From a virus, in the IMG/VR virus record IMGVR_UViG_3300033273_000422, positions 1 through 27,813 of that record: DNA of 27,813 bases. One strand, written 5' to 3'. The translations under genes and the position numbers were made by a program. The notes beneath the pieces are model-generated. The model had not been told where the DNA came from, did no database searches, and saw nothing but the letters and a program-made list of their open reading frames with translations. Position 1 is the stretch's first letter. Each line of letters starts with the position of its first letter. Below, piece by piece: positions 1-27,813 of this stretch.

Positions 1-546
1 AGAGGTATTGTTCATGGATTCAATACCTGAATGATACTTAGGAGTAGCAGTAAAGAAATAAGAATTATTTGCGTCTGCACTAGTTTGAGCAATACCCACA
101 AAGTTGTTTTTCTTGACGCAGTGATGTGCCTCGTCAAAGTATACAACATCGACTGCAATCTTAGACTCATTAACTCTATGAATAGAGTCGTAAGTGGTAA
201 AGATGAAGCAATGCTCTCCCGCAGTTTTTGCAGTCGAAGCAAACAAATTGATGAGTTCTGGTTTGGTGCTCTTGAAGTGATGAGTCTCTCCACTATGACA
301 GTGCATAAAGTGAATGTCATTACTATCTAGATACTCTTCAAACTCACCACAAAGTTGATTGGCAAGAAGAATACGAGGAGCAACAATCAGGAAGGTAAGG
401 GGTTTAGATGCCCGTGCAATACGTTGCTTTGCATCTTCCATCATAATGACAGTTTTGCCACCACCAGTCGGCACATAGACGCAACCTTTGCGGTTAGTTT
501 GCACTGCGTCAAGAGCACGTTGCTGATAAGGAAGAAGAGTGAACAA
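1..546 (-). CDS. SF2 DEAD/DEAH-box helicase, N-terminal part (continues off the left edge)
   Basis: ATP-dependent superfamily II helicase or translocase, RecA-like domain 1. Visible motifs: Q-motif-like LLPYQQRAL (about residues 4-12), Walker A PTGGGKT (26-32), motif Ia-like IVAPRILLA (54-62), Walker B DEAHH (138-142), motif III TATP (166-169). The second RecA domain lies beyond base 1, so the gene is cut by the window. No ATG fits; TTG at 544-546 is chosen because GAGG lies 8 nt upstream. The Q-motif starts almost at residue 1, so there is no long N-terminal domain as in T4 UvsW. It resembles the short cyanophage SF2 helicases; UvsW-like repair or recombination work is possible but unproven. 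Confidence 0.85.
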   Translation of the reverse strand, partial: MFTLLPYQQRALDAVQTNRKGCVYVPTGGGKTVIMMEDAKQRIARASKPLTFLIVAPRILLANQLCGEFEEYLDSNDIHFMHCHSGETHHFKSTKPELINLFASTAKTAGEHCFIFTTYDSIHRVNESKIAVDVVYFDEAHHCVKKNNFVGIAQTSADANNSYFFTATPKYHSGIESMNNTS

Positions 547-571
547 TCGTTTGACCTCGTTTGTTGAAATA

Positions 572-612
572 ACTATAACACTCCTCCCACGGGTATGAGA
601 GGGGTAGTGGAC
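572..612 (-). promoter_or_regulatory. Extended -10 promoter with upstream GTCCAC box, for the helicase gene
   Basis: On the minus strand TGT-TATAGT (hexamer 572-577) forms an extended -10 with no good -35. GTGTCCACTA (GTCC at 609-612) lies 31 nt upstream of the hexamer. The interval has a partial dyad (CCTC/GAGG). The same arrangement, including flanking GTGCCAC and CCTCTC blocks, recurs at 4956-4997. Read by eye; activity is inferred. Confidence 0.55.
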
Positions 613-633
613 ACTACGTCGAGTGGCACATGT

Positions 634-1416
634 TTAATGTGGGTGAGAATGATGATGCTCATCAGGATTATATGAATATCCTTCTGGCAAAGGTGGAAGT
701 TTTACTCCAAATTCTTCCCAATTAAAATATCTTTTATGTATCCACAAAAATAGAATTAACTTATTATACTTTTCTTCTTCAGTCATGCCTGAATATTTCT
801 CATAATAAGTAATATTGACATGATTGTAAAGTTTTTGGTAAATAGAGTCGATTACATCAACTTTCAAACCATATTTTGCTACATTTCTTGCAACTAGATA
901 ATCATCTATATTATATGTTGAATCAAATCTATTATTACACAAGTGAGAATGTTCAAAATCCCTAGGAACTTTATAGATGTTATGTTTAATTTCTTCTAGG
1001 GTTAAATCATCCACTGGTTTCCATGCGTCCATACACCAATCACTTGTATAAACAAAACTAGTTGGACCAGAGAATAAATTATTACTTCTCAGAAAATACT
1101 TATCCATTCTATATCTGGATGGTGCTATATTATTATCTGGGAAATAAGTAACTGATTTATCCATGAAGGGAGTTAAATCATAAAACTCTGGAAGAATACA
1201 AGTATCGGAGTCTATGTAAATGTTCCACTCACTAGATGCCAAATCATATATTTGGAACTTCTCGTAAGTAATAGGAAAATCAGGATATTTTCTCTTTGTT
1301 ATTTTTACAATATCAGCACCAATCTTATCAGCATAGTATTCAATTAGTGGATATGTTATTTTAGTAATTTTTGGTATATACTTACCTACGTTAAGAAGAA
1401 ATATAGTTTTACTCAT
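634..1416 (-). CDS. Glycosyltransferase, GT-A fold (DxD), with His-rich tail
   Basis: 260 residues. IYIDSDTCI (about residues 66-74) carries the metal- and nucleotide-sugar-binding DxD motif of GT-A glycosyltransferases; the order (N-terminal hydrophobic strand, DxD near residue 70, acceptor half after) fits small nucleotide-diphospho-sugar transferases. It could glycosylate virion proteins, DNA or host envelope; the substrate cannot be read. The C-terminus ends in a His cluster (DEHHHSHPH) that could bind metal. The start has a good GGAGGT site 5 nt upstream. It lies downstream of the 1429-1827 gene, in the same operon direction. Confidence 0.72.
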   Translation of the reverse strand: MSKTIFLLNVGKYIPKITKITYPLIEYYADKIGADIVKITKRKYPDFPITYEKFQIYDLASSEWNIYIDSDTCILPEFYDLTPFMDKSVTYFPDNNIAPSRYRMDKYFLRSNNLFSGPTSFVYTSDWCMDAWKPVDDLTLEEIKHNIYKVPRDFEHSHLCNNRFDSTYNIDDYLVARNVAKYGLKVDVIDSIYQKLYNHVNITYYEKYSGMTEEEKYNKLILFLWIHKRYFNWEEFGVKLPPLPEGYSYNPDEHHHSHPH

Positions 1417-1428
1417 TGTACCTCCAAA

Positions 1429-1827
1429 TTAAAATTGTCCGTTATCTAACCATTGATAAAATTCTTCAATGCTCGGCAATTCTTCATTGTTAAGTAGTGC
1501 TCTTTCACACAACATACCATACATTTCTATTTCCATCTCATCCAATTCTATTTGTCCATCTTCTATATCCATCTCCGCAAATTCATCATTATCTGGAGAA
1601 CTTTCAAATGGAACATCTACTGCATCTTCTTTATACCAAGAACCACCAACTCCTCCATCCATATTGACAACAATATCATCAGCAACACGATAAGCAGCAC
1701 CAAAAATCTTTTTGCCACCAGATTGACTCAGGATAGCATTTTCTGCATCCTGCCTAGTGTTGTAACCACTTACTTTGATTTTAGTGAATTGTCCAGATTC
1801 TAACAGGACATTTGCTTCCCAGTTCAT
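1429..1827 (-). CDS. Acidic conserved hypothetical protein
   Basis: 132 residues; function not recognised. The N-terminal 50 residues look like a small alpha/beta domain (NTRQDAENAI...GGKKIFGAAYRV). The middle and C-terminal parts are very acidic (repeated DIEDG, ELDEMEIEM), ending LPSIEEFYQWLDNGQF. ATG overlaps the stop of the upstream 53-residue gene (ATGA), indicating translational coupling. Confidence 0.7.
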   Translation of the reverse strand: MNWEANVLLESGQFTKIKVSGYNTRQDAENAILSQSGGKKIFGAAYRVADDIVVNMDGGVGGSWYKEDAVDVPFESSPDNDEFAEMDIEDGQIELDEMEIEMYGMLCERALLNNEELPSIEEFYQWLDNGQF

Positions 1828-1985
1828 TGGTAACGTTTGTAAAGTTCAAATTCAATTTTATTTGTAATTTCCTTGTGTTTTACTGATGGGGTAATAAGTT
1901 GCTCACCTCTAGCAACAGTAAAATTAGAGGCACAATATAGAACATGTTTCAGATACTTAAGTTCTTCAGATGTAAGATTATTCAC
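1824..1985 (-). CDS. Small hypothetical protein (53 aa, GTG start)
   Basis: Translates as VNNLTSEELKYLKHVLY... to ...FELYKRYQ. GTG start with CGGAG 5 nt upstream. The start overlaps the stop of the preceding 44-residue gene and the stop overlaps the next ATG, so it fits the coupled operon. Function unknown; mostly helical character. Confidence 0.6.
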   Translation of the reverse strand: MNNLTSEELKYLKHVLYCASNFTVARGEQLITPSVKHKEITNKIEFELYKRYQ

Positions 1986-2116
1986 AGAAACTCCGACATG
2001 TAGTAATCAACAGTAACTTCAAGTTCTGCTGCTTTCAATTCAATTTCTTTTGCATATTCATCAGCAAAAGTATCATCTGCATGTTGACAGAAAAGGTCAA
2101 GAGTTGACTCGTGCAT
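1982..2116 (-). CDS. Small acidic hypothetical protein (44 aa)
   Basis: Reads MHESTLDLFCQHADDTFADE... to ...DYYMSEFL. The ATG overlaps the upstream TAA (TAATG) and the stop overlaps the next GTG. Helical, acidic, no recognised domain. The tight overlaps on both sides are the main support. Confidence 0.6.
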   Translation of the reverse strand: MHESTLDLFCQHADDTFADEYAKEIELKAAELEVTVDYYMSEFL

Positions 2117-2388
2117 TAGTATCTTTCAGGAATTTTATTGTAGGATGTTGGTTCCTCATCTCGACGATGAGTAACATATTCTAATTCATGCCAATACCAT
2201 CGATGACATAAAACGAGAACATGAATCTTTCGATGTAAAGGACAATCTTTTACATTTTCATCATTCTTACACTTCGAAAGAACTTCAATGCAAATGTATT
2301 CGGAACAGACAAAATAAACCCATCCCTCATCAACAAGATTGTTGTGTTTCCACTTTACATAATCATCAACCTGCGGAGTGTAAGACAT
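2116..2388 (-). CDS. Conserved cyanophage hypothetical, aromatic/His/Cys-rich
   Basis: 90 residues, MSYTPQVDDYVKWK... Rich in Trp, Tyr, His and Cys (VYFVCSEYICIEVLSKC; CPLHRKIHVLVLCHRWYWHELEYV). This type of small SH3-like or beta-rich protein recurs in T4-like cyanophages as far as I recall; function unknown. C-x(n)-H spacing might bind metal, but no canonical site is visible. Confidence 0.65.
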   Translation of the reverse strand: MSYTPQVDDYVKWKHNNLVDEGWVYFVCSEYICIEVLSKCKNDENVKDCPLHRKIHVLVLCHRWYWHELEYVTHRRDEEPTSYNKIPERY

Positions 2389-2390
2389 TT

Positions 2391-2597
2391 TTATTTCTCT
2401 CTAGGACAATCAGGGTGCCAACCTGCTTGGTTACTACAAAAGTAATTTAGTGAAGCACTCGGGGGACGTTGTAATCTCCGCAATGCTTCTTGCTTGTCTT
2501 GATATACTTCAAAGAGTTTTTTGTCTCTTTCGACCAACCACATGTTGAAACCAACTATAGCAAATAATCCTGTAAATGTGAATAGAAATGTCTTCAC
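2391..2597 (-). CDS. Small single-span membrane protein
   Basis: 68 residues with GTG start overlapping the upstream stop. Residues 3-21 (FLFTFTGLFAIVGFNMWLV) form one membrane segment or signal anchor, followed by a charged helix and a Cys-containing tail (FCSNQAGWHPDCPREK). Two Cys in the tail could form a disulfide if it faces outward. Function unknown. Confidence 0.6.
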   Translation of the reverse strand: MKTFLFTFTGLFAIVGFNMWLVERDKKLFEVYQDKQEALRRLQRPPSASLNYFCSNQAGWHPDCPREK

Positions 2598-2827
2598 GAT
2601 GCCAATTTAGAGGAAGAAATAATAAGAAGGAAAGTGAGCATGATTACAACATCCCATGATTTAGTTCTAACAAAATAGGGAATAGAAATCAAGTCTGCCA
2701 CAAAGTTAATAATAACACCTGCAAGTACATTTACATGCAAGATGATAAAGTAGGCAATAATAACCCCAATGCTGCCTGCAATTCGTGCTGGAACATCGGG
2801 GTGAAATACATTTGCCCTTGACATCAT
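2594..2827 (-). CDS. Small membrane protein, two to three spans
   Basis: 77 residues. Hydrophobic stretches at about 15-35 (RIAGSIGVIIAYFIILHV), 36-50 and 59-72 (DVVIMLTFLLIISSS) suggest a hairpin or three-span inner-membrane protein. ATGATG start overlaps the upstream TGA; the stop overlaps the next GTG. Paired with the 68-residue membrane protein, perhaps as a host-membrane module. No family recognised. Confidence 0.6.
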   Translation of the reverse strand: MMSRANVFHPDVPARIAGSIGVIIAYFIILHVNVLAGVIINFVADLISIPYFVRTKSWDVVIMLTFLLIISSSKLAS

Positions 2828-3237
2828 CGGTTGTAAAGATAAGAACCTGCCCAGTCTGCACGTTGGTACATTTCATTGCGGGATTTCTCGTCAACAAGAT
2901 TGTAACGGATACCCTTAGCAGGTGCAGTCCAGGAAGAAGATTTGTAGACATCTCCTGTCTTCAGGTCAACAAATGCGTGAGCAGAACGTTGACCATTGGA
3001 GGAAACTTCATGCACAATTTTAGCATACTTCCTGCCTTTTGTGTAGACAAAGTTATCAACTCCTTCACCCTCAGAGAGAGCATCAATGCACTTCTGATGA
3101 TAACCAGTTTCATCATTTCCCGCAGTGATATGACGACGGTGCATCTCGATTGAATAGGTTTGATAGTTGGTGCGAAGAACATCGCAGAACTGCTCAATCA
3201 GGTCGATGACTTTTTCTTGGGTGAGAGTGGTGTTCAT
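2824..3237 (-). CDS. Conserved hypothetical protein (137 aa)
   Basis: Start set at ATG 3237 (MNTTLTQEKVIDLIEQF), because AAAGGAA lies just upstream and a promoter lies behind it; the open frame extends further only by running through that promoter. The C-terminal half (YAKIVHEV...SAHAFVDLKTGDVYKSSSW) reads as a compact beta-rich domain. Function unknown. First gene of the operon running to the 1.4-3.2 kb cluster. Confidence 0.65.
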   Translation of the reverse strand: MNTTLTQEKVIDLIEQFCDVLRTNYQTYSIEMHRRHITAGNDETGYHQKCIDALSEGEGVDNFVYTKGRKYAKIVHEVSSNGQRSAHAFVDLKTGDVYKSSSWTAPAKGIRYNLVDEKSRNEMYQRADWAGSYLYNR

Positions 3238-3259
3238 GGTCTGTTCCTTTGACTCTCTT

Positions 3260-3300
3260 AGAATACACGGTTTTGACCCCAATGGGGGGTTTAGTGGACA
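3260..3300 (-). promoter_or_regulatory. Promoter with GTCCAC box, for the 137-aa gene operon
   Basis: Minus strand: -10 TATTCT (3260-3265) preceded by TG, then AAGAGAGTCAAAGGAA leading to the ATG. GTGTCCACTAAA (GTCC 3296-3299) lies 30 nt upstream of the -10. The interval holds a dyad ACCCC...GGGGT. The AAGAGAGTCAAAGGAA leader recurs at the 7118 promoter. Confidence 0.5.
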
Positions 3301-3590
3301 CTCCCACAACTGGCATGGTCCTTCTCCCATGGTGAGAAGTTCTTGGTCTCATTGTTTTTCCAAATACCATAGAAGTGCATTTTGATTACATCAAAACCAA
3401 ATTCTTCATTGATATTCTTTCCTGCCTGTTTTGCATTTCGGCAGAACCCAGGAGCATGAGATGCTGGCATATCAAAATATCCACTCTCATTTGCATATCT
3501 CCACCAACTACGAACAATCGTAGGGTCAGCAGTGGGTTTTGAAATTTGATTGCGAATAAATTCTTCGCACACTTCTACTGATGCAGACAT
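3291..3590 (-). CDS. Hypothetical protein (99 aa)
   Basis: MSASVEVCEEFIRNQISKPT... Start at the in-frame ATG 3590 rather than the TTG two codons earlier. Contains RSWWRYANESGYFDMP and FGFDVIKMHFYGIW. No family recognised. The stop overlaps the GTCC box of the next promoter, so it ends an operon that begins at 4932. Confidence 0.58.
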   Translation of the reverse strand: MSASVEVCEEFIRNQISKPTADPTIVRSWWRYANESGYFDMPASHAPGFCRNAKQAGKNINEEFGFDVIKMHFYGIWKNNETKNFSPWEKDHASCGSVH

Positions 3591-3592
3591 AA

Positions 3593-3838
3593 TCAAAAAG
3601 GTAGTGAGTTTACTTTATTCAAAGCATCTTCTGCTTTGGTTAATCCTTTACGGTAGTAATCAGCAATTTCCTGAATACAATCCACAAGGTCATTGTAGAA
3701 AGTATCAACATCTACTTGGTCATCTTGCAAGTATTCATCTACCGAATCTTGCAAACGACATTTACGTTGTTGTTCATAAGTTTTATTCCAAAACTTTTGA
3801 TTTTCTTCAGTCCAATCTGGTCGTCCTTCAATCGTCAT
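3593..3838 (-). CDS. Hypothetical protein (81 aa), helical
   Basis: MTIEGRPDWTEENQKFWNKT... A helix-rich acidic/basic protein with DSVDEYLQDDQVDVDTFYNDL in the middle. Start overlaps the upstream stop by 4 nt. Function unknown. Confidence 0.58.
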   Translation of the reverse strand: MTIEGRPDWTEENQKFWNKTYEQQRKCRLQDSVDEYLQDDQVDVDTFYNDLVDCIQEIADYYRKGLTKAEDALNKVNSLPF

Positions 3839-4116
3839 TTTAATTCAACCACCTCAAGTTGCATACAATTATCGCACCAATTTAGTAGTGCATCATCAGA
3901 ATCGGTTCCATACACATAATCTGTGTATTCTGTGTTGGGAATATGAATTGCATACTCCTGAACTTCTGGTCGAGTGTAATCTGATTGCACGTCAATAATT
4001 TTTAGAATTGACTGAAGAAAATCTTTCTCTTCTCTACTCTCAGAAACATCTTGAGCAATGTAAACAAATTCATAGATTGCATCTATTTGTTCATCCGTGA
4101 ATGAATACTTTCTCAT
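3835..4116 (-). CDS. Hypothetical acidic protein (93 aa)
   Basis: MRKYSFTDEQIDAIYEFVYI... N-terminal helical region, then an acidic C-terminal half ending LLNWCDNCMQLEVVELK. A CxxC-like CDNC at about residues 82-85 is the only notable motif. Coupled by overlap to both neighbours. Confidence 0.6.
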   Translation of the reverse strand: MRKYSFTDEQIDAIYEFVYIAQDVSESREEKDFLQSILKIIDVQSDYTRPEVQEYAIHIPNTEYTDYVYGTDSDDALLNWCDNCMQLEVVELK

Positions 4117-4397
4117 TACACTAACTCCTGCTGTTGTTGCATAACTTGCTCTTCTACAACCTCATCAACACATTCTTGAATCACCTGATAGATGTAATCA
4201 ATGTTGCCAACATCACCGAAGATGCGTTCAAGAACTTCAGGATCTTCTACGACGTTATCATAATCAAACTCACCATTTTCATCCTTCAAATGGCAATCTT
4301 CTTTGGTGTAAATCCATGCAGCACAATCTGCATCTTCTCCCTGTTGTTCAATCAGTTTGTTGACTCGATCTTTGAGTTCTTTGAGAGTGTAGTTCAT
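4116..4397 (-). CDS. Hypothetical acidic protein with poly-Gln tail (93 aa)
   Basis: MNYTLKELKDRVNKLIEQQG... The N-terminus is a probable coiled helix; the middle is very acidic (DENGEFDYDNVVEDPEVL), with a Q-run (MQQQQELV) at the C-terminus. ATG overlaps the downstream stop arrangement; no family recognised. Confidence 0.6.
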   Translation of the reverse strand: MNYTLKELKDRVNKLIEQQGEDADCAAWIYTKEDCHLKDENGEFDYDNVVEDPEVLERIFGDVGNIDYIYQVIQECVDEVVEEQVMQQQQELV

Positions 4398-4403
4398 GAT
4401 GAT

Positions 4404-4574
4404 TCAGAAGTTGTTGTTTTCAATATCCCACTTAGAAAGAAGTTGAATCTTTCCAGCAGGAGAACGAAACTCTAAGTAATAGCAAGAGTCATAATCTTTG
4501 TTGATTTTGATGAACTTATATCCCTTAGATTCAACAAGTTCAATACCTTGTTTGAGAGTGTAACCAGTGTTCAT
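4404..4574 (-). CDS. Small basic hypothetical protein (56 aa)
   Basis: MNTGYTLKQGIELVESKGYK... to ...WDIENNNF. ATG shares its A with the upstream TGA (TGATG). Predicted short alpha-beta-beta fold (helix, then YDSCYYLEFRSPAGKIQLLS strands). Function unknown. Confidence 0.58.
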   Translation of the reverse strand: MNTGYTLKQGIELVESKGYKFIKINKDYDSCYYLEFRSPAGKIQLLSKWDIENNNF

Positions 4575-4765
4575 CATTGGTGTTCATTTAGTTCGGAAAT
4601 AATGTCACGAAGTTGTTGAGCACTACCGACCATTGCGGAACGACTGTAACCAGCAGATGATGCGTAATTATCATCTAATGTCTCATAATCAAGACAAACT
4701 TTATTTGCAGATTCAAGTCGTTCAGCAATAAGTTCAAGTCGAGTAATGATTTGATAATCCATCAA
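4574..4765 (-). CDS. Small helical hypothetical protein (63 aa)
   Basis: MMDYQIITRLELIAERLESA... Amphipathic helices at both ends (LELIAERLESANKVCL; SAQQLRDIISELNEHQ) suggest a coiled-coil hairpin. Overlaps both neighbouring genes by 1-4 nt. Function unknown. Confidence 0.58.
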   Translation of the reverse strand: MMDYQIITRLELIAERLESANKVCLDYETLDDNYASSAGYSRSAMVGSAQQLRDIISELNEHQ

Positions 4766-4932
4766 AAAGTAATAAACGCATGGTCAATATCTAGCACACT
4801 ATCCTCATCAGTGTACCGCAGACTGTGAGCAATATGAAACTCATCATCTTGAATGTCATAAACTGTGACATCCTGTGCGAGTTGCTCAGGTGTGAATCGG
4901 ATAATTGTGTGAAGCAGTTCCGAGTAGGTCAT
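4762..4932 (-). CDS. Small hypothetical protein, first gene of an operon (56 aa)
   Basis: MTYSELLHTIIRFTPEQLAQ... start at ATG 4932. ACGAGG lies only 2 nt before it, so the GTG at 4953 (seven codons longer, near the -10) is a possible alternative. N-terminal half resembles a short helical peptide-binding motif; C-terminal half is acidic. Directly follows the duplicated promoter at 4956-4997. Confidence 0.5.
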   Translation of the reverse strand: MTYSELLHTIIRFTPEQLAQDVTVYDIQDDEFHIAHSLRYTDEDSVLDIDHAFITF

Positions 4933-4955
4933 GACCTCGTTTGTTTGTTGCACAT

Positions 4956-4997
4956 ACTATAACACCCCTCCAGTGAGTTGGAGAGGTGTTAGGGACT
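4956..4997 (-). promoter_or_regulatory. Extended -10 promoter with GTCC box and stem-loop, second copy
   Basis: Minus strand: AGAGTCCCTAACACC (GTCC 4993-4996), then the inverted repeat AACACCTCTCC...GGAGGGGTGTT (4961-4990), then TGT-TATAGT (4956-4961). The GTCC-to-hexamer gap is 31 nt, exactly as at 572-612, and the -10 and ribosome-site surroundings (ACAAACGAGGTC) match that copy. The hairpin may also end upstream transcription, though it has no U-run. Confidence 0.55.
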
Positions 4998-5019
4998 CTT
5001 CTACAGGTGGCACACGGTG

Positions 5020-5184
5020 TTAATCGTCGAAGGTTCTAGTTTCTAAACCCTTAACGTCGGTTCCACGTTTAATCATTTTCATCATTGCTTCTTGAGCACA
5101 CTCCAAATTGAAAAAAGTTGCCCATTTACTTTCACCATTAAGTTCGTACTCTATGGCATAAAACTCCTTTGGACTTTCACGCAT
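5020..5184 (-). CDS. Small hypothetical protein (54 aa)
   Basis: MRESPKEFYAIEYELNGESK... to ...TRTFDD. ATG overlaps the HNH gene stop by 8 nt. Reads as a beta-strand pair followed by a helix (CAQEAMMKMIKRG). No family recognised; possibly a partner of the HNH protein by coupling only. Confidence 0.6.
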   Translation of the reverse strand: MRESPKEFYAIEYELNGESKWATFFNLECAQEAMMKMIKRGTDVKGLETRTFDD

Positions 5185-5653
5185 AGAAATACTCCTTCCA
5201 TTCTGGATTGTTTGTTCTCTTCATGGAGAGTTCTATTTTATTCAAAGGTGCTCTTGGTTTTTTGAGCAACTTCATTCCACACTCTTCCAGCAATCTACTA
5301 CCTTTAGTAGTGTTACATCTAGTGCAAGCAGTAACTAAATTTTCCCAAGTATCTTGACCCCCTTTACTTCTAGGGTGAACATGGTCAATACTTAAATTTT
5401 TTGTTGCTCCGCAATACTGACATTTATTACCATCACGTCTGTATATCATAGACCTTGTAGGTTTATGAGACATCATAAGTGTATATGGTAATCTAATGTA
5501 ATTCACCAGTCTTATTACAGTATTAGAGAGCAGTTGTGCCTTCTCTTTCATAAGAAGTACAACTGCTCTCTTCCAGTCTGTAAAGTTAATTGGTTCATAT
5601 GTTGCATTTAGAACCAAAACCGTTTTGTGAGGTTGAATCCGTAAATACTCCAT
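5177..5653 (-). CDS. HNH endonuclease
   Basis: 158 residues. HNH (beta-beta-alpha-metal) core: CQYC (78-81), SIDHVHPRSKGG with catalytic DH (90-91), the NLV Asn (about 105), CTRCN (110-114) and K117. The four Cys form a structural zinc site, as in HNH nucleases common in cyanobacteria and their phages. The N-terminal 65 residues (VLVLNATYEPINFTDWKRAV) are typical of that cyanobacterial subfamily. It could be a homing, repair or host-DNA nuclease. It is preceded by its own consensus promoter just downstream of tRNA-Arg. Confidence 0.88.
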   Translation of the reverse strand: MEYLRIQPHKTVLVLNATYEPINFTDWKRAVVLLMKEKAQLLSNTVIRLVNYIRLPYTLMMSHKPTRSMIYRRDGNKCQYCGATKNLSIDHVHPRSKGGQDTWENLVTACTRCNTTKGSRLLEECGMKLLKKPRAPLNKIELSMKRTNNPEWKEYFYA

Positions 5654-5672
5654 ACAGGTAGTTTTTTTCTAG

Positions 5673-5701
5673 ATTTTACCTATAAGTATCTATAATGTCA
5701 A
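5673..5701 (-). promoter_or_regulatory. Consensus sigma70 promoter for the HNH gene
   Basis: Minus strand TTGACA (5696-5701), 17-nt spacer, TAAAAT (5673-5678). Sits between tRNA-Arg and the HNH start. Confidence 0.6.
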
Positions 5702-5702
5702 A

Positions 5703-5775
5703 CGTCACAGGTAGGACTCGAACCTACGACCAACTGCTTAGAAGGCAGTTGCACTATCCACTGTGCTACTGTGAC
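5703..5775 (-). tRNA. tRNA-Arg (UCU)
   Basis: 73 nt. Acceptor GTCACAG/CTGTGAC (7 bp), anticodon loop CTTCTAA giving TCT, T-loop GTTCGAGTC, discriminator G; CCA not encoded. Reads AGA codons, frequent in AT-rich phage genes. Confidence 0.95.
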
Positions 5776-5798
5776 AATAATGTAAAGAGGAAGAGACC

Positions 5799-5945
5799 TC
5801 AGACGTATTGATACTCTTCAATCAATACGTCTTCTTCCTCATCATCTAAACCCAACTGAAGATTTACATAATCTTCGTAATCAATTCCCAGAAACTTTTC
5901 TGCGAAATGTTCGTAATCGTCATGAAGAATACAAGTGCCAATCAT
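5799..5945 (-). CDS. Small acidic hypothetical protein (48 aa)
   Basis: MIGTCILHDDYEHFAEKFLG... to ...DVLIEEYQYV. Excellent AAGGAGG site 7 nt before the ATG. Very acidic C-terminal half (LDDEEEDV), reminiscent of small phage inhibitors that mimic DNA, but that is a guess. Its final codons form the 11-bp hairpin at 5802-5831. Confidence 0.65.
   Translation of the reverse strand: MIGTCILHDDYEHFAEKFLGIDYEDYVNLQLGLDDEEEDVLIEEYQYV
5802..5831 (-). repeat. Perfect 11-bp inverted repeat at the 3' end of a gene, before tRNA-Arg
   Basis: GACGTATTGAT (5802-5812) and its exact complement (5821-5831) with an 8-nt loop. It lies inside the last codons of the 48-residue gene and has no U-run. It may be an RNA-processing or stability hairpin upstream of the tRNA. 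Confidence 0.6.
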
Positions 5946-5963
5946 TGTGATGCCTCCTTGACT

Positions 5964-6002
5964 TGATTTGTAAATCATACCAGATGGTACAGGTCTTGTC
6001 CA
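5964..6002 (-). promoter_or_regulatory. Sigma70 promoter with operator-like palindrome
   Basis: Minus strand TGGACA (5997-6002), 17-nt spacer, TGG-TATGAT (5974-5979). The dyad TGATTT-AC-AAATCA (5964-5977) overlaps the -10 and the start site, as a repressor site would. Compare the dyads at 8161 and 16845. Confidence 0.55.
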
Positions 6003-6007
6003 GTGTA

Positions 6008-6337
6008 TTATGCCAGTTTTCTAGGTGGCACCGCAACTTTGAATCGAGTCAGAATGTGAGGAAATCTATTCGCACATTCTCGAACAATTTGAGATTCTTC
6101 ATCTCTATCTAATCTATTATAGAAACCTTCAAGAAGAATTTTAGAATACTCCTTGGCAATTTCTTTAGTGCTCATACTATCTATAATCTCATCTACATAA
6201 TCTTGCAGAAAATCATCCCTAGTCCTTTCGTTAAGTGTAAGTTCATCTGCAAATTCAAATTCTGATTTCATTGCATTAAGTTTTAGTGATGGTCCTTCTT
6301 CGTATTTTAGGATTTCGGAATAGAGATCTTTTGTCAT
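6008..6337 (-). CDS. Hypothetical helical protein (109 aa)
   Basis: MTKDLYSEILKYEEGPSLKL... Acidic, helix-rich (DFLQDYVDEIIDSMSTKEIA), with a basic C-terminal end RFKVAVPPRKLA. No domain recognised. Confidence 0.6.
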   Translation of the reverse strand: MTKDLYSEILKYEEGPSLKLNAMKSEFEFADELTLNERTRDDFLQDYVDEIIDSMSTKEIAKEYSKILLEGFYNRLDRDEESQIVRECANRFPHILTRFKVAVPPRKLA

Positions 6338-6339
6338 GA

Positions 6340-6567
6340 TTATTCTGGAGAAACAAGTTCAGCAAGTTTTTTTTGCTCACGCATTTCTTTAATTACCATT
6401 TTAAGTTCGGCAATATCTTCACTTAGAATACTCAAGTCATCAGAGATCAACTCTGCTTGATAAGCACTCCGACACTTTTTATACTGCTTGTGCAGTTTTT
6501 CAAACTTTTTCTTAGCATCTTTTAGTTGTTTTTCGTGCTCCTGAAGTGCAACCTTATCGTAAGTCAT
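6340..6567 (-). CDS. Coiled-coil protein (75 aa)
   Basis: MTYDKVALQEHEKQLKDAKK... Nearly the whole protein is a Lys/Glu/Leu coiled coil (KKFEKLHKQYKKC; LSILSEDIAELKMVIKEM). Probably oligomeric; function unknown. Confidence 0.6.
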   Translation of the reverse strand: MTYDKVALQEHEKQLKDAKKKFEKLHKQYKKCRSAYQAELISDDLSILSEDIAELKMVIKEMREQKKLAELVSPE

Positions 6568-6653
6568 TGAACAGTGTAATTTGTAACTCTAAAATAAAAT
6601 TTGAGGGGATAGAAAGTGCAGAATTTCTTCCACACTTTCATTATGTAGTAAAC

Positions 6654-6839
6654 TTATGGAGTTGGGTCGTAATAGACAATTTCCTCAAGTGCGGGAAGTA
6701 TTTCGTACTCAAGGTCATCGAGATGTTGTTGCATAATGGTCATGTCCATTTCATGCAATTTTTTCTCTCGGTCTATTACTTCTCTTATTTTACCACAGAT
6801 GTTCTCCAGTTCAAAATAACTGTAAATCACTTTGCCCAT
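6654..6839 (-). CDS. Small coiled-coil hypothetical protein (61 aa)
   Basis: MGKVIYSYFELENICGKIRE... A helical hairpin (residues 10-50), then EEIVYYDPTP. Overlaps the stop of the 89-residue gene by 13 nt. Function unknown. Confidence 0.55.
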   Translation of the reverse strand: MGKVIYSYFELENICGKIREVIDREKKLHEMDMTIMQQHLDDLEYEILPALEEIVYYDPTP

Positions 6840-7096
6840 TGTCCACGTTGTACCAGGATTTTACGAATTTCGAGAAAGATAAACTCCCTCATACGAGGAT
6901 TGTCAGTGCATCCGTAGGCATTACGGAGACGTTGAAGATACTCTTCTTGAGTGGTCATTTTTACAACTTTTGCATTAGTTTCACCGATTCCTCGCATAGA
7001 AGAACCTGCTTTGACTTTGTTGCGTCCAAAGTTACCAGAAATTCGACCAGAGGTGCGAAATTTTGGTTTGATTTTGGAGAGATTGGAAAAAGTCAT
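6827..7096 (-). CDS. Basic hypothetical protein (89 aa)
   Basis: Start at ATG 7096 (MTFSNLSKIKPKFRTSGRIS), chosen because AAAGGAA lies 6 nt upstream and the longer frame would run through the -10. The N-terminal half is basic and Gly/Ser-rich, likely disordered or nucleic-acid binding; the C-terminal half is helical (TTQEEYLQRLRNAYG). Function unknown. Confidence 0.6.
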   Translation of the reverse strand: MTFSNLSKIKPKFRTSGRISGNFGRNKVKAGSSMRGIGETNAKVVKMTTQEEYLQRLRNAYGCTDNPRMREFIFLEIRKILVQRGQWAK

Positions 7097-7117
7097 GTCG
7101 TTTCCTTTGACTCTCTT

Positions 7118-7123
7118 ACTATA
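7118..7123 (-). promoter_or_regulatory. -10 element for the 89-aa gene
   Basis: TG-TATAGT followed by AAGAGAGTCAAAGGAAA and the ATG. It shares this leader with the promoter at 3260. A GTCCCAC block exists (7171-7174) but 47 nt upstream, not the usual 30-31. Confidence 0.4.
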
Positions 7124-7127
7124 CATG

Positions 7128-7150
7128 AAAAAGGGAGGTCCGCACCCCCC
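7128..7150 (-). terminator. Rho-independent terminator
   Basis: Minus strand GGGGGGT-GCGG-ACCTCCC followed by TTTTT; a 7-bp stem with one G-U pair. It ends the operon whose last gene stops at 7156, just before the next promoter. Confidence 0.75.
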
Positions 7151-7155
7151 TTGTG

Positions 7156-7308
7156 TCAGTCTTCAAAGTGGGACAACTGCCGTTGCAACTCGTAATACAC
7201 ACCATTGAGTTTGAATAGCATATATTGTTCATATTGGTTGCCTTTTAACAGTTGAACAATTTCTTCTGTTAATTCATAAGCACGTTGAATCTTCTCTTTC
7301 TCGGTCAC
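7156..7308 (-). CDS. Small hypothetical protein (50 aa, GTG start)
   Basis: VTEKEKIQRAYELTEEIVQL... to ...LQRQLSHFED. GTG overlaps the upstream TGA. Wholly helical. Last gene before the terminator at 7128-7150. Confidence 0.55.
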   Translation of the reverse strand: MTEKEKIQRAYELTEEIVQLLKGNQYEQYMLFKLNGVYYELQRQLSHFED

Positions 7309-7508
7309 TTTGAAAGTACCCAGTGAGAATCTTCTTTTTTATTCATGGTAAAACGATATTTACCAGTAATTGAGGAGAGATACAGAATATCATCAACCTC
7401 ATTGTCAACATAACAACTATGCAGGTTGCTCATGTCGGTATAGAACCGCAGTTTTGCAGCACTAGACTGAGGAACAACACATACCATTTTACGTTTTACT
7501 TTAGACAT
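7305..7508 (-). CDS. Hypothetical protein (67 aa)
   Basis: MSKVKRKMVCVVPQSSAAKL... to ...KEDSHWVLSK. Start set at ATG 7508, just past the upstream stop (7510); the longer frame only overlaps the neighbour. Reads as beta-rich (KMVCVV; LRFYTDM; GKYRFTMN). Function unknown. Confidence 0.58.
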   Translation of the reverse strand: MSKVKRKMVCVVPQSSAAKLRFYTDMSNLHSCYVDNEVDDILYLSSITGKYRFTMNKKEDSHWVLSK

Positions 7509-7509
7509 T

Positions 7510-7929
7510 TCAGACAGCAAGAGGAAAATCAGAGATTTGAACCAATTCAGGTTGCTTAGAGTCGTCAAACTCATGCATATTATAGCAAACCCATCCAGCA
7601 CTAGTGAAAATGTACGCATATTCTTCATTATTATCTTTGGTGAGATACTCATCCATAGACATCAGAACAGGAGGAGTGACATCACCATCACGGTCAGAAT
7701 AATACTGAGGACCGTATTCTGCATTTTTAACAGTACCATTGCCATTCCAACGATCATCAGTCCAACACGATGACATATCACCACCGTCAATCAGTTCTGC
7801 TACTTTCTCCTTCGTATTGTAGTGTGTCTTGAGAATCCGACCCAACCACTCAGGATAACCATCCCAATGATGATAAGCAGAAAGAATATCGTTTCCAATT
7901 TGAATACCGATGCGTGAACGAGTTGCCAT
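7510..7929 (-). CDS. Conserved phage protein of the MATRSRIGI type (139 aa)
   Basis: MATRSRIGIQIGNDILSAYH... The N-terminal signature MATRSRI...HWDGYPEWLGRIL..HY is found in a widespread phage and plasmid protein family of unknown function, as I recall it. The body contains LIDGGDMSSCW and ends with EYAYIFTSAGWVCYNM. Likely a cytoplasmic early protein. Length is normal for the family. Confidence 0.75.
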   Translation of the reverse strand: MATRSRIGIQIGNDILSAYHHWDGYPEWLGRILKTHYNTKEKVAELIDGGDMSSCWTDDRWNGNGTVKNAEYGPQYYSDRDGDVTPPVLMSMDEYLTKDNNEEYAYIFTSAGWVCYNMHEFDDSKQPELVQISDFPLAV

Positions 7930-7957
7930 GATAAAAAATTAAGGACGAAAAGTTAAA

Positions 7958-8158
7958 TCAGAGTTGTGCTAGTGGGTCTTCACCACCAAACCAATCTGTC
8001 TCCTCCGTTTCAAGTTTGGATTCAAATTCATCTTCGAGAATATCATCCATAGACTCAAAAATATCATCTTCAGGAATCAACCACCACCCATCATGGATGT
8101 CATCGTTGATGTGTTCATACTGTTTCCCTTCAATAAAAATCCGAGACATGCCCTTCAT
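7958..8158 (-). CDS. Acidic hypothetical protein (66 aa)
   Basis: MKGMSRIFIEGKQYEHINDD... Very acidic C-terminal half (DDIFESMDDILEDEFESKLE). The fourth codon ATG (8149) is an equally possible start. First gene behind the palindrome promoter at 8161-8212. Function unknown. Confidence 0.58.
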   Translation of the reverse strand: MKGMSRIFIEGKQYEHINDDIHDGWWLIPEDDIFESMDDILEDEFESKLETEETDWFGGEDPLAQL

Positions 8159-8160
8159 TT

Positions 8161-8212
8161 GATTACCTAGTAATCATAGCACGTCTCGGTTGTGGTGGGG
8201 GATGTGGTGGAC
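8161..8212 (-). promoter_or_regulatory. Promoter with GATTAC-CTA-GTAATC palindrome and GTCCAC box
   Basis: Minus strand: CTGTCCACCAC (GTCC 8209-8212), 30 nt, TGC-TATGAT (8173-8178), with a 15-bp dyad (8161-8175) overlapping the -10 and start site. The same 18 nt recurs exactly at 16845-16862. A hairpin ACAGT-CTAGGC-ACTGT precedes the box. Confidence 0.6.
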
Positions 8213-8225
8213 AGTGCCTAGACTG

Positions 8226-8792
8226 TCACCGCAACCATGTGACGATTGCGTATCTGGTCCCGTTATTTACTGTTTTTACTTCATGCGGAAACATGAAGTT
8301 TGATGGGAATATAACTACCGAACCCACTTTGGGTGGAATTACATATCCATCATCGAAGAATGATAGTTCACCTCCCTCATAATTGTCGTTTAAGACAATA
8401 GACATCGAGAGGATTCTCTTTGCTGATTTTATATCGTCAGTGTGACTACGATGATACCCACCATCGTTATATCTCAACAAATTATATCCACTATCTCCAT
8501 CAACTCTTACACCAAATTCATCTTTATACTTTTCAGCACAACTATGAACTTTTCGGTAAGTAAGTATATCTAACTTATATCTAACATCTGGATTTTTATT
8601 CAATGAAGAAACTCCAGACATATCTAGGTCTTCACAGACTCTGTAGTTATCAACATTGCCTTCAGTTGTGGCAACATTCCATTCATCTGATGAGGAATAC
8701 TCATCCAGAATGGTTTTACACTCCTCTTCACTAAAAACATTATCATAAGTTTTAATGAAATTGAAAAGTGTTGAATTACTTTCCAATTTCAC
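8226..8792 (-). CDS. 2OG-Fe(II) oxygenase, prolyl 4-hydroxylase-like
   Basis: About 188 residues. Double-stranded beta-helix with iron ligands H117-x-D119 (RSHTDD) and H170 (FPHEV), and R180 for 2-oxoglutarate (NGTRYAIVTW); YEGGELSFFDD is typical of prolyl 4-hydroxylase-like enzymes. It couples 2OG decarboxylation to hydroxylation of an unknown substrate, protein or nucleic acid. GTG 8792 is chosen as start because GAGGGAG lies 9 nt upstream; a TTG at 8816 would add eight residues. The usual length for phage members is 180-200. Confidence 0.88.
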   Translation of the reverse strand: MKLESNSTLFNFIKTYDNVFSEEECKTILDEYSSSDEWNVATTEGNVDNYRVCEDLDMSGVSSLNKNPDVRYKLDILTYRKVHSCAEKYKDEFGVRVDGDSGYNLLRYNDGGYHRSHTDDIKSAKRILSMSIVLNDNYEGGELSFFDDGYVIPPKVGSVVIFPSNFMFPHEVKTVNNGTRYAIVTWLR

Positions 8793-8796
8793 AAAC

Positions 8797-8991
8797 TCAT
8801 TCTCCCTCAGGTGCAAAAACTTCTTCTTCTGGAGTTTCGAGGAGATTTCCTTTTGGTACAGAAACTTCTTCTACTACAGGTTCTGGTTCAGGTGAGTAAA
8901 CTTCTTCAACTACAGGTTCTGGAGTAGGAGCAAATACTTCTTCTTTTGCTTCTACTTTTTTACCTTCGATAAGGTCTTTGAATCTTCCCAT
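8797..8991 (-). CDS. Pro/Glu/Val repeat protein (64 aa)
   Basis: MGRFKDLIEGKKVEAKEE then imperfect repeats of PEPVVEEV and EVFAP. Extended, acidic, probably unstructured; PEP-type repeats may act as a spacer or, speculatively, a prolyl-hydroxylase substrate, as the gene directly precedes the oxygenase gene. Stop lies inside the oxygenase ribosome-binding region. Confidence 0.65.
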   Translation of the reverse strand: MGRFKDLIEGKKVEAKEEVFAPTPEPVVEEVYSPEPEPVVEEVSVPKGNLLETPEEEVFAPEGE

Positions 8992-8996
8992 GGTTT

Positions 8997-9116
8997 TTAC
9001 TTAATTGAAACTACTTGTTCTGGTTCTTCATCAACACCCATTACAACGTGCATCCCCTCCCAAGTAACAATACTTACGATGGAAGCAATCAAAGCAATAA
9101 TAATAGTTTTTTTCAT
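8997..9116 (-). CDS. Tiny membrane-anchored peptide (39 aa)
   Basis: MKKTIIIALIASIVSIVTWE... Looks like a signal peptide or single N-terminal anchor (K-K then a 15-residue hydrophobic run), followed by a short acidic tail (DEEPEQVVSIK). Function unknown. Follows the 55-residue gene by 2 nt. Confidence 0.55.
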   Translation of the reverse strand: MKKTIIIALIASIVSIVTWEGMHVVMGVDEEPEQVVSIK

Positions 9117-9118
9117 AA

Positions 9119-9286
9119 TCAGTGGTTGTGGCAAACTCCTTCTGCATGACAGTGGGTTGAATTTCCATTCATGTGGAATGTACCATGATAGAAACCAAAA
9201 CCAATCACTGCACTAAAAAATGCAACTGCACTTGCTGCTACGAATGGTGCGATGTTTGATGCACCTTTTACTGCTAGAGATTTCAT
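9119..9286 (-). CDS. Small membrane protein with His/Cys tail (55 aa)
   Basis: MKSLAVKGASNIAPFVAASA... One membrane span at about residues 12-34, then GFYHGTFHMN and a tail CHAEGVCHNH. The His/Cys tail could bind a metal on one side of the membrane. Lies 34 nt downstream of a TATAAATA late box, so it is probably expressed late with the three genes after it. Confidence 0.6.
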   Translation of the reverse strand: MKSLAVKGASNIAPFVAASAVAFFSAVIGFGFYHGTFHMNGNSTHCHAEGVCHNH

Positions 9287-9319
9287 AAAATTTATCCTAA
9301 AGTTAATTAACTCCGATGT

Positions 9320-9327
9320 TATTTATA
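9320..9327 (-). promoter_or_regulatory. T4-type late promoter TATAAATA
   Basis: Exact T4 late consensus on the minus strand, 34 nt before the ATG of the 55-residue gene. It directly follows the U-run of the tmRNA terminator. Confidence 0.65.
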
Positions 9328-9352
9328 AAAAAATAGAGGGCATCGCACCCCC
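9327..9352 (-). terminator. Terminator of the tmRNA gene
   Basis: Minus strand GGGGG...CCCTC stem with G-U pairs, then TATTTTTTTAT. Ends the tmRNA transcript and abuts the late promoter. Confidence 0.65.
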
Positions 9353-9590
9353 AAGAGTCTATTGGATTAGAAGGAAGACCTATCCCCCATCTCCCATATC
9401 AGGCAGCAACGGTGCTGCGGGAGAATGCAACAATGTTATTTGCTGCGGTTTCAGATGTGTTTGCATCTATGTTTATGTCCCGTCAACAATTACGACCTTT
9501 TTGCCCCGTCGAAACCATGGCACCCCCGTGAATGGAGGTGAGGGGAATCGAACCCCTGTCCGAAACAACAGACTTCGCAACCTCTTGGAC
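9336..9590 (-). ncRNA. ssrA: Circularly permuted tmRNA (two-piece ssrA)
   Basis: Ribosome-rescue RNA with its halves in reversed order. Transcribed first (9590-9533): the acceptor half, with TTTCGGACAGGGGTTCGATT, T-arm AGGGG/CCCCT (9541-9558), then CACCTCC and discriminator A (9533). A 5-nt linker (9528-9532) follows, then the coding half from 9527: GGGGGTG, then the tmRNA hallmark GGTTTCGACGGGG. GGGGGTG pairs with CACCTCC over 7 bp including G3-U70, the alanine identity pair. CCA is not encoded. The tag frame is at 9399-9443. Permuted ssrA is known in marine picocyanobacteria, and this tag looks like theirs. Exact ends of the mature pieces are estimated. Confidence 0.93.
9399..9443 (-). other. 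tmRNA proteolysis-tag reading frame
   Basis: Encodes ANNIVAFSRSTVAA and TGA. It matches the ANNIV..FSR...AA pattern of cyanobacterial tmRNA tags and ends in AA, the usual ClpXP degron. The resume codon is GCA 9443 or the GCA just before it (9446). An AGATG/CATCT helix lies upstream. Confidence 0.9.
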
Positions 9591-9597
9591 ATTTTAT

Positions 9598-9626
9598 ATA
9601 GTAATTCAACTTCCTTCATTAGTCAA
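9598..9626 (-). promoter_or_regulatory. Sigma70 promoter of the tmRNA
   Basis: TTGACT (9621-9626), 17-nt spacer, TACTAT (9598-9603). It lies in the last codons of the deformylase gene and spans its stop (9606-9608). Confidence 0.55.
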
Positions 9627-10049
9627 GTAGTCGGTAAATATAACCCCATCTAAGTGGTCAATTTCATGTTGAAGGATTCTGGATTTAAGACCACTTACAG
9701 TCGTCACATCTGGTTTACCGTTAATATCTCTGTACCTCACCATAACTTTATCTGGACGTGCGATGTCTTCATAAACTCCAGGAACACTCAAACATCCCTC
9801 ATTGATAGTCACAAGGTTTGCGTCTTTAGATAAAATCTCTGGATTGATTAGAATCCAGTTACGACCACCATCATCAACAACTACAATTCTTTTGTTTACT
9901 CCTACCTGAGGTGCTGATATACCAATTCCCTTTGCTTCACGCATAGTCTTACACAACTCAACACAAAAATCACGAAGTTCAACATTTATGCGAGAAACTC
10001 TCTTTGATTTTCTTCTTAGACAAGGTGCATTGTCTGTGTAGATTTTCAT
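9606..10049 (-). CDS. def: Peptide deformylase
   Basis: Removes the formyl group from N-terminal Met of new proteins. All three motifs are intact: GIGISAPQVG (41-50), EGCLSVPG (84-91, metal ligand C86) and QHEIDHLDG (127-135, ligands H128 and H132, catalytic E129). 147 residues, shorter than cellular enzymes (about 170), as usual for cyanophage deformylases, which lack the C-terminal helix. AGGAGAG precedes the ATG. Cyanophage deformylases are thought to keep photosystem proteins such as D1 maturing during infection. Its 3' end carries the tmRNA promoter. Confidence 0.95.
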   Translation of the reverse strand: MKIYTDNAPCLRRKSKRVSRINVELRDFCVELCKTMREAKGIGISAPQVGVNKRIVVVDDGGRNWILINPEILSKDANLVTINEGCLSVPGVYEDIARPDKVMVRYRDINGKPDVTTVSGLKSRILQHEIDHLDGVIFTDYLTNEGS

Positions 10050-10061
10050 GACTCTCCTGTT

Positions 10062-10622
10062 TTAACGTGCTCTTCCCATACAAGTCCAGATGACTTTCTT
10101 GGTTCCACTTTTTATCTTTGATGATTTATGTATGTAAGTAAAATCACAAGGAAAACAAAGTACACTTCCTTTCTTTGGTTTTACTCTTAACTTATCAGCA
10201 AGGAACAACGTATCACCACCTTCAAAGTCATCATTCAAATAGACAACATACGAAAAGATGTATTCAGAATCTATATCTTTATCTAAATGCCATTCATAGT
10301 AATCTCCACTATCATAATAACGATATATGTAATCACAAGTTAAGTTAGCATAATACTCCTGAAGATAATGAGAGAATACACACCTCTCATAATAATGGTA
10401 ATGAGCAGAAGTAATTACATCATGAACTAGGGCATCAACTTGTTTGAATCTATCATCTATAGTAATGTTAATCGACTTGTTATGCCTTATTCTTGTCTTT
10501 TCGCAAAGATTATTTTTATAAACCTCGTTTGATTCAACTCCGTGTACTATCGCATCACAAAGACCATCATCTAAAAAATTCTCAAGTTCAATGATGAATT
10601 TACTATGGTTTATAATCTTCAT
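10062..10622 (-). CDS. 2OG-Fe(II) oxygenase, prolyl 4-hydroxylase-like
   Basis: 186 residues. Iron ligands H112-x-D114 (YEWHLDKD) and H165 (YIHKSS); K175 (SGTKKVIWTC) stands where the family usually has Arg or Lys for 2OG. FEGGDTLFLAD and KPKKGSVLCFP are standard core strands. Substrate unknown. Distinct from, but the same fold as, the 8226 enzyme. Upstream of the deformylase gene with a 12-nt gap. Confidence 0.87.
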   Translation of the reverse strand: MKIINHSKFIIELENFLDDGLCDAIVHGVESNEVYKNNLCEKTRIRHNKSINITIDDRFKQVDALVHDVITSAHYHYYERCVFSHYLQEYYANLTCDYIYRYYDSGDYYEWHLDKDIDSEYIFSYVVYLNDDFEGGDTLFLADKLRVKPKKGSVLCFPCDFTYIHKSSKIKSGTKKVIWTCMGRAR

Positions 10623-10655
10623 GGCAAATTTTAAACCTATACCCAGGTATATAAA

Positions 10656-10728
10656 TGGAGGATAGGAGACTCGAACTCCTGACCCCCTGCTTGCAAAGCA
10701 GGTGCACTACCAACTGTGCTAATCCCCC
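10656..10728 (-). tRNA. tRNA-Ala (UGC)
   Basis: 73 nt; acceptor GGGGGAT/ATCCTCC with the G3-U70 alanine determinant, anticodon loop TTTGCAA, T-loop GTTCGAGTC, discriminator A. Its own promoter is visible at 10752-10780. Confidence 0.95.
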
Positions 10729-10904
10729 TTCTTTTTTTCTTTGAAGTACATACTATAGTACTTTTTCTTCATTTTGTCAATTACTTGCATATCTTCTTCA
10801 AATCCCATGTATTTGAGATGTTGGTATACACCTTCCATCTCACCTAATAGTAGAAGTAGATTTATGGGGGTAACAGGACGACCCCCAAATTCATAATTGG
10901 ACAT
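10719..10904 (-). CDS. Small basic hypothetical protein overlapping tRNA-Ala (61 aa)
   Basis: MSNYEFGGRPVTPINLLLLL... then DKMKKKYYSMYFKEKKKGD. Its last 10 bases lie within the tRNA-Ala gene and its 3' half contains the tRNA promoter. Helical with a Lys-rich tail. Coding status is probable because of the good MSNYEFGG start. Confidence 0.5.
   Translation of the reverse strand: MSNYEFGGRPVTPINLLLLLGEMEGVYQHLKYMGFEEDMQVIDKMKKKYYSMYFKEKKKGD
10752..10780 (-). promoter_or_regulatory. Sigma70 promoter for tRNA-Ala
   Basis: TTGACA (10775-10780), 17-nt spacer, TATAGT (10752-10757), inside the 61-residue reading frame and 24 nt upstream of the tRNA. Confidence 0.6.
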
Positions 10905-10914
10905 TATAAAGAAG

Positions 10915-10996
10915 TGTCGATGAAAGGACTTGAACCTTCATGGATTGCTCCACTGGAACCTAAACCCAGCGCGTATACCAATTCCGCCACATCGAC
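10915..10996 (-). tRNA. tRNA-Leu (UAG)
   Basis: 82 nt class II tRNA. Acceptor GTCGATG/CATCGAC, anticodon loop TTTAGGT, a variable arm, T-loop GTTCAAGTC, discriminator A. Only 3 nt from tRNA-Asn, so probably cotranscribed and processed. Confidence 0.92.
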
Positions 10997-10999
10997 AGA

Positions 11000-11072
11000 C
11001 TCCTCCACCTGGACTCGAACCAGGAACCCTCTGATTAACAGTCAGATGCTCTGCCGATTGAGCTATAGAGGA
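11000..11072 (-). tRNA. tRNA-Asn (GUU)
   Basis: 73 nt. Acceptor TCCTCTA/TGGAGGA, anticodon loop CTGTTAA, T-loop GTTCGAGTC, discriminator G. A TTGACA (about 11099-11104) lies upstream without a clear -10. Confidence 0.95.
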
Positions 11073-11077
11073 CCGAA

Positions 11078-11653
11078 TCACTTGAATCTTATCAGTTCTT
11101 TGTCAAAAACGCAATCTTCTAGACTCTCTGTTTCAATAAATGAGAATGCCAATGTGGTTCTAAACTCCTGTGTGTTGACATTTGGAGAGTTGCCAGTGTG
11201 TGACCAATATGCTGGTATCAAGACTCCACAATTTGGAACATACGATGTGTAATCATATGTATCAGTAATTGGATTGTGGCATATAAAATGCCCACCCCAA
11301 CTAGCATCCCAATGTAAATTACTGAAGAGGATAAAAGTGTAATAATACTCAGGGTCAAAGTCAGTATGAAAGTAAGACCTTTGATGGCAGGTTTGTCCGT
11401 TAGAATATATTCTAACGAGTCGTATATCTTTTTTGATATACTTTAAAACTTTCAGTTTGATTATAGTTGCTACTTTATAAAATACAGCAGAACCATAATC
11501 ATACCTTTCAAGATTCCATATTAAATCCTCTGGCATATCTTCTATGGCAGTCCAGTTATTTAACTCCCATCTTCCATACTTTGTTAATTCATCATTTAAT
11601 GAGAGAAATAGAGTTTCATCTAAAATATTTTTAAATTTTACTATCTCTTTCAT
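11078..11653 (-). CDS. 2OG-Fe(II) oxygenase-like protein, array copy 1
   Basis: 191 residues from MKEIVKFKN (ATG 11653; a start 12 codons earlier would overlap the 63-residue gene further). Candidate iron ligands H96-x-D98 (YFHTDFDP) and H152 (SHTG), with R165 (EFRTTLAF) for the 2OG carboxylate. WDASWGGHFICHNP is the core WGG strand. Clearly paralogous to the products at 11931 and 12655. Stop is 5 nt from tRNA-Asn. Substrate unknown. Confidence 0.82.
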   Translation of the reverse strand: MKEIVKFKNILDETLFLSLNDELTKYGRWELNNWTAIEDMPEDLIWNLERYDYGSAVFYKVATIIKLKVLKYIKKDIRLVRIYSNGQTCHQRSYFHTDFDPEYYYTFILFSNLHWDASWGGHFICHNPITDTYDYTSYVPNCGVLIPAYWSHTGNSPNVNTQEFRTTLAFSFIETESLEDCVFDKELIRFK

Positions 11654-11822
11654 TTTTATCCAAAAGATATTCAACAGTATTAGCAACATCGTTCATTGCT
11701 TCTCTAAGAAATGGATGCTGACCAGAATGCTGTTCCATTCTACTAACACCGTTTCTATATTCCTCAGAAAGAGTCCAACGCCATTGCGACATACTCTTAG
11801 AATACCAAAGATTTATCTTCAT
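11631..11822 (-). CDS. Small hypothetical protein (63 aa)
   Basis: MKINLWYSKSMSQWRWTLSE... to ...DKNERDSKI. Contains WYSKSMSQWRWTL and a C-terminal helix. Overlaps the start of oxygenase copy 1 by 23 nt. It could be an accessory of that enzyme by coupling; no family recognised. Confidence 0.58.
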   Translation of the reverse strand: MKINLWYSKSMSQWRWTLSEEYRNGVSRMEQHSGQHPFLREAMNDVANTVEYLLDKNERDSKI

Positions 11823-11834
11823 GGTACAAGTGAT

Positions 11835-11854
11835 GACCTAAAAATTCTTAGGTC
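11835..11854 (-). repeat. Stem-loop between tRNA-Pro and the 63-aa gene
   Basis: GACCTAA and TTAGGTC, 7-bp perfect stem with a 6-nt loop, starting 2 nt after the tRNA 3' end. Possible tRNA 3'-processing signal; not followed by a U-run. Confidence 0.5.
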
Positions 11855-11856
11855 AA

Positions 11857-11930
11857 TCGGGTGTATAGGATTTGAACCTATGACCTCTGCTTCCCAAAAG
11901 CAGCGTTCTACCAAACTGAACTAACACCCG
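11857..11930 (-). tRNA. tRNA-Pro (UGG)
   Basis: 74 nt. Acceptor CGGGTGT/ACACCCG, anticodon loop TTTGGGA, T-loop GTTCAAATC, discriminator A. Its 5' base directly abuts the stop codon of oxygenase copy 2. Confidence 0.95.
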
Positions 11931-12509
11931 TTATAAGTTTAGAAACTTTTGACAGTTTTCTGAAAGTGTATATTGACTCAAGTAAGCAGGTTCAATAAAT
12001 GAAAATGCCATTGTTGTTCTCATTTCTTGAGTATTATTGTTTGGACTTGCCCCAAGATGAGACCAATAACTTGGAATACAAACACCAGTGTTTGGTACAT
12101 AAGGTGTGTAATCATATTCATTGGTATGTGGGTTCAAGCAAACAAATTCACCTCCCCAATTAGTATCCCAGAATGTGTTTGTGAATAAGATGAATGTGTA
12201 AAATTGTTCAGGGTCAAAGTCAGTATGAAATTCTGAACCCTGTCCACAAGTTTGACCATTAAAATGGATTCTAATAAGTTTTAAATCTTTTTTAATGTGC
12301 TTGCAGATTTTTAATTTGATTATTGATGCTGCATTCAGATATACTAGGTCTCTTTTTTGATAACCTTCTATACCCCATGCTATGTCTTTACTATAACTAC
12401 CATCTGACTGGTTTGTCATAGACCACCTTGCATAATTCTTTAGTTCATCATTGATTGAAAAAAAGGTATTAAGATTTAAAACATTTTTTAGTTTCAGTGG
12501 TTCTTTCAT
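11931..12509 (-). CDS. 2OG-Fe(II) oxygenase-like protein, array copy 2
   Basis: 192 residues, MKEPLKLKNVLNLNTFFSIN. H95-x-D97 (FHTDFDP), H151 (SHLG), R164 (EMRTTMAF). WDTNWGGEFVCLNPHT and YDYTPYVPNTGV align closely with copy 1, so this is a tandem duplication rather than a distant homologue. It is bounded by tRNA-Val upstream and tRNA-Pro with no gap downstream. Confidence 0.83.
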   Translation of the reverse strand: MKEPLKLKNVLNLNTFFSINDELKNYARWSMTNQSDGSYSKDIAWGIEGYQKRDLVYLNAASIIKLKICKHIKKDLKLIRIHFNGQTCGQGSEFHTDFDPEQFYTFILFTNTFWDTNWGGEFVCLNPHTNEYDYTPYVPNTGVCIPSYWSHLGASPNNNTQEMRTTMAFSFIEPAYLSQYTLSENCQKFLNL

Positions 12510-12548
12510 TGCATCTAATCAAATTTTGAAAACTTAATAGTTTTCAAA

Positions 12549-12620
12549 TGGGTGATGAGGGATTTGAACCCCCGACTGCCTCCGTGTAAAAGAGGAACTC
12601 TACCACTGAGTTAATCACCC
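12549..12620 (-). tRNA. tRNA-Val (UAC)
   Basis: 72 nt. Acceptor GGGTGAT/ATCACCC, anticodon loop TTTACAC, T-loop GTTCAAATC, discriminator A. Own promoter at 12630-12658. Confidence 0.95.
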
Positions 12621-12629
12621 GATGAAAAC

Positions 12630-12658
12630 AGTATAGTGTAAAATGTTTAATGTGTCAA
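12630..12658 (-). promoter_or_regulatory. Sigma70 promoter for tRNA-Val and oxygenase copy 2
   Basis: TTGACA (12653-12658), 17-nt spacer, TATACT (12630-12635). The -35 box contains the TGA stop of oxygenase copy 3 (12655-12657). Confidence 0.65.
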
Positions 12659-13233
12659 CTATAGAGTTTATAGATTGGTTGTCTTGAAAGAAGTTCTTCG
12701 TATTTACTTCTTACACAATAGACAAAAGCAACTGAAGTTCTCAATCCTGCCTTAGAAGAAACAGGAGGAGTTCCTGTATGTTGCCAGTTACTTGGAATTA
12801 ACACTCCATTGTTTGGGATGTAAGGAACATAATTATATTCCCTAGTGATTGGGTTTTGAACTACAAATTCACCACCCCATTCAGTATCCCATGCACTATT
12901 TGTAAACAAAACAAATGTGAAACAGTAGTCTTCTTCAAAGTCTATATGAAATCCTGGTTCAGAACCAAAGTATTTTGCACCAGAATGAATTCTTAGAAGT
13001 CTAATATCCTCCCTCAAAAATCTTTTAACTTTTAAGAGAATACTAGTTGCTGCTTGATAATATACAAGTCTATCCCATCTATGACTTTGCCCAAGAAACT
13101 TTTTTTCTAGTGCAGTTTGACTACCATTGTCATAGGTATATTCAGTGTCTATGGAAGCAATTTCTTCATGCACCAAAGTGAATAAAGATAATGGCAAGAC
13201 ACTATCATATTTAATTGGAAAATCCATTCTCAT
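12655..13233 (-). CDS. 2OG-Fe(II) oxygenase-like protein, array copy 3
   Basis: 192 residues from MRMDFPIKYDSV (ATG 13233). The open frame runs 30 codons further only because it reads through tRNA-Ser. H96-x-D98 (FHIDFE), H152 (QHTG), R165 (GLRTSVAF); WDTEWGGEFVVQNPIT is shared with copies 1 and 2, but this is the most diverged copy. No clear ribosome site, since the start lies 10 nt from the tRNA 3' end. Confidence 0.8.
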   Translation of the reverse strand: MRMDFPIKYDSVLPLSLFTLVHEEIASIDTEYTYDNGSQTALEKKFLGQSHRWDRLVYYQAATSILLKVKRFLREDIRLLRIHSGAKYFGSEPGFHIDFEEDYCFTFVLFTNSAWDTEWGGEFVVQNPITREYNYVPYIPNNGVLIPSNWQHTGTPPVSSKAGLRTSVAFVYCVRSKYEELLSRQPIYKLYS

Positions 13234-13242
13234 AACAAAATA

Positions 13243-13329
13243 CGGAAGAGGTGGGATTTGAACCCACGGTGCCCGTGAAGACACGTCAGTTTTCAAGACT
13301 GATGCATTAAACCACTCTGCCACCCTTCC
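13243..13329 (-). tRNA. tRNA-Ser (UGA)
   Basis: 87 nt class II tRNA. Acceptor GGAAGGG/CTCTTCC, anticodon loop CTTGAAA, long variable arm, T-loop GTTCAAATC, discriminator G. Driven by the promoter at 13364-13392. Confidence 0.95.
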
Positions 13330-13363
13330 TTATGTTTCGTGATTTATATGTGGGTAATTGACT

Positions 13364-13392
13364 ATAATAACATACTGTATCTACGATGTCAA
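13364..13392 (-). promoter_or_regulatory. Strong sigma70 promoter at the head of the tRNA-oxygenase array
   Basis: TTGACA (13387-13392), 17-nt spacer, TGT-TATTAT (13364-13369). The -35 overlaps the TGA stop of the 237-residue gene (13389-13391). Near-perfect consensus. Confidence 0.7.
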
Positions 13393-14102
13393 CCGATTGT
13401 GATTTTGATAATCTCTTCTTCTGTGAACAATCCAGATTCTAGAAGTTTTGCAGCAGGTTCGTAATCTTCTTTCTTAAGTTTCTTCTGCATCCAAGAGTCT
13501 AGTGCATCAACAGGTCTACCACCTTTTGCTAGAACTTCCATCTTGTGCTTCTTGAAAGCATCAATGTTTGCCTGTCTTTCTGCTTGTGCCTTTTTACCAG
13601 ACTCTATGAACTTTTTCTTGTTATCGGCATCAAACTTCTTCAGATGAGGAGCAAGTTCTTCATTCATGTCATCATCATCTGAGAGAGACTTGGTGACTTT
13701 ATTCTGAACCATCTCACCTGCTTTGTTAGAAACAGCACCAACTAGTTTCTTTCTAAGTGCTCCCTTTGCTGCAATGCCTGCACCCTTAGCAGCAATACCT
13801 CTTGCTGCCATTCCACCCATAAGTCTTCCTACTGCTACAGCAGCAAGTGGAAGTGCTTCAGAGATAGTTCCTTCGGTGATGTCATGCTTTCCACCACAGT
13901 GCTTACACTCTGGTCCGCAACCACAACCACCATCTTCCTTAATGCTGTTACCGCAGCACCCACACTTTGAACCTACTTTCTCTTCTGCCAAATATGGTGC
14001 AGTATAGGGCCATTTGTCTAGGAATGATTCTTGTCCTGTTGTTGACTCGGACAAGATATTTTTAGATAGATTAGAAATATTCTTTAGGTCTTTGGAATTC
14101 AT
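13389..14102 (-). CDS. Probable virion or internal head protein with Cys cluster (237 aa)
   Basis: Order: N-terminal helical part; cysteine cluster at 47-69 (KCGCC, GCGCG, CKHCGGKH; seven Cys plus His, a likely zinc site); ISEA at 80-83, which fits the T4 prohead protease rule (I/L-x-E before a small residue); an Ala/Gly-rich segment 84-115; and a Lys-rich C-terminal half. The TATAAATA late box 25 nt upstream supports late, structural expression. Function not recognised; other readings are a DNA-binding or membrane-active internal protein. Confidence 0.6.
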   Translation of the reverse strand: MNSKDLKNISNLSKNILSESTTGQESFLDKWPYTAPYLAEEKVGSKCGCCGNSIKEDGGCGCGPECKHCGGKHDITEGTISEALPLAAVAVGRLMGGMAARGIAAKGAGIAAKGALRKKLVGAVSNKAGEMVQNKVTKSLSDDDDMNEELAPHLKKFDADNKKKFIESGKKAQAERQANIDAFKKHKMEVLAKGGRPVDALDSWMQKKLKKEDYEPAAKLLESGLFTEEEIIKITIG

Positions 14103-14126
14103 GACAGCAGGGTCTTTTTATGAAAG

Positions 14127-14134
14127 TATTTATA
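14127..14134 (-). promoter_or_regulatory. T4-type late promoter TATAAATA
   Basis: Exact consensus on the minus strand, 25 nt before ATG 14102 of the Cys-cluster protein. This is the ideal distance for a phage late transcript. Confidence 0.7.
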
Positions 14135-14146
14135 AACACTCAACTA

Positions 14147-14800
14147 TCACCAAGTAAAGGCATTGAATGTCAATCTTTTATCATCAGACTTCCAATCAGC
14201 AACTGCATTATGAAACAGATTACCTTCGTAGAAAATCAAAGTATTATATTCATGATACTGAACATGATATTCCTCAAAGTGCTCAGCACGTTTTGATGTA
14301 AAAATATTTGCTTCTCTGTAATTGCCAGCAGTTACATACTCCTCACCACTTGAAATAAGTCTGTAGAAAGCAGTCCCAGACTTATCATCTTCACACCCAG
14401 TAAGAGGGCAGACAGCAGCATAGGGAGTTCCATCGACGTGAGGAATCTTTGCTTTTACAGAGTCATATACTTGAAATGTATATGTAGGTTCATTGCAATT
14501 GTTATTCATACTTCTATCCATGAGAAATTTACTTCTCAAGAATAGAAAGAAATCAGTGAAGTGATATGTGGTGCATGACAAATGACTAGTCAACCATGTT
14601 GTTTCTTTGGAACGGTTTCCTAATCCAATGTTTTCCCTTTCATTGAAAAAATCACATGTCTTTGCATATTCAACAATCTCTTCTGGATGCTCCCAGAAGT
14701 CTTTCACCACAACAATTCTAGTATTTGTATTACCAATCGTTTTTACCTTTGGAGTAATATCTGGATTGATAGAAAATATCATTTGGTCAACTTCTCTCAT
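14147..14800 (-). CDS. Oxygenase-like protein, DUF6445-type
   Basis: 217 residues. H121-x-D123 (IPHVDGTPYA), SGTAFYRLIS, then TLIFYEGNLFHNAV with H197 and R209 (KRLTFNAF). This order resembles the DUF6445 family of putative 2OG-Fe(II) oxygenases, as I recall it. ATG overlaps the Dam stop (ATGA), so it is coupled to the methylase. Substrate unknown; being encoded directly behind Dam it might act on DNA or on phage proteins, which is speculative. Confidence 0.7.
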   Translation of the reverse strand: MREVDQMIFSINPDITPKVKTIGNTNTRIVVVKDFWEHPEEIVEYAKTCDFFNERENIGLGNRSKETTWLTSHLSCTTYHFTDFFLFLRSKFLMDRSMNNNCNEPTYTFQVYDSVKAKIPHVDGTPYAAVCPLTGCEDDKSGTAFYRLISSGEEYVTAGNYREANIFTSKRAEHFEEYHVQYHEYNTLIFYEGNLFHNAVADWKSDDKRLTFNAFTW

Positions 14801-15639
14801 AGTTCTACCTCTGGCAAATCGTAGTTAGTGACAAGAAGTTCTGTCTTCACATTATCATTAGTTCCCTTCTGTCCTCGATGAACCATCGAGTAACGAAGTT
14901 TCCATTCATTTAAGTTATACTCTTTATATCTGTTTAGTAACCAGTCGTTGACATTGTAAGTAATCATGAACCGATGCGGGCACGAGTCCACATCATCAGC
15001 AAACCTTTCATGACTAAAAGAACTATGAAGTTTACGACCAGTACCATAAAGAAAGTCTTTAATGTCATAGGGAGGGTCAAGAAAAACAAAAGTATCTTCC
15101 CCAGGAGCATTCATCACTTCTGCATAGTCAATGTTAGTAATCTTCCAGTTTCTAATAATATGAGAATACTTTGGAAGTTTATCAATACCAACCAAAGAAA
15201 AGTTAGAACGTGATGCCTGAACAGAGAAAGTTGAGTTTTCTGTCAAACCAGAATAAGAACACTTATTCATCACGAAGAAAGCAACTGCCTGCTCAAATGG
15301 TTCTAGAGTTTCAATGTCACTCTGATACTGTTTGAACAAGTCCTTGTGTGCTTCATCATCACCATCAACTTCTTCTTTGATTGCTCTCAACTTTTCTTTC
15401 AATGTCAATCCATTGTCACGAAGTTGTACCCAGAAGTTATAAAGATAAAAGTATTTGTCATTAACCCAAATGGGAACCTTTGAGTGGTTCTGACTAACCA
15501 TCAAGGAAATACTACCACCACCTAAGAATGGTTCACGAAACTCTTTGAAGTCACTAGGAAACCAGGGTGCAAGAGTTTTCAGTGCTTTACTCTTACCCCC
15601 TGGGTATCTAAGACAAGTTTTTAGTGGAAATTGTTTCAT
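14797..15639 (-). CDS. dam: DNA adenine methylase (Dam, D12 class)
   Basis: About 280 residues. RYPGGKSK (11-18) and motif I PFLGGGS (37-43) bind S-adenosylmethionine; catalytic motif IV is DPPYD (188-192); the C-terminal KTELLVTNY is typical of Dam-like N6-adenine enzymes, which usually act on GATC. Start placed at ATG 15639 because it overlaps the preceding stop (ATGA); a TTG at 15660 is the longer alternative. It sits after the PD-(D/E)XK-like gene and the 53-residue gene in one overlapping unit. Specificity is inferred from the family only. Confidence 0.92.
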   Translation of the reverse strand: MKQFPLKTCLRYPGGKSKALKTLAPWFPSDFKEFREPFLGGGSISLMVSQNHSKVPIWVNDKYFYLYNFWVQLRDNGLTLKEKLRAIKEEVDGDDEAHKDLFKQYQSDIETLEPFEQAVAFFVMNKCSYSGLTENSTFSVQASRSNFSLVGIDKLPKYSHIIRNWKITNIDYAEVMNAPGEDTFVFLDPPYDIKDFLYGTGRKLHSSFSHERFADDVDSCPHRFMITYNVNDWLLNRYKEYNLNEWKLRYSMVHRGQKGTNDNVKTELLVTNYDLPEVEL

Positions 15640-15797
15640 TCTAAAGTGTTGCAACTCCAAGAGGATAGACTTGTAGTTCTAATATAACATGCACCCATTA
15701 GTTTGCCAAATGATGCTTTACAAACCAGTGCAATATCTTCTTTAGTTAGTTTGCCCCAACGTCCTCGTGCAATACTTAGTTTTAATAAATTCAACAT
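15636..15797 (-). CDS. Small basic protein between nuclease-like and Dam genes (53 aa)
   Basis: MLNLLKLSIARGRWGKLTKE... to ...SWSCNTLE. The ATG overlaps the stop of the nuclease-like gene (7 nt) and the stop overlaps the Dam ATG. Basic N-terminal half, LTKEDIALVCKASFGKL helix in the middle. Not a recognisable helix-turn-helix control protein. Confidence 0.6.
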   Translation of the reverse strand: MLNLLKLSIARGRWGKLTKEDIALVCKASFGKLMGACYIRTTSLSSWSCNTLE

Positions 15798-16390
15798 TTA
15801 GTTACCTCTTCTGCTTTATTCCAAATATATTTTTTTAGATTTTCACTCTCAGGTACAATATCAACTTCTTCTACATCATTTATACCATCATAAATCATCG
15901 TAATGTCTTTATGAGAAACAGAGAAAGTAATTCTTGATTTACCTTCTGTAAGATTTTTAGAAAAAAGAAGTTTTGAATCAAGAACACCAAGTCTATGTGT
16001 CCAAGGGTCAATCAAAACAAACCATTCAGATTTTGTTTTAAATTTAGAAACACCAGACTGAGTTTTTTTAAAGTCCCAACTTTTTGATTTAATGATTGAA
16101 GGGTTCTTATCTTGAGGTTCTAAACCAAACTTTTTAGTCTTTACATCCCATAGATGCTTATTCAAATAGATTCCATCTGGGTCATTTTTTTCTGTTTTCT
16201 TGGAAGGTTCAATATCAATATACTTAGAAAATGCGTCAATAAACCCATATTCAATAGTTTCTCCCCTAGCAAAGCAATCAATTCCTTCATTCAAGGGGTG
16301 CATTGCAGCAACTATATTTGCTATACTAAAGAATTTTTTATATTCTTTTTTAGGAATAGATTTCAAATCTTCAATAAACTGTTCAATCAT
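15791..16390 (-). CDS. PD-(D/E)XK-like putative nuclease (199 aa)
   Basis: From MIEQFIEDLKSIPKKEYKKF (ATG 16390); the frame continues upstream only by reading through tRNA-Leu. P71-D72 ... D82-V83-K84 (DPDGIYLNKHLWDVKTKK) fits the PD-x(n)-(D/E)xK active site, with E47 a possible N-terminal acidic residue. After it come beta strands (SEWFVLIDPW, RLGVLDSKLL, RITFSVS). This layout matches small type II restriction or homing nucleases. Coupled through the 53-residue gene to Dam. The nuclease call rests on the motif and context, not on overall similarity. Confidence 0.5.
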   Translation of the reverse strand: MIEQFIEDLKSIPKKEYKKFFSIANIVAAMHPLNEGIDCFARGETIEYGFIDAFSKYIDIEPSKKTEKNDPDGIYLNKHLWDVKTKKFGLEPQDKNPSIIKSKSWDFKKTQSGVSKFKTKSEWFVLIDPWTHRLGVLDSKLLFSKNLTEGKSRITFSVSHKDITMIYDGINDVEEVDIVPESENLKKYIWNKAEEVTKC

Positions 16391-16404
16391 AATACTAATA
16401 ACTG

Positions 16405-16426
16405 AAAAAAAATACCCTTTCGGGTA
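16405..16426 (-). terminator. Rho-independent terminator after tRNA-Leu
   Basis: TACCC-GAAA-GGGTA stem with GNRA tetraloop, then TTTTTTTT. Separates the tRNA transcript from the nuclease-like/Dam unit, which begins 15 nt later. Confidence 0.75.
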
Positions 16427-16427
16427 G

Positions 16428-16512
16428 TGCGAGTAGGGAGACTTGAACTCCCACGGGATTAACTCCCAACAGATTTTAAGTCTGGTGCGTCTACCGATTC
16501 CGCCACACTCGC
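16428..16512 (-). tRNA. tRNA-Leu (UAA)
   Basis: 85 nt class II tRNA. Acceptor GCGAGTG/TACTCGC, anticodon loop CTTAAAA, long variable arm, T-loop GTTCAAGTC, discriminator A. Four nt from tRNA-Ile. Confidence 0.95.
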
Positions 16513-16516
16513 AAGG

Positions 16517-16588
16517 TAGGACCGCAGAGAATTGAACTCCGTTCACACCGTTATAAGCAGTGGGCCTTAACCAATAGGCGACAGTCCC
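16517..16588 (-). tRNA. tRNA-Ile (UAU)
   Basis: 72 nt. Acceptor GGGACTG/CGGTCCT (G-U pairs at both ends of the arm), anticodon loop CTTATAA giving TAT, T-loop GTTCAATTC, discriminator A. Reads AUA directly; most bacteria use a lysidine-modified CAU tRNA for AUA instead, so this is notable. Confidence 0.9.
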
Positions 16589-16594
16589 AGAAGA

Positions 16595-16825
16595 CTAGAC
16601 GGAAAATAAAGTTCCGTCTCTTCTGCAATCGGAAATAAATCTCCCAAGAGACTTATTCGAGTTGACTGTCTCTTCAAGTCGAGTTACAAAACCGTCAGTA
16701 TCATCGCACTCAAAGAAGTACCACTTCTCTGGGTCCGCAGTAAAAGCAACACCAATTTCACCATTGTCATGGTCAAAAGCAACCCTAGAGATTGCGGATG
16801 ATTCTGTAAACTCCAACCAAAGCAT
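16595..16825 (-). CDS. KTSC-domain-like protein (76 aa)
   Basis: MLWLEFTESSAISRVAFDHD... The pattern SSAISRVAFD...GEIGVAFTA...WYFFECD...FVTRLEETVNSNKSLGRFISD fits the KTSC domain, where an exported or nucleic-acid role is proposed but function is unknown. Just upstream of tRNA-Ile and preceded by the palindrome promoter at 16845-16897. Confidence 0.65.
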   Translation of the reverse strand: MLWLEFTESSAISRVAFDHDNGEIGVAFTADPEKWYFFECDDTDGFVTRLEETVNSNKSLGRFISDCRRDGTLFSV

Positions 16826-16844
16826 CGACTTTGACCTCTCTCTC

Positions 16845-16897
16845 GATTACCTAGTAATCATACCACTTCTGCCTGCTCCTGGCAAGGTGGCATGGAC
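16845..16897 (-). promoter_or_regulatory. Promoter with GATTAC-CTA-GTAATC palindrome and GTCC box
   Basis: Minus strand CTGTCCATGCC (GTCC 16894-16897), 31 nt, TGG-TATGAT (16857-16862), then the 15-bp dyad (16845-16859) over the -10. The 18-nt core is identical to 8161-8178, 8.7 kb away. Confidence 0.6.
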
Positions 16898-16898
16898 A

Positions 16899-16919
16899 GT
16901 AGACTGACCGTCAGTCTAC
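16899..16919. repeat. Perfect 10-bp palindrome around a stop codon
   Basis: GTAGACTGAC-C-GTCAGTCTAC. Holds the TGA of the 51-residue gene (16911-16913) and directly precedes the GTCC box. It could end transcription or be a protein site. Confidence 0.55.
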
Positions 16920-17066
16920 AATAAGACTATACCAGGTATCACTCATACCTTCGATAATTTTATCTGCACCTTCTCTATCATTAGCATAACCTTCTTCAAG
17001 AAGATGCTCAACTACTTTCTCGTAGTGCTCATGAATCTTTTTTGCTTCTTTTGGTGTAGGTTTCAT
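16911..17066 (-). CDS. Small hypothetical protein (51 aa)
   Basis: MKPTPKEAKKIHEHYEKVVE... to ...WYSLIVD. Helical, with Lys-rich start and acidic middle. A CTAAATAG late-like sequence lies at 17085-17092 but overlaps the upstream stop. Function unknown. Confidence 0.58.
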   Translation of the reverse strand: MKPTPKEAKKIHEHYEKVVEHLLEEGYANDREGADKIIEGMSDTWYSLIVD

Positions 17067-17088
17067 TGTTATCTGTCTTTTTTACTAT

Positions 17089-17754
17089 TTAGTGTATCAT
17101 TGCTTTTGCAAAAAACTCATCAACCTTTTCTTGGTCAATCGGCAAGTCTGGTTTTTGTGGTTTAATCCAATTTGGATGTTCAATCACAGATGTAGCATGA
17201 GTAATTCTATGATACTTATGAGTATCCTGATCGGTACAAATTCTAGAAACACAAACATTGCCAGCAACAATCAATCTGTCAGTATCAGAATGATTTTCTA
17301 CTGCACCATGAAGTGCCCAAGAAGGAAAAACCATGAAAGTTCCTGGTTCTTGATTCTCTACAAACTTTTTACCACCTTCATACTTTGAAAAATAAAAACA
17401 TGGTCTATCAGTTGGTTCTATAAAATGAACCCAAGAAAACAAACAATCATATGAAAAATGAGCATGTTCACAATGATGCCCACCCTTTCCTGCTGGATAA
17501 ACTTGAGACCAGTGGTCAAATGAAAAGTCACATCTATCAAACAAATTCACATGCTTCATGAATTTATAGATTTGTTCACGATATTCATCCAGAAAAATAA
17601 TTTCTGGACGTTCCTGAATATTATCCTCCCAGTATGATGAGTAATAATTTTGCTGATAATGCAACCACCTTCCTTCATCAGAAAGCAGGTCTTTTTTTAC
17701 CTTTTCAATTTTTTCTTGGTCAAGAATAAGTTTATCAGTCCATAATGTAAGCAT
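17089..17754 (-). CDS. 2OG-Fe(II) oxygenase-like protein (221 aa)
   Basis: Cupin-type core with HHCEHAHF (93-100), providing the first iron ligands (H94-x-E96 or H97-x-H99), PGTFMVFPSWALHGAV with H149, and R160 (TDRLIVAGN) for 2OG. Resembles the putative 2OG-Fe(II) family with FPS-x-L-x-H signature. Substrate unknown. Start MLTLWTDK, 6 nt after the stop of the downstream-of-head gene cluster at 17760. Confidence 0.75.
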   Translation of the reverse strand: MLTLWTDKLILDQEKIEKVKKDLLSDEGRWLHYQQNYYSSYWEDNIQERPEIIFLDEYREQIYKFMKHVNLFDRCDFSFDHWSQVYPAGKGGHHCEHAHFSYDCLFSWVHFIEPTDRPCFYFSKYEGGKKFVENQEPGTFMVFPSWALHGAVENHSDTDRLIVAGNVCVSRICTDQDTHKYHRITHATSVIEHPNWIKPQKPDLPIDQEKVDEFFAKAMIH

Positions 17755-17759
17755 GATTA

Positions 17760-18179
17760 CTATCGATTCAATTTGTTAGTTTTACTTATGAATTTAGATT
17801 GAGATTCTCTTTCTCTTTCGTCAGTAGAAAGTTCTGCTCTTAGATTTCCAATTCTTTTCTTTTTGAGAGTATTTCTAAACCCAAGGTCTTTTGGGTTATT
17901 TTCAATAGAACCCTCAATCTTTTTAAGTTTTCTTTCTACTTTATCAGAAGGAAACTTTTTATAGTCTTCATTGACTTTAGGTGCTTTATACACCTGGTAT
18001 GGTGAACCACCTTGCCCCTTTGGTGGTTTCTTCACTGGTTTTTTCCTCTTGCTAGGAGGAGGAACATCCTTCATTTTATCATACTCTTTCTGATATGTCT
18101 GCTGCAACATGGCAGTTTGACCACGAATCTGCTGGTCTTTGCTTCTTGCCTCAGAAATAAATGATTTAAAAGTTTTCAT
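17760..18179 (-). CDS. Internal head protein with capsid-targeting sequence (139 aa)
   Basis: Start at ATG 18179, which overlaps the upstream TGA (ATGA). The N-terminus MKTFKSFISEAR closely matches the T4 internal-protein capsid-targeting peptide (MKTYQEFIAEAR), which the gp21 prohead protease cuts after Glu in I-x-E; the match here is ISE at 8-10. The rest is Lys/Pro-rich (PPSKRKKPVKKPPKGQGG), with EDYKKFPSDK in common with the 694-residue neighbour. Likely packaged inside the capsid and injected or DNA-associated; the role in the host is unknown. Confidence 0.68.
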   Translation of the reverse strand: MKTFKSFISEARSKDQQIRGQTAMLQQTYQKEYDKMKDVPPPSKRKKPVKKPPKGQGGSPYQVYKAPKVNEDYKKFPSDKVERKLKKIEGSIENNPKDLGFRNTLKKKRIGNLRAELSTDERERESQSKFISKTNKLNR

Positions 18180-20260
18180 GCCTTTTTCTTCTTCCTCCCT
18201 GCACAATGTGCTTTTTGAGAAAATCCCTTTGGGTTTTTACAATCAATTGACTTTTTATACTTAGAAGACCAACCCTCTAAAACATATTCCTCACCATAAG
18301 ATTTAGGATTTAGTTTTCTTGCTACTTCACCAGCAGCACTAGAGTTTTTCTTGCTCTTGAACTTGGACTGCATTCTCTGCCATTGTTCATGACTAGAATC
18401 ATAGAATCTAGGATTATTTTTCAGTTGTCCACTAATTGCCTTAGTTTGTTTACTATTGCCATGTTGGTCAATCTGAGTGTCACTCTTTCCTCTTGAAACC
18501 CTTGGTCCTATGCCCATAGGATTCTGCTTATGGAACTCATCATAGTTCTTATCTTTCTTCCTGTCATATTGTTTTGCCATTCTTTCTCTAGGGAGTCTCT
18601 TATAGTCTTCCGACATGCCCCCGCCACCGTCACCACCTGCATCATTACCGCTGTCACCATTTCCATTACCATTTCCATTCTTTTTCTTCTCCTCGTCATC
18701 TTTCTCAAGATAACCACCACGTCCTACATACCAACCAAGAGGAATCTTTTTGCACTTTTTAGAATCGAAGCACCAATACTTACCAGCAGGACAAGACTTT
18801 GCTTCCTTTAGAGTGACTTCTTCAAGTTCAACTTCTTCCTTATATTGAGGATGATCGTCGAGTTTCATGCCACGCTTTTTCTCAAGGCGTGCTTTCTTTG
18901 CAGCAGTTTGTTCTGGAGTTGAACGAGGACCTGGATTGTTCAGCAGACTCATTCTTGCTGCTTGCTTTCCTACATCATCATACTTATCTCCTTCTGAGAT
19001 TTTAACTTTCTTCGTCTTCTTTACGCAGTTTGGATACCTCTTACCAAACATGGTTTTCATACCTTTCTTTTCATATCCAGGCCAGCACTTTTCACCAAGC
19101 ATTTCACTACCAATCCCTTCTGTTGGTTGTAGTGGTTCGTTAGTAATCAAGTCGAATGACTCGACTTCTAGTGGTGAGTAATCATCTCTCCAATTAGAGA
19201 ATCCCTCAAATGCTCTACGTCCACGATACATGCTAGATTGAGCTTTTTTATTTGCTCTTCTATTTGCAACCTTCTCTGCTGGTGTAGGACCATCACCAAA
19301 TGCTCTTGGTTTCTTCTCACCTGGAACTTTCTTCTTACCTCTCAAGATTCCTTCTTTCTTGGCACCAGAACCTCCACCACCATGAGGGTGTCTGACTGTA
19401 CCTGGCATGTCACTTCCACCAGTATATGGATTAGTAGGGTCTTTCATTCCCTGCTTGAATCTACCAATTGAAGCAAGAGGTGCTAATACTTTCTTCTCAC
19501 TTTTATGCACCTTAAGATGACCAGTCTCATCTTGTTTGATATATTTCTTACTGACAGTTTGATAAAGTGGTGTTCTACCTTTACCTTTTACTTTATCTTC
19601 TTTACGCATCTCCATCATAAAGTCTTCTTTCTTTAGACTCTTCTCCAGATGCTCTCTGTCCATAGCAACTTGAAGTTTTCTTCTATTTGCACCAAGCATA
19701 TTATTTGCTTTTTGCCTTGCCTCACCCCTCTTTCTTCTTACACTTTCTGGTTCAGCATCAATTGCTTTCATCTTTTCAAGTTTTTTTGCAGCAGCAACAC
19801 CTTTAGAGATATTGGGTGTCCCAGTGCCATATCTTCCTTTTGCTTTCTCTTTACCAACACCCATTCTTGCATTAGTCATTTTCTTTGACCATTTAAGAGT
19901 TCTTGTTGGGAACCCCTCATCATCATGCATTTCATCAGAAGTTCTCAGGGGAACATATGCTTCTGCGTAAAACTGCTCGAATGCCTTCATCTCTTTTACG
20001 TCTTTTTTGTATTTATCCTTACCCCTACTTCTTTCTCTGGCAAGTTTAATGTTACGAGCACCTTGTGCAACAACTTGACTATCTAGATTTCTATCTGCTT
20101 CCTTTCTCTTATTTGAGTACATTTGCATCAAAGCAACACCTGGAGACTCAATATGTCCAGTCTTAACAAAATCTCTAGCAGACTGCCCAGCAGTTACTGC
20201 CATTGCTGTACCAAGAATAGCATTAGCAATTTTCTCTCGTTTTCTTGCTTCAGAAAGCAT
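18176..20260 (-). CDS. Large basic modular protein, probable virion or internal head protein (694 aa)
   Basis: N-terminus MLSEARKREKIANAILGT has LSEA, a possible prohead-protease site at the very start. Then Lys/Arg-rich regions with short segments (FEQFYAEAYVPLR 94-106; FMMEMRKED 214-222), a CWPGYEKKGMKTMFGKRYPNC motif (392-412), CPAGKYWCFDSKKC (490-503), a GNGNGNG low-complexity linker (529-548), and EDYKRLPRERMAKQYDRK (551-568). The C-terminus has SIDCKNPKGFSQKAHC (671-686), a Cys motif seen at the ends of several marine phage proteins. Late box in the terminator just upstream. Probably structural; exact role unknown. Confidence 0.6.
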   Translation of the reverse strand: MLSEARKREKIANAILGTAMAVTAGQSARDFVKTGHIESPGVALMQMYSNKRKEADRNLDSQVVAQGARNIKLARERSRGKDKYKKDVKEMKAFEQFYAEAYVPLRTSDEMHDDEGFPTRTLKWSKKMTNARMGVGKEKAKGRYGTGTPNISKGVAAAKKLEKMKAIDAEPESVRRKRGEARQKANNMLGANRRKLQVAMDREHLEKSLKKEDFMMEMRKEDKVKGKGRTPLYQTVSKKYIKQDETGHLKVHKSEKKVLAPLASIGRFKQGMKDPTNPYTGGSDMPGTVRHPHGGGGSGAKKEGILRGKKKVPGEKKPRAFGDGPTPAEKVANRRANKKAQSSMYRGRRAFEGFSNWRDDYSPLEVESFDLITNEPLQPTEGIGSEMLGEKCWPGYEKKGMKTMFGKRYPNCVKKTKKVKISEGDKYDDVGKQAARMSLLNNPGPRSTPEQTAAKKARLEKKRGMKLDDHPQYKEEVELEEVTLKEAKSCPAGKYWCFDSKKCKKIPLGWYVGRGGYLEKDDEEKKKNGNGNGNGDSGNDAGGDGGGGMSEDYKRLPRERMAKQYDRKKDKNYDEFHKQNPMGIGPRVSRGKSDTQIDQHGNSKQTKAISGQLKNNPRFYDSSHEQWQRMQSKFKSKKNSSAAGEVARKLNPKSYGEEYVLEGWSSKYKKSIDCKNPKGFSQKAHCAGRKKKKA

Positions 20261-20273
20261 TTTAATACAAAAA

Positions 20274-20298
20274 GACCTCTGATTATTTATCAGAGGTC
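20274..20298 (-). terminator. Terminator with a late promoter core in its loop
   Basis: GACCTCTGAT-AAATA-ATCAGAGGTC then TTTTTGT: perfect 10-bp stem. The stem includes the TGA stop of the 46-residue gene. The loop reads GATAAATA (20284-20291), 7 of 8 matches to the late box, and the 694-residue gene starts 24 nt downstream. Confidence 0.75.
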
Positions 20299-20430
20299 AA
20301 ACACTGCATCTATTGAATTTTGAGTCAGGTCAAGTTGCAACTGCAAAACAACAGTGTCTTGCTCAAGAGATATAATTCTGTCTTGCAACTTTAAGATTTG
20401 ATTTTGTAATTCAAGAATAGATGTAGTCAT
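20290..20430 (-). CDS. Leucine-zipper peptide (46 aa)
   Basis: MTTSILELQNQILKLQDRII... to ...SIDAVFDL. Heptad Leu/Ile (LELQNQILKLQDRIISLEQ) indicate a parallel coiled coil. ATG overlaps the upstream stop. Stop sits in the terminator stem. Confidence 0.65.
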   Translation of the reverse strand: MTTSILELQNQILKLQDRIISLEQDTVVLQLQLDLTQNSIDAVFDL

Positions 20431-20594
20431 TCTTCTACTTCGGTATTTTGTTGTCTCAATTTCTCCACAAGATACTCAGCAAAACTTTCCATTTTATCTG
20501 GATGAATTTGCTGAATGCCTGCTTCCTTTACTGCGTTAGTAATGCTGTAAATTTCATTCTGGTCAAGTTTTTTACCGTTTGATGGAAGAGTCAT
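20427..20594 (-). CDS. Small hypothetical protein (55 aa)
   Basis: MTLPSNGKKLDQNEIYSITN... to ...QQNTEVEE. Good GAGG site 4 nt before ATG. Helical. Cotranscribed with the leucine-zipper peptide. Confidence 0.62.
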   Translation of the reverse strand: MTLPSNGKKLDQNEIYSITNAVKEAGIQQIHPDKMESFAEYLVEKLRQQNTEVEE

Positions 20595-20617
20595 AGTACC
20601 TCGTTGATTGTCTACGT

Positions 20618-20623
20618 ATCATA
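20618..20623 (-). promoter_or_regulatory. Extended -10 (TGT-TATGAT) for the 55-aa gene
   Basis: TGT-TATGAT with no good -35. Lies just after the U-run of the terminator at 20640-20671. Confidence 0.45.
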
Positions 20624-20639
20624 ACAGAAAAAATCTCGA

Positions 20640-20671
20640 AACCCTGATTATTTAATAATGTCTTCAGGGTT
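20640..20671 (-). terminator. Terminator with late-like core in its loop
   Basis: AACCCTGA/TCAGGGTT 8-bp stem, 16-nt loop, T-run 6 nt after the stem. The loop contains ATTAAATA (20649-20656), 6 of 8 matches to the late box. Confidence 0.55.
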
Positions 20672-20687
20672 GTGAAAACTTTCTTAA

Positions 20688-20909
20688 TTATTCAACAATA
20701 GGACCCCAAGTTCCACTGTCACCTGCTTCTCTGCTTTCCAACTTATCCATGATTTCATCGAATGTTTGGAGACTCTCCATTTCTTGGATGAGTTTAGCAA
20801 TACTTGTACATACTAATGGTCTTTCTTGACGAGCAGCAAAAGCAAGTGCATTACGCAGGTGAGATTCTGCTTCTCTCAAGGATTCAGATACAGATTTAGA
20901 AAGTGCCAT
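20688..20909 (-). CDS. Hypothetical protein (73 aa)
   Basis: MALSKSVSESLREAESHLRN... Helical; coupled by overlap to the 82-residue gene (TGATG). Ends at the terminator 20640-20671. Function unknown. Confidence 0.62.
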   Translation of the reverse strand: MALSKSVSESLREAESHLRNALAFAARQERPLVCTSIAKLIQEMESLQTFDEIMDKLESREAGDSGTWGPIVE

Positions 20910-21157
20910 CAGGAATAAACGTCAGGGTATTTTGCTTGGATTTTCTCATTGGTTGCCACAATAAGAGTATCGGTAATATCTTTAAGTAGTGGAAGAAGAC
21001 GTGGATTAATCTGTGCATTATTATCAATGCCAGTTCCCTCAGGGAAAATAGCAACTCTCACCTTATCCATAAGAACGCCGTACTCTTTGGCACAACCTTC
21101 AAATTCATCCAACCATTCTTGACCATGTTGAATGTCATCGAATTCCATCACACTCAT
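20909..21157 (-). CDS. Hypothetical protein (82 aa)
   Basis: MSVMEFDDIQHGQEWLDEFE... GAGG 8 nt before the ATG. Mixed helical, with VRVAIFPEGTGIDN in the middle. First gene behind a strong promoter. No family recognised. Confidence 0.65.
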   Translation of the reverse strand: MSVMEFDDIQHGQEWLDEFEGCAKEYGVLMDKVRVAIFPEGTGIDNNAQINPRLLPLLKDITDTLIVATNEKIQAKYPDVYS

Positions 21158-21184
21158 TTTAATTACCTCGTTAATAAGATTTCT

Positions 21185-21213
21185 ATTGTATACTAATTTT
21201 TGTTAGTTGTCAA
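21185..21213 (-). promoter_or_regulatory. Strong sigma70 promoter
   Basis: TTGACA (21208-21213), 17-nt spacer, TACAAT (21185-21190). The -35 contains the TGA stop of the 160-residue gene (21210-21212). Confidence 0.7.
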
Positions 21214-21692
21214 CGACCAGAACCAGACATCCAACCATAACCGTTGTTACCGCCTTGGAAGTTTTCAGAACCACCTTGAGATTCTGAAACAGTGTTCCAA
21301 TTTGCTGATGCCATTTCATACATCTTTTCATGAATATCTTCTGACTCAATAATTCCAGACTCTTTACGCATATCTTCATGCAGTCTTTCAGTTGCTTCTT
21401 GATGTCGAATAAATTCTTCTTGTTTTTCTGTACGAATTGGAGCAGGACCAAACCACTCATCATCTTCTAGATATGCTGGTGCAGGAATACCAATCCAAGG
21501 AGTAGAATTATTCATTTCAATGCAATCAACAATTTGGTCGTCAATTGCACATTCAATTTCTCTTTCGTCGATAACAGGAGGCCAATTAGGAATTGAAGTT
21601 TCCTGCTCTCTTATATGGAAAATATTTTTGATTGTTGCTTTCAACATAGGTTTTAAATCGGTCCTAATAAAATTTATATCAAAAGTGTTCAT
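21210..21692 (-). CDS. Hypothetical protein with Gly-rich tail (160 aa)
   Basis: From MNTFDINFIRTDLKPMLKAT (ATG 21692, placed after the upstream stop at 21715). A helical N-terminal part, an acidic middle (IDEREIECAIDDQIVD), PWIGIPAPAYLEDDEWFGPAP, and a Gly/Ser tail (GGSENFQGGNNGYGWMSGSGR). The C-terminal tail resembles aromatic-glycine tails of virion or nucleic-acid-binding proteins. Function unknown. Confidence 0.6.
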   Translation of the reverse strand: MNTFDINFIRTDLKPMLKATIKNIFHIREQETSIPNWPPVIDEREIECAIDDQIVDCIEMNNSTPWIGIPAPAYLEDDEWFGPAPIRTEKQEEFIRHQEATERLHEDMRKESGIIESEDIHEKMYEMASANWNTVSESQGGSENFQGGNNGYGWMSGSGR

Positions 21693-21714
21693 TGTGCAAC
21701 AATAATGTTTGGAT

Positions 21715-21939
21715 TTACTGATTAACAAATTCTTGTGTTGTTTTGTCGATGATTCTATTAGTTACATCTACGACAATTTGGGTACAAGACCCAGGAAGAT
21801 TACTATAATTACCTCCTCCTTTTCCGTACATTTCATCTTTTACTTTGTTCAATGCATGGAGATATTCCATAACATTGATATCAAAATTTTCCCAATACTT
21901 AAGTTCTTCGTTTTTATCAGCAAACTTAGGAATTTCCAT
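21715..21939 (-). CDS. Hypothetical protein (74 aa)
   Basis: MEIPKFADKNEELKYWENFD... Helical N-terminal half, then GGGNYSNLPGSC and a helical end. Overlaps the AbrB-like gene by 14 nt. Function unknown. Confidence 0.6.
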   Translation of the reverse strand: MEIPKFADKNEELKYWENFDINVMEYLHALNKVKDEMYGKGGGNYSNLPGSCTQIVVDVTNRIIDKTTQEFVNQ

Positions 21940-22261
21940 ATCTCTTCAAAGTGAATGTTCCATTTTGATTATCAGTCCACTCTAGTTCATCACCCTCTTT
22001 CCACCCAGTTTCACTTAGTAGTTCTTCAGGCAATGTGATAAAACAGTCATCACCTTCACCTTCTACAGGAAGAGTGTAACTTTTTGATTTGGGTGGTTCT
22101 GTAACCAATTCTTTCGTAGTAGAACCAAATTCTCTACGATATACAGTATTGCCACCATCAGGTGACTCGTAAATATACTTCTTTTCGTCCGTAATAAAGG
22201 GGGTGTATTCAAATCCACCAAGTTCCGCAATGCAACGCATCTCTGGACTAAGGTTGTTCAT
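21926..22261 (-). CDS. AbrB/MazE-like DNA-binding protein (111 aa)
   Basis: Start at ATG 22261. The C-terminal 45 residues (YTLPVEGEG-DDCFITLPEELLSETGWKEGDELEWTDNQNGTFTLKR) read as a SpoVT/AbrB swapped-hairpin fold, used by transition-state regulators and MazE antitoxins. No toxin-like gene is next to it, so a transcriptional regulator is more likely than an antitoxin. N-terminal half is unrecognised. Confidence 0.68.
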   Translation of the reverse strand: MNNLSPEMRCIAELGGFEYTPFITDEKKYIYESPDGGNTVYRREFGSTTKELVTEPPKSKSYTLPVEGEGDDCFITLPEELLSETGWKEGDELEWTDNQNGTFTLKRYGNS

Positions 22262-22412
22262 CAAGTTGCTCCTTTACTGCCTTCACCACAATATCCTGGA
22301 TTTCCTTGCTTGTCAACCCATTCATGAATGACCACTTTGGGTCTTCCTTGTCCCATTCAATAGAAAAGGAACCATCTTCATTCATATGAATTTTTAATGT
22401 GTCTTCACTCAT
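22248..22412 (-). CDS. Small acidic hypothetical protein (54 aa)
   Basis: MSEDTLKIHMNEDGSFSIEW... to ...KEQLDEQP. Overlaps the AbrB-like start by 14 nt and the oxygenase stop by 4 nt. Beta-hairpin then helix. Function unknown. Confidence 0.62.
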   Translation of the reverse strand: MSEDTLKIHMNEDGSFSIEWDKEDPKWSFMNGLTSKEIQDIVVKAVKEQLDEQP

Positions 22413-23041
22413 TGATAATTAACCGTCATGAATTGTGAAATAGAGTATCTACCAAGTCCAGTAAATTTACCATACTTGTTTCTATTCTGTGCTTTCATTT
22501 TCACCTTTGTCACTTGATGTTGTACAAATGAATGAAAAATCATACACATGTTATGTTTGATTGTGATTTTGTGATCATACTCTGGGAAACACATATCACC
22601 ACCTTCAAACTGCTTAGGTTCTTTATAGAACCAAGTTAATGCAGTGAACTGCGATGAATCTCTATGAGGTTTATACTGATTACTATTTTCATAGTAAGAA
22701 AGAAGAGTATGTTTAGTATTGACTCTTCTATAATTCCAAAAAGAATAATCGGTAGATGAGATTTCTTCAAGCAATTCTGGGTTCCAAATCTTTTTAGTAG
22801 CAAAAAGAATATTGGAGAAATCTCTATTAGGATAAAGTTCATCTAAGTGAATTCCATAATTCTGCTTCAGATAAGTTCCACTGACATCATCAAATGCAGA
22901 ACCAGTCTCCTTAGCATTCCCCATTTTATGCCGATAACTGAGGAATTCAATTTCATCCCAAATAAGTTTTTCCTCATCACTATCATAGAGATCTTCTATA
23001 ATAGCATGAGGAAAAGGTTCATTATGTAATGTTAGTTTCAT
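22409..23041 (-). CDS. 2OG-Fe(II) oxygenase-like protein (210 aa)
   Basis: H126-x-D128 (KPHRDSS), FEGGDMCFPEYDHKITIKHNM core, H175 (VQHQV) and R198 (GLGRYSISQFM). Typical double-stranded beta-helix order; the HRD variant of the H-x-D ligand is seen in prolyl hydroxylase relatives. Substrate unknown. Coupled to the 54-residue gene by a 4-nt overlap. Confidence 0.82.
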   Translation of the reverse strand: MKLTLHNEPFPHAIIEDLYDSDEEKLIWDEIEFLSYRHKMGNAKETGSAFDDVSGTYLKQNYGIHLDELYPNRDFSNILFATKKIWNPELLEEISSTDYSFWNYRRVNTKHTLLSYYENSNQYKPHRDSSQFTALTWFYKEPKQFEGGDMCFPEYDHKITIKHNMCMIFHSFVQHQVTKVKMKAQNRNKYGKFTGLGRYSISQFMTVNYQ

Positions 23042-23226
23042 TCTTCACATGCACCTTCTTTTTTATATTGCTTGCGGCACTTCTTTACTTCTTTGAGTTC
23101 TTCTTTAACCATTTGATATGCATCCTCGGCAGTAATTCTACCACCAAGTTCCATAGCACAAATGACCTCAACTCTAGTTCCAAAATGCTTAAGTGCTTCT
23201 TCAAAACAGTTTAGTTCTTCATACAT
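23038..23226 (-). CDS. Conserved cyanophage hypothetical protein (62 aa)
   Basis: MYEELNCFEEALKHFGTRVE... Helical, ending in a Lys/Glu-rich coil with Cys (KKCRKQYKKEGACEE). Such short proteins recur in T4-like cyanophages, as I recall; function unknown. Confidence 0.65.
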   Translation of the reverse strand: MYEELNCFEEALKHFGTRVEVICAMELGGRITAEDAYQMVKEELKEVKKCRKQYKKEGACEE

Positions 23227-23229
23227 TAG

Positions 23230-23436
23230 TCAATCCTCTACATTATAGTTGTATTCTAGTATTACTCTACTAAAAAAGTTTTTCATTGCATCTACTCGTA
23301 TCTTTGCATCTTCTGACATGTCTTTACCGTTTTCAGAATGATACAAAATAGATTCATAAATTACACGGACATCCATAATGTCCAAATCTAATTGAACATA
23401 TGGAAGTCCGTCATCTGGGATATTTTCAAACTCCAT
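23230..23436 (-). CDS. Hypothetical protein overlapping the end of talC (about 68 aa)
   Basis: Start placed at MEFENIPDDGLPYVQLDLDI (23436), inside the last codons of talC; ATGs at 23442-23445 are alternatives. Beta/alpha character, ending ILEYNYNVED. Function unknown. Confidence 0.58.
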   Translation of the reverse strand: MEFENIPDDGLPYVQLDLDIMDVRVIYESILYHSENGKDMSEDAKIRVDAMKNFFSRVILEYNYNVED

Positions 23437-24088
23437 TGGCATCATCCCAATCTTTCTGGAACTGGGCAATGCCTTGGTCAGTCATGACATTCTTGAACAT
23501 TTTCCAGAAAACCAGTGGTGGGATGGTAACAACATCTGCACCATATTGTGCACACTTTTCAACCTGACGAACATCACGAATAGATGCTGCAAGGATTTCG
23601 GGTTTGTTGTAGTTTGCCCAATCGTTATCGTAAACCTTACGAATCTTTTGAATTAGTTCAATTCCATCCACACTTTGGTCTTCCCAACGACCAACAAATG
23701 GTGAGATGAAAGTAGCACCTGCCTTAGCACAAAGGATTGCCTGTGCAACGGTGAATACCAAAGTTACATTGGTTTTAATTCCCTGAGCACTGAGAGTTTT
23801 ACATGCCTTAAGTCCTTCAACTGTGCATGGAAGTTTAACTGTGATAGCAGCACCCATTGCAATATATTGCTGTGCCTGCTCAATCATTTCTTCAGCAGTG
23901 TCTGCAACTACTTCGGTAGATACACTCTCAAGGTCAGGAAAAGAATCCATCAGTTGTTGAGCAACTTCAAGGAGACTTCTTCCACTACGAAGAATAAGAG
24001 TTGGATTGGTTGTTACACCGTCAAGAAGTCCAGTTTCATATGCCAGAGCAATTTGCTCAGTATCTGCGGTGTCGAGAAAGATTTTCAT
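23426..24088 (-). CDS. talC: Transaldolase, TalC/fructose-6-phosphate aldolase type
   Basis: 220 residues, the normal length of small TalC enzymes. Schiff-base Lys85 in AITVKLPCT; GVTTNPTLILRSG (24-36), SPFVGRWED (129-137) and AASIRDVRQV are family signatures. It transfers a dihydroxyacetone unit between sugar phosphates and, in cyanophages, is held to push host carbon toward the pentose phosphate pathway for NADPH and nucleotide supply (known for the family). All catalytic residues are present. Cotranscribed with small genes around it. Confidence 0.95.
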   Translation of the reverse strand: MKIFLDTADTEQIALAYETGLLDGVTTNPTLILRSGRSLLEVAQQLMDSFPDLESVSTEVVADTAEEMIEQAQQYIAMGAAITVKLPCTVEGLKACKTLSAQGIKTNVTLVFTVAQAILCAKAGATFISPFVGRWEDQSVDGIELIQKIRKVYDNDWANYNKPEILAASIRDVRQVEKCAQYGADVVTIPPLVFWKMFKNVMTDQGIAQFQKDWDDANGV

Positions 24089-24330
24089 TTGTCTCCTAGT
24101 GTATATTCCGAAAGATTTTCTTTACTTGTTATATTATAGATTACTGGTTGAATAGCAGTAATCCTGTTTTGGATGTCTGACAAAGCATCTTTCATCTGTT
24201 TATTTTCTTCTTCAAGAACTTTTACTTTGTCTTGAAGTTCAATGACTCTATCTGCAAGATAGAATGCATTTTTGTTAGTGCCTATCTTGTCTTCTGATGC
24301 TGCAAAAAACGATTTGATTAAGTTAATCAT
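24085..24330 (-). CDS. Coiled-coil protein (81 aa)
   Basis: MINLIKSFFAASEDKIGTNK... Residues 25-60 form a coiled coil (VIELQDKVKVLEEENKQMKDAL). Amphipathic N-terminus (INLIKSFFAAS) may touch membrane. Stop overlaps the talC start by 4 nt. Function unknown. Confidence 0.65.
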   Translation of the reverse strand: MINLIKSFFAASEDKIGTNKNAFYLADRVIELQDKVKVLEEENKQMKDALSDIQNRITAIQPVIYNITSKENLSEYTLGDK

Positions 24331-24333
24331 AGG

Positions 24334-24846
24334 TCATACCCAATCTGGTTTTCTGGATGGGTCACGAAGATAATTAGATGCAACCCAAGGTTTGGATGAG
24401 ATATACATCTTGTAAGCAGCAAAAGTGTTAATGCTTGTGTCAAGTTTGTACTCATCAGGCATTGCCCTCACAAATGGTGTATGTTCTGACCAAGGTGCCC
24501 ATGGAAACAATTTTTCTGCGGCTTTTAAGGCATTCTCACAAGTATGTATCTTATCATATCTATGAGTATATTCAAGGCAAAGCATGAGTCCATGTAGAAT
24601 CAACCACCTAGAGTTGGGTACAGACTCTGCTGCCCACCTGGTGCAGGGATGGTTCCTGAATGCCCCCTTCTCAGTCCTGTAAGGGGTGCCGTCTGCCTTG
24701 GGGAGGGTTCCATACCCATGCCCCCATCTCTCGGATGCCACGATGGCAAGCATCTGGCAGCACTCAAGAGGCATCTTGACCACATGCTTATCAGGCAAAC
24801 AGACCGCTGATTCCCTTGGGTCCGAAGAAGTTACGAAGATGTTCAT
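24334..24846 (-). CDS. Conserved phage protein with N-terminal PDKHVVKM motif (170 aa)
   Basis: MNIFVTSSDPRESAVCLPDKHVVKM is the recognisable start of a phage-wide family of unknown function (usually with DKHV-x-KM). The body has NHPCTRWAAES and TFAAYKMYISSKPWV. The 5' half is G+C-rich (about 59% over 24601-24780). The first 56 nt overlap the upstream gene in another frame; ATG 24846 is chosen over a TTG two codons before it. A nuclease or glycosylase role is sometimes assigned; not demonstrable here. Confidence 0.72.
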   Translation of the reverse strand: MNIFVTSSDPRESAVCLPDKHVVKMPLECCQMLAIVASERWGHGYGTLPKADGTPYRTEKGAFRNHPCTRWAAESVPNSRWLILHGLMLCLEYTHRYDKIHTCENALKAAEKLFPWAPWSEHTPFVRAMPDEYKLDTSINTFAAYKMYISSKPWVASNYLRDPSRKPDWV

Positions 24847-25303
24847 CGTCAAAAAATTGAAGAAGGTACTCTAGTCCCCATACTATACACCGAGATGGGA
24901 TTTCACACTGGTTTTCTTTGAGAGTCTTAACAGCATTTACAAGTCTCTCCAAACCACACACCTGTGCAGTTACTTCTGAGATTTTCATAAACTCTGCATA
25001 GTCTTCATCCACACCTCTCTTAACACCACTCACATAATATTTTCTTGCTTCACGCATGAGTTCTTGTGATTCTGGTGCAAACTCGATAGTTCCATTATCA
25101 AGTGGAATTGCCATATTCTTTATAGAGGACATGCTGAACTTCATAGACTTCCTAGTCTCTTCGATTGGAAGTTTATAATCAGCATCATCTCTATGTGCAT
25201 ACTGGATAATACCGTTGGTACATTCCATCACACGGAGAATCGCAATCTTATCTAACTCACCCTCAGGCAGATTCTGATACAGGGTCTTCCAGTCCTTCTT
25301 CAT
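24791..25303 (-). CDS. Hypothetical protein (170 aa)
   Basis: From MKKDWKTLYQNLPEGELDKI (ATG 25303); the frame goes 26 codons further but only over the neighbour. Mostly helical (SQELMREARKYYVSGVKRGV; LERLVNAVKTLKENQ), ending LLQFFDDEHLRNFFGPKGI. Overlaps the preceding 84-residue gene by 41 nt and the next gene by 56 nt. Function unknown. Confidence 0.6.
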   Translation of the reverse strand: MKKDWKTLYQNLPEGELDKIAILRVMECTNGIIQYAHRDDADYKLPIEETRKSMKFSMSSIKNMAIPLDNGTIEFAPESQELMREARKYYVSGVKRGVDEDYAEFMKISEVTAQVCGLERLVNAVKTLKENQCEIPSRCIVWGLEYLLQFFDDEHLRNFFGPKGISGLFA

Positions 25304-25517
25304 TTTCCTCCTCGGCTTTTTTGTTGAATCCAAATGGTGCGTGTGAATCTGTTTGCATACGAAGTTTTTGTGCAAGTCCACAAACAGATTCCATAACTTT
25401 CAGAGTGTCCTCCACATTGGAGTTCTCTGGCATTTGTCGATGCACAATATCAAACAGAGAGAAGAATTTGTCTGCTGCTTCTGCAACTTCTTCAGGAGTC
25501 AGTGGTTCGCTGTTCAT
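25263..25517 (-). CDS. Hypothetical acidic helical protein (84 aa)
   Basis: MNSEPLTPEEVAEAADKFFS... ending EEENEEGLEDPVSESA. Overlaps both neighbours. Function unknown. Confidence 0.62.
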   Translation of the reverse strand: MNSEPLTPEEVAEAADKFFSLFDIVHRQMPENSNVEDTLKVMESVCGLAQKLRMQTDSHAPFGFNKKAEEENEEGLEDPVSESA

Positions 25518-25662
25518 CAGTAATTACTCCATTATCATAAATTTTTACAGTTGGTTCTGTATAGTCTGTTTCATGCAGTTTTTTCAGTGCTGCAAGAACC
25601 TCGGGAGTTTCTTCCCATTCAAAAGTGTCACCACTTTTAGTAATGAATTGTCTAGTAGTCAT
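25492..25662 (-). CDS. Small hypothetical protein (56 aa)
   Basis: MTTRQFITKSGDTFEWEETP... to ...ITDEQRTTDS. Overlaps the next gene by 26 nt and the previous stop by 4 nt. Beta/alpha character with no known family. Confidence 0.6.
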   Translation of the reverse strand: MTTRQFITKSGDTFEWEETPEVLAALKKLHETDYTEPTVKIYDNGVITDEQRTTDS

Positions 25663-25853
25663 GAGTAAGAATCTTTTGCGTTTTTAAGTGTAGTTAGTAA
25701 GTGCATATCACCATGGAAATATCCTGCAATGATAATGCCAATACCAAATAAGAAACATGCCACTAGACTAAGAACTAATGGCATTGTTGGGTTCTGTGGT
25801 TTATCAGAGTTTTCCACCGACCACACCGTTGTTAATGGTTCTGGTGTATTCAT
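25659..25853 (-). CDS. Single-span membrane protein (64 aa)
   Basis: From MNTPEPLTTVWSVENSDKPQ (25853). Membrane segment PLVLSLVACFLFGIGIIIAG at about residues 25-44, then a short cytoplasmic or periplasmic tail. Overlaps the 98-residue gene by 50 nt. Function unknown. Confidence 0.6.
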   Translation of the reverse strand: MNTPEPLTTVWSVENSDKPQNPTMPLVLSLVACFLFGIGIIIAGYFHGDMHLLTTLKNAKDSYS

Positions 25854-26100
25854 CGAGTGAACCATCTTGCAGACACTTAAGATGCCAACGGGACATAGTA
25901 AGAACTGAGTCTTCAGTTAGGCCAGTGATAAAATGTTGTCCCAGAGGGTTCTTCAGAATACTAGTGTAAAGACCAAATCTTGTCTTCTTAATGTAAAAGG
26001 CATCATCGACCCACACAACATCATTGGGAATATCTTTCTCGACTGTTCCACCAAAGGAATCTTCGAGTCTGGGTTTGCGTGCTGTACCTAGGTGGGTCAT
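25804..26100 (-). CDS. Hypothetical protein (98 aa)
   Basis: MTHLGTARKPRLEDSFGGTV... Contains VVWVDDAFYIKKTRFGLYTSIL. Mixed alpha/beta. Overlaps the membrane gene by 50 nt. Function unknown. Confidence 0.6.
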   Translation of the reverse strand: MTHLGTARKPRLEDSFGGTVEKDIPNDVVWVDDAFYIKKTRFGLYTSILKNPLGQHFITGLTEDSVLTMSRWHLKCLQDGSLDEYTRTINNGVVGGKL

Positions 26101-26366
26101 TTCTTCTCAAATAAAAGATACTGGTTTTTTCTGAACTTTTGCCGTTTAAGATATTTCTCAGCATGGTCCATACATTGGAAAAAGCAAATCTTCAAATCTT
26201 GAAGGTCTTTACCATCCCTATGATAGACTTTCACTGGAAACGTTGAATGTGGAAACCTCTTTTTCTCTTCGGCAGAGATTTTAAGGTCTGTCTTTTTCTT
26301 AGATGCTGCCTTCTTCTTTGCTAGAGATTTTCGTGCAGCAGGTTTTTTCTTTTCAGGTTTGTCCAT
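26097..26366 (-). CDS. Lys/Ala-rich basic protein (89 aa)
   Basis: First 30 residues are a histone H1-like Lys/Ala tail (MDKPEKKKPAARKSLAKKKA). The rest is a compact domain (FPVKVYHRDGKDLQDLKICFF). The tail suggests nucleic-acid binding; the gene product might compact DNA or bind RNA. Function unknown. Confidence 0.62.
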   Translation of the reverse strand: MDKPEKKKPAARKSLAKKKAASKKKTDLKISAEEKKRFPHSTFPVKVYHRDGKDLQDLKICFFQCMDHAEKYLKRQKFRKNQYLLFEKK

Positions 26367-26401
26367 GTATGTAGTGTACCAGGGAAATCAAAAAAACGCA
26401 A

Positions 26402-26617
26402 TCAGTCTTGTGCCACTTCAAAGCAGACAGAATTGAACTTGCCAACCATACCTTTTAGTGAAACTTTTGTATGTTGGGAGTGAACTTCTACGTCAGTGAC
26501 AGTGTAAACATGTCCAAGAATACATGGTGGGAAATCATTGTTTCCCCATCTTTGTTGTTCTATAGTACACCCAAGAAATCTAACTTTATCATTGGGTTGA
26601 ATCTTTTGTATCATCAT
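26402..26617 (-). CDS. SH3/KOW-like small beta protein (71 aa)
   Basis: MMIQKIQPNDKVRFLGCTIE... PNDKVRFLG... and GHVYTVTDVEV...VSLKGM suggest a small beta-barrel of KOW/SH3 type. Overlaps the 74-residue gene by 29 nt. Function unknown. Confidence 0.55.
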   Translation of the reverse strand: MMIQKIQPNDKVRFLGCTIEQQRWGNNDFPPCILGHVYTVTDVEVHSQHTKVSLKGMVGKFNSVCFEVAQD

Positions 26618-26813
26618 CTAAGTCAAAGCATTTTTCAAATTTATTTCTCAATGCATTTATTTTGTTGTTCTCTTGTACTTCTAAAATAAGGTCACTTATA
26701 ATCTTTTCTTCTTCAGTAAATTCCATACGATGCTTTGTTTTGATGTCTACGAGCCTAACCATATCCATGTAGTACTCATGACTTTTACCAACAAACTCAT
26801 CGTAATCCATCAT
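26589..26813 (-). CDS. Hypothetical helical protein (74 aa)
   Basis: MMDYDEFVGKSHEYYMDMVR... Helix-rich with an acidic C-terminus (DLDDDTKDSTQ). Overlaps neighbours by 4 and 29 nt. Function unknown. Confidence 0.6.
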   Translation of the reverse strand: MMDYDEFVGKSHEYYMDMVRLVDIKTKHRMEFTEEEKIISDLILEVQENNKINALRNKFEKCFDLDDDTKDSTQ

Positions 26814-27154
26814 ACAAGCATTCCCTTATCTGACATATACCTAAGAGTTTCTTTCAGAGTTCCTCTATGATTCAATCCAATAGCAATCTGAGGGTACTCT
26901 GCCTCACTACCAAACTCAGCACGAAACTGCCTATCACTAAAGTCAACACCAAGAATAAACTCTCTCACATCCTGACCACATGCTTCAAGAACCATCTTTG
27001 CTCTTTCTGATTCTTGACTACCGTTACCATATACTAGTGCTTGCATCTCTTTTCTCCTTTTTGACCATGTATTATCACCAGGAACTGGTTCTGTACCATA
27101 TTCCCAGGTATCATAATCGTCCTCATTACGAGGGTCAGCTGTTAATTGTGCCAT
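26810..27154 (-). CDS. Hypothetical protein (114 aa)
   Basis: MAQLTADPRNEDDYDTWEYG... Contains SKRRKEMQALVYGNGSQESE and FREFILGV-like FILGVDFSDRQFRAEFGSEA. No domain recognised. One codon downstream of the cupin-like gene. Confidence 0.62.
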   Translation of the reverse strand: MAQLTADPRNEDDYDTWEYGTEPVPGDNTWSKRRKEMQALVYGNGSQESERAKMVLEACGQDVREFILGVDFSDRQFRAEFGSEAEYPQIAIGLNHRGTLKETLRYMSDKGMLV

Positions 27155-27155
27155 C

Positions 27156-27614
27156 TTACCAATTTAACACAGTAGTAAAACTTAGAGTGATTCTTGGTCC
27201 TAACACTAAGGGAGTATGATAAACTCCTTCTCTAATAAAAAGTGCATCACCTGGTTTTACAAGTGCTTCAGAACCATCATCAAATTTATATATAACTTTA
27301 CCACGAGAACCAACTATAAGAACATCATTTACATCTTTGTGTCTTCCAAAGGTATTAGAGAATGAAGTAAAAGATACATATACGTCTACATTGTAAATTT
27401 CTCTAGAGAAGTTATCAAAAACTTCATCGTAGGCATCTCCAATAGTTCCAGGAAGATATGTAGATTCAAGAACAAATGTAGGAGACATTTCTGCATCCTT
27501 TTGAATCACCTTACATGCACTTTTAATTCTTTCATATTCTAACTTATCAAGGGTGTCTTCCCAAGATACATCTTTTACTTTGGAAAACAAACCTTCATTT
27601 AGTTTATAATCCAT
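27156..27614 (-). CDS. Cupin/JmjC-like metal-binding protein (152 aa)
   Basis: C-terminal beta-barrel with H92-x-D94 (FGRHKDVND), PGDALFIREGVYH with H133, and R141 (PRITLSF); G-x(n)-PGD is a cupin signature. This is the same H-x-D...H iron triad as the oxygenases, so a ninth candidate 2OG-dependent enzyme, though it may only bind metal. N-terminal 70 residues are mostly helical. Coupled to the partial gene upstream (3-nt gap after its stop). Confidence 0.72.
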   Translation of the reverse strand: MDYKLNEGLFSKVKDVSWEDTLDKLEYERIKSACKVIQKDAEMSPTFVLESTYLPGTIGDAYDEVFDNFSREIYNVDVYVSFTSFSNTFGRHKDVNDVLIVGSRGKVIYKFDDGSEALVKPGDALFIREGVYHTPLVLGPRITLSFTTVLNW

Positions 27615-27617
27615 TCT

Positions 27618-27813
27618 TCAGTCACGTTGTCTCCAGTCGTCAGGTTTGTCTTGTTTAAACCAGTCTACAATCTCATCAGCACCACTAAACCCCGTTATGT
27701 GATTAGATGGGTCGGGGTCTCCTAGTCCCATCTTATTCATAAAATCATCCACACTGCCCTCCTCAATCCCCTTGGACTGACGACGTGCTTTGTTTAACCA
27801 GTCTCTAGCAGTG
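27618..27813 (-). CDS. C-terminal part of a hypothetical gene (cut by the right edge)
   Basis: The last 65 residues read TARDWLNKARRQSKGIEEGS... to ...DEIVDWFKQDKPDDWRQRD. Acidic tail typical of cyanophage structural or assembly proteins, but no family can be named from this fragment. Confidence 0.6.
   Translation of the reverse strand, partial: TARDWLNKARRQSKGIEEGSVDDFMNKMGLGDPDPSNHITGFSGADEIVDWFKQDKPDDWRQRD

Follow-up and report, generated by a model that had tools for sequence, protein, structure and literature searches.

The window analyzed here, a 27.8-kb virus record from IMG/VR, carries nine tRNA genes together with genes for a transaldolase, a peptide deformylase and several 2OG-Fe(II) oxygenases. 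As its DNA also resembles cyanophage records by sequence match, the window is best regarded as a fragment of a cyanomyovirus. Between positions 8226 and 14800, several 2OG-Fe(II) oxygenase-like genes and single tRNA genes follow one another in alternation, an arrangement that resembles an array of cassettes. Positions 9336–9626 (minus strand, as for all the features described below) form a complete, circularly permuted tmRNA gene of the cyanobacterial type. A preliminary description of the locus had proposed a phage-encoded, permuted tmRNA with a cyanobacterial-style tag, and every part that it named is present.

In the direction of transcription, the locus begins with a promoter-like, sigma-70-like sequence, TTGACT-17-TACTAT (9598–9626; nine of 12 matches), which overlaps the 3'-end of the gene directly upstream; this neighbour, outside the tmRNA, codes for a peptide deformylase (9606–10049; Pfam PF01327, E 8.7e-46). 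The acceptor piece (9533–9583; its 5'-end is predicted), as placed by the RF04321 and RF01851 alignments and by covariation, includes the 5'-strand of a helix that joins the two pieces, the T-arm (9557–9541), the 3'-strand of the acceptor stem, CACCTCC (CACCUCC in the RNA; 9540–9534), and the discriminator A (A73; 9533); the CCA is not encoded. A linker of 5 nt, UUCAC (9532–9528), presumably removed at maturation, is followed by the 5'-strand of the acceptor stem, GGGGGUG (G1–7; 9527–9521), and then by CCAUGGUUUCGACGGGG. The acceptor half thus precedes the coding half, and the two pair over 7 bp, G3-U70 among them, both as originally claimed. The coding piece (9353–9527, from RF01851) consists of GGGGGUG, GGUUUCGACGGGG, the 3'-strand of the inter-piece helix, the tag ORF and downstream helices, and a terminator-like hairpin with a T run follows (9336–9352), to which the last hairpin of RF01851 aligns. 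The tag frame (9399–9443), assigned from the sequence and from pN/pS (see below), comprises the resume codon, ANNIVAFSRSTVAA and a UGA stop; its 14 encoded residues end in a hydrophobic Ala-Ala, the VAA end being kept, and the charged tmRNA itself would supply one extra Ala ahead of them. The ends of the mature RNA and the cutting of the transcript at this locus are predictions.

Both covariance models used to check the identification, as the preliminary description had suggested, matched above their gathering scores: RF01851, the Rfam cyanobacterial tmRNA, with 127.5 bits (E 1.4e-34; threshold 70 bits) over window positions 9607–9337 and model positions 1–288, and RF04321, a permuted model, with 90.8 bits (cut-off 47) over positions 9582–9399. 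A permuted tmRNA was also called independently by ARAGORN, at 9308–9622; together with the E value, this call far exceeds what chance would explain. ARAGORN places the start of the tag seven codons further upstream in this frame (ANTSETA-ANNIV...), but the host tags and the beginning conserved among phage tags favor ANNIV as the likely start.

Conservation and ancestry of the phage genes

Relatives were gathered from phage records, viral contigs and 120 host loci by pattern, and from further host loci by covariance model; most loci returned by a viral scan with the GGATTCGAC core pattern lacked a tag of the cyanobacterial type. Across 37 aligned sequences, 23 consensus pairs join the two halves and 13 of these show compensatory changes on both sides, including pairs in the acceptor stem and in the helix that joins the halves; G3-U70 is invariant in all 37. 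Moreover, the tag frame is under purifying selection: over the first nine tag codons of 25 distinct phage versions, pN/pS is 0.20, whereas the other two frames give 1.90 and 4.18, and the exact peptide of the window, ANNIVAFSRSTVAA, is encoded by eight different nucleotide versions.

The adjacency of the deformylase gene and the presence of a promoter and a terminator belonging to the tmRNA gene itself, all noted at the outset, were confirmed, and the first two recur elsewhere. The deformylase-tmRNA order is found in six other viral contigs (L305, L009, L022, L020, L010 and L016), and wherever the two genes are directly adjacent the promoter lies inside the 3'-end of the deformylase gene. A TTGACA-like/TAnnAT promoter is located at a constant distance (13–17 nt) upstream of 27 of 78 phage genes with differing flanks (26 loci for a strict version of the promoter), whereas many other phage tmRNA genes lie directly 3' of a tRNA gene instead. 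In S-CAM1 and S-CAM3, a like tmRNA and promoter type occur at another location, with no deformylase gene upstream. Because the pair is kept in differing neighbourhoods, the promoter and tmRNA gene seem to move between phages as a cassette. The compensatory pairs, the selection on the tag and the promoter kept across neighbourhoods indicate that the gene is very probably functional.

Unusual copies were also seen. In L010 (5567–5725) and L016, beside an intact tmRNA gene, a second promoter and acceptor half stand right after the deformylase gene, and the start of a coding half runs into the 3'-half of a tRNA-Ala(TGC), giving the look of a recombination product. Two host genomes carry diverged second tmRNA-like copies: one (L369; G012:C1:926930-927148) shows an acceptor of the phage type, GGGGGTG/CACCTCC, together with a possible tag, ANNIKRTERTLAIAA, and the other (L368; G101:C1:862708-862935) is without the tRNA-like start of the coding half.

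In an unrooted tree of genes from phages (47) and hosts (61), calculated from a short alignment (167 columns) that leaves out the tag tail, all phage genes fall on one side of a 100/100 branch that separates them from the host genes, and the nearest relative of the window gene is that of L305 (99% identical). Of 150 genomes of the host order, 148 have an ssrA, which scores 280–334 bits with RF01851, against 74–143 bits for the phage genes. The split and the lower scores suggest that the phage form is an old, separately evolving version, long kept by phages; recent capture from a host is rejected, as phage and host genes lie on opposite sides of the branch. Scores so far under those of the hosts raise the possibility that some interaction of the tmRNA could have changed in the phage form.

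Proposed maturation and role in ribosome rescue

Among the relatives the linker measures 4–9 nt, or 88–90 nt when a tRNA-Tyr is nested in it. A complete tRNA-Tyr(GTA) lies between A73 and G1 in seven phage contigs (L267, L279, L289, L291, L304, L331 and L334), with both tmRNA halves intact save in L334, which ends within the coding half; among these phages the tag tail takes three different forms, and upstream regions of both kinds occur. Since a nested tRNA-Tyr can mature only if the linker is cut out, this arrangement supports excision of the linker by tRNA processing, and thus a two-piece maturation in phages. Linkers of 73–89 nt without a tRNA (the L240 type) were set aside, as by sequence they look like those of betaproteobacterial-type permuted tmRNAs. 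Permuted tmRNAs with a linker that forms a long hairpin (about 89 nt) are present in viral contigs L240, L255, L262, L265, L269, L277, L280, L317, L321 and L323; the tags readable in L240 and L255 have an LAA end.

In the hosts, maturation into two pieces was established by Northern blotting in Prochlorococcus and Synechococcus WH8102 (PMC1242208), and cutting, CCA addition, charging and the use of SmpB are proposed for the phage RNA by analogy with the host tmRNA. SmpB was not detected in 11 phage records, with control genomes positive, nor was ClpP in 10 phage records. As no SmpB is detectable in the phages searched, trans-translation by the phage tmRNA most likely relies on host SmpB.

Our results concern the architecture of the gene, its structural conservation, the selection on its tag and the conservation of its promoter, and we consider it likely, with good confidence, that this is a functional phage ssrA gene whose RNA is processed by the host and acts with host SmpB in ribosome rescue and tagging. 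A short transcript would start at the host-type promoter and end at its own terminator; host tRNA-processing enzymes would cleave it at G1 and behind the discriminator A, with CCA added afterwards, and pairing in the acceptor stem and in the long inter-piece helix would hold the two pieces together. The tmRNA would receive alanine by way of G3-U70 and be bound by host SmpB; it would then enter ribosomes stalled on broken or nonstop mRNA, add (A)ANNIVAFSRSTVAA and free them. The likely gain would be additional ribosome rescue at a stage of infection when host mRNA and other RNAs of the host are being degraded; since the hosts already possess ssrA, the need for a phage copy is something that we infer. 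With its VAA end, the product of the window copy should still go to host ClpXP.

Divergence of the tag tails and alternative readings

A tmRNA has two jobs, the release of the ribosome and the marking of the protein for destruction. Host tags have 16 residues and end in Ala-Ala at all 188 host loci sampled (117 + 71, in sets drawn separately, so that species may overlap). ANNIVAFSRSTVAA was found at none of the 188, in line with the initial remark that the tag differs from host tags. When tags were read with a looser rule admitting other bases before TGG, only five of 29 distinct phage tags (30 of 91 contigs) ended in Ala-Ala, which is absent from the other 24 (61 contigs); the endings found in its place are ATA, VTA, VPA, VAV, ATV, SLV, QTV and AAL. 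Cultured phages without it include S-SSM7 (isolation host WH8109) and Sf-FS3 (isolation host WH8102). For distinct tags, the difference between phages and hosts gave a Fisher p of 1e-5 in an earlier, smaller set, a value to be read with the relatedness of the tags and possible overlap between contigs in mind. Mapped onto the tree, the endings imply at least three changes on well-supported branches, and six by parsimony.

The ClpXP protease of E. coli takes the terminal Ala-Ala as its main signal; replacing either Ala raises the KM (PMC7652416). If cyanobacterial ClpX acts like that of E. coli, most cyanophage tags, without the Ala-Ala end, should be poorer ClpXP signals. The earlier suggestion of a phage tag of altered proteolysis does not hold for the window copy, for which an altered degron is rejected because the host-like VAA end is retained; by their sequences, it would instead fit most phage relatives of the window gene. 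It could be argued from the tails, from their presence in cultured phages, from the repeated changes of ending and from the KM effect that the tmRNA is kept because its tag alters the fate of rescued proteins, through escape from ClpXP, slower degradation or another protease, with release uncoupled from host-style proteolysis. However, the window peptide, VAA included, is preserved through synonymous changes, relaxed selection on the tail would also produce such variety, and the evidence on ClpX comes from E. coli and not from cyanobacteria; we regard this explanation as unlikely. Either an altered protein fate is selected, or proteolysis is of little weight to the phage and the tail drifts.

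Tentative, and less likely than not, is a wider reading in which cyanophage tmRNAs would be phage-adapted rescue RNAs. Their tags would have lost or rewritten, more than once, the Ala-Ala recognized by ClpXP, so that during infection ribosomes would be freed without host-style destruction of the product, and in some phages the gene would also carry the tRNA-Tyr nested in the linker. Cyanophages apparently offer a natural experiment that parts the two jobs, with one rescue RNA and differing protein fates; their tags constitute a set of defined degron variants for cyanobacterial ClpXP, and the nested tRNA-Tyr a probe of two-piece cutting.

Two further explanations are very improbable. The main effect of the phage RNA might be to compete for SmpB with the tmRNA of the host, a role put forward for the tRNA-domain-only tmRNA of mycobacteriophage DS6A; in E. 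coli, tmRNA is inhibited by a phage tmRNA of this kind (PMC4131195; PMC11915505) and SmpB was not found in the phage records searched, but a pure competitor would not need the tag frame, which is whole and under purifying selection. A tag-less tmRNA of the DS6A type is itself ruled out by the complete frame. tmRNA and tRNA genes are frequent integration sites, and a functionless host fragment, acquired through recombination or retained as a site for integration or recombination, would suit the several neighbourhoods of the gene and the truncated tmRNA fused to a tRNA-Ala half in L010 and L016, but covariation and pN/pS reject such a relic, and the conserved promoter and the old, separate phage group also count against it.

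Comparison with known phage and host tmRNAs

A survey published in 2022 listed 53 two-piece tmRNAs among sequenced phages, 50 of them marine or aquatic and cyanophage ones included; its tree shows a cyanobacterial lineage common to cyanobacteria and their phages, AG-345-P14 being named, and it was proposed that the tmRNAs both assist the hijacked machinery and tag host proteins (PMC9004378). Elsewhere, 79 unique phage tmRNAs were reported (PMC11915505). The preliminary description had left undecided whether the gene was already described: its kind is known (PMC9004378), whereas its exact sequence was not found, which makes it a newly seen member of that kind. No earlier report of the divergence of the tails or of the linker-nested tRNA was found in the literature searched, which mostly did not include subscription papers; cyanophage tag tails are not treated in the main text of the 2022 survey (PMC9004378). 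The phages described there (Melnitz, Mosig, AG-345-P14 and others) share with the window a permuted ssrA in a marine phage and an early-type promoter, but the Melnitz gene, unlike the window gene, is of the alphaproteobacterial type and linked to a glutamine riboswitch (PMC9004378).

In the reference cyanophage records checked, the gene has been missed or mis-called, and correction would be worthwhile. In S-CAM3, S-SSM7 and Sf-FS3 it is covered, at least in part, by an annotated 'hypothetical protein', and nothing is annotated over the tRNA-like part in S-CAM1 (HQ634177) and S-CRM01. The open reading frames that overlap a tmRNA wholly or partly are SSSM7_025 (GU071098; L006:3982-4200), T040910_205 (KU686198; L003:3997-4137) and SfFS3_24 (PV340856; L005:4235-4444); SSSM7_025 and T040910_205 are probably not real proteins.

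The tmRNAs of mycobacteriophages and of phage G are of the one-piece form and belong to other host groups. Mycobacteriophages (Bxz1 and others) and Bacillus phage G likewise carry an ssrA gene (PMC4131195). The comparison with host ssrA and other cyanophages, also suggested at the outset, yields a distinct phage group. Among the closest known genes are those of S-CAM1 and S-CAM3, which align with 78% of the query at about 90% identity; they share with the window the tag ANNIVAFSRSTVAA and the type of promoter, but have tRNA-Arg and tRNA-Val as neighbours and no upstream deformylase. With the two-piece tmRNA (RF01851) of marine Synechococcus and Prochlorococcus, the window gene has in common the permuted order, the acceptor stem with G3-U70, the inter-piece helix, the ANN/ANK-IV-x-FSR start of the tag and its AA end. 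It differs from the host form in its score (127 versus 280–334 bits), in its place in a separate phage group on the tree, in the fifth acceptor pair, which is G-C in the window gene and C-G or T-A in hosts, and in its tag, of 14 residues with an STVAA tail as against 16 in hosts.
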